From positions 207,353 to 271,352 of the forward strand of contig JACFMQ010000002.1 in assembly GCA_019455325.1 (NCBI GenBank): DNA of 64,000 nt, written 5' to 3'. The notes beneath the pieces are model-generated. The model was not told the origin of the DNA. It searched no databases and saw only the letters and a program-made list of their open reading frames with translations. Positions 1 through 64,000 of this stretch are shown here, piece after piece (positions within the stretch are counted from its first letter, which is position 1; every line of letters starts with the position of its first letter). Made by a program: the position numbers and the translations under genes. The stretch is from Rhodocyclaceae bacterium. GTDB taxonomy: Bacteria > Pseudomonadota > Gammaproteobacteria > Burkholderiales > Rhodocyclaceae.

Positions 1-1415
1 TAGAAGTTGCCGTCGCCGGCCCGCTGCGCGAACTGCAGTTGTTCGATCGCCTGCAGCAGGCGCCCCTGCTGCACGTACATCTCGGCCAGCGCCCGGTGCT
101 GCTGCAGCTTGCGCCCCTGCGCCGCATGCATCTTCGCCTGCAGGCCGTAGAGCTTGGGGTCGCTGGCGTAGGAGCGCAACTGTTCTGCGAGGAAGCCTTC
201 GAGGCGGTCGTAGGCGCCCATGGAGAAGAGCGCATCGGCGTAGCCGTAGGCCAGCGCGCGCGAGGTCGGGAAACGCTGCAGCGCCTCGCGGAACAGGGCG
301 GCGGCAGCGACGACGTCGCCGGCCGCGGCCTTGATCTCGCCGGCCAGAGATTCGATCATCGCCGACCCCTCGCCCTTCTGCAGCCGGCGCAGCGTCTCGA
401 TCTCGCGCTCGGCGGCGGCGTAATTCTTGGCGCGCAGATGCGCGTAGGCGATGCCGTAGTGCGCCGCTGCCTCGGAAGAGAACTTGCGCTCGCGCAACTG
501 GGTCTCGAACTCGCCGATCGCCTCCTTCGCCGTCCCCTGCTGCGCGCGCAGCTTGGCGCGCACCAGTTGATAGTCGAGGCTGTCGCGGACCTGCCGGTAG
601 GGCGACTGCTGCAGGCGGTTCTGCATGTCGCTGATGCGCTCGACGGTGATCGGGTGCGAGCGCATATAGACCGGCGCGTTGTTCTCGTAGACGCGCGTCG
701 CCCGCTGCAGGCGCTCGAAGAAGTCGGACATGCCGCGCGGATCGAAGCCGGCCTTCTGCAGGATGTCGTAGCCGATGCGGTCGGCCTCGCGCTCGAAGTC
801 GCGCGAGAAGGCGAGCTGCGACTGGACCATCGCCGCCTCGCTGCCGACGATCGCCGCGCCGGTCGCCTGCGAGTTGGAGCGCGCAGCGAGCAGGGCCACG
901 GCCATGGCGATCATGGCCAGCACCGACTGCTTCTTCTGGGTGGAAATCTGCCGCGCCAGATGATGCTGCGTGACGTGCGAGATTTCGTGGGCGACGACGC
1001 CGGCAAGCTCCGACTCGCTCTGCGAGGTGAGCAGGGTGCCGGTATTCACGCCGATGTAGCCGCCGAACATGGCGAAGGCGTTGACCTGGCCGTCGCGGAT
1101 GGCGAAGAAGTGGAAATCGCCGCCGGGATCGGTGCTCGCCGCCACCAGCCGCTGGCCGAGGCGGTTGAGGTAGTCGTTCACCTCCGGGTCGTCGACGTAG
1201 GTCGGCTCGTGCAGGCGGATGTCGTTCATGATGCTCTCGCCGATCTTGCGCTCGAGCTGCGGCGAGAGGTCGGCGCGCGACGACTCGCCGAGGTCCGGCA
1301 GGCTGTCGGCGAGCGCCGGCGGCGGCAGCGCCAGCGACGCGCACAGAAACAGGCACAGCGCCTTGCGGGAGAAGGGACTGCGGGGGGGATGACCAAATGG
1401 CAGCCGTCGATCCAT
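1..1415 (-). CDS. bepA: M48 family metalloprotease with TPR-like C-terminus (BepA/YfgC type), 3' end outside window
   Basis: Periplasmic zinc protease of the family that assists or degrades outer-membrane beta-barrel proteins at the BAM complex. The start chosen is the ATG at 1415. The N-terminus has a basic stretch followed by a hydrophobic segment ending in an Ala-rich signal-peptidase-like site. The zinc motif HEISH lies near residues 143-147, followed by a hydrophobic helix and the downstream EREAD motif carrying the third ligand. The second half is helical and repeat-like with TPR character, as in BepA. The protein runs off position 1, so the C-terminus is missing. It is divergent from moaC with only about 65 bases between them. 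Family assignment is firm; the BepA name is by architecture. Confidence 0.85.
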   Translation of the reverse strand, partial: MDRRLPFGHPPRSPFSRKALCLFLCASLALPPPALADSLPDLGESSRADLSPQLERKIGESIMNDIRLHEPTYVDDPEVNDYLNRLGQRLVAASTDPGGDFHFFAIRDGQVNAFAMFGGYIGVNTGTLLTSQSESELAGVVAHEISHVTQHHLARQISTQKKQSVLAMIAMAVALLAARSNSQATGAAIVGSEAAMVQSQLAFSRDFEREADRIGYDILQKAGFDPRGMSDFFERLQRATRVYENNAPVYMRSHPITVERISDMQNRLQQSPYRQVRDSLDYQLVRAKLRAQQGTAKEAIGEFETQLRERKFSSEAAAHYGIAYAHLRAKNYAAAEREIETLRRLQKGEGSAMIESLAGEIKAAAGDVVAAAALFREALQRFPTSRALAYGYADALFSMGAYDRLEGFLAEQLRSYASDPKLYGLQAKMHAAQGRKLQQHRALAEMYVQQGRLLQAIEQLQFAQRAGDGNF

Positions 1416-1479
1416 GGTGCTATGATAGCGCACCCGCAATACCCATCCGCGCCACCTCCCCATCTTTACGTTTCTTAGC

Positions 1480-1968
1480 ATGACCGCCAACCCGCTGACC
1501 CATTTCGACGCCGCCGGGCAGGCGCACATGGTCGACGTCGCCGCCAAGGCGGAGACGCACCGCGTCGCCCGCGCCGCCGGCAGCATCTTCATGCGGCCGG
1601 AGACGCTGGCGCTGGTCGCCGACGGCACGGCGAAGAAGGGCGACGTCCTCGGCATCGCCCGCATCGCCGCCATCCAGGCGTCGAAGCGCACCGCCGAGCT
1701 GATCCCGCTGTGCCATCCGGTGGCGCTGACCCGCGTCGCCGCCGACTTCGCCGTCGACGCCGAACGCAGCGCCGTGCACATCGAGGTCACGGCGGAATGC
1801 AGCGGCCGCACCGGCGTCGAGATGGAAGCGCTGACCGCCGCCAGCGTCGGCCTGCTGACGGTCTACGACATGCTCAAGGCGGTCGACCGCGGCATGCGCA
1901 TCGAGGGCGTCCGCCTGCTCGAAAAACAGGGCGGCAAGTCCGGCCACTGGCGCGCGGACGCGCCATGA
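1480..1968 (+). CDS. moaC: Cyclic pyranopterin monophosphate synthase MoaC
   Basis: Molybdenum cofactor biosynthesis: converts the cyclic dihydro-GTP product of MoaA to cyclic pyranopterin monophosphate in the cytoplasm. The product is 162 residues, the usual MoaC length. It carries the conserved LIPLCHP segment near residue 75 and the [11 protein letters not shown]...[10 protein letters not shown] signature around 110-130. Its stop overlaps the likely start of soxY by an ATGA, so the two are probably translationally coupled, although MoaC has no direct role in sulfur oxidation. No other moa gene is in the window. Confidence 0.95.
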
Positions 1969-2462
1969 CGAAAGAACAGCCCATGAATGCCACGTTCACC
2001 CGCCGCCTCTTCCTGCGCGCCGGCGGCGCATCGACGGCGCTGGTCGCGCTCGCCGCGGCCGGCCTGCTGAAGCCGACGCGCGTGCTCGCCGCCGAATGGC
2101 AGCGCGACGCGTTCACCGCCAACACCTTCGCCGGCGCGCTGCAGGCCCATGGCGCGTCCGCCTCGGCCGAGAGCCGCGACATCGTCTTCTCGGCGCCGGA
2201 CATCGCCGAGAACGGCGCCCAGGTCGTCATCGACATCGCCAGCAACCTGCCCGGCAGCCAGACCATCGCCGTCTTCGCCGAGAAGAACCCGATGCCGCTC
2301 GCCGCCAGCGTGCGCTTCGCCAACGGCGCGCTGCCGCAGTTGCGCATCCCGCTCAAGCTGGCGGAAACCATGCGCGTCCGCGCCGTCGTCAAGACTGCCG
2401 ACGGCAAGACCTGGCACGCGCAGAAGGAAATCCGCGTGACGCTCGGCGGCTGCGCCGGCTGA
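1965..2462 (+). CDS. soxY: Thiosulfate oxidation carrier protein SoxY
   Basis: SoxY is the periplasmic carrier subunit whose C-terminal cysteine holds sulfur intermediates during thiosulfate oxidation. The N-terminus has a twin-arginine motif (TRRLFLR) and a hydrophobic Ala-rich segment, so Tat export is expected, usually of the folded SoxYZ pair. The C-terminus ends in GGCAG, a variant of the family GGCGG swinging arm, with the Cys three residues from the end. The start at 1965 (165 aa) overlaps moaC by four bases; an ATG at 1983 (159 aa) also keeps the Tat signal and cannot be excluded. It is followed 15 bases later by soxZ. No soxAX, soxB or soxCD is present here. Confidence 0.92.
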
Positions 2463-2477
2463 CGCGAAGGAGCCAAG

Positions 2478-2798
2478 ATGAGCGAACCGATCAAGATCCG
2501 CGCCACGCTGCAGGGCGAAATCACCGACATCCGCATTCTCATGCAGCACCCGATGGAAACCGGGCAGCGCAAGGACCCGGCCAGCGGCAAGGTGGTGCCG
2601 GCGCACTTCATCCAGACCTTCCTCGTCTCCGCCAACGGCAAGCCGCTGGTCGAGGGGCAGACCAATACCTCGGTGTCGCGCAACCCGATGCTCGCCTTCA
2701 AGGCCCGCGGCCTGAAGGCCGGCGACAGGCTCGTCGTCAGTTGGCGCGACAACAAGGGCGAGCAGCGCAGCGACGAGGCCGTCGTCGGCGCGGGCTGA
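2478..2798 (+). CDS. soxZ: Thiosulfate oxidation carrier complex protein SoxZ
   Basis: Partner of SoxY in the SoxYZ sulfur-carrier heterodimer of the periplasm. It is 106 residues, full length for SoxZ, with the family pattern of an N-terminal strand (IKIRATLQGEITDIR), the LMQHPMETG segment and a C-terminal immunoglobulin-like fold. It lacks a signal peptide, as expected since SoxZ is carried out with Tat-exported SoxY. A purine-rich GAAGGAG lies just upstream of the ATG. It is the last gene of the apparent moaC-soxY-soxZ unit, and the hairpin at 2831-2846 downstream may stop transcription from both sides. Confidence 0.95.
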   Translation: MSEPIKIRATLQGEITDIRILMQHPMETGQRKDPASGKVVPAHFIQTFLVSANGKPLVEGQTNTSVSRNPMLAFKARGLKAGDRLVVSWRDNKGEQRSDEAVVGAG

Positions 2799-2823
2799 AG
2801 GCGCCGCGCCGCCCGCCGGGCAT

Positions 2824-2846
2824 AAAAAAACCCGCCTCGCGGCGGG
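2824..2846 (-). terminator. Rho-independent terminator of the cold-shock gene
   Basis: A CCCGCC/GGCGGG stem with a TCGC loop lies at 2831-2846. Read on the minus strand it is followed by seven T residues (2824-2830), the layout of an intrinsic terminator for the cold-shock gene that ends at 2870. The stem could also slow transcripts arriving from soxZ. Confidence 0.85.
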
Positions 2847-2869
2847 CTCTTCAAGCGTCCTGAGGAAAA

Positions 2870-3073
2870 TCAGGCGCGCTGGATATTCGAGGCCTGCTTG
2901 CCCTTCGGACCCTGGGTCACGTCGAAGGAGACCTTCTCGCCTTCCTTGAGGGTCTTGAAGCCGTTCATCGTGATCGCGGAGAAGTGAGCGAACAGATCCT
3001 CGCTGCCGTCATCCGGAGTGATGAAACCGAAACCCTTGGCGTCGTTGAACCACTTGACCGTACCAGTTGCCAT
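2870..3073 (-). CDS. Cold-shock domain protein (CspA family)
   Basis: Small single-strand nucleic-acid-binding protein, probably an RNA chaperone. The product is 67 residues, the normal CspA length. It has the RNP1-like KGFGFI and RNP2-like LFAHFSAI motifs near residues 16-21 and 29-36. An in-frame upstream ATG at 3136 would add a non-conserved tail. The start at 3073 was chosen because the family begins [10 protein letters not shown] and because AGGAAG sits eight bases upstream. It is divergent from clpS across a 230-base spacer and ends in its own terminator. Which Csp paralogue it is cannot be told. Confidence 0.95.
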
Positions 3074-3303
3074 ATTGCGACTTCCTTGAAAAAAGACTGA
3101 ATCCGGGTTTTCGCCCGACTGCGTGTTTGCTTTCAACGTCGGACTGCCCGGCAGCGGCCGGCCGCAACCACTTGAGAAGACAAACTGCGGCTTTTTTACT
3201 CGACTCGCCAGAATGCGTCAAGCATTTTATCGACGCCGCAGCGCGAAGCGCTTCCGCGGCACGACGCTATTGCACATTCGGGGCGACCAATTAGAATCAG
3301 GCC

Positions 3304-3612
3304 ATGGCGACAAGGCATCAAGGAGACGGGCTTCTCGAGGCTCGACGGGCGCAGGCGAAGCTGCCGCCGCTGTACAAGGTTCTGCTGCTCAACGACGATT
3401 TCACACCGATGGATTTCGTGGTCGCGGTACTGCAGAAGTTTTTCGGCATGGACCGAGAACAAGCGACGCGAATCATGCTCAAAGTCCATAACGAGGGTCG
3501 CGGCCTCGCCGGGGTCTACCCCCGCGACATCGCCGCCACCAAGGTGGAACAGGTTGCGGCCTTTGCCCGCGAGCACCAGCATCCGCTGGCTTGCGTCATG
3601 GAGGAAAACTGA
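3304..3612 (+). CDS. clpS: ATP-dependent Clp protease adaptor ClpS
   Basis: Adaptor that brings N-degron substrates to the ClpAP protease and modulates ClpA. It is 102 residues with the family core [17 protein letters not shown] at about 25-41, and the helix bearing the VHNEGRG segment near residue 63. Its stop codon directly abuts the start of clpA, the classical clpS-clpA arrangement, so the two are co-translated. The N-terminal tail of about 20 residues is the flexible part that engages ClpA. Confidence 0.96.
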
Positions 3613-5871
3613 ATGATCGCGCAGGAACTGGAAGTCAGCTTGCACATGGCCTTCGTCGAGGCCAGGCAGAAGCGACACGAATTCATCACCGTCGAGCATC
3701 TGCTGCTGGCGCTGCTCGACAACCCGTCGGCGGCCGAAGCGCTGCGCGCCTGCGGGGCGAGCATCGAGGTTCTGCGCCGCGATCTGAACAAGTTCATCGC
3801 CGAGCACACGCCGACCGTGGCCGGCGAGGACGAGATCGACACGCAGCCGACGCTCGGCTTCCAGCGCGTGATCCAGCGCGCCATCCTGCACGTGCAGTCC
3901 TCCGGCAAGAAGGAGGTGAACGGCGCCAACGTGCTCGTCGCCATCTTCGGCGAGAAGGATTCGCACGCTGTCTACTACCTGCAGAAGCAGGGCGTCACCC
4001 GTCTCGACGTGGTCAATTTCATCTCGCACGGCATCAGCAAGGTGCCGCAGCAGAAGGCGCCGACCGAGGGCGAGGTGGAGACCGAGGGCGAGCAGCAGGC
4101 GAACACCGGGCCGCTGGAGAACTTCACGCTCAACCTGAACGCGCTGGCACTGGCCGGCAAGATCGACCCGCTGATCGGCCGCGACAAGGAACTCGAGCGC
4201 GTCATCCAGACGCTGTGCCGCCGCCGCAAGAACAACCCGCTGCTGGTCGGCGAGGCCGGCGTCGGCAAGACGGCGATCGCCGAGGGCCTGGCCCGGCGCA
4301 TCGTCGAGAGCGAGGTGCCGGAGATTCTCGCGCAGGCCAACGTCTACGCGCTCGACATGGGCGCCCTGCTCGCCGGCACCAAGTACCGCGGCGACTTCGA
4401 GCAGCGCCTCAAAAGCGTATTGAAGCAGTTGCAGGAGAACCCGAACGCGATCCTCTTCATCGACGAGATCCACACGCTGATCGGCGCCGGCGCCGCCTCG
4501 GGCGGCACGCTCGACGCCTCCAACCTGCTCAAGCCGGCGCTCTCGTCCGGCCAGTTGAAGTGCATCGGCGCGACCACCTACAACGAATACCGCGGCATCT
4601 TCGAGAAGGACCACGCGCTCTCCCGCCGCTTCCAGAAGATCGACGTGTCCGAGCCGTCGGTGGCCGAGACCGTCGAGATCCTGAAGGGCCTCAAGCCGCG
4701 CTTCGAGGCGCACCACGGCATCCGCTACTCGGCCTCGGCGCTGACCTCGGCGGTGGAGCTGTCGGTACGCTTCATCAACGACCGCCACCTGCCGGACAAG
4801 GCCATCGACGTGATCGACGAGGCCGGCGCGGCGCAGCGCATCCTGCCGAAGTCGAGGCAGAAGAAGACGATCGGCAAGCAGGACATCGAGGAGATCGTCG
4901 CCAAGATCGCGCGCATCCCGTCGACGCACGTCACCACCGACGACCGCAGCAGCCTGAAGAACCTCGACCGCGACCTGAAGGCCGTGGTCTTCGGCCAGGA
5001 CGCGGCGATCGACGCGCTCGCCAAGGCGATCAAGATGGCCCGCTCCGGCCTCGGCAGCCCAGGCAAGCCGATCGGCGCCTTCCTCTTCTCCGGCCCGACC
5101 GGCGTCGGCAAGACCGAGGTCGCCAAGCAGCTCGCCTACTGCATGGGCATCGAACTGCTGCGCTTCGACATGTCGGAATACATGGAACGCCACGCCGTCT
5201 CGCGGCTGATCGGCGCGCCGCCGGGCTACGTCGGCTACGACCAGGGCGGCCAGTTGACCGAGGCGGTGACGAAGAAGCCGTACTGCGTGCTGCTGCTCGA
5301 CGAGATCGAGAAGGCGCACCCGGACATCTACAACATCCTGCTGCAGGTGATGGACCACGGCACGCTGACCGACAACAACGGGCGCAAGGCCGACTTCCGC
5401 AACGTGGCCATCATCATGACCACCAACGCCGGCCAGGAAGCGATCCAGAAGACGACCATGGGCTTCACCACCGAGAGGAAGGTCGGCGACGAGATGGTCG
5501 AGATCAAGCGCCTGTTCACGCCGGAATTCCGCAACCGGCTGGACGCCATCGTCTCGTTCAGTCCGCTCGACCACGAGGTGATCCTGCGCGTCGTCGACAA
5601 GTTCCTGATGCAGCTCGAGATGCAGTTGCACGAGAAGAAGGTCGACGCGATCTTCACCGACGCGCTGAAGCAGCATCTGGCGAAGAAGGGCTTCGACCCG
5701 CTGATGGGCGCCCGGCCGATGGCCCGGCTGATCCAGGACACGATCCGCGCCGCGCTCGCCGACGAACTGCTCTTCGGGCGGCTGGCCAGCGGCGGCAAGG
5801 TCACCGTCGACCTCGACGCCGACGAGAAGGTGAAGCTGCTCTTCGAGGAGGAGGCGGCCGAGGTCGCCTGA
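3613..5871 (+). CDS. clpA: ATP-dependent Clp protease ATP-binding subunit ClpA
   Basis: AAA+ unfoldase that feeds substrates into ClpP. At 752 residues it is full length. It has the Clp N-domain repeats (1-140), a first AAA module with Walker A GEAGVGKT at 213-220 and FIDEIHTL Walker B, and a second module with GPTGVGKT at 494-501 and [11 protein letters not shown]. The pore-loop segment GYVGYD is intact. In the ClpP-docking loop the canonical IGL tripeptide of E. coli reads MGF in TTMGFTT. It directly follows clpS and ends before a strong terminator. A long open frame on the opposite strand is a GC-rich shadow. Confidence 0.97.
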
Positions 5872-5891
5872 CCCGCTTGCCACGGACCGGA

Positions 5892-5922
5892 CAGCCATGC
5901 CAAAGTGCATGGCTGTTTTTTT
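5892..5922 (+). terminator. Rho-independent terminator of clpSA
   Basis: A 9-bp perfect stem (CAGCCATGC / GCATGGCTG, 5892-5900 and 5907-5915) with a 6-base loop is followed by seven T residues. It sits about 20 bases after the clpA stop and separates clpSA from the RraA-like gene. Confidence 0.9.
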
Positions 5923-5948
5923 GCCCATCGATCCAGGAAGCCTCCGCC

Positions 5949-6440
5949 ATGACCTTCAAGACCCCCGACCTCTGCGACCAGTTCGAGGCCGAACTCGGCA
6001 AGTCCGTGCGCGTCGTCGCGCCGATGTTCAGGCACTACGGCGGCCGCAAGGCGTTCAGCGGACGCATCGCCACGCTCAAGCTGTTCGAGGACAATTCGCT
6101 GGTGCGCACTGCCTTCGCCGAGGACGGCAAGGGCAAGGTGCTGGTCATCGACGGCGGCGGCTCGCTGCGCTGCGCGCTGGTCGGCGACCAGTTGGCGATC
6201 CTGGCGCAGAAGAACGGCTGGGAGGGCGTCGTGGTCTACGGCTGCATCCGCGACTCGGCGGACATCGCCGGCATCGACATCGGCGTGCGCGCGCTCGACA
6301 CGCATCCGCAGAAGAGCATCAAGAGGAACGTCGGCGAGCGCGACGTGGCCGTCACCTTCGGCGGCGTCACCTTCCACCCCGGCGAGTACCTGTACGCCGA
6401 CGAGGACGGCGTGCTCGTCGCGGCGCAGCCGCTGGTCTGA
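5949..6440 (+). CDS. rraA: RraA family protein (RNase E inhibitor-like / HMG-OMG aldolase-like)
   Basis: Product of 163 residues matching the RraA family, whose members either bind and inhibit RNase E or act as 4-hydroxy-4-methyl-2-oxoglutarate/oxaloacetate aldolases. The start at 5949 has AGGAAG eight bases upstream and begins [13 protein letters not shown], typical of the family. The [15 protein letters not shown] segment and the YGCIRDS motif (substrate or metal pocket, with Arg and Asp near residues 97-98) are present, so catalytic residues look intact. Between the enzyme and regulator roles the sequence alone does not decide. It follows the clpA terminator and so is probably transcribed separately. 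It is convergent with the chemoreceptor gene. Confidence 0.9.
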
Positions 6441-6454
6441 CCCCGGCAGGCCGG

Positions 6455-8251
6455 TCAGATTTCCAGCAGCGCCATGCTGTCGAGGCCGATGCGGACGTTG
6501 CCCCAGGAGCGGCCGTCGACGACGACCGGCATGTTGATCTCGGAAAGGATCTCGCCGGTGTCGCGGGCATAGGTCTGCAGCAGCATCGGCGAGGTGTTCT
6601 TGGCCGCGCGCTGACCGGTCGGATCGGTCCAGATGCGGCGCGTGCGGTTGCCGACGAGGTCGGCCTGGTAGTCGCCGGTGAGCGCCTTCGAGAACTTCAG
6701 GTTGTGGATGCCGATGTAGGCCTTGCTGTCGATGACGATCGTGAACACGCCGCCCTTCATCTGCGCCAGCGCCGACTCGAACAGGGGCTGCACCTCGCGC
6801 TCGAAGTCCGGCAGGTAGGAGACGCCGTATTTCTGCGGGTTGGTGTTCGGGATCGGCTGGTAGTTCTGATCCCAGATATTGACGCCGCGCTTCGCCAGTT
6901 CGGAGAGCTTGTTCTGGATCAGGTCGCGGAATTCGCGCGCCTTTTCGACGTTGTAGTCGAACGCGCCGCGGCCGACCTTGAAGCGCGAGACGAGCTCCTG
7001 CACGCTTTCCGTGGCCTGTGACAGGCCGACCGTCGACTGCTCGGAGCCGGCCATGTTCGCGGCCACCTCGGCCGACAGATCGTGGATGTGGCTGACGTTG
7101 TCGTGCACCTGGGCATTGGCCGCCGTCAGTTCCTCCATGGCCGAGGCGATCTGCACCAGTTGTTCGCTGGTTCGCTCGAAATCCTCGACCATCTGTCGGA
7201 ACTGGCCGGACGAACGCTCGACCACCTCGCGCGTCTGGCCGATGTCGGCGTTGATCACCTCGTTTTCACCCTGCGTCTCGCGGACCAGGCCGATCATGCC
7301 GCCGATGTTCTCGGTGATTTCCTCGGTGGCGAGGTTCACCCGCTCGGCGAGCTTCCTGACCTCGTCTGCGACCACGGCGAAGCCGCGGCCGGCCTCGCCG
7401 GCGCGCGCTGCCTCGATGGCGGCGTTCAGGGCGAGCAGGTTGGTCTGGTCGGCGATCTCCTTGATCAGCGCGGCGATCTGGCGAATGCTGTCGGAGCGCC
7501 GGCTGAGGTTGCCGACGGTGTCGTTGAAGCGCCCCAGCTTGTCGCTCACCGACTGCACCTTGGTGACGATGTCGAGCATCTCGTTGAGCGAGCTGCGCGC
7601 CGTGCCGAGACTGCTCTCCGTCGCATGGGAGATGACGTCGGCGGCGCCCGAGACTTCCTGGATCGCCTGCGTCGTCTCGTTGCTGGCGGTGAACACGAGT
7701 TCCGTGATCTCGCCCTGCTTCGTCGCCTTGGCCGAGGTCTCGCCGACGTTCTTGCGCACGATGACCGCCTCGCGCGCGATGCTGACGCTGCTTTTCCTGA
7801 CCTCGTGGATGATCTGGCGCATCTTGTCGGCGAAGCGGTTGTAGCTGTTCGCCAGTTCGCGCAGTTCGTCGTGCGAGTAGACCGGCAGGTTCTTGGAGAA
7901 GTCGCCCTCGCCGCGGGCGATCTCGTCGAAGATGGTGGTGATCGCCCGCACCGGGCGCACGATCAGGAAGCGGATGTAGAGAATCTGGCCGATGTTCCAG
8001 ATCAGGGCGACGACGGTGAGCCCGAGCATCAGCCACAGCCCGTGATCGAACGCTGCCTGCACCGGACCGAGAACCTCCTGCGGCACCTGGCCGCTGGACA
8101 GCAGCTTGCCGATCTGCCGGCTCTGGTAGATGTAGACCGCCAGGTAGGCGAGATCCAGGATGAAGAGGAGAAGGAAACTGGAAAGCTTGCGCGTCAGACT
8201 GCCCCAGCAGGTACGCTCGAACCAATCGTAGAATTCCCAGAAAAGCTTCAT
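6455..8251 (-). CDS. Methyl-accepting chemotaxis protein with C-terminal sensor-like domain
   Basis: Chemoreceptor of 598 residues. Two membrane helices lie near 25-44 and 73-98 with only about 28 residues between them, so there is almost no periplasmic sensor. A HAMP domain (about 98-150) and a long coiled-coil signalling domain follow, with the highly conserved hairpin tip [35 protein letters not shown] around 266-300. After the signalling domain is a separate soluble region (about 435-598) with [18 protein letters not shown] and WGNVRIG motifs, resembling the Cache-like domains placed at the C-terminus of some proteobacterial receptors. The ATG at 8251 was preferred to the GTG at 8254 because GGAGG is then better spaced. 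The ligand is unknown. Confidence 0.9.
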
Positions 8252-8633
8252 CACTCCCTCCGCGTCTTATTTATCGCATCATGCCATGCAGCATGACCGT
8301 GACCCGATTGTAACAACGGCACTGCGGCGAGGGAATCCGCATGACCTCCGCAAGCGCGGCCGGGCGGCCGCGCAAAAATGACGTCGACAAATATCATCGA
8401 CGCAAGTCGCTGATTACTATCGGCATAAAATCGTCGCCTGTCCGGCCGGGAGTTCACTGCGGCGCACCGCGCATTTCGTGAAGTCGCAAGCGACGGAACG
8501 CCGATCCGTGACGCCGCGGCCGCCGCCCCGATGCCCGATGCGGGCCGAGCCGGTTTTCACAAGATGAACGGCGTTTCGCGATTCGGAATTTGCAGCGCAA
8601 CACCATGATCCATAAAGATTTTAAAAAATCTTA

Positions 8634-8679
8634 TGTCTTATATAAGACACTTGTTCGACCTGCCATTCCTCTCTATACT
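8634..8679 (+). promoter_or_regulatory. aceA promoter with 16-bp perfect palindrome
   Basis: A perfect palindrome TGTCTTATATAAGACA (8634-8649) lies directly upstream of a good sigma-70-like promoter: TTGTTC (8651-8656), 17-base spacer, TATACT (8674-8679). The palindrome centre would be at about -44, suiting an activator. An AT-rich inverted repeat (AAGATTTT / AAAATCTT-like, 8615-8632) is immediately upstream. Nearly the same palindrome occurs before the TSUP-aceB unit at 33312. The rest of the 8252-8766 spacer shows no supported gene. Confidence 0.65.
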
Positions 8680-8766
8680 CACTCCATCGGCCGAAACGGT
8701 CGCGCGCCGCTGGCGCGGCCGCCGGAAACCGGATTTTTCAACCCGAAAACCCATTGAGGACAGAGC

Positions 8767-10077
8767 ATGACCACTCGCGAACAACGCATCGCCGCCCTGG
8801 AAAAGGACTGGGCCACCAACCCCCGCTGGCAGGGCATCAAGCGCAACTACTCGGCCGCCGACGTCGTCCGCCTGCAGGGCCTCCAGCAGATCGAATACAC
8901 GCTGGCCCAGCGCGGCGCCAAGAAGCTGTGGGAAAAGGTCAACGGCGCGGCCAAGAAGGGCTACGTGAACGCCTTCGGCGCGATCACCGCCGGCCAGGCC
9001 ATGCAGCAGGCGAAGGCCGGTCTGGAAGCCGTCTATCTGTCGGGCTGGCAGGTTGCCGCCGACGGTAACACTTCGGAAACAATGTATCCGGACCAGTCGC
9101 TGTACGCCTACGACTCGGTGCCGACGATGGTCCGCCGCATCAACAACACCTTCAAGCGCGCCGACGAGATCCAGTGGTCGCGCGGCATCAACGAAGGCGA
9201 CGCCAACTTCGTCGACTACTTCCTGCCGATCGTCGCCGACGCGGAAGCCGGCTTCGGCGGCGTGCTCAACGCCTTCGAGCTGATGAAGAACATGATCGCC
9301 GCCGGCGCCGCCGGCGTGCACTTCGAGGACCAACTGGCCGCCGTGAAGAAGTGCGGCCACATGGGCGGCAAGGTGCTGGTGCCGACCCAGGAAGCGATCG
9401 AGAAGCTGATCGCCGCCCGCTTCGCCGCCGACGTCATGGGCGTGTCGACGCTGATCCTGGCGCGCACCGACGCGGAAGCCGCCAACCTGCTGACCTCGGA
9501 CCACGACGCCAACGACAAGCCGTTCTGCACCGGCGAGCGCACGCAGGAAGGCTTCTACCGCGTCAAGAACGGCCTCGAACAGGCCATCAGCCGCGGCGTC
9601 GCCTACGCCCCGTACGCCGACCTCGTCTGGTGCGAGACCGGCACGCCGGACCTCGGCTTCGCCCGCGAGTTCGCGCAGGCCGTGCTCGCCGCCAACCCCG
9701 GCAAGCTCCTGGCCTACAACTGCTCGCCGTCGTTCAACTGGAAGAAGAACCTCGACGACAAGACCATCGCCAAGTTCCAGGACGAACTCTCGGCGCTCGG
9801 CTACAAGTACCAGTTCATCACGCTGGCCGGCATCCACATCAACTGGTACAACACCTTCAAGTTCGCCAACGCCTACGCCGCCGGCGAAGGCATGAAGCAT
9901 TACGTGGAGATGGTGCAGGAGCCGGAATTCGCCGCGCGCGAGCAGGGCTACACCTTCGTCTCGCACCAGCAGGAAGTCGGCGCCGGCTACTTCGACGACG
10001 TGACCACCGTGATCCAGGGCGGTTCGTCGTCGGTCAAGGCGCTGACCGGCTCGACCGAGGAAGAGCAGTTCCACTGA
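8767..10077 (+). CDS. aceA: Isocitrate lyase
   Basis: Glyoxylate-shunt enzyme cleaving isocitrate to glyoxylate and succinate, needed for growth on acetate or fatty acids. It is 436 residues, like the E. coli enzyme. The catalytic signature KKCGHMGGK is at 194-202 with the nucleophilic Cys196. The metal-binding NCSPSFNW region is also intact. GAGGA lies a few bases before the ATG. The gene stands alone between its own promoter, with a palindromic operator, and a strong terminator. Malate synthase lies 24 kb away on the same strand, unlike the aceBA operon of E. coli. Confidence 0.98.
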   Translation: MTTREQRIAALEKDWATNPRWQGIKRNYSAADVVRLQGLQQIEYTLAQRGAKKLWEKVNGAAKKGYVNAFGAITAGQAMQQAKAGLEAVYLSGWQVAADGNTSETMYPDQSLYAYDSVPTMVRRINNTFKRADEIQWSRGINEGDANFVDYFLPIVADAEAGFGGVLNAFELMKNMIAAGAAGVHFEDQLAAVKKCGHMGGKVLVPTQEAIEKLIAARFAADVMGVSTLILARTDAEAANLLTSDHDANDKPFCTGERTQEGFYRVKNGLEQAISRGVAYAPYADLVWCETGTPDLGFAREFAQAVLAANPGKLLAYNCSPSFNWKKNLDDKTIAKFQDELSALGYKYQFITLAGIHINWYNTFKFANAYAAGEGMKHYVEMVQEPEFAAREQGYTFVSHQQEVGAGYFDDVTTVIQGGSSSVKALTGSTEEEQFH

Positions 10078-10113
10078 GCGGTACTCCTCTGCCGCCAGGC
10101 GGAAGCCGGGGAA

Positions 10114-10141
10114 AGCCGCACCCGCGAGGGTGCGGCTTTTT
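10114..10141 (+). terminator. Rho-independent terminator of aceA
   Basis: A 10-bp perfect stem AGCCGCACCC / GGGTGCGGCT with a GCGA tetraloop (10114-10137) is followed by TTTT and further T-rich sequence. It lies about 35 bases after the aceA stop. The 230 bases between it and the end of kdpE hold no gene I can support. Confidence 0.9.
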
Positions 10142-10368
10142 CATTTTGCCGTGATTCCGGCACCGGACTTCGCTGGGCGACTATGAAGTATCGGCTCCGC
10201 GTTCACGTGGGCTGCGCCCGGCGGTGTTCCGCGGCAAGCCCCTACGACACGGCCGCCCTGCCATGCCGCTGCTCCGACAGCCGATAGAGAATGGCGGATC
10301 AACGGGCTCCCTGATCGGTTGACCGAGCATGCGGATCATCCACCGGATGCCCGGCAGTTCGATCCCCA

Positions 10369-11112
10369 TCACCTCGATCCAGCCATACCGTCTCGTTCTC
10401 TCACCGTGAATCTCAATCCGACCCCCGGCTCCGTGGCGATGTAGCACGGATTCGATGCATCGTCCCCAAGCTTTTGCCGCAGCTTGCCGACAAGGATGCG
10501 CAGATAGTGGACATCCTCCGCGTGCGTCGGCCCCCACATCTCTTTCAGTATCTGCGTCTGCGTCACCAGACGGCCGGGTTGCCGGGCGAGCAGGGACAGC
10601 AGGGAGAACTCCTTGCGCGCCAGCGTGACGATCTGCCCGCGGACGCTGACCTCGCGCCGCGCCAGGTCGATCCTGAGAACCCCGTCGTCGTAGACCGGAC
10701 CGTCCTCCGCGCCGGCTGTCGCGGTACGCAGGAATGCGCGTATGCGCGCCATCAGTTCCTCGATGCCGAAGGGCTTGGTCACGTAGTCGTTGGCGCCCGC
10801 GTCGAGCAAGGTCACCTTTTCGCCCTCGTCGGAACGCACCGTCAGCACGATGACCGGCACCCGTGACCATTGGCGCAGTTCCCTGAGTACGTCCTTGCCA
10901 TCCTTGTCCGGCAGGCCGAGATCGAGAACCACGAGATCCGCTCCCTTGCAGGCCAGCAGGGTCAGCCCCTCCTGGCCCGTTGCGGCGAGCAGGGTCGCGT
11001 AGCCCTGCGAGCGCAAGCTGATGTCGATGAATTTACGGATCTGGGGTTCATCGTCGACGATGAGGACCTGGGCGGCCGCAGCGCCCGGATTCGTTTCATT
11101 CGGGCATCCCAT
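10369..11112 (-). CDS. kdpE: Two-component response regulator KdpE
   Basis: OmpR/PhoB-type regulator that activates the kdp operon when potassium is limiting or turgor falls. It has a receiver domain at about 15-125 with the phosphoacceptor Asp64 in VVLDLGLPD, the acidic pair DDE at 20-22 and Lys in TKPF, followed by a winged-helix DNA-binding domain to residue 240. The C-terminal tail after the last strand is a little longer than usual. Its start overlaps kdpD by 17 bases, and AGGAGG lies upstream. It is the last gene of the minus-strand kdp block. Confidence 0.96.
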   Translation of the reverse strand: MGCPNETNPGAAAAQVLIVDDEPQIRKFIDISLRSQGYATLLAATGQEGLTLLACKGADLVVLDLGLPDKDGKDVLRELRQWSRVPVIVLTVRSDEGEKVTLLDAGANDYVTKPFGIEELMARIRAFLRTATAGAEDGPVYDDGVLRIDLARREVSVRGQIVTLARKEFSLLSLLARQPGRLVTQTQILKEMWGPTHAEDVHYLRILVGKLRQKLGDDASNPCYIATEPGVGLRFTVRERDGMAGSR

Positions 11113-13837
11113 TCTCTTTCGCCTCCTGATTCGCGTATCCGCCCCAGGGCAGGGTCAGGCGGATGGTGGTTCCACGCCCTTCCGGGCCGGGCAGCGCCTC
11201 GACGCTGCCCATGTGCGCACCTACGATGCCTTGGACGATCGTCAGCCCCAGGCCGGTTCCCTGCCTGCCCCGGTCGCCGCGCTCCACGCTGTAGAACATA
11301 TCGAAGATGCGCCGCCGCTCCGCTTCGGGAATGCCCGGCCCGCGGTCCGAAACGTCGATCAGCAGTCGATCGTCCTCGGTGCGCCGGACCCGCACCCGGA
11401 CGGTCTCGCCAGGGGGAGAAAATTTTGCGGCGTTCTCCATGACATTGAACAGGGCCTGCTCGACGAGCGCGGGATGGACGTGGATCGGGGGCAGGTCCGG
11501 CGGAATCTCGTGCTCGATGCGGGCGCCGGGTTCGTACCGCTGCAAGCGCCGGGATGCGGAGCCCACCAATTCGTCGACGCCGATCCAGTCGCGCGTCAGC
11601 ATCAATCCCTGCTGCCCGAGCCGGGTCATGTCGAGGAGGTTCTGAATGTAGCGGTCCAGGCGCTCACCCTCCACGTGGATGGTCTCCAGCAGGCTGTGCC
11701 GATCCTCCGGGCCCATGTCCTTGCCGTAGCGCGCCAGGCTGTCCGCGGCGCCGATCATCGACGACAGCGGCGAGCGAAGGTCGTGCGACACGGAAGACAA
11801 CAGCGCGGACCGCAGCCGCTCCGTCTCTCCCGTGACGCGCGCCACCTCCAGCTCCGATACCAGGCGCGTGCGCAGGGCTGCCTGGCCGATGTCCTCCGCC
11901 ATGCTTTCGGCGAGGCGGCGCTCCTCGAACGAAAGCCGCCCCACGCCCGACGGGAACCTCAAACCGACCACGCCCAGCGTGTCCTTGTCCGAACGGACCG
12001 GCAGAAACCACCAGGCAGAGTTGCTCAGGGTGTCGGTGTAGCGTCCGCTGCTCTGGCCGTGCTGCCGCGTCCAATCGGCGGCCACCAGATCTTTCTCCGT
12101 GAGGTGCTCCGCAGACGCTGACGGTCCGGTTTCGCCATTGATGCGCATCCACGCCCTGGCATTCAGCGTCGACTCCAGAACCGAAGCGCCAGCCGTGATG
12201 ACCTGCCCGAGGTCGGCAGCCTTGGCGAGTTTTCGCCCCAGATTCTGCATGGCCATGGCATGGATATTCGCGGCTCGCAGGGCCACGACCTGCATCCGCA
12301 GCCGCGAGGCCAGCCGTCCGGCGATCAGGGCCGCGGCGAGGAACAAGAGCACGGTGGCCACTCCGCGTTGGGCGCCGATCAGGAAAGTGAAGCGCGGCTC
12401 GATGAAGAAAAAGTCATAGGACAGGAAGCACAACGCTGCGGTGACGACGGCCGAAGTCATCCGCGTCCGGGAGGCGACCAATATCACCGCCACGAGGAAA
12501 ACCAGCGACAGATCCTGCAGGCCCAGGAACCGCTCCGCCAAGGCCGCCGTACCGGTCGCGCCTGCGCTGATCGCCAGAATCAGCAAGAGATCCCGCCGGG
12601 CGAGGCTTTCGCCCGCAATGTCGGGCAGGCGCAACGAACGCTGCCGAACCTGCGGCGCGCCGACGATGGTCAGTTCGTAGCGCGCCCCCCGCTGCAATAG
12701 CTGCTGCGTCAGCGTACGGTTGAAGATGCGGGCGATCGGGCGTTCGCGCGTGCGGCCGATCACGATTGACCTTGCGCCGCGCGCCGCGGCGGCGTCGAGC
12801 AGAGCCTGGGTAACATCGGAGTTGTGCAGTACCGCCGTCTCACCGCCCAGATTGCGCGCCAGCGCGAAAGCCTTGTCGATTTCCAGCAAACGCCGCTGTT
12901 CATCGCGCGCCGCGCCGTCGGGTGCCGATGTGGCACGACGCACATCGTCCGCATGCAGGGCGGCGCTGGCCGAGCGGCCCGTATCCACCGTGACCGCCGA
13001 CCACGGCGCACCGCGGCGCTCGGCGATCTTGGCGCCCGCCCTGACGAGGTATTCCGAGTGCCCCCGGCCGTCGATCGCGATCAGCACGTGGCGCTGGATG
13101 GCAATGCCTTCGAGCCCGCGGGCCGCGCGCTTCTCGCGCAAGTCGACATCGACATACTCGGCGACGGTCTGCATCGCCAGTTCGCGCAGGGCGGTGAGAT
13201 TCGAGGGCGAAAAAAACGCCTGCAGCGCCTGGGCCGCCTGTTCGGGCAGGTATACCTTGCCTTGATTCAGGCGTTCGATCAGTTCGCGCGCAGGCAGGTC
13301 GACCAGGCGGATGTCGCGCAGTCGCTCGAATACGGCGTCGGGCACCGTTTCACCGACCCGGACGCCGGTGATCTGATGCACCACGTCGTTCACGCTTTCC
13401 AGATGCTGGATATTGACCGTGGTATAGACATCGATTCCGGCATCGAGCAACTCCTCCACGTCCTGCCAGCGCCGCTCGTGGCGGCTTCCGGGGGCGTTGC
13501 GGTGGGCAAGCTCATCGACCAGCGCAATCGCCGGTTTGCGGACCAGCAAGCCGTCGAGGTCCATCTCCTCCAACTGACGCCCCTGGTACGCCACTTTCTT
13601 GCGGGGCAGCAGCGGCAGCCCCTCGACCAGGGCCTGGGTCTCGCTGCGGCCGTGGGTTTCGACGATGCCGACGACGACATCCACCCTCTGGCGGTGAAGT
13701 TCGCGCGCGCGCGCCAGCATGGCGTAGGTCTTGCCGACGCCCGGCGCGGCGCCCAGAAACACCGTCAGACGCCCGACCGCCTGACGCTTCAGTTCGCCCA
13801 GCAGGGCATCGGCTTGCTCAGTCTGTTCGGTTCCCAT
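11096..13837 (-). CDS. kdpD: Sensor histidine kinase KdpD
   Basis: Membrane sensor kinase for potassium limitation, partner of KdpE. At 913 residues it is full length. The N-terminal KdpD domain has a Walker A motif GAAPGVGKT at 29-37, followed by a universal-stress-protein-like domain (about 248-395). Four closely spaced membrane helices (about 415-510) come next, then a GAF-like region (535-660), and a HisKA domain with phospho-accepting His685 in SSVSHDLRSP. The HATPase domain has the N box, DRGPGIP and GTGLGL. It is encoded directly after kdpC. Confidence 0.97.
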   Translation of the reverse strand: MGTEQTEQADALLGELKRQAVGRLTVFLGAAPGVGKTYAMLARARELHRQRVDVVVGIVETHGRSETQALVEGLPLLPRKKVAYQGRQLEEMDLDGLLVRKPAIALVDELAHRNAPGSRHERRWQDVEELLDAGIDVYTTVNIQHLESVNDVVHQITGVRVGETVPDAVFERLRDIRLVDLPARELIERLNQGKVYLPEQAAQALQAFFSPSNLTALRELAMQTVAEYVDVDLREKRAARGLEGIAIQRHVLIAIDGRGHSEYLVRAGAKIAERRGAPWSAVTVDTGRSASAALHADDVRRATSAPDGAARDEQRRLLEIDKAFALARNLGGETAVLHNSDVTQALLDAAAARGARSIVIGRTRERPIARIFNRTLTQQLLQRGARYELTIVGAPQVRQRSLRLPDIAGESLARRDLLLILAISAGATGTAALAERFLGLQDLSLVFLVAVILVASRTRMTSAVVTAALCFLSYDFFFIEPRFTFLIGAQRGVATVLLFLAAALIAGRLASRLRMQVVALRAANIHAMAMQNLGRKLAKAADLGQVITAGASVLESTLNARAWMRINGETGPSASAEHLTEKDLVAADWTRQHGQSSGRYTDTLSNSAWWFLPVRSDKDTLGVVGLRFPSGVGRLSFEERRLAESMAEDIGQAALRTRLVSELEVARVTGETERLRSALLSSVSHDLRSPLSSMIGAADSLARYGKDMGPEDRHSLLETIHVEGERLDRYIQNLLDMTRLGQQGLMLTRDWIGVDELVGSASRRLQRYEPGARIEHEIPPDLPPIHVHPALVEQALFNVMENAAKFSPPGETVRVRVRRTEDDRLLIDVSDRGPGIPEAERRRIFDMFYSVERGDRGRQGTGLGLTIVQGIVGAHMGSVEALPGPEGRGTTIRLTLPWGGYANQEAKENGMPE

Positions 13838-13861
13838 GGCACTTCTCTCAGAACCAGTCTC

Positions 13862-14509
13862 TCAGGGTTCCATTCTGGTGGATTGGTACAAAGTATCCAA
13901 TGCCAGATTGATTTCGAGCACATTCACGCGAGGCTGGCCCAGCAGACCCAGTTGCCTGGCTTCCGTGTGTCGGGCGATCAGCGCTTCGACCGCATCGCGC
14001 CCGATTCCGCGGGCGCGTGCCACGCGGTCCGCCTGGGTGGCAGCCGCCTGCGGGCTGATATGCGGATCGATGCCGCCGCCGGACTGGGTGATCAGATCGC
14101 CCGGAACAACAGATGGATCGACGCCGTCGCGCTGCGCCGCGGCTGCCCGTGCCTCGTCGATGCGCTTGCGCAGTTCGGGGTTGGTGCGCGCCTGATTGCT
14201 GCCGGCCATCGCCATCGGATCGTAGCCGGCCGCGGACGGGCGCGGCTGGAAGTAGCGCGCATCCGCGAACGGCTGTGCAACCAGCGACGAGCCCAGCACC
14301 TTGCCATCGCGCTCGATCAGGCTGCCATTGGCCGTGTCCGGGAACAGCGCCTGGCCGAGCCCGACACCGGTCAGGGGGTACAGCAGGCCGAAACCGACCA
14401 GCGCGACGATCGCCAGGCCGATGGCGCCGCGAAGCAGGCCCTTGTCCGAAATGGCCGAAGATGAACCGACCGGCGTGCGGGTGATCGTGTTTCCTTTTTG
14501 AATCGACAT
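13862..14509 (-). CDS. kdpC: Potassium-transporting ATPase subunit KdpC
   Basis: Single-span subunit of the high-affinity KdpFABC potassium pump, thought to stabilise the complex and help ATP binding. It is 215 residues with one N-terminal membrane helix at about 31-52, followed by a periplasmic domain carrying the family segments FPDTANGSLIERDGKVLGSSLV and DLITQSGGGIDPHISP. It sits between kdpB (10-base gap) and kdpD (24-base gap). A GAGGATT sequence precedes the start. Confidence 0.97.
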   Translation of the reverse strand: MSIQKGNTITRTPVGSSSAISDKGLLRGAIGLAIVALVGFGLLYPLTGVGLGQALFPDTANGSLIERDGKVLGSSLVAQPFADARYFQPRPSAAGYDPMAMAGSNQARTNPELRKRIDEARAAAAQRDGVDPSVVPGDLITQSGGGIDPHISPQAAATQADRVARARGIGRDAVEALIARHTEARQLGLLGQPRVNVLEINLALDTLYQSTRMEP

Positions 14510-14519
14510 GATCGAATCC

Positions 14520-16559
14520 TCAGAGAGAGAACAAGGCGGAAATCGCGACGTCGATCGCCTTGATCGCGATGAAGGGCAGCGCGACGCCGCCGACGCCGTA
14601 GACCAGCATGTTGTTGCGCAGCAGTTGCGTCGCGCTCGACGGCTTGAAGCGCACGCCGCGCAGCGCCAGAGGAATCAGCAGGGGAATGATGGCGGCGTTG
14701 AAGATCAGCGCCGCCAGCACCGCGCTGGCCGGACTCGCCAAGTTCATGACGTTCAGCGCTGCCATCTGCGGGATCGCGGCAGCGAACAGCGCCGGCAGAA
14801 TGGCGAAATACTTGGACACATCGTTGGCCAACGAAAAGGTGGTCAGCGCACCGCGCGTGATGAGCTGCTGCTTGCCGATCTCCACCACCGCGAGCAGTTT
14901 CGCCGGATCGCTGTCGAGATCGACCATGTTGCCGGCTTCCTTGGCAGCCTGGGTGCCGGAGTTCATCGCCAGTCCCACGTCGGCCTGGGCGAGCGCCGGC
15001 GCGTCGTTGGTGCCGTCGCCGACCATTGCCACCAGGCGGCCGCCGGCCTGCTCGGCCCGGATCCGGGCGAGCTTGTCCTCGGGTCGGGCCTCGGCGATGT
15101 AGTCGTCGACGCCGGCCTCGGCCGCAATGTTCGCCGCCGTGAGCGGGTTGTCGCCGGTGATCATCACGGTCTTGACGCCCATCGCGCGCAGGCGGGCGAA
15201 ACGTTCCTTGATGCCGTGCTTGATCACGTCGGACAGTTCGATGACGCCGAGTACGTGCCGCCCTTCGCTGACCACCAGCGGCGTGGCGCCCTTGCGGGCC
15301 ACGTCCGCGACGCGCGCCTCCAGTTCGGCGGGGATGACGCCGCCCTGCACCTGTACGTGCCGCGCGATCGCATCCATTGCACCCTTGCGGATGACGCGCC
15401 CGTCGGGCAGGTCCACCCCCGACATGCGCGAGTGCGCGGAGAACGGCACGAAGTGCGCGCCGTCGTGTCCGTCAAGCCGTTCATTCTTGGTGCGCGCGAG
15501 CTTGACGATGGACTTGCCCTCCGGCGTCGGGTCCGCCAGCGAGGCGAGCAGGGCCGCCTGTCGCAATTGCGCGGCATCCCCTCCGGCCAGCACGTGGAAG
15601 GCGGTGGCCTGCCGGTCGCCGTGGGTGATGGTGCCGGTCTTGTCCAGCAGCAGCACGTCTACGTCGCCCGCGACCTCAACGGCCTTGCCGGACTTGGCCA
15701 GCACATTGGCCTGCAGCGCGCGGTTCATGCCGGCAATGCCGATGGCCGGCAACAGGCCGCCGATGGTGGTCGGGATCAGGCACACCAGCAGAGCGACCAG
15801 CAGCACGACGTTGATCTCGACGCCGACGAAGCCCCCGATGAAGGGCAGCGTCACGACGACGACCAGGAAGGTCAGCGTCATCACGCCGAGCAGGATGCCC
15901 AGGGCGATCTCGTTGGGCGTCTTCTGCCGATTGGAGCCCTCCACCAGCGCGATCATGCGGTCGAGAAAGCTGTTGCCCGGTTCGGCGGAGACGCGTACGA
16001 CGATGCGGTCGGACAGCACCTTGGTGCCGCCGATCACGCCGGAGCGGTCGGTGCCGGCCTCGCGCAGCACGGGTGCGGATTCGCCGGTCACGGCGGCCTC
16101 GTTGACGGTGGCCAGACCTTCGACGATCTCGCCATCGGCCGGCACCAGCTGCCCTTCCTCCACCACGACCAGATCGCCGGGGCGCAGCTCTGCGGCAGCC
16201 ACGGTATTCTCGTTCCCCGACCCGTCGAGCCGCCGGGCCGTCAGGTCCTTACGGGCACGGCGCAGCGAGGCCGCCTGGCCGCGCCCCCGCGATTCGGCCA
16301 GCGCCTCGGCGAAATTGCCGAACAGCACGGTGACCAGCAGGATCGCGGTCACGGCCCAGCCGAATCCGGGCTGCGCCCAGCCGGCGAGCGTGGCCACGGC
16401 GGTGATCACCGTGCCGATCCACACTACGACCATGACCGGGTTCTTGATGATGTGCCGAGGCGCGAGCTTCAGCACGGCGTCGATGAGCGCGGTCCGCAGG
16501 CCATGGGCCTCCAGATGCGGGACCGGCACAGGATGCTTGCGGTGAAGGGTATCGTTCAT
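14520..16559 (-). CDS. kdpB: Potassium-transporting P-type ATPase subunit KdpB
   Basis: Catalytic ATP-hydrolysing subunit of KdpFABC. At 679 residues it is full length. The phosphorylation motif DKTGT is at 306-310, the actuator TGES loop at 158-161 (the Ser corresponding to the inhibitory phosphorylation site of the E. coli protein), and the hinge motif [12 protein letters not shown] near residue 505. Seven hydrophobic membrane segments can be seen. It is followed 10 bases later by kdpC, and its own start is preceded by GGAG. Confidence 0.98.
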
Positions 16560-16569
16560 GATGCTCTCC

Positions 16570-18279
16570 TCAACGCGCGGCCAGAGCCAGATGATCGGCC
16601 ACAGGGCCGAGCACCAGCACGGGCATGAACTGAAGCAGCGTCAGGGTGACGATGACGGCGATCAGCGTGAGCGCAAAAGTAGGGGTTTCGATCTGCAGGC
16701 TTCCCGTGCTTTCCGGTGCCTGGCGCTTGCGCGCGAGCATGGCGGCGATCGCCAGGGGAATGACGAGGGCGGGATAGCGTCCGAGCGCCAGCACGACCGC
16801 GCACGAGACGTTCCACCATACCGTCGCGTCCCCCAGCCCTTCGAAACCGGAACCATTGTTGGCAAAGGCCGAGGTGTATTCATAGAACACCTGGCTGATG
16901 GCATGAAACCCGGGGTTCGAGTTCCCGGTCAGGCCCGGCGCCGACAGCGTTATGGCGGTCAGGCCCAGCAGGATCAGCGGCTGCAGCAGCACCAGAACGG
17001 CAAGCAGCTTGACCTCGGGCGCCTCGATCTTGCGCCCGAACAACTCGGGCGTGCGCCCGGTCATCAGGCCCGCCAGGAAGACGCCGAGCAGCAGATAGAC
17101 GACGAACTGCTGCAAGCCGCAGCCGATGCCGCCCCAGATCGCGTTGATCAGCATGTCGCCGATCGCGACCAGGCCGGTCAGCGGCGCCAGCGAGTCGTGC
17201 ATGGCATTGACCGAACCGTTGGACGTCTGCGTCGTCAGCGCCGCCCACAGCGCGGAAGGTTCGGCGCCGAAGCGGACTTCCTTGCCTTCCATCAGCGCGA
17301 TGTCCCGCGAGGTCGATGAGTTCGCCTCCGACCAGACGGCGAAGCCCGCAGAAGCCACCGACATCGTCAGCATCGTGCCGAACACGAGCGCGGCGAACCT
17401 GCGCCGGCCGGTCAAGGGGCCAACCATGAAGGCGACCGACACGGGCACCAGAATCAGAGCCAGGGTCTCAAGCAGGTTCGACAGCGGCGTGGGGTTTTCC
17501 AACGGAACCGCGCTGTTGGGGCCATACCAGCCGCCGCCGTTGGTACCGAGCTGCTTGATCGCCACCATCGGCGAGACCGGGCCGAGCGGGATCTTCTGCT
17601 CCTTCATCTCGACCGTCGCATCGACGGGTGCGACCGTCGGACCGCCCGCCAGCGTGGCCGGCACCCCCTGGCTGGTCAGCAGCACCGACCACAGCAGGCA
17701 CAGCGGCAGCATGAAGCGCAGCGCCGGGCGGATCACGTCGGCCCAGTAGTTGCCGACATCCACCGGCATCCGATCCTGGCCATCGGCCTGGCGCGCCTGC
17801 GCATCGCGTCCGCCGAACAGCCCGCGCAGCGTCGCCACGGCCAGCGCAAGCCCCATCATCGGCGTGATGACCTGCAGGGTCACGATGCCCATCATGTGGG
17901 AGAGGTAGGAAAGCTGGGCCTGCCCGGAGTAGTGCTGCTGGTTGGTGTTGGTCAGGAAGGAGACCATGGTGTGCAGCGCCAGATCCCAGCTCATGTTGGG
18001 CGCGCCATTCGGATTGAGCGGCAGCCATGCCTGGCTCATCAGCATCAGCCACACGACGATGGCCAGCACCAGGTTGCTCAACAGAAAGGCGCCTGCGTAC
18101 CCACGCCAGCTCATTCCGCGCTCAGGTTTCGTACCGATAAGCGCGTAGAGGGGCCGCTCCAACGGCAGGAACAACCCGTCACCGCGCATCGGGGCGCCGC
18201 GCATCACCGCGGCCAGATAGCGACCGAGCGGCCATCCGAGGCCGACCGCCAAGGCAAATACGAGAAGAAACTCAGACAT
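16570..18279 (-). CDS. kdpA: Potassium-transporting ATPase potassium-binding subunit KdpA
   Basis: Channel-like subunit that selects potassium in the Kdp pump. It is 569 residues with about ten hydrophobic helices and the four selectivity-filter-like loops of the SKT superfamily, for example the [23 protein letters not shown] and NNGSGFEG segments. GGAG seven bases upstream supports the start. No KdpF-like 29-residue hydrophobic peptide can be found in the 54 bases before kdpA. The gene upstream is a TorF-type porin in the same direction, so the pump may be expressed with an outer-membrane channel. Confidence 0.98.
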
Positions 18280-18333
18280 GATCTGACTCCATCAACATGT
18301 AGCGTGGGGAGTTGTGACCATCACGCTCCCCCA

Positions 18334-19041
18334 TCAGAAAGAAGCCTGGATGGCGAACTCGGCGCGCGAGCCTGCCATGCCGGGGAACAGCCGCTTGGCC
18401 GCCGAGTCGGTGCCGTGCAGGGTGAGGCGGGCCTCGAACGGCGCCTTGAACATCCAGACGACGCCGACCGAGCCGTGCGCGTAGCTGTCGGCATAGTCGT
18501 CGTCGAGGACGTAGCGGGCCATGCTGCCTTCGACCCGCCACTGGTCATTGATCGGATAGCGGGCGCCAAGAAGCGCATACGTGCCCGTGGTGTCCGTGGC
18601 CATCGCGTTGTTCGAATGCCCTACAGCGAGCCAGTAGTTGTCGCGCCACGTGAGGCCGGCATTGATCTTGTTCCAGTTCAGATCGGTGTCCGCCGAGGGG
18701 TACTGGTAGCGCAGGAGATAGACATCCAACGCCCAATCAGCGGCAATCTTTCCGCTCCACCCTGCGGCGAAGTCGAACTCGCTGCCGGCGCCGTTGTCGG
18801 GCTTGAACTTGACGTTCGAGCCCCAGACCGAGGCGTACAAGCCCGATTCGCGGGCGTACTTGAAGCCCGCCTGGATGGCGGGATCTTCCCGCGTCTGGGA
18901 AGAACCGCGCCATACGTATTCCGACGTCAATGCCACGCTGCCGGATATCTGCGCCTGAACGCCGCCGGCCATTCCCAGCAGCGCCCCGCTGACGGCGGTC
19001 GCAACGAGCCTTTTGGTCGGCTGAATATTCTTGAGCGGCAT
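18334..19041 (-). CDS. TorF family putative outer-membrane porin
   Basis: Predicted beta-barrel outer-membrane protein of 235 residues. It has a clear signal peptide (basic N-terminus, hydrophobic Ala/Gly stretch, cleavage near AQA at 30-32) followed by alternating strands starting ISGSVALTSEYVWRGSSQT, the hallmark of the TorF/TIGR02001 group, and a C-terminal Phe typical of barrels. GAGG lies upstream of the ATG. It precedes kdpA by 54 bases on the same strand and is probably the first gene of the kdp transcript, suggesting a role in potassium passage across the outer membrane. That role is inference from context. Confidence 0.85.
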   Translation of the reverse strand: MPLKNIQPTKRLVATAVSGALLGMAGGVQAQISGSVALTSEYVWRGSSQTREDPAIQAGFKYARESGLYASVWGSNVKFKPDNGAGSEFDFAAGWSGKIAADWALDVYLLRYQYPSADTDLNWNKINAGLTWRDNYWLAVGHSNNAMATDTTGTYALLGARYPINDQWRVEGSMARYVLDDDYADSYAHGSVGVVWMFKAPFEARLTLHGTDSAAKRLFPGMAGSRAEFAIQASF

Positions 19042-19122
19042 GAATTTGCCTCACGGACGAATGGCGAAATAGCCATGCTCAAGTATTCAGCGAGGGGCCG
19101 TAAATTCTCTATTCCAGAAAAG

Positions 19123-19155
19123 ACTTCGCGCATAAATTCCGCGTAAACTTCGCGC
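19123..19155. repeat. Direct repeat upstream of the porin-kdp unit
   Basis: The nonamer ACTTCGCGC occurs at 19123-19131 and again at 19147-19155, 24 bases apart, about 80-115 bases upstream of the porin start. TAAATTC is also repeated in this stretch. Tandem, helically phased repeats are typical of OmpR-family regulator sites, so KdpE binding is possible, but no known KdpE box was matched. Confidence 0.35.
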
Positions 19156-19307
19156 GCCGCAACGCGAAAGCACGCCCGCCCACCGGGAGCAGCGGCACCC
19201 AGCGGGGATTTTGCGGCAAGCGGTTCGCCTCCGCGAAACACTCGACGGCAGGCATCATTCATTTCGACGCCCGGGGATCGGCCTTTTTCGTGTACCGCGC
19301 GCGCGCT

Positions 19308-20147
19308 TCAAGCCACCGGCTTGACGTTGCCCGATGGAAACGCGGCCGGTTCCGGCGCGGCGTGGGTCAGTTCGTGCAGGATGGCTTCGCGCAGGCGGTG
19401 GAACTCCAGGCCGCCGCGGTTGCGCGGATACGGCAGGCCGACCTGGAACACGCGCCTGATCCTGCCGGGGCGGGGAGCAAGCACGACGACCCGGTCGGCA
19501 AGGAACACCGCCTCTTCCACGTCGTGCGTCACCAGCAGCATCGTGATGTCTGCCCGCTCGCGCACCGCCAGCAGCTCTTCCTGCATCTGCTGGCGGGTCA
19601 GCGCATCGAGCGCGCCGAAAGGCTCGTCGAGCAGCAGGATGCGCGGATCGACGACGAGGCCGCGGGCGATGGCGACGCGCTGGGCCATGCCGCCGGAAAG
19701 CTGATGCGGGTAAGCCTTCTGGAAACCGTCGAGGCCGACCAGCCGGACCAGCCGCTCCACCTGCCGATGGCGTTCGGCCTTGTCGACGGCAGCGCTCGCC
19801 AGCCCGAGCGCGATGTTGTCGGCGACGGTGAGCCAGGGAAACAGGCGGTGCTCCTGAAAAACGATGCCGCACTCGCTGCCGATGCCGCGTACCGGCCGGT
19901 CGTCGATGCGGATGGACCCCTCGAAATTCCGGTCCAGCCCCACCAGCAGGCGCAGCAGGGTGGATTTGCCGCAGCCGCTGCTGCCGACGATGGCCACCGA
20001 TTCGCCCTCGTGGATGTCGAGATCGAAGGCGCGGATGGCCTCCAGCTCGCCGCCATTGACGGCGAAGATCTTGCGCACCGAAGCAAAGCGGACGATGGGG
20101 GGCGCGTCGAAACCCCTGTCCTCGGCAACGGCCAATGCGGTGCTCAT
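19308..20147 (-). CDS. ABC transporter ATP-binding protein, sulfonate/nitrate/taurine type
   Basis: Cytoplasmic ATPase (279 aa) of an SsuB/TauB-like importer. It has Walker A GSSGCGKST near residue 55, the Q-loop VFQEHRLFPW, signature LSGGMAQRVAIARGL, Walker B ILLLDEPFGALD and the H-loop THDVEEAV. The start overlaps the permease stop by ATGA, so the two are coupled. It is the last gene of the minus-strand unit that begins with the Mop-like gene at 24368. The divergently encoded binding protein at 24606 is the expected partner. Substrate class is from family resemblance. Confidence 0.93.
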   Translation of the reverse strand: MSTALAVAEDRGFDAPPIVRFASVRKIFAVNGGELEAIRAFDLDIHEGESVAIVGSSGCGKSTLLRLLVGLDRNFEGSIRIDDRPVRGIGSECGIVFQEHRLFPWLTVADNIALGLASAAVDKAERHRQVERLVRLVGLDGFQKAYPHQLSGGMAQRVAIARGLVVDPRILLLDEPFGALDALTRQQMQEELLAVRERADITMLLVTHDVEEAVFLADRVVVLAPRPGRIRRVFQVGLPYPRNRGGLEFHRLREAILHELTHAAPEPAAFPSGNVKPVA

Positions 20148-21736
20148 TGTGTTCTCCAGCGGGTGATGCGGGCTTCGAGGCGGCTGCCCAGGGCGTTGAT
20201 GGCGGCCCCCGCGAGGCCGATCAGGAGCATGGCGGCCATGACCGTATCCATGCGGAAAATCTGCTGGGCCCCGATCATCAGGTTGCCGATGCCGCCGTCC
20301 GAGGGCATGAAGTATTCGGCGCCGATGGTGCCCAGCCAGGCGTAGATCAGCGCCAGCCGCAGCCCGGCGAAGATGGCCGGCGCCGCGCCGGGCAGGGTGC
20401 ACCTCGTCAGCCGCAGCCACACGCTCAGGCGCATTGCCCGCGCCGCCTCTTCGAGCTGCGGCGACAGGCTGGCGATGCCGTGCCGGGTGGCGACGAACAG
20501 GGGAAAGAAGGTGATCAGGGCGATGAAGGCCAGCTTGCCCGCCTCGCCCAGGCCGAACCAGGCGGTGAGCAGCGGCACCCAGGCAAAGACGGCGACCTGC
20601 CGCAGGACGCTCAGGCTGCCGCCGAGCAGACGGTCGAGCCAGGGCAGCAGCCCGGCGGCCAGCCCGAGCAGCAGGCCCAGTCCGCCGCCGATGAGCAGGC
20701 CGCCCAGCGCCCGCCCCAGGCTGACGGCCAGCGCATCCGGCAGGCTGTGGTCGGCGATGCCGTACCAGGCCGCCGAGAGCGAGGCGAACGGGCTGGCCAG
20801 AATGCGCTCGTGCGCCCAGCCGGAGGCGCTGGCCAGTTGCCACAGGGCCAGCAGCGCCAGCGGCAGCAGCCATGCCTGCCAGCGTTCCCCGCCCTGGGCG
20901 GGCGCGGGATGCAGGGCGGCGGCGGGCGGATGCGGCCAGAACACCAGCTTCCGGTCGAGCCGGTCCATGCCCTTGTCCAGCGCGATGCCGAACGCGCCGA
21001 CGACGATGACGAGCACGAACACCAGATCGAGCATGAACAACTGACGGCCCCACACCATCAGGTAGCCGATCCCCTCGCTGGAGGCCAGCAGCTCGACCGC
21101 CAGCAGCGCGGCCCAGCCGCTGGCGACGGCGAGCCGCAGCCCGGCCATGAAGGACGGCAGGGCGGCGGGCAGGATCAGATGGCGCAGCACCACGCGGCGC
21201 GGCAGGCGCATGGCGGCGGCGGCTTCCTTCAGCCTGGGCTGGACGTCGCGCACGCCGACGAAGGTGTGCACCGTCACCGGCACCACCACGGCCTTGACCA
21301 GCACCACCAGCTTGAGCAGCTCGCCGATGCCGAAGAACAGCATGAAGAGCGGAATCCACGCCAGCGTCGGCACCTGGGCCAGCGCCGAGAAAACGGGGAA
21401 GATCAGCCGTTCCGCCCGCTTCGCCGCGCCCATCCAGGCGCCGAGCGCCGCGCCCGCCGCAACGCCGCAGGCCAGGCCGAGCGCCAGCCGTTTCAGGCTG
21501 ACGAGGAGGTGCGCCCACAGCTCGCCGCGGGCATATTCCAGCCAGGTGCCCCAGACCTGCGCCGGGGCAGGCAGCACCTGGGCGCTCATCCATCCGAAGC
21601 GGCTGGCGAGCTGCCAGAGCAGCAGCAGGCCGCAGGGCAGCAGCCACGGGGCCAGCGCCCAGACGGCGTCGCGCAGCGGCACAAGCCTGACATGCAGCGG
21701 CCGGAGGCCGGGGAAAGCCGGGGGCGCCGGGCTCAA
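20144..21736 (-). CDS. Double-length ABC transporter permease (two fused SsuC-like domains)
   Basis: Inner-membrane permease of about 530 residues built from two tandem SsuC/TauC-type domains, where the family normally has one domain of about 250-280 residues working as a homodimer. Each half has its own EAA loop: EAAAAMRLPRRVVLRHLILPAA in the first and EEAARAMRLSVWLRLTRCTLPGAA in the second. The open frame extends upstream into exbD, so the start is uncertain. A TTG at 21736 overlapping the exbD stop gives tight coupling; a GTG at 21682 is the alternative. The C-terminal end overlaps the ATPase start by four bases. Confidence 0.9.
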   Translation of the reverse strand: MSPAPPAFPGLRPLHVRLVPLRDAVWALAPWLLPCGLLLLWQLASRFGWMSAQVLPAPAQVWGTWLEYARGELWAHLLVSLKRLALGLACGVAAGAALGAWMGAAKRAERLIFPVFSALAQVPTLAWIPLFMLFFGIGELLKLVVLVKAVVVPVTVHTFVGVRDVQPRLKEAAAAMRLPRRVVLRHLILPAALPSFMAGLRLAVASGWAALLAVELLASSEGIGYLMVWGRQLFMLDLVFVLVIVVGAFGIALDKGMDRLDRKLVFWPHPPAAALHPAPAQGGERWQAWLLPLALLALWQLASASGWAHERILASPFASLSAAWYGIADHSLPDALAVSLGRALGGLLIGGGLGLLLGLAAGLLPWLDRLLGGSLSVLRQVAVFAWVPLLTAWFGLGEAGKLAFIALITFFPLFVATRHGIASLSPQLEEAARAMRLSVWLRLTRCTLPGAAPAIFAGLRLALIYAWLGTIGAEYFMPSDGGIGNLMIGAQQIFRMDTVMAAMLLIGLAGAAINALGSRLEARITRWRTQ

Positions 21737-22161
21737 TCCGCCAGCCCTTCGTTGGAAATCCCCACCTTGGTCAGCCCGTTGCGCTGAATGGCGGCCATGA
21801 CCCCGGCGACGGCCCGGTAAGGCGTCCGGCGGTCGGGGCGGACGTGGAGCTCCGGCGGCGAGCCCTGGGCGGCGGCGGCGAGCCGCGCTTCCAGTTCCTC
21901 CGGCGCGGCCAGCGTCTCGCCGTTCCACAGCACCGCGCCCGCCGGATCGAGGTCGATGCGCACGGTTTCCGGCGGCGTCGCCGGCGGCACGGATTTTCCC
22001 ACGGGCAGGTCGAGGTTCACCGAATGCAGTTGAACGGGGATGGTGATGATGAGCATGATCAGCAGCACCAGCATCACGTCGATCAGCGGCGTCGTGTTGA
22101 TCTCCGCCATGACCTCCGGGTCTGCGCCGGGCGGCTCGCCCGGGCCGATGGCAATCGCCAT
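21733..22161 (-). CDS. exbD: ExbD family biopolymer transport protein (second copy)
   Basis: Proton-channel partner of ExbB in the motor that drives TonB. It is 142 residues with a short cytoplasmic N-terminus, one membrane helix and a periplasmic domain. The essential Asp (Asp25 in E. coli) corresponds to Asp28 in NTTPLIDVMLV. It is the second of two adjacent, clearly diverged exbD genes, 12 bases apart. Paired exbD genes are known in some proteobacterial TonB systems. Its stop overlaps the putative TTG start of the permease. Confidence 0.93.
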   Translation of the reverse strand: MAIAIGPGEPPGADPEVMAEINTTPLIDVMLVLLIMLIITIPVQLHSVNLDLPVGKSVPPATPPETVRIDLDPAGAVLWNGETLAAPEELEARLAAAAQGSPPELHVRPDRRTPYRAVAGVMAAIQRNGLTKVGISNEGLAD

Positions 22162-22173
22162 GGAATTCTCCTT

Positions 22174-22599
22174 TCAGTTCCGCGCCGGGGGTTCGGTGAT
22201 GAAGCCGAGCCTGACGATCCCGGCCCGCTGCGCGGCCAGCACCACCCGGCCGACGTGTTCGTAGGGCGCGCCGCCGTCGCCGCGCACCTGCACTTCCGGC
22301 TGCGGCTGCTGCACGGCGACCCGTTTCAGTTGCGCCACCAGCGCCTCGCTGCCGTCGATCCGGCTGTCGTTCCAGTACACGTCGCCGGCGCGGGTCACGG
22401 CGATGCTGATGTTTTCCGGTCTGGCCTGGCGCGGCTGGTTCCGCTCCTGCGGCAGTTCGACCGGCACCGTCCTGGTCACGACCGGGATGGTGATGAGGAA
22501 GATGATGAGCAGCACCAGCATCACATCGACGAGCGGCGTGGTGTTGATGGCGGAAACGACCTCATCCTCGTCGCCCCTGCCGCCGATGTGCATCCCCAT
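22174..22599 (-). CDS. exbD: ExbD family biopolymer transport protein (first copy)
   Basis: Product of 141 residues with the same layout as its neighbour: short N-terminus, one membrane helix and a periplasmic domain. The proton-conducting Asp is Asp25 in NTTPLVDVMLV. Outside the helix the two copies differ strongly, so they may form a heteromeric motor or serve different TonB/ExbB partners. It lies 5 bases after exbB and 12 bases before the second exbD, in one transcript with tonB. Confidence 0.93.
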   Translation of the reverse strand: MGMHIGGRGDEDEVVSAINTTPLVDVMLVLLIIFLITIPVVTRTVPVELPQERNQPRQARPENISIAVTRAGDVYWNDSRIDGSEALVAQLKRVAVQQPQPEVQVRGDGGAPYEHVGRVVLAAQRAGIVRLGFITEPPARN

Positions 22600-22604
22600 G
22601 GCGC

Positions 22605-23423
<819 letters not shown>

Positions 23424-23449
23424 GGAAAAGCTCCTGAGTGGCAAAGACC

Positions 23450-24115
23450 TTATTCGGTACGGAAAACGAAGGGCACGCGCACGCGCACATCGTGCCCCTG
23501 GCCGATGCAGCGGTACTGGGCGATGGCGGCGGTCACGACGCGGTTGAAGAGGGCATTGCTCGACTGCACCACCTGGATGTCCCGGATGGCGCCGCTGGCG
23601 GCGACGGTGAATTCCGCCACCACCTGACCGGACAGCCCCATGCGCAGCGCCTGCCTCGGCACATCGACCGGCACCGAGCCGTGATTCGGGCAGGCGACGG
23701 AGACATTCACCGCCGGCGGGACGGCCGGCTCGGCGATCGCGGGCGCAGGCGGCGCCGGCGGAGGCGACGGCGCTGCCACCTGGGTGACGGCGACGACGGG
23801 CGGCGGCGCCTCGACCGGCGTTTCCACCGGCGGCGCGTACACCGGCGGCGGGGGCGCGGCGACCCTCGGGCGCTTCTGGACGACCTTGGGCGGCTCGGGC
23901 GGCGGCGGGGGCGTCTGCTCGACCTTTTCCAGAATGCTGACGCTCAGCGGCGACTTGACGATCTCCACGACCTTGCGCCCGAGACCGCTCGCCAGCGCAT
24001 AGGCCAGCAGGACGTGGAACAGCGCCACCGCCACGACGGCGGGAAGATATCTCTTGGGATCCCGCCGGAGGACCGCGTGACCGGCGGGCGCCGCATGGGC
24101 ATCGGCAAACGACAT
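23450..24115 (-). CDS. tonB: TonB energy-transducing protein
   Basis: TonB protein of 221 residues that passes the ExbBD-derived force to outer-membrane receptors. It has a cytoplasmic basic N-terminus, one membrane helix near 25-43, a long Pro-rich linker (about 67-140) spanning the periplasm, and a C-terminal TonB domain (about 145-221) with the family strands GLSGQVVAEFTV and the terminal RVRVPFVF. It heads an operon with exbB, two exbD and an ABC transporter, so this looks like a dedicated TonB for the receptor at 26807, which is nearby and divergent. Confidence 0.93.
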   Translation of the reverse strand: MSFADAHAAPAGHAVLRRDPKRYLPAVVAVALFHVLLAYALASGLGRKVVEIVKSPLSVSILEKVEQTPPPPPEPPKVVQKRPRVAAPPPPVYAPPVETPVEAPPPVVAVTQVAAPSPPPAPPAPAIAEPAVPPAVNVSVACPNHGSVPVDVPRQALRMGLSGQVVAEFTVAASGAIRDIQVVQSSNALFNRVVTAAIAQYRCIGQGHDVRVRVPFVFRTE

Positions 24116-24152
24116 GGTTCGGCTCGCGCGAAGGCTGAAGGAGGGCCGCGCC

Positions 24153-24368
24153 TTACAGCTTGGCGATGGAGACTTCGGTGGACTTGACCAAGGCGAGCAC
24201 CTCGCTGCCGACCCGCAGTTCCAGATCCTTGACCGAACGGGTGGTGATGACCGAGGTGACGATGCCGAAGGGCGTTTCCACCTCCACTTCGGACACGACC
24301 GGCCCGAGCAGGATTTCCTTCACGGTGCCACGGAATTGATTGCGTGCGTTGAGTGCCTCGATGGCCAT
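24153..24368 (-). CDS. Mop/TOBE domain protein (molbindin-like)
   Basis: A 71-residue protein consisting of a single Mop (TOBE) domain: ARNQFRGTVKEILLGPVVSEVEVETPFG...ITTRSVKDLELRVGSEVLALVKSTEVSIAK. Such domains oligomerise and bind molybdate, tungstate or related oxyanions, either as free molbindins or fused to ABC ATPases. Here it is the first gene of the tonB-exbBD-ABC unit, 37 bases before tonB. Oxyanion storage or sensing (sulfate-like?) is possible but not shown by sequence. Confidence 0.88.
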   Translation of the reverse strand: MAIEALNARNQFRGTVKEILLGPVVSEVEVETPFGIVTSVITTRSVKDLELRVGSEVLALVKSTEVSIAKL

Positions 24369-24529
24369 TTCCTGCTCCTGTTCAAACCGGCTAGCGAATT
24401 TTCACGAAGGTCGATTGAAAATGTTTTTCCCCGGGCGCGCCAATGCAAAAAATGAATATCGGCCATGCGCCGAAAAAATATCGCCGGCCAGGCCGCATGT
24501 TTTCTCGCTTATGTTTCCGGGCGGCAGAT

Positions 24530-24550
24530 CAAATAATTTTTTATTATTTG
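24530..24550. promoter_or_regulatory. AT-rich inverted repeat between divergent Mop-tonB and binding-protein genes
   Basis: CAAATAAT (24530-24537) and ATTATTTG (24543-24550) form a perfect inverted repeat around TTTTT, about 55 bases before the binding-protein start. It stands out in high-GC DNA and fits an operator, perhaps for the LysR regulator at 25662. A stem-loop function is also possible. Confidence 0.45.
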
Positions 24551-24605
24551 AACCCGGAGAAGCCGGCTGCCTATTCTGATCCTCGTTTTTCGAGAGGATT
24601 CTTAT

Positions 24606-25616
24606 ATGGATATGAAACGCTTCGCCAATTTCCTGCTCGGCGCATTCGCCGCCATGCTGGCATTCGCCTCACCGACGGTGCTGGCGGAAGGCAAGCCAAA
24701 GGAAATCCGCATCGCGGTTCCCGACCTGAGCATCGGCGGACGCAACAGCGGCACCGGCATCGTCGACGTGCAGCGCGAGCTGCGGGTGCTGGAAAAAGCC
24801 TTCGCCGGCGACGGCATCGCCGTCCAGTGGCGTTTCTTCAAGGGCGCCGGTCCGGTCATCAACGAAGCCATCGCCAACGGCCAGGTCGACCTGGCCTATC
24901 TGGCCGACCTGGCGGCGATCATCGGCAAGGCCAGCGGCCTCGATACCCGCCTGCTGTCCGCCACCGGACGCAACATCAGGATGTATCTGGCGGTGACGCC
25001 CGGCCTGCAGGTCAAACGCCTCGAAGACCTGAAGGGCAAGCGGATCGGCATCTTCCGCGGCACGGCCAACCAGCTTTCCTTCGCGGCCGCCCTGAAAAGC
25101 GCCGGGCTGACGGAAAAGGACTTCCAGGTCATCAACCTCGATGCCAGCGCCGCCGCTTCTGCGCTGGCCGCGAAGCGGATCGACGCGACCTGGGGCACCT
25201 CGGCGCTGTGGTCGCTCAAGTTCCAGGGATTGGCCGACATCCCGCTCAGTTCGGGCGACTTCGGCGGCACCGGCAGCATCCAGACCGTGCTGGTCGGCGC
25301 CGGGCCGTTCGTCGACGCTTACCCGCAGGTGATCGAGCGCCTGCTCGCAGCGCAGCAGCAAGGCTTCGAATGGCTGGCGAAGCCGGAGAACAAGCGCGCC
25401 TACGTCGAACTGCTGGCGAGAAACAGCGGCTATCCGAAGGAGATCCCCGAGGCCGATCTGGGCGACGTTCCGCTGGATCGCATCTTCGGCTCCCGGCTCG
25501 ATGCCGCCTTCCTCGGCCGCCTGCAGCAGCAGGTCGATCTGGCCGCCGAACTGAAGCTGATCCGCGGCGCCTTCGACGTCGGCGCGTGGGTGCATCGGCA
25601 TCCGGCGGGCAAGTAG
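24606..25616 (+). CDS. Sulfonate-type ABC transporter substrate-binding protein
   Basis: Periplasmic binding protein of 336 residues in the SsuA/TauA/NMT1-like family. It has a signal peptide with cleavage near VLA-EG (about residue 27), followed by IRIAVPDLSIGGRNSG and the two-lobed fold with KRIGIFRGTANQLSFAAALKSAGL. The ATG at 24606 has GAGG eight bases upstream. It is divergent from the Mop-tonB-exbBD-permease-ATPase operon and is the likely ligand-binding component of that transporter. An organosulfur ligand is inferred from family and from the sulfotransferases nearby. Confidence 0.9.
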   Translation: MDMKRFANFLLGAFAAMLAFASPTVLAEGKPKEIRIAVPDLSIGGRNSGTGIVDVQRELRVLEKAFAGDGIAVQWRFFKGAGPVINEAIANGQVDLAYLADLAAIIGKASGLDTRLLSATGRNIRMYLAVTPGLQVKRLEDLKGKRIGIFRGTANQLSFAAALKSAGLTEKDFQVINLDASAAASALAAKRIDATWGTSALWSLKFQGLADIPLSSGDFGGTGSIQTVLVGAGPFVDAYPQVIERLLAAQQQGFEWLAKPENKRAYVELLARNSGYPKEIPEADLGDVPLDRIFGSRLDAAFLGRLQQQVDLAAELKLIRGAFDVGAWVHRHPAGK

Positions 25617-25661
25617 GGCATGGCGGGGCGGCATTTTTCCCGGCCGTCCTGCCCCGTCCGC

Positions 25662-26648
25662 TCAATAACCGGCCCAGGCCCTGCCGGCAGGGGGCGTGCC
25701 GCCCGCAGCCGCGCCGGCCGGACGGCAATCGCCCATGTCGCGATCCGCTTCCAGCAACATGGCGATCTGCGCCTGGGCCAGCGGCGACAAGGGCCGGGCA
25801 GCGCGGCTGACGATGCCGTAACGGGTGTACATCTCTTCCTTGCCTGCCAGCTCGGGCACGTTCAACACCACCAGATCGCCCTCCCCGACGTTGCCTTCCC
25901 GGTTGCAGTCGATGGCGATGCCGATGGCGTCGGACTGGCGCACCACTTCCAGCAGCGCGTAGCCATGCTCGCACTGGAGCGCCGGAGCGTAGTCGGGATC
26001 GCCGGACAGTTCCGCCAGCATCTTGCGGATGTTGGGCGGGCGCATCGAGGTCACCAGCGGCCAGGCGAGCAGATCGGCGGCGACAACCTGCGGCAGGCGC
26101 GTCAGCGGATGCCCGGCCCGGCAGCAGAACCCCCAGCGACGCGGCGCCAGGCGGACGGTGCGGTAGTCGGGGTTGGCTTCGAAGTAGCGGGTATCGGCGA
26201 CGAAGAACTCGATTTCCTCGACGCACAGGCGGCGGTCGAGCCCCTCCCAGTTATCCACCGTGAACGAAACCCTGGCCTTGGGATAACGCTGGACGAAGCG
26301 AGCCGTCGCCCTGGGCACCAGCGATCCCGCCGGCGCCGGGCCGCAGCCGAAGCGCAGGGTGCCGCTCTCGGCATCGTTGAAGTTGCGAATCTCGTTGCCC
26401 AGGTTGTGCGCCTCGCGCAGCAGGCGACGGGCGTATTCGAGAACCACCTTGCCCTGTTTGGTGGGCGGCAGATCCTTGTGCCCGCGATCCACCAACTGAC
26501 ACCCGGCGGCATTTTCCAGGGTTTGAATGCTGCGGCTGAAAGCCGATTGCGAAAGATTAACCGCGGCGGCGCCGGCGACAAAACTCCGATGCTCGATCAG
26601 GGCGCTGAAATGGCGAAGCTGGCGAAGATCGACATGTATTTTCTGCAT
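25662..26648 (-). CDS. LysR-type transcriptional regulator
   Basis: Regulator of 328 residues with an N-terminal winged helix-turn-helix (DLRQLRHFSALIEHRSFVAGAAAVNLSQSAFSRSIQTLE, about 7-45) and a LysR substrate-binding domain to about 300. The C-terminal 25 residues are Gly/Pro/Ala-rich and not conserved in type. It is divergent from the TonB receptor with a 158-base spacer and sits between the transport and receptor halves of the locus, so it is the prime candidate to control both. The ligand is unknown. Confidence 0.92.
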   Translation of the reverse strand: MQKIHVDLRQLRHFSALIEHRSFVAGAAAVNLSQSAFSRSIQTLENAAGCQLVDRGHKDLPPTKQGKVVLEYARRLLREAHNLGNEIRNFNDAESGTLRFGCGPAPAGSLVPRATARFVQRYPKARVSFTVDNWEGLDRRLCVEEIEFFVADTRYFEANPDYRTVRLAPRRWGFCCRAGHPLTRLPQVVAADLLAWPLVTSMRPPNIRKMLAELSGDPDYAPALQCEHGYALLEVVRQSDAIGIAIDCNREGNVGEGDLVVLNVPELAGKEEMYTRYGIVSRAARPLSPLAQAQIAMLLEADRDMGDCRPAGAAAGGTPPAGRAWAGY

Positions 26649-26806
26649 GGCAAATATCGAGTAAATGCAATTGTTATCGAGGCGGGCGGCGCTTAATAAT
26701 TTGCTGGCTTATCCAAAAGCGGTTGCACGGGTTGTTTTATAAAATCCTTTCACCCGCACCGGAAAGAATGATTTCAAATATGTTTATATATTTTGGAGGT
26801 TTTAAT

Positions 26807-29176
26807 ATGGCAGTATATTCACCAGGAATTCGGCTTCGACCGATTTCCCTGGCCGTCTCCGCGATTCTGGCATCCGCCAGCTCGGTCGCCGTGGCGCAGG
26901 ACAGTGCGCCGGACGCCCAGGCCGCACAGCGACAGACCACTCAATCACAGCGGCAGACGGCCAACAGCGAGCCGGTATCGCTCGATTCCGTCGTGGTGAA
27001 CGCGCGTCGCCGGGAAGAAAGCGCCCAGTCCGTGCCGACGCCGATCAGCGTCCTCAGCGGCGACACCCTGGAAAACCAGCGCATCTACCGCGTGCAGGAC
27101 ATCCAGCAACTGGTGCCAAGCACCAACGTGGCTTACGTCCATGCGCGGCAGTCCAGCCTTTCCATTCGCGGCCTGGGCAACAACCCGGCCAGCGACGGTC
27201 TGGAAGGCAGCGTCGGCGTTTACCTGGACAACGTCTATCTGGGCCGCCCCGGCATGGCGGTGTTCGATCTGCTCGACGTGGAACAGATCGATGTATTGCG
27301 CGGCCCGCAGGGGACGCTGTTCGGCAAGAACACCACCGCCGGGGTGCTCAACATCACCACCCGCAAGCCGACCTTCGATCCCGAGCGCAGCATCTCGACC
27401 TCCATCGGCGGCGATGGCTACCGGCAGGTTCAGGCCAGCGTCTCCGGCGGCATCACCGACACCCTGGCCGGACGATTCTCGGCCTATCGCACCGAGGACG
27501 ACGGCTACATCAAGAACGTCTACGACGGCAGCGACGAGAACGGCGGCAGGCGCCACGGGTTCCGCGGTCAGTTGCTCTACAAGCCGAGCGGCACGTTCAA
27601 CCTGCGCTGGATCGGCGAATACAACGAGGAGAAGGCCAGCAACGGCACGCTCGTCCTGTACAGCACCGGCCCGACCATCGGCGGCGTGAACCGCTATGAG
27701 CAGCGCGCCGCGGCAGCCGGCGCGACGCTGGTCAACGGCAGGGATCGCAAGGTCAACCTGGATGTCGGGCACCAGCTCACCGTGTTCCAGGGCGGCACCT
27801 CGGTGGAGGCGAACTGGACGCTGCCGAGCAACCATACCCTGACCTCCATCACCGCCTATCGCTGGTGGGACTTCACGCCGCGCAACGACGACGGCCTCGA
27901 CGTCTCGGCCTCCATCAACGGCGGCGTCTCCGTGCGCGACAAGCAGTATTCCCAGGAATTCCGCCTGGCCTCGCCCACCGGCGGCGCTTTCGACTACGTG
28001 CTCGGTGCCTATTACTTCCGGCAGGAACTGGACAACCGGGCGCACAGCATCTACGGTCCGCTGGCCGACGTATGGAACGGCACGGCGGCAGGTGCGCTGG
28101 CCAACGTCTCCAGCTTCACGGACGGCAGCATCAAAACCGACAGTTGGGCGCTGTTCGGCCAAGGCACGTGGCATGTCACCGACAGGCTGGATTTCACCGC
28201 CGGTCTGCGCGGCACCTACGAGACGAAAGACGCCTGGCTGGAACGCCATGCGCCCATCGGCGGCGCGGCGGTGACCGGCCCGGCGGCGACGCAACGCCAG
28301 GCGCGTCATGGCGCCTGGCAATCCGGCGACCTGAGCCAGCACAGTTTCAGCCCGTCCGGGCTGCTCAGCCTGAGCTACCAGTTCAGCCCGACGCTGCTCG
28401 GCTACACCTCCGTTTCCCACGGCGAGAAATCCGGCGGCATCAATCTCGGCGTCGGCAGCGCGCCGACCGCCGGGGTCGATTCCCTCCTGGTCGGCACCGA
28501 ACGCGCCAACAACTTTGAACTGGGCTTCAAGAGCACGCTGCTCGGCAACCGCCTGCTGTTGAACGCCAACCTGTTCTGGACGGAGGTGAGCGGCTACCAG
28601 GCCAACGCCTATGACCATGCCACGCGCGCCTCTTACCTGACCAACGCGGGCGACGTGCGCTCGCGCGGCATCGAGGCGGAGATCACCTGGAAGCCGCTTG
28701 CCGGGCTGACGCTGAATGCCAACGGCTCCTACAACGACGTGACCTACACCGATTACAAGGATGCGCCTTGCCCGGTCGAGGTCTCCTTTCAGCCCGGCGC
28801 GCCGGCTTCGTGCGACCTCTCCGGCCATCGGGTGGTCGGCTCGTCGAAATGGATCGCCAACCTGAACGGCAGCTATCGCTGGCGTCTGGACAACGGTCTG
28901 CAAGCCTATGCCAATGCCAGCTACGCCTACCGCTCCAAGGCCGTCGGCACCATCGACGACTCCATCTACGGGCAGCTTCCGGGTTATGCCGTGGTCAATC
29001 TCTCCACCGGCCTGCGCGGCCGCCTCGCGGATGGCACATGGGATCTTTCCCTATGGCTCAAGAACGCCTTCGACAAAACCTATTACACCAGCCTGTGGAA
29101 CGGACAGAACGGCAGTTACAACGGGGTTCACGGCACCCCGCGCACCCTGGGCGTGACGGCCCGTTACGACTTTTGA
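26807..29176 (+). CDS. TonB-dependent outer-membrane receptor
   Basis: Receptor of 789 residues. The ATG at 26807 was chosen because GGAGG lies seven bases upstream and it starts a proper signal peptide ending AVAQ-DS (about residue 33). A TonB-box-like segment (SLDSVVVNA) lies near 65, followed by a plug domain with the QRIYRVQDIQQLVPSTNV and RGPQGTLFGKNTTAGVLNI motifs. A 22-strand barrel follows, ending with aromatic Phe. It resembles the Pseudomonas SftP type in context, being followed by two arylsulfate sulfotransferase genes (11-base gap to the first). Likely cargo is a sulfate ester or sulfonate; this is inference. Confidence 0.93.
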   Translation: MAVYSPGIRLRPISLAVSAILASASSVAVAQDSAPDAQAAQRQTTQSQRQTANSEPVSLDSVVVNARRREESAQSVPTPISVLSGDTLENQRIYRVQDIQQLVPSTNVAYVHARQSSLSIRGLGNNPASDGLEGSVGVYLDNVYLGRPGMAVFDLLDVEQIDVLRGPQGTLFGKNTTAGVLNITTRKPTFDPERSISTSIGGDGYRQVQASVSGGITDTLAGRFSAYRTEDDGYIKNVYDGSDENGGRRHGFRGQLLYKPSGTFNLRWIGEYNEEKASNGTLVLYSTGPTIGGVNRYEQRAAAAGATLVNGRDRKVNLDVGHQLTVFQGGTSVEANWTLPSNHTLTSITAYRWWDFTPRNDDGLDVSASINGGVSVRDKQYSQEFRLASPTGGAFDYVLGAYYFRQELDNRAHSIYGPLADVWNGTAAGALANVSSFTDGSIKTDSWALFGQGTWHVTDRLDFTAGLRGTYETKDAWLERHAPIGGAAVTGPAATQRQARHGAWQSGDLSQHSFSPSGLLSLSYQFSPTLLGYTSVSHGEKSGGINLGVGSAPTAGVDSLLVGTERANNFELGFKSTLLGNRLLLNANLFWTEVSGYQANAYDHATRASYLTNAGDVRSRGIEAEITWKPLAGLTLNANGSYNDVTYTDYKDAPCPVEVSFQPGAPASCDLSGHRVVGSSKWIANLNGSYRWRLDNGLQAYANASYAYRSKAVGTIDDSIYGQLPGYAVVNLSTGLRGRLADGTWDLSLWLKNAFDKTYYTSLWNGQNGSYNGVHGTPRTLGVTARYDF

Positions 29177-29187
29177 GGAATTCATCC

Positions 29188-30528
29188 ATGAAAAACCTTC
29201 GCAAGACCCTGGCGCTTTCCGCGGCGCTGTTCAGCAGCGTGGCGATCGCCGCGCCCAGCGTGTTTCCCACCGGCGTGACCGTGTACAACCCGGCCAAGGC
29301 GCACAACACCTATGTGATTTTCAGCGCGCCCGACCAGAAGACCCGGCTGATCGACATGAACGGCAACGTGGTGCGTAGCTGGGACAAGGTCGGTTTCCCG
29401 GCGGCGGTCATCGACCCGCAGTTGACCGGCGGCAAGCGCGGCCATGTCTTCGTGCAACTGGAAGCCGTGGCCGAGCCGAGCAAGCTGGCTTCGCCGGGCA
29501 ACGGTTTGCGCAACAAGACCGTCGGCGAACTCGACTGGAACGGCAAGACGGTCTGGCAGTGGGGGCCGCAGGCCCCCGGCGGCGCCGCGCACCAGCACCA
29601 CGACCAGCGCCGGCTCGCCAACGGGAATACCCTGGTGCTCGCCAACAAGCTGCACCCGGTCAAGGGCTTCGACGTCCCCGAGGTGATCGACGACGTGATC
29701 TACGAGGTGGATGCCAAGGGCAAGGTGGTGTGGTCCTGGACCGCTTCCGAGCACATCGAGGAGTTCGGCTTCACCCCCGAGCAGCTCAAGCTGGTGCGCG
29801 CCAGCACCAACCCGGACGTGCTGCATATCAACAACCTGGCCCCGGTCGGCCCGAACAAGTGGTTCGACGGCGGCGACAAACGCTTCCACCCGGACAACCT
29901 GATCATCGATTCGCGCAATGGCAACTTCATCGCCATCATCGACAAGGCCACGGGCAAGGTGGCATGGCGGATCGGCCCCAATCTGCCGGGCATCAATCCG
30001 CGCGAGCACGACAAGCTGCCGCGTCCGGCGGATCAGTTCATCGGCCAGCACGACGCCCATGTGATTCCCGCAGGGCTGCCCGGTGCGGGCAACGTCCTGG
30101 TGTTCGACAACCAGGGCGAAGCGGGCTATCCGCGTGCGCCGCTCAATCTGATCGGCGGCTCGCGGGTGCTGGAAATCGACCCGATCAAGGGCGAGATCGT
30201 CTGGCAATACACGGCGACCGATTCCGCCCAGCCGGGCTGGGCCTTCTATAGCTCTTTCATCAGCAGCGCCCGGCGCTTGCCCAATGGCAACACCCTGATC
30301 GACGAAGGCAAGTTCGGGCGGGTGTTCCAGGTGACGCCGCAGGGCGAAATCGTCTGGGAATACATCAGCCCTTATTTCGGCAAGGCGCCGCTCGGCAACG
30401 CCAGGAGCAACTGGATCTACCGCGCCCTGCCCGTCCCCTACGACTGGGCGCCCGCCGGCACGCCGCGCAGCGAGAAGGCGGTGACGCCGCCCGCCCTCGG
30501 CGACTTCCGCGTGCCTTCCCGTCCCTGA
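29188..30528 (+). CDS. Exported arylsulfate sulfotransferase family protein
   Basis: Protein of 446 residues with a signal peptide (MKNLRKTLALSAALFSSVAIA, cleaved before APS) and a beta-propeller of the arylsulfotransferase superfamily. Repeated blade motifs such as GNTLVLANK, GKVVWSWT, GEIVWQYTATDS and GEIVWEYISPY are visible. Candidate active-site histidines are in HQHHDQRR, DVLHINN and QHDAHVIP. Family members move sulfate from one phenolic ester to another without PAPS. It has no cysteine in the mature part that I can see, so DsbA-type oxidation should not be needed. It follows the TonB receptor closely and precedes a second family member after a terminator-like hairpin. Confidence 0.88.
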   Translation: MKNLRKTLALSAALFSSVAIAAPSVFPTGVTVYNPAKAHNTYVIFSAPDQKTRLIDMNGNVVRSWDKVGFPAAVIDPQLTGGKRGHVFVQLEAVAEPSKLASPGNGLRNKTVGELDWNGKTVWQWGPQAPGGAAHQHHDQRRLANGNTLVLANKLHPVKGFDVPEVIDDVIYEVDAKGKVVWSWTASEHIEEFGFTPEQLKLVRASTNPDVLHINNLAPVGPNKWFDGGDKRFHPDNLIIDSRNGNFIAIIDKATGKVAWRIGPNLPGINPREHDKLPRPADQFIGQHDAHVIPAGLPGAGNVLVFDNQGEAGYPRAPLNLIGGSRVLEIDPIKGEIVWQYTATDSAQPGWAFYSSFISSARRLPNGNTLIDEGKFGRVFQVTPQGEIVWEYISPYFGKAPLGNARSNWIYRALPVPYDWAPAGTPRSEKAVTPPALGDFRVPSRP

Positions 30529-30541
30529 AAAACCTTCGTGC

Positions 30542-30566
30542 GGGAGCGGCGGCGCCGCTCCCTTTT
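30542..30566 (+). terminator. Terminator-like hairpin between the two sulfotransferase genes
   Basis: A 9-bp perfect stem GGGAGCGGC / GCCGCTCCC with a 3-base loop (30542-30562) is followed by TTTTCTTGT, just after the first sulfotransferase stop and 27 bases before the second start. It may end most transcripts and lower expression of the downstream gene. Confidence 0.65.
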
Positions 30567-30592
30567 CTTGTCTGGACCTACCTGGAGAACAC

Positions 30593-32311
30593 ATGAGCAG
30601 TACGACAGCATTGCCCGAGGGCGCCTGCGTCACCGCCCGCATTCCCGAACAGGATGCCGGCCCGACCAGACTCGGGCCGGTGGTGGTCAACCCCTACCGC
30701 CTGGCGCCGCTGACGGCCATCATCCGCGACGGCGGCCAGCGCATCGGCCAGGCCCGCGTGCGGGTGCTCGGCCGCGGCGAGGGCGGCATTTCCATCCATT
30801 ACGAGGTGCGCGACCGCAGCCTGTGGACGCACGGCGGCATCCCGGTGTTCGGCCTTTATCCCGACCACCGCAACGAGGTGGAGGTGGCCTATACGCTCGA
30901 CGGCGAGCGCGTCACCGAGCGTTATTACATCTACGCGCCGGCGGTGCGCCTGCCGGTGATCGCCGCGCAGACCGGCGCGCTGCCGGAGGTGCAGCCGGTG
31001 AAGGTGCATCCTTCGCTGAAACAGCGGCTCTACCTGTTCAACCACCTGCTCTCCGAGATTCCCGGCAACCGCCCGTTCAAGTGGAACGCCCAGGGCGGCG
31101 CGGCGGAGTGGGATTCGGTGGGCATCAACTGGGTCAGCGACACCAATGGCGACGTGCGCTGGTATCTGGACATCGAGCAGATCCACGATTCCACCCGCAA
31201 GGACGGGCTGGGCGCGAGCATGGGCTTCCAGCAGACGCGCGACGGCCACCTGGTCTGGGGCCAGGGCCAGCGTTACTACAAGCACGATCTGCTCGGCCGC
31301 ACCATCTGGGCGCGCACCCTGCCGGAGAAATTCGCCGACTTCTCGCACGAGATCCGCGAAACGGCCAAAGGCACCTACCTGCTGCGCGTCGGCACCAGCG
31401 ATTACCTGCGCACCGACGGCAAGCGCGTGCGCACGATCCGCGACCACGTCATCGAAGTGGATGGCAACGGCGACGTGGTCGATTACTGGGATTTGAGCCG
31501 CATCCTCGACCCCTATCGCGCCGACCTGCTGCACACCCTCGACCGGGGCGTCGCCACCCTGCCCGACGGCGTGCTCAAGAGCGAGTCGCTGGCCGAGAAC
31601 GAACGGGCCGAGGACGCCGGTCTGCCCTTCGGCGACATTCCCGGCGTCGGCGCGGGCCGCAACTGGGCGCACGTCAACGCCATCGACCACGACCCGGCGG
31701 ACGACAGCATCATCGTTTCCGCTCGCCACCAAGGCGTCGCCAAGATCGGCCGCGACAAGCAGGTGAAGTGGCTGCTCGCCGACCCCCAAGGCTGGACCGC
31801 CGCGCTCAGGACCAAGGTGCTGACGCCGGTCAACGCCGCCGGGGAAACCCTGCACCAGCGCCACGACGGCAGCTACCCCGAGGACTTCGACTGGTCATGG
31901 ACGCAGCACACCGCCTGGCTTTCCGGCAAGGGCACGCTGACGGTGTTCGACAACGGCTGGGGCCGCCGCTTCGCGCCCACCCGGCTGGAAGGCAACTACA
32001 GCCGTGCCGTGGAATACCTGATCGACGAGGCCAGAGGCACCGTCCAGCAGCTGTGGGAATACGGCAAGGAACGCGGCGACGCCTGGTACAGCCCGATCAC
32101 CTCGGTGGTCGAGTATCGCGCCGACAGCGACACCCAGTTCATCTACTCCGCCTCGGTCGATTTCCTGACGACGGCACGCCTGGTCACGCCCGTGCTGTCG
32201 GAAGTCGCCTATGGCACGCAGGAGGTGGTGCAGGAACTGCGCGTCGCCAGCCATCAGCCCGGCAACGTCGGCTACCGCGCCCTGGTGGTGGATCTGGAGA
32301 AGGCATTCTGA
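30593..32311 (+). CDS. Arylsulfate sulfotransferase (AssT type) without visible signal peptide
   Basis: PAPS-independent arylsulfate sulfotransferase of 572 residues, the length of mature E. coli AssT (571). An N-terminal beta-sandwich domain (about 25-115) is followed by a six-bladed propeller. Histidines at 252, 360 (NWAHVNAI) and 439 (WTQHTAW) line up in order and spacing with AssT His252, His356 and the nucleophile His436. The Cys pair that forms the AssT disulfide is absent; Cys12 is the only cysteine I find. The N-terminus shows no signal peptide, and no alternative start giving one exists upstream, so location is unclear. GGAG precedes the ATG. Confidence 0.88.
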   Translation: MSSTTALPEGACVTARIPEQDAGPTRLGPVVVNPYRLAPLTAIIRDGGQRIGQARVRVLGRGEGGISIHYEVRDRSLWTHGGIPVFGLYPDHRNEVEVAYTLDGERVTERYYIYAPAVRLPVIAAQTGALPEVQPVKVHPSLKQRLYLFNHLLSEIPGNRPFKWNAQGGAAEWDSVGINWVSDTNGDVRWYLDIEQIHDSTRKDGLGASMGFQQTRDGHLVWGQGQRYYKHDLLGRTIWARTLPEKFADFSHEIRETAKGTYLLRVGTSDYLRTDGKRVRTIRDHVIEVDGNGDVVDYWDLSRILDPYRADLLHTLDRGVATLPDGVLKSESLAENERAEDAGLPFGDIPGVGAGRNWAHVNAIDHDPADDSIIVSARHQGVAKIGRDKQVKWLLADPQGWTAALRTKVLTPVNAAGETLHQRHDGSYPEDFDWSWTQHTAWLSGKGTLTVFDNGWGRRFAPTRLEGNYSRAVEYLIDEARGTVQQLWEYGKERGDAWYSPITSVVEYRADSDTQFIYSASVDFLTTARLVTPVLSEVAYGTQEVVQELRVASHQPGNVGYRALVVDLEKAF

Positions 32312-32327
32312 TGCGGCGGCCGGCCCC

Positions 32328-33230
32328 TCAGCCGGCCTCCCAGTAAGCCGCGCGGCCGTAGGTCTCCTTGAGGAAATCGACGAACAGCCGCAGCCGCAGC
32401 GGCATGTGCCGGCGCTGCGGAAACACCGCGTAGATGCCCATCGGCGGCGCCTGCCAGGCGTCGAGCACCGAGGTCAGCCGGCCTTCCTTGAGATCCTGGC
32501 CGACCTCCCACAGCGAGCGCCAGGCCAGCCCGCGCCCGGCCAGCGCCCATTCGTGCAGCACGGCGCCGTCGTTGCACTCGAAGCGGCCGGGCACCTTCCG
32601 CGATTCGACCGCGCCGCTGTCCGGGTCGCGGAAGATCCAGCCGCGCTGCTGGCCGAGCGAGAAGCAGTTGTGGCGGGCAAGGTCGGCCGGCGTGCGCGGC
32701 ACGCCGTGCGCGACGAGATAGGCCGGGCTGGCGACGACCACCCGGCGCATCTCGCCCAGGCACACGCTGATCAGGCTGGAGTCGGTCAGTTCGCCGATGC
32801 GGATGGCGCAGTCGATGCCTTCGTTGATCAGGTCGACGAGGCGGTCGGTCAGGTCGAGGCTCACCGTCACCTCGGAGTTCGCCTGCATGAACGCATCGAC
32901 CAGCGGCGCCACGTGGCGGCGGCCGAAGCCGGCCGGGGCGGAGAGGCGCAAGTGACCGCTCGCCCGTACGCCGCCGAGCGAGACCGCGGCCTCGGCGTTG
33001 GCCAGGTCGTCGAGCAGGCGCTGGCAGTCTTCGAGGAAGGCCTGCCCCTCGAAGGTCAGCGTCAGCCGGCGCGTCGTGCGCAGCATCAGGCGCACGCCGA
33101 GGCGGGCTTCCAGCGCGTCCAGCCGGCGGCCGACGATGGCCGGCGTCACGCCCTCGGCGCGGGCGGCGGCGGAGAGGCTGCCGCGCGTGGCGGCGGAGAC
33201 GAAGGCGGAAATCTGCTTGAAGGTGTCCAT
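32328..33230 (-). CDS. LysR-type transcriptional regulator
   Basis: Regulator of 300 residues from the ATG at 33230 (MDTFKQISAFV). A longer in-frame start at 33302 adds a tail not seen in the family. It has a winged helix (about 1-60) and a substrate-binding domain with the RRHVAPLVDAFM segment, as in the CrgA/DsdC-like branch common in beta- and gammaproteobacteria. It is convergent with the sulfotransferase gene and divergent from the TSUP-aceB unit with about 107 bases between starts, so it may regulate that unit or itself. Effector unknown. Confidence 0.92.
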   Translation of the reverse strand: MDTFKQISAFVSAATRGSLSAAARAEGVTPAIVGRRLDALEARLGVRLMLRTTRRLTLTFEGQAFLEDCQRLLDDLANAEAAVSLGGVRASGHLRLSAPAGFGRRHVAPLVDAFMQANSEVTVSLDLTDRLVDLINEGIDCAIRIGELTDSSLISVCLGEMRRVVVASPAYLVAHGVPRTPADLARHNCFSLGQQRGWIFRDPDSGAVESRKVPGRFECNDGAVLHEWALAGRGLAWRSLWEVGQDLKEGRLTSVLDAWQAPPMGIYAVFPQRRHMPLRLRLFVDFLKETYGRAAYWEAG

Positions 33231-33311
33231 ACCCGTGACTTTATACAAAAAGTAAACAATAAACGCGACGTTTGTCGCATTCACGCGCGCCGGATTCGGC
33301 AATACACTGCA

Positions 33312-33325
33312 GTCCTATATAAGAC
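33312..33325 (+). promoter_or_regulatory. Near-copy of the aceA palindrome before the TSUP-aceB unit
   Basis: GTCCTATATAAGAC differs at one position from the core GTCTTATATAAGAC of the palindrome upstream of aceA (8635-8648). It is only 12 bases before the ATG at 33338, and its TATATA could serve as a -10 element, in which case the leader is very short. Shared control of isocitrate lyase and malate synthase is the simplest reading. Confidence 0.55.
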
Positions 33326-33337
33326 CGCGGGTGCCCC

Positions 33338-34126
33338 ATGGACGCTTCCACGATTGCCGGTTTCGCCCTCATCGCCGCAGGCGCCTTCGTCGCCGGCGGC
33401 ATGAACGCGATGGCCGGCGGCGGCACCTTCTTCTCGTTCCCGGCGCTGCTCGCCGCCGGCGTGCCGCCGGTGATGGCCAATGCCAGCAACACCGTCGCCC
33501 TCTGGCCGGCCAGCCTGTCCAGCGCCTGGGCCTACCGGCGCGAACTCGAAAAGCACCGCCGGTTCGCGCTCCTGCTCATCGGCGCCTCTTTCGTCGGCGG
33601 CATCTGCGGCGGCCTGCTGCTGCTCGCCACCTCGAACGCCGCCTTCGCCAGGCTGATTCCCTGGCTGCTGCTCACCGCCACCGCCCTCTTCGCCTTCGCC
33701 GGCCACGTGCAGCGCCTGATCGCCGCGATCAAGGGCCGCCTCGGTGCCACCCAGGCGAGCGCCCCCGGCAGTCCGGGCGGCGTTCTCTTCCAGCTCTTCG
33801 TCGCCGTCTACGGCGGCTTCTTCGGTGCCGGGCTGGGCATCCTGATGATGGCCGCGCTCGCCATCCAGGGCTTCAAGGACATGCAGGAGATGAACGCGCT
33901 GAAGAACGTCGCCTCGGCGGTGAGCTACACCGTCGCCGCGATCACCTTCATCGTCGCCGGCGCCATCAGTTGGCCGCACACCCTGCTCATGCTCGTCACC
34001 GCCACGCTCGGCGGCTACGTCGGCGCGCTGCTCGCCCGGCGCCTGCCGGGCCTGTGGCTGCGCCGCATGGTCGTCGCCGTCGGCAGCACGATGACCGTGA
34101 TCTATTTTTACAAGACCTACTTCTAA
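33338..34126 (+). CDS. TSUP (TauE/SafE) family anion permease
   Basis: Inner-membrane protein of 262 residues with about eight hydrophobic helices and the duplicated TSUP signature: GGMNAMAGGGTFFSFPALL in the first half and YGGFFGAGLGILMMAAL in the second. The family exports or imports small organic anions or sulfur compounds. It lies 22 bases before aceB, so the two are likely co-transcribed, suggesting transport of a C2 or C4 acid such as glyoxylate, glycolate or acetate. This is inference from context. A shared palindrome with aceA lies in front of it. Confidence 0.9.
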   Translation: MDASTIAGFALIAAGAFVAGGMNAMAGGGTFFSFPALLAAGVPPVMANASNTVALWPASLSSAWAYRRELEKHRRFALLLIGASFVGGICGGLLLLATSNAAFARLIPWLLLTATALFAFAGHVQRLIAAIKGRLGATQASAPGSPGGVLFQLFVAVYGGFFGAGLGILMMAALAIQGFKDMQEMNALKNVASAVSYTVAAITFIVAGAISWPHTLLMLVTATLGGYVGALLARRLPGLWLRRMVVAVGSTMTVIYFYKTYF

Positions 34127-34148
34127 CCTTCACCACAAAGGAGTCGCC

Positions 34149-35747
34149 ATGAGCCTGAACCTTCCCGCCGGCGTGCAGATCAACGCGCCGATCAAGCCCG
34201 AGTATGAATCGATCCTCACGCACGACGCGCTGGCCTTCGTCGCCAAGCTGCACCGCGCCTTCGAGGGCCGCCGCCAGGAGCTGCTGAAAGCCCGCGTCGC
34301 GCGCCAGGCGCGCATCGACGCCGGCGAGATGCCGGACTTCCTGCCGGAAACCAAGCACGTCCGCGAAGGCGACTGGAAGATCGCCGCCTTGCCGCGTGCG
34401 CTCGAACGCCGCCGCACCGAGATCACCGGCCCGGTCGAGGCGAAGATGATCATCAACGCCTACAACTCCGGCGCCGATTCGTACATGACCGACTTCGAGG
34501 ATTCCAACTCGCCGAACTGGGACAACCAGATTCAGGGCCAGGTGAATCTCTACAAGGCCATCCGCCGCGAGCTGGCCTTCCGGAACGAGGCCGGCAAGGA
34601 ATACAAGCTGAACGAGCAGATCGCCACGCTGCAGATCCGTCCGCGCGGCTGGCACCTGGACGAGAAGCACGTGCTGGTCGACGGCGCGCGCGTCTCCGGC
34701 GGCATTTTCGACTTCGGCCTGGTCTTCTTCCACAACGCCAAGGAGCAGATCGCCCGCGGCGCCGGCCCGTTCTACTACCTGCCGAAGATGGAGTCGCACC
34801 TCGAAGCCCGCCTGTGGAACGACATCTTCGTCATGGCGCAGGAGCACGTCGGCCTGCCGCAGGGCACGATCAAGGCGACGGTGCTGGTCGAGACCATCCT
34901 CGCCACCTTCGAGATGGAAGAAATCCTCTACGAACTGCGCGAGCACTCCGCTGGCCTGAACGCCGGGCGCTGGGACTACATCTTCTCGTGCATCAAGAAG
35001 TTCAAGAAAAACAATGACTTCTGCCTCGCCAACCGGGGCTCGATCACGATGGAGGTGCCGTTCATGCGCTCCTACGCGCTGGCGCTGGTCAAGGCCTGCC
35101 ACAAGCGCGGCGCACCGGCCATGGGCGGCATGAGCGCGCTGATCCCGATCAAGAACGACCCGGTGGCCAACGAGAAGGCGCTGGCCGGCATCCGCCACGA
35201 CAAGGCGCGCGACGCCAAGGACGGCTTCGACGGCGGCTGGGTGGCGCATCCGGGCCTCGTCGCCATCGCCCACGAGGAGTTCGTCAAGGTGTTGGGCGAC
35301 CGGCCGAACCAGTGGGAAAAGCAGCGCGACGAGGTCTTCGCCGCCAAGGACTTCCTTAACTTCCAGCCGGAGCAGCCGATCACCGAAGTCGGTCTGCGCA
35401 ACAACATCAACGTCGGCATCCACTATCTGGGCTCGTGGCTCGCCGGCAACGGCTGCGTGCCGATCCACAACCTGATGGAGGACGCGGCCACCGCCGAAAT
35501 CTCGCGCTCGCAGGTGTGGCAGTGGGTGGTTTCGCCGAAGGGCGTGCTCGACGACGGCCGCAAGGTCACGGTCGAGATGGTGCGCGGCATGATCCCCGAG
35601 GAGCTGGCCAAGGTGAAGGCCACGGTCACCGCCCAGGGCGAGGACACCGCGACCTACGACCAGGCGGCGGAAATCTTCGACCGCATGGCGCTGAGCCCGG
35701 ACTATCCGGAATTTCTGACGCTGCCGCTGTACGAGGCGATGGCCTGA
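34149..35747 (+). CDS. aceB: Malate synthase A
   Basis: Second enzyme of the glyoxylate shunt: condenses glyoxylate with acetyl-CoA to malate. At 532 residues it is of the A isoform type. The signature HSAGLNAGRWDYIFS is near residues 265-280, the metal-binding and acetyl-CoA regions (MTDFEDSNSPNW; FMRSYALALVKACHKRG) are intact, and the C-terminal catalytic Asp lies in MEDAATAEISRSQVWQW. AAGGAG precedes the ATG. It is linked to a TSUP permease and not to aceA. Confidence 0.98.
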   Translation: MSLNLPAGVQINAPIKPEYESILTHDALAFVAKLHRAFEGRRQELLKARVARQARIDAGEMPDFLPETKHVREGDWKIAALPRALERRRTEITGPVEAKMIINAYNSGADSYMTDFEDSNSPNWDNQIQGQVNLYKAIRRELAFRNEAGKEYKLNEQIATLQIRPRGWHLDEKHVLVDGARVSGGIFDFGLVFFHNAKEQIARGAGPFYYLPKMESHLEARLWNDIFVMAQEHVGLPQGTIKATVLVETILATFEMEEILYELREHSAGLNAGRWDYIFSCIKKFKKNNDFCLANRGSITMEVPFMRSYALALVKACHKRGAPAMGGMSALIPIKNDPVANEKALAGIRHDKARDAKDGFDGGWVAHPGLVAIAHEEFVKVLGDRPNQWEKQRDEVFAAKDFLNFQPEQPITEVGLRNNINVGIHYLGSWLAGNGCVPIHNLMEDAATAEISRSQVWQWVVSPKGVLDDGRKVTVEMVRGMIPEELAKVKATVTAQGEDTATYDQAAEIFDRMALSPDYPEFLTLPLYEAMA

Positions 35748-35770
35748 TTCTCCGGCACACGCCGTGACCG

Positions 35771-35806
35771 CGGGGCGCTCCGATACCGGGGCGCCCCGTT
35801 CTTCTT
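35771..35806 (+). terminator. Probable terminator of aceB
   Basis: An 8-bp stem CGGGGCGC / GCGCCCCG (35771-35778 and 35791-35798) with a 12-base loop is followed by TTCTTCTT. It lies 24 bases after aceB. The tail is interrupted by C, so efficiency is uncertain. Confidence 0.6.
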
Positions 35807-35914
35807 GCGCCGCGCCCGGCGCCCGCCGGCGCGCCCGACCGCACGGGCCGCGCGCTCACCCTTGCCAAAAACAAGCCTCTCCCGCCGTTTCCCCGCCGTG
35901 AAACCCCGAAAAAA

Positions 35915-37385
<1,471 letters not shown>

Positions 37386-37408
37386 GGCAGCGCCATGCGG
37401 CCGGATAC

Positions 37409-37439
37409 GGGGATGGGCTTCGGCCCATCCCCATTTTTT
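37409..37439 (+). terminator. Rho-independent terminator of gdhA
   Basis: A 10-bp perfect stem GGGGATGGGC / GCCCATCCCC with a TTCG tetraloop (37409-37432) is followed by A and six T residues, 23 bases after gdhA. Confidence 0.93.
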
Positions 37440-37558
37440 CGTCCGGACCAGCGCGACAGATTACTTCTGGTACAAGATGAATCGACAGAACCGCGTCTTA
37501 TCGAACGAATAGGTATTCAATAGACTGGCGGCATCGCATTCCTCCCGAGGAGGCCGCC

Positions 37559-37918
37559 ATGATCGCCGCGCTCACCCAACTCCTGATCTACCAGCTCGCC
37601 GGCGAGATCGTCGCCCGCGGGCTCGGCCTGCCGGTGCCGGGGCCGGTGCTCGGCATGGTCTTCCTGTTCGCCGCGCTGTCGCTCGCCGGCGGCCCGTCGC
37701 CGGACCTGCAGCGCACCGGCCAGGGCCTGCTGCAGCATCTGTCTCTGCTCTTCGTGCCGGCCGGCACCGGCGTCATGCTGCACCTCGGCCGCGTCGCCGA
37801 GGAATGGCTGCCGCTGGCGGCGGCGCTCGTCGTCAGCACGGCGGCGACGCTGGCCGTGACGGCGCTGACCATGCGCCTGCTGATGCCGAAGGCGGCGGCG
37901 CCGGAGGACCGGCCGTGA
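37559..37918 (+). CDS. lrgA: CidA/LrgA family holin-like protein
   Basis: Small membrane protein of 119 residues with four hydrophobic helices and the family PVPGPVLGMVFLF motif near residue 26. CidA/LrgA proteins are holin-like and, with LrgB, have been linked to autolysis and to pyruvate or other small-acid transport. GAGGAGG lies just before the ATG. Its stop overlaps the GTG start of the lrgB-like gene, the standard two-gene arrangement. Whether it is LrgA- or CidA-type cannot be settled from sequence. Confidence 0.92.
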   Translation: MIAALTQLLIYQLAGEIVARGLGLPVPGPVLGMVFLFAALSLAGGPSPDLQRTGQGLLQHLSLLFVPAGTGVMLHLGRVAEEWLPLAAALVVSTAATLAVTALTMRLLMPKAAAPEDRP

Positions 37919-38664
37919 GCGGCGCGCTCGACGCCTTCGCGCTGTCGCCGCGCCTCGGCGAGCTGTGGGTCTACCTCGCTGCCTCGCCGCTGCTCGGCCT
38001 GACGCTGACGCTCGCCGCCTACCAGGCGGCCTGGTGGCTGCACCGGAAGAGCGGCGGCAGCCCGCTCGCCAACCCGGTGCTGCTCGCCGTCGCCCTGCTG
38101 GTGACAGCGCTGACGCTCTCCGGCACCGACTACCTCACCTATTTCGACGGCGCCCAGTTCGTGCACTTCCTGCTCGGCCCGGCCACCGTCGCACTGGCCA
38201 TCCCGCTGCACGCGCAGATCCGCCGTGTGCGAGCGCTGGCGCTGCCGGTGCTCGCCGCGCTGGTCGCCGGCAGCGTCACCGCCATCGTCTCGGCGGTGGC
38301 CGTCGGCAAGCTGCTCGGCGCCAGCGCGCCGACCCTGCTGTCGCTGGCGCCGAAGTCGGTGACCACGCCGATCGCCATGGGCGTCGCCGAGCGCATCGGC
38401 GGCATCCCGTCGCTGACCGCGGTGCTGGTGATCGCCACCGGCGTCCTCGGCGCCGTCGGCGCCCGCTACCTGTTCGACGCAATGAAGATCAGGGAGCCGG
38501 CCGCGCGCGGCCTGGCCATCGGCGTCGCCGCGCACGGCATCGGCACGGCCCGCGCCTTCCAGGTGAGCGAGGAGGCCGGCGTCTTCGCGGCGCTGGCGAT
38601 GGGGCTGAACGGCGTGCTCACGGCGCTGCTGGTGCCGCCGCTGGCGGCGGCGCTGGCCGGATGA
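37915..38664 (+). CDS. lrgB: CidB/LrgB family membrane protein
   Basis: Integral membrane protein of 249 residues, about seven helices. It carries the family motifs FLLGPATVALAIPL near residue 80 and LAPKSVTTPIAMGVAERIGGIPSLTAV near residue 145, plus GVAAHGIGTARAF. The GTG at 37915 overlaps the end of lrgA by four bases and gives the expected length; an in-frame upstream start would overlap lrgA deeply. Its partner role is with LrgA. It is followed 43 bases later by a nucleoside-recognition-domain gene. Confidence 0.93.
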   Translation: MSGALDAFALSPRLGELWVYLAASPLLGLTLTLAAYQAAWWLHRKSGGSPLANPVLLAVALLVTALTLSGTDYLTYFDGAQFVHFLLGPATVALAIPLHAQIRRVRALALPVLAALVAGSVTAIVSAVAVGKLLGASAPTLLSLAPKSVTTPIAMGVAERIGGIPSLTAVLVIATGVLGAVGARYLFDAMKIREPAARGLAIGVAAHGIGTARAFQVSEEAGVFAALAMGLNGVLTALLVPPLAAALAG

Positions 38665-38707
38665 AACCACGGCCGGCACCGCGCCGCTCCGGGTAAACTG
38701 CCGGGCC

Positions 38708-39646
38708 ATGGACATCCTCGTCGACATCATCCTGAAGGCCGGCCGCTCGGCGGTCGAGCTCGCCCTGTTCGTGCTGCTGCCGGTGATGGTGGTGATGCTC
38801 TCGCTGATGCGCCTGCTCGAAGCGCGCAACGCGCTCGACTGGATCGTCCGCCGCGTGGCGCCGCTGCTCAAGCCCTTCGGCCTGACCGGGCTGGGCGTCT
38901 TCGCCGCCTTGCAGATCAACTTCGTCAGCTTCGCCGCGCCGGTCGCCACGCTGGCGATGATGGACCAGCGCGGCGCCTCCGACCGCCACCTGGCGGCGAC
39001 GCTGGCCATGGTCTTCGCCATGGCGCAGGCCAACGCCGCCTTTCCGCTGATGACCATGGGGCTCGATTTCGCCCCCACCCTGCTCTTCTCGCTGGCCGGC
39101 GGCCTGGTCGCCGCTGCTGCCACCTGGTATCTGTTCGGCCGCGGCCTGTCGGCGGCCGAGGCGACGCTCGACGAGACGCTGCAGCACCGCAGCGCGGAGA
39201 ATGCCAAGGGCGTCCTCGACGTGATCAACCACGCCGGTGCCGAAGCCTTCAAGATCGCCGTCGGCGCCATTCCGATGCTGGTGCTTTCGCTCGTCGCCGT
39301 CACCGCGCTGAAGCGTTTCGGCGCCATCGACGCGCTCACCGCCGCGCTCTCGCCGCTGCTCGCGCTCGCCGGCATCGACCCGCTGCTGATCCTGCCGACG
39401 CTGACCAAGTACCTCGCCGGCGGCACGGCGATGCTCGGCGTCGTCGACGAGATGCGCCGCGCCGGCCAGATGAGCGCCGAACTGCTCAACGCCAGCGCCG
39501 GCTTCCTCATCCATCCCTTCGACATCCCCGGCGTCGCCGTGCTGATCACCGCCGGCAAGCGCGTCGCCGCGGTGTGGAAGCCGGCCGCGCTCGGCGCCTG
39601 CATCGGCATCGCCGCGCGCAGCCTGGGGCACGCCTTCCTCGGCTGA
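38708..39646 (+). CDS. Nucleoside recognition (Gate) domain membrane protein
   Basis: Membrane protein of 312 residues with two Gate-type halves, each with several hydrophobic helices and conserved Asn/Gly residues (for example LQINFVSFAAP and TKYLAGGTAMLGVVDEMR). The family is related to nucleoside transporters and to spore maturation protein A/B, but most members have no known function. The start at 38708 lies 43 bases after lrgB in the same direction, so it may be in the same transcript. It is convergent with the MazG-like gene, with an 8-base gap. Confidence 0.85.
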   Translation: MDILVDIILKAGRSAVELALFVLLPVMVVMLSLMRLLEARNALDWIVRRVAPLLKPFGLTGLGVFAALQINFVSFAAPVATLAMMDQRGASDRHLAATLAMVFAMAQANAAFPLMTMGLDFAPTLLFSLAGGLVAAAATWYLFGRGLSAAEATLDETLQHRSAENAKGVLDVINHAGAEAFKIAVGAIPMLVLSLVAVTALKRFGAIDALTAALSPLLALAGIDPLLILPTLTKYLAGGTAMLGVVDEMRRAGQMSAELLNASAGFLIHPFDIPGVAVLITAGKRVAAVWKPAALGACIGIAARSLGHAFLG

Positions 39647-39654
39647 GCGGCGGC

Positions 39655-40002
39655 TTACAGCTCGGTATATTTGATCGCCCGCCCGCGCACCTTCTCCGGC
39701 GGGTACTTGGCGCGGTTCTCCACCATCTTCGCGGCGAAGGCTTCGGCGAGGTCGATGTCGAGCAGGTCGGCGACGCGGATCACGCCCATGAGCACGTCCG
39801 AGAGTTCGTCGGCCACGGCCTTCCGCCGCTCCGGCGGCAGCGCGAAGCTCTCCGCCTCGGAGCACCACTGGAAATGCTCCAGCACCTCGGCCGCCTCGAC
39901 GGCGAGCGCGATGGCCAGGTTCTTCGGGTTGTGATGGCGGTCCCAGCCGCGTTCGGCGACGAATTCGCGGACGACGGCGCGCAGTTCTTCGAGCTGGTTC
40001 AT
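39655..40002 (-). CDS. MazG-like nucleotide pyrophosphohydrolase
   Basis: Small all-helical hydrolase of 115 residues resembling the dCTP pyrophosphatase (DCTPP1/RS21-C6) branch of the MazG family. These remove modified or excess nucleoside triphosphates to the monophosphate. The metal-binding motif is seen as EAAEVLEHF (ExxE) near 37-45, followed by ADELSDVLMGVIRVAD (ExxD) near 64-79. The start at 40002 gives MNQLEELRAVVREF; the longer open frame upstream reaches into the divergent protease gene and was not used. Confidence 0.9.
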   Translation of the reverse strand: MNQLEELRAVVREFVAERGWDRHHNPKNLAIALAVEAAEVLEHFQWCSEAESFALPPERRKAVADELSDVLMGVIRVADLLDIDLAEAFAAKMVENRAKYPPEKVRGRAIKYTEL

Positions 40003-40066
40003 GGCTTCGGCGGTTGTCGGGGTCGTGCTACTGTAGCGCCCCACCCCCTGCCTGACCAGACCGACG

Positions 40067-40888
40067 ATGCCTGCTTCCGCCCGCCTCCGCCGCCACGCCC
40101 GCCTGGCCGGGCTGCTCGCCGCGCTGGTCCTGCCGGCGGCGGTCGCGGCCGAGGGCGTGGACGTCGGCAAGCCGTCGCTGCTGCGCAACCTGGTGCCCGC
40201 CGACCGGCTGGAGGAAGCCGCTGCCGGCGAATACCGGCAGATGCTGCGCGACGCCGCGGCCAAGGATCTCCTCGCGCGCGACGACCATCCGCAGTTGCAG
40301 CGCCTGCGCCGGATCGCCGCGCGCATCGTGCCGCACGCCGCCAGCCACAACCCGCGCGCCGCGAAATGGCGCTGGGAGGTCAACCTGATCCGCGCCAAGC
40401 CGGTCAACGCCTTCTGCATGCCGGGCGGCAAGATCGCCTTCTACGCTGGACTGGTCGAGGGCCTGCGCCTGAGCGACGACGAGATCGGCGTCGTCATGGG
40501 CCACGAGATCGCGCACGCGCTGCGCGAGCACGCGCGCGAGCGGGTGGCGAAGAGCGGGCTGACGCAGCTCGGCGCGACGCTCCTCGGCGAGCTCGCCGGC
40601 GGCGGCCGCTACACCGATTTCGCCCGCCTCGGCGGCGACCTGCTGACGCTGAAGTTCTCGCGCGACGACGAGACCGAGGCGGACCTCGTCGGCCTCGAAC
40701 TGGCTGCGCGCGCCGGCTTCGATCCGCGCGCCGGCGTCACGCTGTGGCGGAAGATGAGCGCCGCCGCCACCGGCGAACCGCCGGCCTGGCTGTCCACGCA
40801 CCCGGCCGGCGCGAACCGGATCAAGGAAATCGAGCGGCACCTGCCGCAGGTCATGCCGCTCTACGAGCGCGCCGCCGGCGGACGCTGA
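40067..40888 (+). CDS. M48 family metalloprotease (LoiP/YggG-like)
   Basis: Zinc protease of 273 residues with a signal peptide (basic N-terminus, Leu/Ala-rich core, cleavage near AVAA-EG at 28). It has the HEIAH zinc motif at 146-150, and third-ligand motif DETEADLVG. The compact size with no TPR domain resembles LoiP/YcaL-type periplasmic or lipoprotein proteases, although no lipobox Cys is seen. It is divergent from the MazG-like gene by 64 bases and convergent with the Rnk-like gene. Confidence 0.92.
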   Translation: MPASARLRRHARLAGLLAALVLPAAVAAEGVDVGKPSLLRNLVPADRLEEAAAGEYRQMLRDAAAKDLLARDDHPQLQRLRRIAARIVPHAASHNPRAAKWRWEVNLIRAKPVNAFCMPGGKIAFYAGLVEGLRLSDDEIGVVMGHEIAHALREHARERVAKSGLTQLGATLLGELAGGGRYTDFARLGGDLLTLKFSRDDETEADLVGLELAARAGFDPRAGVTLWRKMSAAATGEPPAWLSTHPAGANRIKEIERHLPQVMPLYERAAGGR

Positions 40889-40898
40889 GCGCCCCGCG

Positions 40899-41345
40899 TC
40901 ACATCGTCAGGAAGCCGCGCGCCTCGGGCTGGAAGGGGATGGCGGCGATGCGCCAGCGCGCCGGCGCGCCGGCCGCGTCGGCCGCGTCGGGAATTTCGGC
41001 GACGTCGCCGACGCTGAGGCCGAAGAGCGCGGCGCCGACCGGACTCAGCACCGACCAGCAGGATTCGGCCGGCTCATGGTCCTCGGGGTAGACCAGGGTG
41101 ATCTCCCATTCCCGCCCGCTCGCTTCCTCGTTCAGGCGGATCGTCGAATTCATCGTCACCAGGGTCGGCGGGATCAGGTCCGGCCGTGCGATCACGCCGG
41201 AATTGCGCAGCCGCTGCAGAACCGTCCTCGCCGCCGGATCGAGCGCCTGGCCGCCGGCGAAGGTGCGCTCGATCAGATCGACCAGGCGCTTCTGGTCGAG
41301 GGCGGATATACAACCGGAGGGTTTTCCGGAGGGGTCCATCTGCAT
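40899..41345 (-). CDS. rnk: Rnk/GreA C-terminal domain protein
   Basis: Protein of 148 residues with a short N-terminal helical part and a GreA/GreB C-terminal-like domain (about 63-148), as in the nucleoside diphosphate kinase regulator Rnk. It has RLNEEASGREWEITLVYPEDHEP and VLSPVGAALFGLSVGD motifs. Rnk binds RNA polymerase but lacks the cleavage-stimulating coiled coil, which is also not apparent here. The C-terminus ends FQPEARGFLTM. GGAG precedes the ATG at 41345. The exact role is not settled in this family. Confidence 0.85.
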   Translation of the reverse strand: MQMDPSGKPSGCISALDQKRLVDLIERTFAGGQALDPAARTVLQRLRNSGVIARPDLIPPTLVTMNSTIRLNEEASGREWEITLVYPEDHEPAESCWSVLSPVGAALFGLSVGDVAEIPDAADAAGAPARWRIAAIPFQPEARGFLTM

Positions 41346-41447
41346 TTTCGTCTCCCACGGGGTCGGTTCGGGGCCGGCGCGGCGATTGCCGGCTCCGGCA
41401 GCGAGTCTAGCGGATCGGCCGGCGGCGCGGAAGCGTGCCGGCGGCGA

Positions 41448-42647
41448 TCAGACGGCGCCGGCCGCGCGCAGCGCGGCGATCGCCGCCGCGTCGTAGCCGA
41501 GCCCGGCGAGCACCTCGTCGGTATGCTCGCCGAGCGCCGGGCCGATCCAGTCCGCGCCGCCGGGCGTCGCCGAGAGCCGGGGCACGACGCCCGGCATGCG
41601 GCAGGCGCGGCCGTCCGGCAGCGTCGCCGTGCGCAGCATCTCGCGGGCGAGGAACTGCGGGTCGGCGAACATGTCGGCGACCGAATAGATGCGCGACGCC
41701 GGTACCTCGGCCGCGGCCAGCGCGGCGAGCACCTCGGCTTCGTCGTGCCGCGCCACCCAGGCGTCGATCAGCGCGTAGACCTCGTCGCGGCGCGCGTCGC
41801 GGCCGGCGTTGTCGGCCAGTTGAGGATCGTCGGCGAGGTCCGGGCGACCCATCGCCAGCAGCAGCCGGCGGAAGATCGCGTCGCCGTTGGCGCCGATGGC
41901 GACGTGCCGGCCGTCCTTGGTCGTGTGCGTGTTCGACGGCGTGATGCCGGGCATGATGTTGCCGGTGCGCTCGCGCACGAAGCCGAAGACGTCGAACTCC
42001 GGCACCAGCGACTCCATCATGGCGAACACCGCCTCGTACAGCGCGACATCCACCACCTGCCCCTGGCCGCCGTTCACCTCCTTGTGGCGCAGCGCCATCA
42101 GCGCGCCGATCACGCCCCACAGCGCGGCGATCGAATCGCCGATCGAGATGCCGGTCTTCACCGGCGGCCGGTCGGGAAAGCCGGTGACGTAACGCAGGCC
42201 GCCCATGGATTCGCCGATGGCGCCGAAGCCCGGCTGCCGCGCCATCGGCCCGGTCTGGCCGAAGCCCGAAAGGCGCAGCATGACGAGGCCGGGATTCTCG
42301 GCCGACAGCGTCTCCCAGCCCAGCCCGAGCTTTTCCAGCACGCCCGGCCGGAAGTTCTCGACGACGATGTCGGCCTCCTTCGCCAGCCGGCGGACGAGGG
42401 CGACGCCTTCGGGGTGCTTCAGGTTCGCCGTCACCGACTTCTTGTTCCTCGCCTGCAGATACCACCACAGCGAGGTGCCCTCGTAGAGCTTGCGCCACTT
42501 GCGCAGCGGATCGCCGCCGTCGGGCGACTCGATCTTGATCACCTCGGCGCCGAACTCGGCCATGATGCGCGCGGCGAACGGGCCGGCAATCAGCGTGCCG
42601 AGTTCGAGGACCTTGAGGCCGGCGAGCGGCCGGGCGTTGTCGTTCAT
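41448..42647 (-). CDS. CaiB/BaiF family CoA transferase (class III)
   Basis: Class III CoA-transferase of 399 residues, moving CoA between carboxylic acids. It has the N-terminal family signature LAGLKVLELGTLIAGPFAARIMAEFGAEVIKIE and the NLKHPEGVALVRRL, VENFRPGVLEKLGL, and RLSGFGQTGPM segments. The catalytic Asp is expected in the ISIGDSIAAL segment near 170. The ATG at 42647 has GGAGG upstream. An icd terminator lies in its leader, so it probably has its own or read-through transcription. Its substrate (succinyl-, formyl-, oxalyl-, or aromatic-type) cannot be told from the sequence. Confidence 0.92.
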   Translation of the reverse strand: MNDNARPLAGLKVLELGTLIAGPFAARIMAEFGAEVIKIESPDGGDPLRKWRKLYEGTSLWWYLQARNKKSVTANLKHPEGVALVRRLAKEADIVVENFRPGVLEKLGLGWETLSAENPGLVMLRLSGFGQTGPMARQPGFGAIGESMGGLRYVTGFPDRPPVKTGISIGDSIAALWGVIGALMALRHKEVNGGQGQVVDVALYEAVFAMMESLVPEFDVFGFVRERTGNIMPGITPSNTHTTKDGRHVAIGANGDAIFRRLLLAMGRPDLADDPQLADNAGRDARRDEVYALIDAWVARHDEAEVLAALAAAEVPASRIYSVADMFADPQFLAREMLRTATLPDGRACRMPGVVPRLSATPGGADWIGPALGEHTDEVLAGLGYDAAAIAALRAAGAV

Positions 42648-42658
42648 GCTGCCTCCGG

Positions 42659-42690
42659 AAAAAACAAGGCCCCCGGCGCACGGGGGCCTT
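42659..42690 (-). terminator. Rho-independent terminator of icd
   Basis: On the minus strand a 9-bp stem AAGGCCCCC / GGGGGCCTT (42666-42674 and 42682-42690) is followed by a G then six T residues (42659-42664), 20 bases beyond the icd stop and immediately before the CoA transferase start. Confidence 0.9.
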
Positions 42691-42709
42691 GGCGTGCCGT
42701 CGCCGGCGC

Positions 42710-43936
42710 CTACATCCGCTCGATCATCGCGTCGCCGAAGGCCGAGCACGACACTTCGGTGGCGCCGTCCATCAGGCGGGCGAAGTCGTAGGTGACGATC
42801 TTGTCGCCGATCGCCGCCTCCATGCCCTTGACGATCAGGTCGGCGGCCTCGCGCCAGCCGAGGTGGCGCAGCATCATCTCGGCCGAGAGGATCAGCGAGC
42901 CGGGGTTCACCTTGTCCTTGCCGGCGTACTTCGGCGCCGTGCCGTGCGTCGCCTCGAAACAGGCGTACTGGTCGGAGATGTTGGCGCCCGGCGCGATGCC
43001 GATGCCGCCGACCTGCGCGGCCAGCGCGTCGGAGATGTAGTCGCCGTTCAGGTTGGTGGTGGCGATCACATCGTACTCGGCCGGGCGCAGCAGGATCTGC
43101 TGCAGGAAGGCGTCGGCGATGGAATCCTTGATGACGATGCCGTTCGGCAATTTCAGCCACGGGCCGCCGTCGATCTCGACGCCGCCGAACTCGCGCTTGG
43201 CGAGCGCGTAGGCCGTGTCGCGGAAGTTGCCTTCCGTGAACTTCATGATGTTGCCCTTGTGCACGATCGTCACCGACTTGCGCCGGTTGTCGATGGCGTA
43301 CCTGATCGCGGCGCGGACGAGGCGCTCGGTGCCCTCGACCGAGATCGGCTTGATGCCGATGCCCGAGGTGTTCGGGAAACGGATTTTCTTCACGCCCATC
43401 TCGTCCTGCAGGAATCTGATGACCTTCTTCACCTGCTCGGAGCCGTTGGCCCACTCGATGCCGGCGTAGATGTCCTCGGTGTTCTCGCGGAAGATGACCA
43501 TGTCGGTCAGCTCCGGGTTCTTCAGCGGCGAGGGCACGCCCTTGAAGTAGCGCACCGGGCGCACGCACTGGTAGAGGTCCAGCTCCTGGCGCAGCGCGAC
43601 GTTGAGCGAGCGGATGCCGCCGCCGACCGGCGTCGTCATCGGGCCTTTGATCGAGACGGAGAATTCCTTCAGCGCGTCGAAGGTCTCCTTCGGCAGCCAC
43701 TCGTCGGCGCCGTAGATTTGCGTCGACTTCTCGCCGGCATAGACCTCCATCCAGTGGATCTGCTTCTTGCCGCCGTAGGCCTTGGCCACCGCCGCGTCGA
43801 CCACCTTGATCATCACCGGCGTGATGTCGATGCCAATGCCGTCGCCTTCGATGAACGGGATGATGGGGTTGTCCGGGATCGTCTGCCCCGGAACGATTTT
43901 CGCGCCGCCTTGCGGGATCTTGAGGTGGGATGTCAT
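42710..43936 (-). CDS. icd: NADP-dependent isocitrate dehydrogenase
   Basis: TCA-cycle enzyme converting isocitrate to 2-oxoglutarate and CO2, competing with isocitrate lyase for substrate. It is 408 residues from the ATG at 43936, with AGGAG upstream; the longer open frame to 44044 is not conserved. The active-site loop [13 protein letters not shown] includes Ser110, equivalent to E. coli Ser113, the AceK phosphorylation target. NADP specificity is indicated by Lys-Tyr in [17 protein letters not shown]. It ends with a strong terminator. No aceK lies in the window. Confidence 0.98.
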
Positions 43937-44163
43937 GGCAACTCCTGTACTTGTTGTCGGGCGAAGGGACGGCTCGCCGCCCCGAACCTGCCGGCAGTGT
44001 CTCCCATGCCGGCCCGGGGAATTATGGAACAAATCCTGCCGCATGAGGAATGCGGGCGGCGGCCTTCGGCGCCTGCATCGACAAAGCCTGCGCCTTTGCC
44101 GAAGGACGTTCGATCCGGCCGGTCGACGCTCGACGGATGGGCGCCAGGCTCACCAGGTTAATT

Positions 44164-44191
44164 CCATAATATGGTTTCCTAAATCAGGAAA
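44164..44191. promoter_or_regulatory. Tandem inverted repeats, probable HipB operator
   Basis: Two adjacent perfect inverted repeats lie in an AT-rich stretch just before hipB: CCATA-A-TATGG (44164-44174) and TTTCCT-N5-AGGAAA (44175-44191). This fits autoregulation by the HipB/HipA complex, which binds palindromes at its own promoter. The second repeat is the more operator-like. Confidence 0.55.
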
Positions 44192-44212
44192 AACAAAATA
44201 AACTACAACTAA

Positions 44213-44527
44213 ATGGATTTAAACTTCAGAAAACCCGGAGAACTCGTGAAGCTGCTTTGCGAGCGTCTGCGCAAGGAACGGCTGGCCCGGCAGATGACGC
44301 AGGCCGACGTGGCGGCGCGCGCCGGCATCGGGGTCAACACGGTATCGAATCTGGAGGCAGGCAGAAACGTGGCATTCGAGACGGTGATCCGCGTGGCCAT
44401 GGTCCTCGGGCGCCTGAAAGAACTGGAAGAGCTGTTCAAGCCGGACCTGAACAGCCTGGACGACATTCTCCGCTACGAAAACAGCGCCAGCCGCCATCGC
44501 GTCAGGAGGAAATCCGGGGATGCCTGA
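44213..44527 (+). CDS. hipB: HipB-like antitoxin, XRE family helix-turn-helix
   Basis: DNA-binding antitoxin of 104 residues with a Cro/CI-type helix-turn-helix (LCERLRKERLARQMTQADVAARAGIGVNTVSNLEAGRNVAFETVIRVAMVLG, about 15-66) and a basic C-terminal tail (RHRVRRKSGDA) likely to contact HipA. The ATG at 44213 has no clear ribosome-binding site. The GTG at 44246, with GGAG six to eight bases upstream, would give 93 residues and keep the whole HTH. The stop overlaps the hipA start by eight bases, so synthesis of the pair is coupled. Confidence 0.88.
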   Translation: MDLNFRKPGELVKLLCERLRKERLARQMTQADVAARAGIGVNTVSNLEAGRNVAFETVIRVAMVLGRLKELEELFKPDLNSLDDILRYENSASRHRVRRKSGDA

Positions 44528-45782
44528 GCAAATCGACGTCTACTACGATGGCTGGGGCGAGCATTGGCGGTGGGGCACGCTCGTCTCCTCGAATGCCATC
44601 ACCGGCCGCCCCCTGATCGCATTCGAATACAGCGACGAGGCGCTGCGCAGAGGGCTGGAACTGTCGGCTTACACGCTGCCCCTGAAGGGGCCCAGGCTGC
44701 GCAGGGACTTCCCCGGCCATCAAATGGGACTGCCCGGACCGGTCTACGATTCGCTGCCCGACGGCTGGGGGATGCTGCTGATGGACCGCCTGTTCAAGCG
44801 CCGCGGCCTCAACCCCGCGCGCATCGGCCCCCTGGAACGACTGACCTACATCGGCACCCATGCCATGGGCGCCATGTCGTTCGAACCCATGGCGCCGGAG
44901 ATGTCCGGGGCGGAAGCGGATATTCCCCTCGCCCAACTGGCCGCAGAGATTCAGGAAGTACTCAGCGGCGAAGGCGGCGCGTTACTGGAAAAGCTGATGC
45001 AGATGGGAGGCTCTCCGCAAGGCGCCCGGCCAAAGGTGCTGCTCCACCGCCCCCCCGGAAGCGGCGCCTTCATGACCGCTGCCGCCCCCGGCCTGGAAGC
45101 CTGGCTGATCAAGTTCCCGGCCAGTCAGGAGCACGCCGAAGTCTGCGCCGTCGAAGCCGTCTACGCCGAATGCCTGCGCCAATGCGGCATCAAGACCCCA
45201 GAGACGGAATATTTCGAACTGCCCGATGGGCAAGCAGCCTTCGCCACCCGGCGCTTCGATCGGCAAGACGGCATGCGGGTTCCCATGCAAAGCCTCGCCG
45301 CCTTTACCGGAGCGGATTTTCAGACGCCGGGCGCCCTGGACTACGCCAATTTCCTGCGCGCGACCCTGATGTGCACCAACGACGTGCGGGAACAGGCGCG
45401 CGCATTCGAGCGAGTCGTCTTCAACGTCGCGTTCAACAACCGGGACGATCACCCCAAGAACTTCGCCTACCTCATGTCGCCGACCGGCGAATGGACGCTG
45501 GCCCCGGCTTACGACGTGACCTTCTGCGAGGGGCCCGGCGGCTACCACCAGATGGACGTGATGGGCGCGGCCCTGGATATCGGCCGCAAGGAGCTGCTCC
45601 TGCTGGGAACGCGCGAAGCGGAACTTTCAGCCCAGGCAGCAGGCGCCGTCATCGACCGCATTCGCGACGCGGCCGGTGCATTTGCGACCACGGCCAAGCG
45701 CATAATTCCCGGCCAGATCACGCAAAACACCCTGCGGATGATTCAAGACCGGATCGACGACAACATCGGGCGACTTCGGTAG
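44520..45782 (+). CDS. hipA: HipA family serine/threonine kinase toxin
   Basis: Toxin kinase of 420 residues; E. coli HipA phosphorylates glutamyl-tRNA synthetase and causes dormancy. The N-terminal subdomain (about 1-110) is followed by the kinase core. The catalytic motif NNRDDHPKN is at 306-314, with Asp309 in the position of the E. coli catalytic Asp. The Mg-binding Asp lies in LAPAYDVTF, and the P-loop-like GSPQGARPK is near 161. No frameshift is seen, so the toxin looks active. It overlaps hipB and faces the ABC-F gene. Confidence 0.93.
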   Translation: MPEQIDVYYDGWGEHWRWGTLVSSNAITGRPLIAFEYSDEALRRGLELSAYTLPLKGPRLRRDFPGHQMGLPGPVYDSLPDGWGMLLMDRLFKRRGLNPARIGPLERLTYIGTHAMGAMSFEPMAPEMSGAEADIPLAQLAAEIQEVLSGEGGALLEKLMQMGGSPQGARPKVLLHRPPGSGAFMTAAAPGLEAWLIKFPASQEHAEVCAVEAVYAECLRQCGIKTPETEYFELPDGQAAFATRRFDRQDGMRVPMQSLAAFTGADFQTPGALDYANFLRATLMCTNDVREQARAFERVVFNVAFNNRDDHPKNFAYLMSPTGEWTLAPAYDVTFCEGPGGYHQMDVMGAALDIGRKELLLLGTREAELSAQAAGAVIDRIRDAAGAFATTAKRIIPGQITQNTLRMIQDRIDDNIGRLR

Positions 45783-45841
45783 AAACAAGCCGTTCAAGCC
45801 GATCTGATGAGCTGAAGGGGGCGGAGGCCGGCACGCTGCGT

Positions 45842-47502
<1,661 letters not shown>

Positions 47503-47506
<4 letters not shown>

Positions 47507-49233
47507 TGCGGGTTTTCCGGGTGGGCCTTGGCGTATTCGGCGAGCAGGCGCCGGTGCAGTTCGCAGCCCGCGAGGTCGAGACCCGGCGAGGCGAGGCCGA
47601 AGAAACGGATTTCGCCGTTGATCAGGTTGCTGGCCATGTCGAGGGTCTCGTCACCGTAGAGGCTGACCAGCGCAGCTTCGTAGGCGTCCGGATCGTCCAG
47701 GCCGAGGAGCGTGGCGATGCACCGGTAGGTGCGGCGACGGCTGGCATCGAGTTGCTCGAAATGCCCGATCCACTCGCAGCCTTCGAGAATGGCCTCGGTA
47801 TCGCCGATCGCCAGCGCCAGCAGGGTCTTCAGCTCGCCGACGCGCAGATCGGCCCACAGCGAGCCTTCATCCGGGGCGAGGCCGATCAGCGCCGCCACCG
47901 GGCGCTCGTCGGCGAGGTTCATTTCGTTCAGGGTGCCGAGCAGGTCGGCGCACGCCTCGTCGTCCAGTTCGGAGAGGCGCAGGATGGCCGGCCGGAGGAT
48001 GGCGCCGTTGCTGTTGTTCTCCCATTCCAGGTCGTCGACCGGGTAGATCTCGGACATGCCGGGAACCAGGATGCGGCAGGCGTAGACGCCGAGGTGCTCG
48101 AAATCGGCGGCGTAGATGTCGTGGCCGTCGGCATGGATGCGCTCGCACAGCCAGGCGTAGTCGTCGGCCGTGGTGGCGGTGAAATTCCAGTCGACGAAGG
48201 GAAAATCCGCCGCCGCGTTGAAGAAGTTCCAGTGCACCACGCCGCTGGAATCGACGAAGTGGATTTCGAGATTCGGCGCGCTCGCCACTTCGTCCAGATC
48301 GAAGCCGGGCGCCGGAAAGCCGTCGAGCGCCTCGAGCGCGCGGCCCTGCAGCAGTTCGGTCAGGGCCCGCTCAAGCGCGATTTCGCAGCGCGGATGGGCG
48401 CCGAAGCTGGCAAAGACGCCCTGGTCGCGCGGATTCAGCATCGTCACGCACATGACCGGGTAACGGCCGCCCAGCGACGCGTCCTTGACCAGAATGCCGA
48501 AGCCGGCGTCGCGCAGGCCCTGGATGCCGGCGGCAATGGCCGGGTGGCGCGCGATGACTTCCTCCGGCACGTCCGGCAGGCAGAGGCCTTCGGACAGCAC
48601 TTTGTATTTGACGTGGCGCTCGAGGATTTCCGAGAGCGCCTGGGCGCGGGCCTCGTCCCGCGTGTTGCCGGCCGACATGCCGTTGCTGACATACAGGTTG
48701 CTGATGATATTGACCGGGAAGAAGACTTCGGCGCCGTCGCGCTGGCGGACATAGGGAATGGCGCAGATGCCGCGCTCGTGGTTCCCGGTGTTCATGTCTA
48801 CCAGGGCATTGGCTGGAATGCCGCCTTCTGGGTTGTAGAAGGCCTGCAGCTCCGGCGTCAGCAAGCCGGCCGGCCAGCGGTCGTCCGCCATGCCTTGCAG
48901 GCTGAACCAGCGTTCACGCGGGTAATGGGCGAAATCCCGGTTGGCGATCGTTTCGCCCAGGTAGTAATGGTTCCAGAAGTAGTTGCAGGACAGGCGCTCG
49001 AAGAATTCGCCCAGTGCGCTGGCCTGCGCCGCAAGCCGGGTGGCGCCCTTGCCGTTGGTGAACATCAGGTGGCAGTCGCGGTTGCGCACGTGCACGGACC
49101 AGACGTTGTCCACCGGATTGAGCCAGGAGCGCTCCTCGACCGCGAAACCACGGGCGGCCAGCTTCCCCTGCATGGCGGCGATGGAGTGTTCGAGTGAGGC
49201 GTCCTTGCCGGCGATGAAATGTTCGTTCTGCAT
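47503..49233 (-). CDS. ycaO: YcaO family protein, RimO accessory factor type
   Basis: Protein of 576 residues (E. coli YcaO is 586) whose E. coli relative supports RimO in beta-methylthiolation of ribosomal protein S12. The YcaO ATP-binding region holds the conserved acidic and Gln motifs in KGATRLAAQASALGEFFERLSCNYF and in NTRDEARAQALSEILERHVK. A C-terminal helical extension is as in the E. coli protein. The ATG at 49233 has AGGAAA upstream. It is followed with a 4-base overlap by an ABC-F ribosome factor, and preceded by a small unknown gene. No RiPP precursor or dehydrogenase is nearby, which argues against a thiazole cluster. Confidence 0.9.
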
Positions 49234-49255
49234 GGTGGTTTCCTGTGGTCTGGGA

Positions 49256-49741
49256 TCAGCGCTTGCGCGACTTCGGCATCGGCTTGCGCTGGCGCTGGCC
49301 GGGACGCACCGGCCCGGCCTCGGGCTTCGGCTTGGGAACGAGCAGGCTCTTGCCGCCCGCGGCAGCGGCGGCACGGTGGGCGAGGATGGCCGCCCGCAAC
49401 TGGTCGGCCCCAACAACGATGGCAGAGCCGTCGGTCGCCGGCTTGTGGGCTGCGAGCAGGCCCTTCAACTCGAACAGGCGCTCGGCGTATTCGCCCTTGC
49501 GGGGCAGGGTTTCGATCAGCTTCTCGGCTGCCTCGGTCAGCGCCACCCCACCGTCTGCTTCCAGCAATAGGCCGCAGGCGCCAAGGCGGGCAAAGGCTGC
49601 GCTCAGTTTTTCTTCGCCAGGAATGTTCCCCCGGATCAGATCGAGGGCCGCCACGATTTCAACGAGCTCTGCCGGACGGCGCTTGGCGGCGAGTGCAGTG
49701 GCGAGCAGGAGAAGGACGTCGACATCGAGGACGGAGGACAT
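49256..49741 (-). CDS. Hypothetical protein upstream of ycaO
   Basis: Protein of 161 residues that I do not recognise. The start at 49741 (MSSVLDVDVLL) has AAGG seven bases upstream. The first 115 residues are predicted helical with a winged-helix-like pattern (LGACGLLLEADGGVALTEAAEKLIETL). The C-terminus is strongly basic with KPKPEAGPVRPGQRQRKPMPKSRKR spread over the last 28 residues, suggesting RNA or ribosome binding. It is 22 bases before ycaO on the same strand, so the three genes likely form one unit. Confidence 0.75.
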   Translation of the reverse strand: MSSVLDVDVLLLLATALAAKRRPAELVEIVAALDLIRGNIPGEEKLSAAFARLGACGLLLEADGGVALTEAAEKLIETLPRKGEYAERLFELKGLLAAHKPATDGSAIVVGADQLRAAILAHRAAAAAGGKSLLVPKPKPEAGPVRPGQRQRKPMPKSRKR

Positions 49742-49878
49742 AAGTTGCCTTTTGGGAACGGTGAGTTGGGGCGGGAGTGCGTCTGCGGAACCGGCGGCCG
49801 GCAGTTTAGTGCGGAAATACCGGGAGTGACCGGGCGGCCGGTTAATAAACCTGAAAATCTCAGTTATGGCATTGGCGA

Positions 49879-50300
49879 GTGGCCCGCCATCCCCGCGCCG
49901 CAGTAGGCGGCGCACTGACCGCGACCGTTGCGTTCCAGGCGCTCGCCGCGTTACACGCGGGATACTTCGATCCTTTCTGGCCGATCGCGCTGGTCATTTC
50001 GTTTTTCCCGGCGCCGGTCGTTTCCCTGCTGGTGGGACTGCCTTGGCGGGGAAGTCGCCGATTACGCCATAAAAGCCGATAGCCCGACGAGGGCGGGCCT
50101 GCGTGCGCACGGCCTGCGTGCGCTGTTCGTGCTGTCGCTGGCGGTCGAGGTGGTTCCGCGGCTCGGCATCTGGATGGAGGCAGACTTTCCCGCCACCCCG
50201 TTCCCCGAAGGGCAATGGCTGCACGACCCGTTCGAGACCGGTTGTTTGCCGTTCATGCCTGCGGTCTCCGGACAGTGCCGACGGGACCCTTTCCGGATGG
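49879..50300 (+). pseudogene. Possible frameshifted remnant of a small membrane protein gene
   Basis: From the GTG at 49879 a frame encodes about 67 residues with two hydrophobic stretches (ALTATVAFQALAALHAGYFDP, PIALVISFFPAPVVSLLVGLP) and then stops at 50082. The next frame, from about 50040 to 50300, continues with coding-like, GC3-rich codons and another hydrophobic segment (LRALFVLSLAVEVVP). Together they read like one gene broken by a frameshift near 50040. I know no family for it. A random open stretch cannot be excluded. It fills the otherwise empty 49742-50338 gap. Confidence 0.35.
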
Positions 50301-50338
50301 CATGGCGAGTTTGCTCGCGAAGGGGCTCGCCCGACGCG

Positions 50339-51991
50339 TCAGTTCCGCGGGCACGTCTCGCCATCACGATGGTAGGCGTTGTTTGGATGCGTCGGTAACG
50401 GATCGATGGGAGTTGCCTCTAACGCCGCTTGCGAATTCGCGAGCACGAGAATCCTGTCCGCCATCCTTCTGGCAACGGGCAGGTCATGCGTAATCATGAG
50501 CAGGGCCAATCCGCGCGCCTCCTGCAGGTCGAGAAGCAGTCGCAGCACCTTGGCCTGCACGCTGGCGTCGAGGGCCGCCGTGGGTTCGTCCGCGACGAGC
50601 AGCGCCGGCTCCAGAATCAGGGCACGGGCGATCGCCAGGCGCTGCAACTCGCCGCCGCTCAGGCTGCGTGCGCACCGTTCCAGAAAGGCATCCGCCGTGG
50701 GCAGGCGGACGTCGGCGAGCGCCCGTCGCACGGTGGCAGGCAGCGTGCCGCCATCCCCATCGCCTTGGATGACGAGCGGTTCGGCGACGACGTCGAAGAC
50801 CGAGAAATGGCCGGCCACGGAACCGGCGGCGTTCTGCGGCACGTAGGCGATGCCGCCGCGCCCGTTTCTTCCCCCGCCGCCGGCGGAATCGATCCCCGGC
50901 GTCGCGAGCGTTCCGGCTTCGGGGCGCTGCAGGCCGACGAGAATCCGTGCCAGCGTGGATTTGCCGGTGCCGCTCTCGCCGACGATGGCGACGGTCTCGC
51001 CGCTTTGCACTTCCAGCGACACCCCTTGGAGAATGGGCCGCCCCCCGAGCGTCTTGTGCAGGTCGTGCGCCGCGAGCACGGTGACGATGCCGCCGCGATG
51101 GCAGGCCACGCCGTTGCCGTCGGGAGTCGGGCGATCTTCGTCGCACCGAGCAACGCGCTGGCAGCACCGGTTGGCGAACGGGCAGCCGACCGCGCGTTCC
51201 TCGTAGCTTCCCGGAATTCCCTGTAGGTCCTTGCCTCCTTCGCGCGGCCAGGCGCGCAGGAGTCCGCGGGTGTACGGATGCCGAGGAGAGGAGAGCACCA
51301 ACTCCGTCGGTCCGCTCTCCATCGCGCCGCCGCCATAAAGCACCAGCACCCGGCCCCCGAGCGCGCGGGCAAGATCGATGTCGTGCGTGACCACCACCAG
51401 GCGGCGCCGCAACGCCTCGGTACGCAGCCGTGCCAGCACCAGGGCGCGAGTGGAGGGATCGAGCGCCGAAGTCGGCTCGTCGAGCACCAGCAGATCGGGG
51501 GACGAAGCCAGCGCCATCGCCAGCAGCGCCCGTTGCAACTGGCCGCCGCTGCACTGCGCCGGATGGCGTCCATGCAGGGGCGCGGCCAAACCGAAGGACT
51601 CCAGCAAGTCCGCGGCGGCATGCCGGGCGTTCCGGCGGCTCACTGCGCGGTGCAGCCGCAGCGGCTCCGCGACCTGTTCGATCAGGGTGTGCTGCGGGTT
51701 CAGCGCCCCATGCACGTCCTGAAAGACGATACTGGCCCGCCGCCCCCGCCAAGCGAGCAGGGCGGCTTCGCCGGCGGTGGCCAGATCGAGGCCGCCGACA
51801 CGCAGCGTACCCGCGGTCCGGCCCGGTGCGATGCCGGCCAGCGCGCGCGCCAGCGTGCTTTTTCCCGCGCCGGATTCGCCGACGACGACGAGGGGTTCCG
51901 GGCCTTCGCTACGGAAGCTGAGGCGAGTCAGCAGACGGCTGGCGCCGATGCTGACGCTGAAGTCGATGGCCTCGATCAGGGTGCCTTCCAT
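50339..51991 (-). CDS. Double ABC ATPase, dipeptide/nickel type (two fused ATP-binding domains)
   Basis: Single protein of 550 residues with two complete nucleotide-binding domains, equivalent to DppD plus DppF (or NikD plus NikE). The first has GESGAGKST, CSGGQLQRALLAMAL and LLVLDEPTSALD; the second GESGTGKST, LSGGELQRLAIARAL and LLVADEPTAALD. Between them is the oligopeptide-transporter C-terminal region with CPFANRCCQRVARC and ACHR, the Cys set that binds a [4Fe-4S] cluster in some OppD/DppD proteins. The end of the permease gene overlaps its start by 16 bases. It is the last gene of the receptor-linked operon. Confidence 0.92.
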   Translation of the reverse strand: MEGTLIEAIDFSVSIGASRLLTRLSFRSEGPEPLVVVGESGAGKSTLARALAGIAPGRTAGTLRVGGLDLATAGEAALLAWRGRRASIVFQDVHGALNPQHTLIEQVAEPLRLHRAVSRRNARHAAADLLESFGLAAPLHGRHPAQCSGGQLQRALLAMALASSPDLLVLDEPTSALDPSTRALVLARLRTEALRRRLVVVTHDIDLARALGGRVLVLYGGGAMESGPTELVLSSPRHPYTRGLLRAWPREGGKDLQGIPGSYEERAVGCPFANRCCQRVARCDEDRPTPDGNGVACHRGGIVTVLAAHDLHKTLGGRPILQGVSLEVQSGETVAIVGESGTGKSTLARILVGLQRPEAGTLATPGIDSAGGGGRNGRGGIAYVPQNAAGSVAGHFSVFDVVAEPLVIQGDGDGGTLPATVRRALADVRLPTADAFLERCARSLSGGELQRLAIARALILEPALLVADEPTAALDASVQAKVLRLLLDLQEARGLALLMITHDLPVARRMADRILVLANSQAALEATPIDPLPTHPNNAYHRDGETCPRN

Positions 51992-52761
51992 ATCTTCTCT
52001 TCCAGACCCTGGCCCAGCAGTGCGAGACCGATCAACAATAGCGCCAGGCAGATGCCGGGGGGCACGGCGCACCACAGCGCCACCGGGTGCGCAAGCCAGG
52101 GCATGGCCTCGTTGAGCATGCTGCCCCAGGTCGGTCGGCGGGGATCGACGAGACCGAGGAAGGCCAGCCCGGCGTAATGGAATATGCCGCGCCGCACGAG
52201 CCCGACCGTCAAGACGGCGATAAGTCCTGCCATCGCCGGTATCACATGTCGGCGCAGCAGGTAGAGATTTGACGCGCTGGCGATGCGCGCCGCGTCCAGG
52301 CTTTCGTGCCGCCAGACTTCGCGCAGCCGCGCGCGCAGCGTTCGTAGCTCGGCATCCCAGCCGAACAGGACGAGGAGGCCAATCAGCGCGGCCATGCCGG
52401 GGCGGAATGCCGAGGCGACCGCGACCAGGATCAGCGTGACAGGCAAGGCATTGAAAACGTCGGCCAGCCGCAGGACGAAGCCGTCGGCCAGCCGGCCGGC
52501 GAGCCCGAACAGCGCCAGGCTGAAGGCCAATGCCATGGCGCCGCCGCCGACCGCAAGCCCGACGCCTATGGTTGCTGGCGCGGCCTCGATCAGCCGACCG
52601 AGCACATCGCGCCCGAGATCGTCGGTACCGAGCCAATGTCGAGCATCCGGCGCGGCGAGCGGAAGATCCGGGGCCGCCTGCGATTGTACCCAGCCCGCAA
52701 CGACCAGCACGACGGCCAGCACCGGCAGCGCGGTTCTGCCGAAGCGAATGCCTTGGCTCAT
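51976..52761 (-). CDS. Dipeptide-type ABC transporter permease (DppC/OppC/NikC-like)
   Basis: Inner-membrane permease of 261 residues, about five or six helices, with an N-terminal GTDDLGRDVLGRLI motif typical of DppC-type proteins and the conserved EAA-like loop RESLDAARIASASNLYLLRRHVIP (in the chain as RHESLDAAR...). The ATG at 52761 overlaps the stop of the DppB-like gene by four bases, so translation is coupled. The C-terminus ends QGLEEKIWKAP. Substrate not determinable. Confidence 0.92.
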   Translation of the reverse strand: MSQGIRFGRTALPVLAVVLVVAGWVQSQAAPDLPLAAPDARHWLGTDDLGRDVLGRLIEAAPATIGVGLAVGGGAMALAFSLALFGLAGRLADGFVLRLADVFNALPVTLILVAVASAFRPGMAALIGLLVLFGWDAELRTLRARLREVWRHESLDAARIASASNLYLLRRHVIPAMAGLIAVLTVGLVRRGIFHYAGLAFLGLVDPRRPTWGSMLNEAMPWLAHPVALWCAVPPGICLALLLIGLALLGQGLEEKIWKAP

Positions 52762-53744
52762 GATGGCAGGCGTCCCGCGCGCTGCGCCATGCGCGCGACC
52801 AGGAGGTCGGCGGCGAGGTTCAGCGCGAACAGCAACAGGCCGATGGCGAGCAAGGCGCCGCGAACAAGCGGGTAGTCGTGTTTGGCGATGGCGTCGGTCA
52901 GGAGCAAGTTGATGCCGGGATAGGCGAATACGATTTCCACGAAGATGCCGTTGGAGACGATCCGCGCACTCAGACCGCCGAGCCGCGCCACCACGACAGC
53001 GAGCACGTTGGGGGCCAGGTGTCGGTAGCGCAGTGCGAACCGGCCAACACCCTTGGCACGGGCAGTGTCCATGAACAGGCGGGGCAGCATGGCGACCGCC
53101 GCGGCGCGCGAGACCAGAAAGATGCCGGCCGACGCGGGCAGGGCCAGCGCGGCAACGGGCAGGGCCAGGTGATGCGCGCGCTCCGACCATGCGGCGAGCC
53201 CGGTTGCCGACGAGAACGGCGCCATGGCGCCGGCAGCCGGAAACCAGGGCAGGCCATATGCGAACAGCAACACCAGTCCCATCGCCACCGCGAAGGTCGG
53301 AACGCTTTCCATCGCCAGCATCGCAGCGGTAAGCGCGCGGTCGATCCAGCCCCCCTGCGCGAACGCGGCTTCCATGCCGAGCAGCGTGCCCATGACCAAT
53401 GCACCTGCCAACGCCGCACCTGCGAGCAGCAGAGTCCACGGCAGATGCTGTGCCAGCAGTTCGGCGACCGGCAGGCCATGGCGCAAGGACTGGCCGAGAT
53501 CGAGGCGGACAAGTTGCCCGAGGTGGGCGACGTACTGCCGCCAAAGCGGCTGGTCCAGCCCCAGTTCGGCAAGCAGTTGGTCGCGTTGCGCAGCGCTCAG
53601 CTCAACCAGCGCGTCCTGTCCGAGGAAAGCGGCGGCGGGATCGCCCGGCATCAGTTGCGGCAACGCGAAATCGAGGCTCGCCAGCGCGAGCAGCGCGAGT
53701 GCGTAGGCGGGCAGGCGTCGAGCAACGGCAACCGCGCCGGTCAC
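52758..53744 (-). CDS. Dipeptide-type ABC transporter permease (DppB/OppB/NikB-like)
   Basis: Inner-membrane permease of 328 residues with about six helices and the family N-terminal region LPQLMPGDPAAAFLGQDA and LGLDQPLWRQYVAHLGQLVRLDLGQSL. The EAA loop is in MDTARAKGVGRFALRYRHLAPN. The chosen GTG at 53744 overlaps the binding-protein stop by GTGA; the longer open frame upstream runs through the binding-protein gene in another frame and is not plausible. It pairs with the DppC-like permease downstream. Confidence 0.92.
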   Translation of the reverse strand: MTGAVAVARRLPAYALALLALASLDFALPQLMPGDPAAAFLGQDALVELSAAQRDQLLAELGLDQPLWRQYVAHLGQLVRLDLGQSLRHGLPVAELLAQHLPWTLLLAGAALAGALVMGTLLGMEAAFAQGGWIDRALTAAMLAMESVPTFAVAMGLVLLFAYGLPWFPAAGAMAPFSSATGLAAWSERAHHLALPVAALALPASAGIFLVSRAAAVAMLPRLFMDTARAKGVGRFALRYRHLAPNVLAVVVARLGGLSARIVSNGIFVEIVFAYPGINLLLTDAIAKHDYPLVRGALLAIGLLLFALNLAADLLVARMAQRAGRLPS

Positions 53745-55309
53745 TGCACGAACATCAGCTTGTTCAACGGCAGCGGGATGCCGAAGGCAAAGCCGCCCGG
53801 CGTGAACCAAGGGCGCAGTTTCGAGTTGGCCGCGGTCGCCCAAAGCGGCGAATAGAGGTAGAAGGCCGGCAGTTCATCGGCGTATATGGCCTGTGCCCGG
53901 TCGAGGAGGTCGCGGCGCTCGTCCGTGTCCGCAGTTGCCACCTGCCGTGCAAGCAGATCGACCAGATCCTCGCGGCGCCGGAAGGCGTCGCTGAACGGCG
54001 CGGTGCCGACCATCTGCCGGGTCATGCTTTCCGGATCGCCGTTCGATCCCTGGGTGACGAGGGCAAGATCGAAGTCGTCCGAACCGATGCGGGCGGCGAG
54101 AATGCCGCCGTCGACGATGCGCACCTCGACGGCGACGCCGAGCTTTTCGAGCTGCCCGGCAAGAGCCGACGCCAATCGCGCATGATTGCGTGCGGCGGCC
54201 AGTTCGACGGTGAGCGGCTTGCCGTTGCGGCCATGGAGGCGTCCTTGGGCGTCGGCTGCGAACCCGTGTTCTTCCAGCGCACGACGCGCCGCCGACAGGT
54301 CGAACGCGTAGGCGGCCAGCGGCGTTCCCGTCTGCCACGGGCTATTGCGCAGGAAACGGCCGGCACTGACCTCGCCCAGGCCGCCTTCTACGACGCGCAG
54401 CAGCTCATCGCGATCGATGGCGTGTGCGAACGCCTGGCGCAGGCGCTTATCGTCGAACGGCGGCCGGGCGTGATTGAAGCGCAATCGGATCGGGTGGCCG
54501 GACTGGGCCTTCACCACCGTGGCGAAGCGCTCGGCCTCGGGCAGCAGCGGAAGCGGGAGGCTGCGAATCATGTCTACCTCGCCGCGCTTGAGCGCACCCA
54601 GTGCCAGCGCGGGCTCCATGCGCACGAACACGAGTTCGCGCACGCGCGGGCGGCCGAGGTAGTAGTCGTCGTTCGCCGAGAAGCGGTAGCGGCCGCCTGC
54701 CTTGTCGTAACCGGTGACACGGTACGGGCCGCTGCCGACGATCTCGGCCATCCGCAGCCGCCGCGGATCGTCCAGGCGGTCGAAGACGTGGCGAGGCAGG
54801 ATTGGAAGCGCCCCAGCCAACTGCGGGACGAAGGGAGCGTAGACCCGTTTGAGCCGCACCCGCACGCGGCCGTCGCCGAGATCGTCCGCTCCGGCGACGG
54901 CGCCCACGTCGAGGAAAGGATGGGGATGGCGCCGGAAGTAGTCGAAAGTGAAGGCGACGTCGGCTGCCGTGACCGGCTTTCCGTCATGCCAGCGAGACTC
55001 CGGCCGCAGCACGAACTCCACGGCGCGATGGTCGGTGCTTTCCTTCCACTCGACCGCCAGCGCCGGGATGAGCTTGCCGGTCCGGTCGCGCCAGAGCAAC
55101 GAGTCGAACGCCAGCGTCGTCAACACGAAGCCCACGCCGTCGGCGGCATGGGTGAATGGGCTCGGCAGACCGTGGTCGCCCTGCTCGTCGGCAATGGTCA
55201 GGCGCTCGATGTGCCGGGAAGTGGACGCGGAGGGGGACTGCGCTTGTGCGGGCGGCAGGACGAGAGATGCAGTCAGGCAGAGGACTGAAAAGACGTGGCG
55301 GATGATCAC
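53741..55309 (-). CDS. Peptide/nickel-type ABC transporter substrate-binding protein
   Basis: Periplasmic binding protein of 522 residues in the SBP family 5 (DppA/OppA/NikA). It has a signal peptide ending PAQAQ-SP (about 24), the family motifs LAFDSLLWRDRTGKLIPALAVEWKE and VEFVLRPESRWHDGKPVTAADVAFTFDYF, and the YKVTGYD-like YRVTGYDKAGGRYRFSAN. It lies 15 bases after the TonB receptor in the same direction. The combination suggests a ligand too large or scarce for porins: a metallophore complex, a peptide or an opine-like compound. Confidence 0.93.
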   Translation of the reverse strand: MIIRHVFSVLCLTASLVLPPAQAQSPSASTSRHIERLTIADEQGDHGLPSPFTHAADGVGFVLTTLAFDSLLWRDRTGKLIPALAVEWKESTDHRAVEFVLRPESRWHDGKPVTAADVAFTFDYFRRHPHPFLDVGAVAGADDLGDGRVRVRLKRVYAPFVPQLAGALPILPRHVFDRLDDPRRLRMAEIVGSGPYRVTGYDKAGGRYRFSANDDYYLGRPRVRELVFVRMEPALALGALKRGEVDMIRSLPLPLLPEAERFATVVKAQSGHPIRLRFNHARPPFDDKRLRQAFAHAIDRDELLRVVEGGLGEVSAGRFLRNSPWQTGTPLAAYAFDLSAARRALEEHGFAADAQGRLHGRNGKPLTVELAAARNHARLASALAGQLEKLGVAVEVRIVDGGILAARIGSDDFDLALVTQGSNGDPESMTRQMVGTAPFSDAFRRREDLVDLLARQVATADTDERRDLLDRAQAIYADELPAFYLYSPLWATAANSKLRPWFTPGGFAFGIPLPLNKLMFVQ

Positions 55310-55324
55310 GGCGACACCTGACTG

Positions 55325-57439
55325 TCAAAAGGTGTAGCTCAGCCCAGCCGAGATGCTGCGGCCGCTGCCGGGAAAGAGCAGCATCTGGGTCGGCGTGGAC
55401 CGGTCGGTCACGGAGATGCTGCTGGCGTAGCGCTTATCGGTCAGGTTGTCGCCATGGACGTGAACAATCCAAGGGCCATTGCGGTATTCCGCACGCAGAC
55501 CAAGCAGGGCGTAGCGCTTTTGTGCGTAGCCCGAAGAGTTGGCGTGGTCGGTCGGTTCGTCGAGAGGCTGCCAGCGCAGCGTTGGCCCGACGCGCCAGCC
55601 ATCGGCCAGGTACAGCAACTCGGCATTGACGAAGTGCCGGGAAATCCCCGCAATCCGGTTGCCCGCGAATTCGCCGTCGCGGAAGCGGTAGTCGCTCCAT
55701 GTCCAGGAGGCGCGATACTCGAATGCATTGCCGGCCAGACGGAAGCCGCCGTCGATCCCCGCCTCGACGCCCTGGTGGCGGGTGCCGCCGACATAGTTGT
55801 AGGTGCCGACCGAGACGCCGGCAGCATCGGTGGTTCGTATCAGTTCATCGTCGACCATGCTTCGATAGATAGATAGCTGCCAGCGCGTTGCCTCGGCACC
55901 GCTACCAAGGCTGCCTTCGGCACCCACTTCAACGGTCGTGGCGCGCTGCACACCGAGCGGCACGAGCGAGGCCGAAGCCTGCGCGGGATTGCTCATCGAT
56001 ACCGAGGTCACGACGAGATCATCGAAGGTCGGCGCCTCATGGCTGCGGCTGAGGTTGGCGTAGGTTCGCAGGTTCGCCGCCGGCTTCCATACAACCCCGA
56101 GCTTGGGTGTGGCGTAGCTCCACTCCCGGTCAAGCGCAGCCGTGGTCGAACGGCTCTTGACGTCGCGCTCAACCCGGTTCCACTTGATGTCGCCGACCAG
56201 GGTCCACCCGGGCGCCAGTTCGATATCCAGCCCAGCCGACAGATGCGCGTTTCGCGCACTCAGGTCGAAGCTGCCGAAGCGCTGCAGCAAGGCGCCGATC
56301 TGAGGACTGATGGCGTAGAAGTCGCGATCGATGTCGCTGCCCGACCATGCGGCGGCAACTCGCCAACGCAAGGTCTCGTTCGGTGCGCCGGTGGTCTGCC
56401 ACTGCGCGCCAGTGGTGTCGCTGCCCCAAAGCGAAGCACGCACCGGATTCTGCTCCTCGACATCCGCGTTTTGCCACCACAGCCCGAGTTCGTGGCGCAG
56501 GGCATCGTTGCCCCACAGCGAGCGGTTGGCGAGACGCGTTTGCCGCACGTTTCGATGCGGGTTGCGCCGATAGAGGTTGCTGAGTCGATCCTGAGCCGTG
56601 TTGCCATCGCCCATGATCTGGCTCGGGTCGCCGTAGGCGCGGCTCATCGGCAGCGCGCCAGCAATGCGATAGGCGAGGTCGGTCCAGGCGAAATAGCTTC
56701 GGTTCTCGAATCCGCTCTCGCCGCGATAGCCCAAGTTGGCCTGAAGGCTGTCGCGTTCGCCGTTGGTATGGTGGCGGAAGCCGTCGTAGCGGTCGCCGCT
56801 GACGCTGATGCGTCCGTCGAATCGCTCGCCAACGGTGCCCACCGCCGCTTGCCATGCCTGCTGACCAAAACTGCCCGCCTCCAGCCGCACACGGCCGCGC
56901 TCTTCACGACCGGTCAGCGACTGGAAATCCATCTCGCCGCCCAGTGCCTCGTTGCCGGGCGACCGGGCGTTCGCTCCGCGGCGGATGCTGATCTGCGCCG
57001 CATTGCGCGGTTCAAGCACGCTGCTGACATACGAGCCGTCCGCCTCGTTCAACGGCAGTCCGTCCATGAGCATGGCGACGCCACGGCTGGCCGGATGGCT
57101 CTGGATACCGGACCCTCGGATGCTCAGACGCGGAGCGTCGAAACTGCCGAACCAATCCTGCACGGTGACGCCCGGCTGGTGACCGAGGACATCGCGCAGT
57201 GTCGCCAGCTTGCCTTCCTCCTGGGGCAAGGCGATGCCAGTGCCGCCAGGAATGCGGGCCAGTCGGCGGCGTTCCTGCTCTACCGAGGGATTCAGCGAAG
57301 CCCCCGTATCCGCCGCAGCGCTTACGGTTACGGCAGGCAGTGTCGTCGGTTCCTGTTGATCGGCACTTTGCGCCGTTGCCGGGGGCAACGCACATGCCAG
57401 CACTGCACCCAGCACTCTTTGTTTGAATTGCGATTGCAT
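55325..57439 (-). CDS. TonB-dependent outer-membrane receptor
   Basis: Receptor of 704 residues with a signal peptide ending ATAQ-SA (about 24), a TonB-box-like LPAVTVSA near 34-41, a plug domain with TLRDVLGHQPGVTVQDWFGSFDAPRLSIRGSG and NEALGGEMDF, and a barrel ending in SAGLSYTF with the C-terminal Phe. The plug region fits siderophore/metallophore-type receptors. It leads an operon with a peptide-type binding protein, two permeases and a fused ATPase. A weak Fur-like site lies about 170 bases upstream. Confidence 0.93.
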   Translation of the reverse strand: MQSQFKQRVLGAVLACALPPATAQSADQQEPTTLPAVTVSAAADTGASLNPSVEQERRRLARIPGGTGIALPQEEGKLATLRDVLGHQPGVTVQDWFGSFDAPRLSIRGSGIQSHPASRGVAMLMDGLPLNEADGSYVSSVLEPRNAAQISIRRGANARSPGNEALGGEMDFQSLTGREERGRVRLEAGSFGQQAWQAAVGTVGERFDGRISVSGDRYDGFRHHTNGERDSLQANLGYRGESGFENRSYFAWTDLAYRIAGALPMSRAYGDPSQIMGDGNTAQDRLSNLYRRNPHRNVRQTRLANRSLWGNDALRHELGLWWQNADVEEQNPVRASLWGSDTTGAQWQTTGAPNETLRWRVAAAWSGSDIDRDFYAISPQIGALLQRFGSFDLSARNAHLSAGLDIELAPGWTLVGDIKWNRVERDVKSRSTTAALDREWSYATPKLGVVWKPAANLRTYANLSRSHEAPTFDDLVVTSVSMSNPAQASASLVPLGVQRATTVEVGAEGSLGSGAEATRWQLSIYRSMVDDELIRTTDAAGVSVGTYNYVGGTRHQGVEAGIDGGFRLAGNAFEYRASWTWSDYRFRDGEFAGNRIAGISRHFVNAELLYLADGWRVGPTLRWQPLDEPTDHANSSGYAQKRYALLGLRAEYRNGPWIVHVHGDNLTDKRYASSISVTDRSTPTQMLLFPGSGRSISAGLSYTF

Positions 57440-57925
57440 GGTGACGCCGTGGCCTCCCGAGTAGTCATCAAAGCGGTTTCACGCTTGTCGCAACGCTGGG
57501 TGCGTGCGATGGCTGGCTGGCACTTTGCTGGCTTGCCCGGAACAGCGAGAGGGGCCACGATCGGGTGCCTGGGCACATCGCATGAAAACCTCCCTGTCGC
57601 TGCGGTTGCGGATGAGAACCGTTTGCGGCACCAATGCTAGGGACGGTGTGGCACCAGGACAATTTGTATTTATTGAGGACGGGTATCCGAGAAGCTGAGG
57701 CCGGCGACCTCAATATCGCCGAGGCTGCCCCTCCGGATATTCAATTGGACGGCCACGAGGAGCGGTCGGCATAGTGACCGCACCTCGTGTCCCGCCGATC
57801 TTCATATCTCGGACGCAAACTCTCGTCGAATCGTCGCGAGGCTTCGCAGCCTGGAGCGGGCCGTTCCGACAGCAGGCCCTCGCCTCGCGGCACTGCTCGG
57901 CTTTTCAATCTTGTGGAGAATATTC
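57440..57925. other. Divergent spacer between receptor operon and trmO unit
   Basis: About 486 bases with no supported gene. It must hold promoters for both directions. A Fur-like 19-mer at 57608-57626 and GC-rich stretches with repeated GGTGCC on the receptor strand were noted. No cobalamin riboswitch elements could be recognised. Confidence 0.6.
57608..57626. promoter_or_regulatory. Weak Fur-box-like sequence
   Basis: GCGGATGAGAACCGTTTGC matches the 19-bp Fur consensus at 11 positions, including the GATGA and CxTT features. It is about 170 bases upstream of the receptor start. By itself the match is too poor to be sure. Confidence 0.25.
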
Positions 57926-58420
57926 ATGAATGGCGAGACAAGCGCTTCATTTACTTTGCACCCCATCGGCCGCATCCGCACCCCGCATCTACGCCTGGAG
58001 GATTGCCCGCGCGGCGTTCGCAGCGCGCAGGGCAGCGCACAACTGGAGATAGATCCGGTATTCCACGATGCCCTGCTCGACATCGACCAGGCCTCGCATC
58101 TGCACGTGCTGTACTGGCTCGACCGTTCGGAACGCTCGGTGCTGCGTCGGCCGACGCCCCACGACGGCGTGCTGCGCGGTGTGTTCGCGACACGCTCGCC
58201 GGTGCGGCCGAACCCGATCGGGCTCGCGGTGGTGAAATTTCTGCGGCGCAAAGGAGGGATGCTCGCCGTCAGCGGCATGGACTGTCTCGACGGCACGGCC
58301 CTGCTCGACCTCAAGCCCTATCTGCCCGGCGTGGATTGCGCGGCCGACGCGGTGCTGACGTGGTTCTCCGGGAGGGTGCTCGACCCGACCGGTGCATTGG
58401 CGGGCAAGGAATCCGCGTAG
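57926..58420 (+). CDS. TrmO/TsaA family SAM-dependent methyltransferase
   Basis: Protein of 164 residues of the TrmO (YaeB, UPF0066) family. TrmO methylates the t6A37 base of some tRNAs. The family core is clear: LHPIGRIRTPH at the N-terminus, and the hallmark RSPVRPNPIGLAVVKFL near residues 90-105. GGAG sits eight bases before the ATG at 57926. At 164 residues it lacks the second domain of E. coli TrmO (235 aa), so the substrate may not be tRNA. It lies 4 bases before an SLC13-type permease gene and divergent to a TonB receptor operon, an odd context for a tRNA enzyme. Confidence 0.88.
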   Translation: MNGETSASFTLHPIGRIRTPHLRLEDCPRGVRSAQGSAQLEIDPVFHDALLDIDQASHLHVLYWLDRSERSVLRRPTPHDGVLRGVFATRSPVRPNPIGLAVVKFLRRKGGMLAVSGMDCLDGTALLDLKPYLPGVDCAADAVLTWFSGRVLDPTGALAGKESA

Positions 58421-58423
58421 TCG

Positions 58424-59794
58424 ATGCGGCTTCGTATCGCGCTTATGGTCGCAGCGGCAGCCGGCGCCGTCGCGCTGATCGGCCCGGCTTCTCTGCCGGG
58501 GCCGGCGGCACCGGCCCTGGCGCTCGCGGTATTCGCCCTCGGCCTGTGGGCGACGGCGGCCTTTCCGGAATACTGGACGGCACTTGCTTTCTTCCTGCTC
58601 GCGGCGGTCTTTCGGATCGCGCCTCCGCAGGCGGTGTTTTCCGGCTTCACATCGTCGACGTTCTGGCTGCTCTTCGGGGGTCTGGTCATCGGCGCCGCCA
58701 TTCGCCACACCGGGCTGGACCACCGCCTGGGCGACCGGCTCGCCGGGGCGGCGAGTCTGTCCTACCCGCGCCTGATCGCGGCAATCGTTGCCGCCGGGGT
58801 GGCACTGGGCTTCGCGATGCCCTCCTCGGTCGGCCGGGCGGTGTTGCTGATGCCCATCGTCGCCGCGCTGGCGGCCCGGCTCGGGTATGCGCAGGGCACC
58901 AACGGCCGGACCGGCTTGCTGCTGGCGGCGGCCTTCGGCAGCCATGTGCCGACCTTCGCAATCCTGCCGTCCAACGTACCCAACATGATCCTCGCCGGCA
59001 CTGCGGAAACGCTCTATGGCATCCGCTACGGCTACCGGGAGTATCTGTGCTTGCATTTCCCGGTGCTGGGCCTGTTGAAATCCGTCCTGCTCGCCGCGCT
59101 CATCGTGCGGATGTTTCCCGATGGCGACCCGACGCCCGCGAACGGCGCCCCCACCCGGACGGCGCCGATGACGCCGCAGCAACGGCTTCTCGCGGCACTG
59201 CTCGCGCTCTGCCTCGCCCTGTGGCTCACCGACGATCTGCACGGGATCGCACCGGCCTGGATCAGTCTCGCGGCAGCGCTCGTATGCCTGTGGCCGGGCT
59301 CCGGCCTGACCGGCAAGGAGGCGATGACTAAAGACGTGAATCACGCCTCGCTGCTTTTCATCGCCGGCATCCTCGGCCTGGGGGCGGTCGTCGCGCATTC
59401 GGGGCTGGGGCCGCTGCTGGTGGAGCGGCTGGCAGCGGTATTCGGACTGTCGCCGGGGGATGGCCCGATACGAAGCGCTGCCATGCTGGCGGCGATCTCG
59501 ACGGCCGTCGCCGCCGCGACGACGCTGCCCGGCGTTCCGGCGGTGATGACGCCTTCTGCGGAAGCGCTTGCCGGTTTGACCGGCCTGCCATTGGCCACGG
59601 TGCTGATGACGCAGGTGTTCGGATTCTCCAACGTGCTGCTGCCTTATCAGTCGCCGCCCCTGTTGGTCGCCATTCAGCTCGGCGCGCTGCCGGCTGCGGC
59701 GGTGACGAGGTTGTGCCTTGCGCTCTTCGCCGCGACCGCGCTTGTGCTGACGCCGCTCGACCTCTTCTGGTGGCGGTTGATCGGCTGGCTGTGA
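58424..59794 (+). CDS. SLC13/DASS family anion permease
   Basis: Membrane protein of 456 residues with about 11-12 hydrophobic helices. It resembles sodium- or proton-coupled dicarboxylate and anion transporters of the SLC13 (DASS)/CitT group, with an AFPEYWTALAFFLLAAVFRIAPP start region and SNV-type motifs (LPSNVPNMILAGTAE) in place of the classical SNT. It sits 4 bases after the TrmO-like gene, and its stop overlaps the next start by 4 bases. Sequence alone does not reveal direction or ligand. Confidence 0.87.
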   Translation: MRLRIALMVAAAAGAVALIGPASLPGPAAPALALAVFALGLWATAAFPEYWTALAFFLLAAVFRIAPPQAVFSGFTSSTFWLLFGGLVIGAAIRHTGLDHRLGDRLAGAASLSYPRLIAAIVAAGVALGFAMPSSVGRAVLLMPIVAALAARLGYAQGTNGRTGLLLAAAFGSHVPTFAILPSNVPNMILAGTAETLYGIRYGYREYLCLHFPVLGLLKSVLLAALIVRMFPDGDPTPANGAPTRTAPMTPQQRLLAALLALCLALWLTDDLHGIAPAWISLAAALVCLWPGSGLTGKEAMTKDVNHASLLFIAGILGLGAVVAHSGLGPLLVERLAAVFGLSPGDGPIRSAAMLAAISTAVAAATTLPGVPAVMTPSAEALAGLTGLPLATVLMTQVFGFSNVLLPYQSPPLLVAIQLGALPAAAVTRLCLALFAATALVLTPLDLFWWRLIGWL

Positions 59795-60144
59795 ACAATA
59801 CGGGAAGAGGCCGGTTCTGGACGGCGCGGCGCATTCACTACTGGCTCGCGGCCACGCTGGCCGTGCCGATGGTGCTGGAAGCCGTACCCGCACAGCAGGC
59901 CAACAAGGCGCTGCCGGCACTGGAAAGTCCCTCGGTGCCTCTGCACCGGTTGATGCGCGAATTGCACTCCGGCGCGTATTTCCTCGGCAAGGGGCCGGAA
60001 ATCCTGTGGAGCAACGTGACCGGCTGGGTTCTCGTCGCCTTGAGCCTGACCGGACTCTGGCTATGGCGGGTGACGGAACGAGCCAAGGCGGCATCCCGTG
60101 CGCGCCGTAAGCTGGATCAGGATCATGCATCGACCGTCGGGTGA
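59791..60144 (+). CDS. Small PepSY-associated-type membrane protein
   Basis: Protein of 117 residues from a GTG that overlaps the permease stop. Two hydrophobic segments are visible (YWLAATLAVPMVLEAVP about 17-33; VTGWVLVALSLTGLWLWR about 76-93), the second with the LTGLWLWR ending typical of PepSY-associated membrane proteins found with siderophore receptors. An upstream frame extends into the permease gene and was discarded. It supports a metal or siderophore role for the locus, but it is only a fragment-like member of that family. Confidence 0.75.
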   Translation: MNNTGRGRFWTARRIHYWLAATLAVPMVLEAVPAQQANKALPALESPSVPLHRLMRELHSGAYFLGKGPEILWSNVTGWVLVALSLTGLWLWRVTERAKAASRARRKLDQDHASTVG

Positions 60145-60304
60145 TTCAAAGATATGCTGATTCGTTTCATGCTCGCCGCAGGCGTGGTCTCGTTGCTTGT
60201 GTCGCAGTGACGCTGAGCGCCGCTGGGCTGATTGCGTTGCCAAGGGAGCGCCGCCCGCCAACTGCTGGCGCGGAGGCACGCCCGGCAAAACGGAGGATTG
60301 AGTG

Positions 60305-61186
60305 ATGGAGGTCTATCAACTGCGCACTTTTCTGGCCGTAGCTCGCGAAGGCAGCATCACGCGCGCATCCGAATTGCTGTTCCTCAGTCAGCCGGCGGTC
60401 AGTGCCCACATCAAGGCCATGGAGGACGAGCTGGGAATCGCCCTGTTCGAGCGTACGCCGCGCGGCATGAGCCTCACGAGCGACGGTGCGAAGCTGCTGA
60501 CAAGGGCAGACCAGATGGTTTCCATGCATCGTGAATTCATCGACGAGGCCAAGCGCATCAAGGGGCGACTGAGCGGAAAGTTTCGCTTGGGCTCGATCCG
60601 CAACCCGAGCGCGCTAATTCTCGGAAAGCTGTTGGCACGGCTTTCCGAGACCTGTCCGGAAGTCGAGGTGATCCTGGAGCACGGCAGTTCCGCCGAGATC
60701 GTGCGTGCGATCCGCAACGGCAGCCTCGATGCCGGTTTCTATGCCGAAGCCGGCACCCCCGACGCCGAACTGGAGACCGTTGAATCGGGAGGCTTCGGCA
60801 TCTTCCTCGCTTCGCCGCCGGGATGGGACGTCGATCTGAGCAATCCCGACTGGCAGATGCTCGCGCGCATGCCATGGATTTGCCCGCAGTCCAGCACCTG
60901 TTGCGGACGTGTGGCGGAGGCGCTGTTCGAGCGGCATGGCTTCCGGCCGGGCAAGGTGACGAGCGTCGATCAGGAAAGCGTCACGCGAACGCTGATTGCA
61001 GGAGGCATCGGCATCGGGCTGTTGCATGCCGATACCGCCCGCGAGGCAAAAGCGAAGGGCGAGGTCGAGTTGATCGGTGAATCGCTGCACAACGTAAACG
61101 TCTTGTTCGCCTACCTTCGGGGACGCGGGCACGAACCGCTCATCGGTGCGATAGCGACAGTCGCGCGCGAGATCGCTATTGCCTGA
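60305..61186 (+). CDS. LysR-type transcriptional regulator
   Basis: Regulator of 293 residues with an N-terminal helix-turn-helix (YQLRTFLAVAREGSITRASELLFLSQPAVSAHIKAMEDELG, about 3-43) and a substrate-binding domain. The ATG at 60305 is favoured: GGAGG lies eight bases upstream, while the GTG at 60302 is closer. It has an unusual Cys pair in QSSTCCGRVAEA near 198-199, which could be metal- or redox-responsive; this is speculation. It is in the same direction as the trmO unit after a 160-base gap. Confidence 0.92.
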   Translation: MEVYQLRTFLAVAREGSITRASELLFLSQPAVSAHIKAMEDELGIALFERTPRGMSLTSDGAKLLTRADQMVSMHREFIDEAKRIKGRLSGKFRLGSIRNPSALILGKLLARLSETCPEVEVILEHGSSAEIVRAIRNGSLDAGFYAEAGTPDAELETVESGGFGIFLASPPGWDVDLSNPDWQMLARMPWICPQSSTCCGRVAEALFERHGFRPGKVTSVDQESVTRTLIAGGIGIGLLHADTAREAKAKGEVELIGESLHNVNVLFAYLRGRGHEPLIGAIATVAREIAIA

Positions 61187-61583
61187 TTTGGCAAATGGAT
61201 TCAGGGACTGCGCTTCATGGTTCTACGATAAGCGAAAGACATACGGGCTGACCGGCCCACGAGTTGCTTTCCCGAAGTTGCCCGACGACAGCACGGCAAC
61301 GAAGGGGCAGCCCGGATGGATGCTGTCAAACGGCGGCAACGCAAGCATCGTGGTGTCATGGCACTGCGCCATCGGTTTGCCCGGGGTGGTAAGGCGCCCA
61401 CTTCGGGATGTCCTGGATTCCGATGGGCAATAAACTTCGGCCACGCTCACCTGATAAGCTTTGAAGATCATAAGGTAGCGGCAACGCCCTTCCCCATCCC
61501 ACACCTACCGATCCGATGGTAGGCTGCCAGCAACCGCGAGATTACAATGGAATGGATTTCCCGGAGCCGATCCAGGATTGCCC
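61187..61583. other. Spacer before the defence-like operon
   Basis: About 400 bases without a supported gene, less strongly codon-biased than its surroundings. Near its end are an inverted repeat CCTACC-N8-GGTAGG (61504-61523) and a -10-like TACAAT (61543-61548), 36 bases before the first gene of the operon. It is a candidate boundary of an inserted module, though no direct repeats or integrase were seen. Confidence 0.45.
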
Positions 61584-62438
61584 ATGCAGCTTGATATTTT
61601 CCGACATAGCCGCGACGTGGCGTTGCGCAATGCGTTGATCGATGCGATGAAACGCCGCGCCACCGCGGCCGTCGATTCCGCCGCGGCGGCGCTTGCCGCC
61701 GAATATCCGGCGGATGCGCTGCTGCCCGACGCGGCAGAGCTTTGCCGCTGGCTGCGAACCAGTCTGCCGCAAGCCGATGCCGCAGCGGCCCTGGCGGACA
61801 TGGAAGGCCGCATCGAGCCGGCGGCGCGGCGGGTGCTCGGCAACGGGGCCCGGGCCTGGCTGGCGCCCTGCTGGCAGGAGTTGGCGCGGACGATGGCCGG
61901 CCAGGCGTTCGATCCGGATGCAGAAGCGCTGCATGCGGCGCCCCTCTTTCTGCGCGCTGGGGATTGGCGTGCCGCGGTCACGGCCGTCGAGTCCATCCCG
62001 GCGTGGCGGCGCCGGCCGGCGCCGCTGGGCTGGATGATCGAGGCCCGGCGCCATCTCGACGGCGCCGCCGCCGTCTGGCCCATGCTCGCCGAACTCGCCT
62101 GGATGGCGCCGCAACGCGCCCGCCGGCTACTGCCACGCTTGGCGGATGATCGGCTGGCAAGCCTCCTGCGCCGCTTCGACAGCGAATTCGCGGGCAGCGA
62201 CGGGCCAGACGGCTTTTCCCTGTTCCCGGCCTGGCTGCTGGTCGAAGACGGCAGCTTCGCCGCGCCCCTCAAGTCCGCCGAACAAGGCCGCGGTACCGGA
62301 CCGGAGCGCTGCGCGCGCCTTGTCGTCACGCTGCTCGGCCTGGAACGCCAAGGGCGCCATGACGAGCTGATCGAGAGTCGGCGCCGCTTGCGCGATCTCG
62401 ACGGCGCGTTGTTCGAGTGGTACATGCGGAGCCGCTGA
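61584..62438 (+). CDS. Unknown protein leading a Wadjet type II-like operon
   Basis: Protein of 284 residues that I do not recognise. It starts MQLDIFRHSRDVALRNALIDAM at an ATG with AGGA upstream. It is rich in Ala, Arg and Leu and looks all-helical; no transmembrane segment, signal peptide or catalytic motif is apparent. Repeated short helical stretches with Trp (for example ELCRWLRTSLP, RAWLAPCWQELA, RAGDWRAAVTAVESIPAWRRRPAP, YMRSR) suggest a helical-repeat scaffold. It lies 3 bases before a DUF2397 gene, so it is almost certainly co-translated with it. Confidence 0.75.
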   Translation: MQLDIFRHSRDVALRNALIDAMKRRATAAVDSAAAALAAEYPADALLPDAAELCRWLRTSLPQADAAAALADMEGRIEPAARRVLGNGARAWLAPCWQELARTMAGQAFDPDAEALHAAPLFLRAGDWRAAVTAVESIPAWRRRPAPLGWMIEARRHLDGAAAVWPMLAELAWMAPQRARRLLPRLADDRLASLLRRFDSEFAGSDGPDGFSLFPAWLLVEDGSFAAPLKSAEQGRGTGPERCARLVVTLLGLERQGRHDELIESRRRLRDLDGALFEWYMRSR

Positions 62439-62441
62439 GCC

Positions 62442-63941
62442 ATGGAGCCGAGCCAGAGCGAACTCTTCCGTCACGTCAATGCCGACAAGGCCGCGTTCTA
62501 CCGCGCCGTCATGGAGGTCTTCGCCGCCGCCAAGCGCCAGTTCCGTCCCTATCTGCGGCCCGATGAGGTATTGCGCGAGGCCGTCTGGCCGGGCGTGCCG
62601 CCGACGCTGGAGGAGGTCCGGGCGGCGCTGGCGCAACTGGTCGACTGGGGCAATCTGGAATCCCAGCCGGATACGGCGCGGGTGGCCAGCATCGACGATT
62701 TCTACCTGGCCCGCTTCCTCTACCGGCTGTCCCATGGCGGCGAGGCCGTGGAGTCGGCGCTGGCGACCTTCGCCCAGGCGCTGCGGCGCCGGGGGGAATT
62801 GCAGAGCGTGGCCCTGGAGGACATCCACGGCCGGCTCGACGCCTTGATCGCCCTGGGCGCCGAGCCGGCGCCGGACGCCGCCAAGGTGCACGAGGTGCTG
62901 CGCGACCTGGTGCGGGTGTTCGAAGACCTGGCCGAGAACGCCCAGGCCTTCATGGCCGGCATCGTCCGCAGCGTCGAGATGCAGCAGGCCGACCCCGCCG
63001 CCGTGGTCGCGTTCAAGAAACGGCTGATCGATTATCTGGAACGCTTCATCGGCGATCTGGTGAGCCGTTCCGGCGCCATCGCCGGGCGCCTCGGGGCGCT
63101 CGACCTTCGCATCGACGCGCTGCTCTGGCAGGCGGCCAACCGCGAGGCGCGCGACATCGCGCCGGGCGACGTGGGCGAGCAGGCCGATGCGCTGCAAGCG
63201 CGCGTCCGGGCCTGGCGCGAACGCTGGCGCGGCCTGCGCCTGTGGTTCGTGGCCGACGGCCACGGCCCGGCCCAGGCCGAGGCCCTGCGCGCCAAGGCGC
63301 GGGCGGCGATCCCCCAGTTGCTGGCTGCCGTCGCCGCCGTCAACGAACGCCGCAGCGGCCGCAGCGACCGCTCGGCGGATTTCCGCGCGCTCGCCTGCTG
63401 GTTCGCGGAATGCGCCGACGACGGCCAGGCCCACCGCCTGGCACGAGCCGCCTTCGCCCTCAACCCGGCGCGCCACCTAGTGCTGCCGATCGATAGCGAT
63501 GTGCCGGCGACCACCGCCTGGGCCGAGGCGCCGGCGGTGCCGATCCATCCGCGCCTGCGGGAATACGGCTCGGCGATGGTGCGCGGGGCCGCGCCGCGGG
63601 TGCGGAACCGCGACGCCGAACGGGCGCTGCTGGCGCAGCAGGCCGCGGCCGAGCACCGCCAGGTGGAAGCGGCCCGCGCCCGGCTGGCCACCGGCGCAAT
63701 GACTCGCCTGTCGCAACTCGGCCCGCTCGATGCCCACGAATTCGATCTTTTCCTCGCCGTGCTCGGCGAGGCCCTGGCCGGCCAGTCGGCGCCGGACCAG
63801 GCCGTGGCGCGCACCACCGCAGACGGCCTGCTGCACGTCCGCCTCGAACCGCTGGCCGCAGATTCCCATGCCGCCATCGAGACGCCGCTGGGCGTCTTTT
63901 CCGGACGGGATCACCGCATCACCATCACGCCCGCCCCATGA
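62442..63941 (+). CDS. DUF2397/TIGR02677 family protein, JetA-type subunit of type II Wadjet/Ept system
   Basis: Protein of 499 residues matching, from memory, the TIGR02677/DUF2397 family. It has an N-terminal ELFRHVNADKAAFYRAVMEVFAAAKRQFRPYLRPDEV block, the LVDWGNLESQPDTARVASIDDFYLARFLYRL block and the FMAGIVRSVE...FKKRLIDYLERFIGDLV block (about 175-210). In known four-gene systems it is encoded with DUF2398, an SMC-like ATPase and a DUF2399 TOPRIM-type nuclease, and the complex cleaves foreign circular DNA or limits plasmids. Kleisin-like role for this subunit is from published work on related systems. Its stop overlaps the next gene by ATGA. Confidence 0.85.
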   Translation: MEPSQSELFRHVNADKAAFYRAVMEVFAAAKRQFRPYLRPDEVLREAVWPGVPPTLEEVRAALAQLVDWGNLESQPDTARVASIDDFYLARFLYRLSHGGEAVESALATFAQALRRRGELQSVALEDIHGRLDALIALGAEPAPDAAKVHEVLRDLVRVFEDLAENAQAFMAGIVRSVEMQQADPAAVVAFKKRLIDYLERFIGDLVSRSGAIAGRLGALDLRIDALLWQAANREARDIAPGDVGEQADALQARVRAWRERWRGLRLWFVADGHGPAQAEALRAKARAAIPQLLAAVAAVNERRSGRSDRSADFRALACWFAECADDGQAHRLARAAFALNPARHLVLPIDSDVPATTAWAEAPAVPIHPRLREYGSAMVRGAAPRVRNRDAERALLAQQAAAEHRQVEAARARLATGAMTRLSQLGPLDAHEFDLFLAVLGEALAGQSAPDQAVARTTADGLLHVRLEPLAADSHAAIETPLGVFSGRDHRITITPAP

Positions 63942-64000
63942 CGGTTCAACCCCGCTTCGACAGCCGCGCCATTGGCGACCGCCAGAGCCAGCATCGCCAG
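63938..64000 (+). CDS. 5' end of next operon gene, probably DUF2398/TIGR02678 type
   Basis: The ATG at 63938 overlaps the DUF2397 stop, and 21 codons are visible before the window ends (MTVQPRFDSRAIGDRQSQHRQ). Position after a DUF2397 gene makes the DUF2398 partner the expected product, but the visible part is too short to show any motif. The assignment is from gene order only. Confidence 0.45.
   Translation, partial: MTVQPRFDSRAIGDRQSQHRQ

Follow-up and report, generated by a model that had tools for sequence, protein, structure and literature searches.

At the right-hand end of the window (the whole stretch of 64,000 nucleotides that was analysed), three tightly packed genes are found on the plus strand. 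The first, here called P1, leads the operon and encodes a protein of 284 residues, from the ATG at 61584 to the TGA at 62438; an alternative in-frame TTG start is possible at 61578. After a gap of 3 bases (GCC) it is followed by a gene located at 62442-63941, identified by its profile matches as the type II Wadjet gene jetA (DUF2397/TIGR02677): its product matches PF09660, the DUF2397 model, in the Pfam search (E 1.7e-143), TIGR02677 in NCBIfam (E 3.7e-167, 557 bits, cut-off 165.85) and the PADLOC model JetA2 (E 5e-195). The third gene, jetB (DUF2398/TIGR02678), overlaps the end of jetA by ATGA and is clipped by the end of the window (63938-64000).

The window occupies 207353-271352 of contig C24 of G000, and the rest of the operon was read beyond position 64000 in this contig (stretch L005), where jetB continues as L005:5291-6541, for a protein of 416 residues, and is followed by jetC (L005:6538-10662, 1374 residues) and jetD (L005:10659-11870, 403 residues), with 4-base overlaps between successive genes from jetA to jetD. 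In NCBIfam, JetB matches TIGR02678 (E 6.7e-124, 413.8 bits, cut-off 124.65), JetC the SMC model TIGR02680 (E 0, 1468.1 bits, cut-off 462.85) and JetD, a DUF2399 protein, TIGR02679 (E 2.1e-122, 408.9 bits, cut-off 196); the three proteins also match the PADLOC type II models JetB2, JetC2 and JetD2. A motif scan located GNNGTGKS at residue 43, SSGER at 1254 and VLLDEA at 1288 of JetC, which we take to be the Walker A, signature and Walker B motifs of an SMC-like ATPase, and CENP at 272 and DFDWPG (DxDxPG) at 322 of JetD, presumably the Toprim-like acidic residues of a nuclease. Judged by these matches, the end of the window together with the contig beyond it is a type II Wadjet operon, JetABCD, complete and of the ordinary kind. 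The four genes, their order and their 4-base overlaps are those of the known system (DUF2397-DUF2398-SMC-DUF2399, kin of EptABCD/MksBEFG); the difference is one additional leading gene, P1, of which no other examined JetA locus has an intact copy. A preliminary description, made from the window alone, had placed a 284-residue gene 3 bases before a strongly matching DUF2397/TIGR02677 gene, had noted the ATGA overlap of the latter with a gene cut by the edge, and had proposed a type II Wadjet locus; all of this was borne out, the gene at the edge being jetB and the DUF2398, SMC and DUF2399 genes lying in order past 64000.

A Shine-Dalgarno-like GGAG for jetA lies inside the last codons of P1, and the sequence ahead of P1 showed no promoter-like site. 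The GC content is 0.713 for P1, 0.727-0.749 for the Jet genes and 0.624 for the upstream LysR gene; at third codon positions the value for P1 (0.814) is below that of the Jet genes (0.869-0.890), and composition leaves a joint arrival of P1 and the Jet genes undecided. In the six other genomes of the genus, close counterparts are lacking both for the upstream LysR gene (best match 1.9e-21, 29% identity) and for the gene that follows the operon. A gene for 597 residues located downstream of jetD, on the minus strand (L005:12800-14593), has a second copy, 78% identical, at G000:C9:283068-284795.

The P1 protein, of which no second copy was found in the genome, has no match at E <= 1 among the Pfam and NCBIfam models, in agreement with the preliminary description, which had assigned it to no recognised family; similarly, a P1 profile detected no PDB sequence at E <= 1. 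The sole PADLOC match, to REase_II (E 0.0043 over 42 residues), was rejected as too weak. The protein had also been described as helical, and the structural model, folded from the single sequence, is indeed nearly all helix; the model is of low confidence (pLDDT 61.4, pTM 0.46), and a Foldseek comparison with the PDB returned nothing at E <= 0.001. Weaker Foldseek matches, mostly to designed or TPR-like helical proteins, were not relied on.

Relatives of P1 were searched in samples of genomes, a threshold of E <= 0.001 being applied to the genome-level counts. Matches were found in 19 of 398 genomes of the phylum sample and in 10 of 150 of the order sample, the own genome being included in both; in the order sample, one other genome contributes a fragment only and one a copy with two internal stops. 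Within the family sample matches were detected in 26 of 249 genomes, of which 18, including the own one, carry full-length sequences and one (G656) a remnant; the other seven, which contain weak local matches, mostly over residues ~115-176, were discarded before counting. A P1 fragment at a contig end in G359, from the phylum sample, was likewise dropped. TIGR02677 scored above its cut-off in 2 of 398 phylum, 10 of 249 family and 3 of 399 order genomes, again with the own genome included each time. None of the nine other family-sample genomes with JetA above the cut-off contains a full-length P1; since only about 0.6 co-occurrences are expected by chance, this null overlap is no evidence of avoidance. 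Among 72,556 plasmid records, 23 contain P1 and 17 JetA, and the two lists share no record.

For 54 P1 loci from elsewhere (43 genome stretches and 11 of the 23 plasmid records) the surroundings were fetched, and no Jet match was detected at E 1e-5 within the sequence available for each locus, several stretches being short because of contig ends. Homologues of the leading protein therefore occur away from DUF2397 genes, an outcome which the preliminary description itself had named as speaking against its proposal of a new Wadjet component. The neighbourhoods differ across genera, and clustering of the neighbours from 46 loci, in 40 of which gene calling recovered P1, revealed no widely shared partner. 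The small groups which did emerge correspond, according to a Pfam search with one member each, to a SWIM-SNF2 helicase, an XPB-type helicase and a DUF1186/SEC-C protein.

Some individual arrangements may be recorded. Relatives of a long form adjoin a SWIM-SNF2 helicase of 1.1 thousand residues (L130, L134) or lie one gene away from it (L135); two more (L131, L133) are found beside an XPB-type helicase and its 760-residue partner, which has no Pfam match. A gap of 8 bp separates P1 from the next gene, for 750 residues, at L104:3788-6903 and L105:919-4055; the product of the latter gene in L104 matches DUF1186, SEC-C and a Xre/MbcA/ParS C-terminal domain. One genus is represented by four genomes: in L117, L118 and L120 the P1 homologue lies in the same orientation between two genes, and in the fourth (L119) the same neighbours flank a P1 missed by gene calling; we take these neighbours, probably also those of L119, to be tolA- and tolB-like genes of an apparent tol-pal operon.

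On plasmids, a ParB-like protein, a 'DNA-binding protein', an integrase or a replication initiator is annotated within 8 kb of P1 in 7 of the 11 stretches (L064, L065, L164, L165, L167, L169, L170), a count made without control for the frequency of such genes on these plasmids; the one 'DNA-binding protein' compared with Pfam is KfrA_N. Three stretches (L067, L166, L168) contain none of these genes, and the record of L163 is unannotated. L163 and L164 derive from plasmids pNK82 and pNK84 of one strain, Caballeronia sp. NK8, and their P1 homologues show the same match statistics; the homologue of pNK84 is annotated as two overlapping ORFs. No phage origin of P1 emerged from three scans of viral contigs, which reach close relatives only.

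The protein starts with MQLDIF, and the pentapeptide QLDIF, from residue 2 onward (codons 2-6, 61587-61601, plus strand), is a predicted sliding-clamp-binding motif. After exclusion of two loci without a matched N-terminus (L022, L025), 52 of the 54 homologues could be compared, and 51 of them carry Q[LM]D[LI]F, as QLDLF (27 cases), QLDIF (18) or QMDLF (6), the remaining one being QKNLF; in relatives from genomes labelled only as belonging to the same phylum, some 120 extra residues precede the motif. Q2, L3, D4 and F6 are invariant in an alignment of 17 short-form sequences, the window's own included. In the parts of a review concerned with such motifs (PMC11139829), QL(S/D)LF is given as the consensus of sliding-clamp-binding motifs, QLDLF as the strongest pentapeptide in several studies, and Q-aliphatic-x-[L/M]-[F/L] as the canonical form. 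Because position 4 is there L or M, only 33 of the 52 homologues (27 QLDLF and 6 QMDLF) fit strictly, and the copy in the window departs slightly, with I at this position. The same source describes a clamp-binding motif in the disordered N-terminus of Hda (PMC11139829); P1 resembles clamp-motif proteins such as Hda in its QLDLF-type pentapeptide, which it carries at the extreme N-terminus, and differs from them in showing no detectable kinship to a named Pfam or NCBIfam family or to PDB sequences. The motif scan detected no clamp-type motif in the four Jet proteins; the sequence QSELF at the N-terminus of JetA was considered and set aside, its Q not being conserved in relatives. On this evidence from sequence, P1 is a member of an undescribed protein family, which is probably helical and sliding-clamp-binding; we infer for it a role in clamp-associated DNA maintenance.

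The regions upstream of other jetA genes were then compared with P1. A scan of genome contigs containing JetA gave 16 loci, and with those from the genome searches and one of the 17 plasmid records (L066) 29 other loci were available. These were reduced to 27, as L099 agrees with L048, and L100 with L049, in both JetA and upstream sequence; L054 and L055, whose JetA proteins are identical, are both among the 27. L066 is a conjugative megaplasmid of Cupriavidus taiwanensis, 578 kb in size, with a type II Wadjet operon followed by a SNF2 helicase-associated protein, and the Wadjet locus L063 features, besides its jetD (8297-9511), a second, partial JetD-like match downstream (11318-12069). An intact P1 was found upstream of none of the 27, among which L139 offers only ~200 bp of upstream sequence, and 25 show no P1 trace of any kind. 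Together with the lack of Jet matches at the 54 P1 loci, this speaks against the leading gene as a new component of Wadjet in general.

Remnants of P1 were detected directly before jetA at the other two loci, L048 (Azoarcus indigens) and L061 (a Thiobacillus MAG), both open, in frame, and keeping the start and the end of P1. That of L048, 79 residues long, corresponds to about residues 1-20 and 226-284 and implies one deletion; that of L061, of 53 residues, is made up of residues 1-29, the heptapeptide GWMIEAR and residues 266-284, and is counted as two deletions because this seven-residue island persists between the ends. At least three deletions are thus needed across both remnants, and all three are in frame, an outcome with a random probability of about 1 in 27. 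In L061 the spacing to jetA is 3 bp, as in the window, GGAG is retained within the last P1 codons, MQLDIF is kept exactly, and GGAGGA precedes the start; in L048 the spacing is 31 bp, the motif is degraded to QFNLF, and no clear Shine-Dalgarno sequence lies before the start.

A JetA tree of 27 rows, with the window included and three duplicate rows removed, groups the window, L048, L049 and L061 into a clade with support 100/99. L061, of which only 321 JetA residues are in the tree, branches off first (97/84 for the grouping of the other three), and L048 is the sister of the window (98/80). P1 or an in-frame remnant precedes jetA in three of these four members, a remnant being kept at two of the three loci whose JetA is nearest to that of the window (83-85% identity); at L049 a helicase-like ORF, its function read from sequence, ends 19 bp before jetA instead. 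The tree, the remnants and the different gene at L049 suggest a single capture of P1 at the base of the clade, followed by loss in one member and shrinkage in two, separate gains being possible. The association expected by the preliminary description consequently survives as a trait of this clade, not as a general one.

Constraint on the retained ends was estimated by Nei-Gojobori codon counts (own script) over the first 29 and last 19 codons of P1, which are short segments. Between the window and L061, dN and dS are 0.24 and 1.23 at the N-terminal end and 0.11 and 0.75 at the C-terminal one; the corresponding values are 0.35 and 0.74, and 0.31 and 0.68, between the window and L048, while between L048 and L061 dN is 0.38 with saturated dS for the first segment, and dN 0.34, dS 0.51 for the last 19 codons. 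For jetA, dN and dS are 0.10 and 0.59 (window and L061) and 0.09 and 0.54 (window and L048); P1 therefore evolves faster than jetA. The ends of P1 are constrained between the window and L061, and weakly so relative to L048, and part of this constraint may predate the deletions.

The simplest reading, to which a probability of roughly 0.6 may be given, is that P1 is a captured passenger whose ends now serve as a translation leader for jetA. It draws on the completeness of the operon, the distribution of the family in the samples, the remnants, the tree and the motif; from these we infer translational coupling, dispensability of the P1 body and clamp binding. The ancestor of a small JetA clade (Rhodocyclaceae/Zoogloeaceae/Thiobacillaceae) would have acquired immediately ahead of jetA, in a single event, a gene from a helical, clamp-motif family otherwise found without Wadjet. 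The 5' end of this gene, with the start site, and its 3' end, with the last codons and their GGAG, would have become by coupling the translation leader of the operon, and the protein body, dispensable to Wadjet, would have been deleted in frame in two relatives. The Wadjet machine itself would be expected to act in the manner published for type I systems, with SMC loop extrusion leading to the cutting of small circular plasmids. Against this reading stand the absence of a promoter-like site before P1 and the spacing in L048, 31 bp rather than 3 bp. The three in-frame deletions could also be due to chance, and purifying selection on the protein is seen at the ends retained in L061, in part perhaps from before the deletions. 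In addition, P1 is open and unbroken here, and may in this genome still be a working protein.

A rival reading takes P1 as a clade-specific accessory subunit coupling Wadjet to the replisome, in which QLDIF would bind the clamp and the helical body or C-terminal tail would contact the Jet proteins, directing Wadjet to circles under replication or keeping it off the chromosome, a proposal that we regard as unlikely on balance. The motif, present in nearly all homologues (51 of 52), is at or near the consensus published, in the parts cited, in PMC11139829; it is exact in the L061 remnant, within a segment of low dN/dS, and the Jet proteins have none of their own. Both protein ends, not one, are retained in both remnants, and the link with Wadjet is as old as the four-member clade. 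A needed component is argued against because the interior is absent in two of the four clade members and the whole gene in a third, i.e. in all three closest relatives; moreover, the motif of L048 is degraded, P1 relatives exist without Wadjet in the sampled genomes, and 25 of the 27 other JetA loci lack any trace of P1.

That P1 is a neighbour with a predicted clamp-associated DNA maintenance role of its own, sharing the jetABCD transcript by chance while the deletions are neutral, is considered rather improbable. The family does occur elsewhere in equally arbitrary places, e.g. between the tolA- and tolB-like genes of L117, L118 and L120, three in-frame deletions would arise at random in about 1 case in 27, and the last 19 codons are weakly constrained between the remnants. 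Neutral decay is nevertheless disfavoured because three of three deletions are in frame; the start and stop kept in both remnants, and the position of the ribosome-binding-like sequence of jetA inside the coding end of P1, speak in the same sense.

Also unlikely is a clade-specific sliding-clamp adaptor: by docking on the replication clamp, P1 would connect the SMC machine that cuts plasmids with DNA under replication, and even the shrunken relatives would retain the tail and the peptide that docks; the tethering of Wadjet to the replisome by P1 is possible and weakly supported. Finally, remnants acting as small functional proteins, i.e. clamp-binding microproteins produced by selected deletion, are very improbable: both keep the N-terminal motif-like segment and the C-terminal tail in frame, and GGAGGA lies ahead of the L061 start, but there are two cases only, and in one of them the motif is degraded and a clear Shine-Dalgarno sequence is lacking.

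Neither a fifth gene in type II Wadjet nor the P1 family was found in the titles and abstract openings among the matches listed, whose coverage lies largely outside the subscription literature. According to PMC10586767, most Wadjet work so far concerns type I, and types II and III are still to be characterised; in the main text of this article the terms 'fifth' and 'additional gene' are absent.

The Wadjet operon is in itself ordinary, and P1 brings to light an unnamed protein family, with a clamp-docking-like motif among its best-conserved features. The family is present both on chromosomes and on Burkholderiales megaplasmids, and may have a role in replication or plasmid upkeep. The in-frame remnants suggest how a captured gene may wear down to the translation leader of a defence operon. 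Should P1 instead be an adaptor, it would be relevant to the way in which Wadjet locates or selects its DNA.
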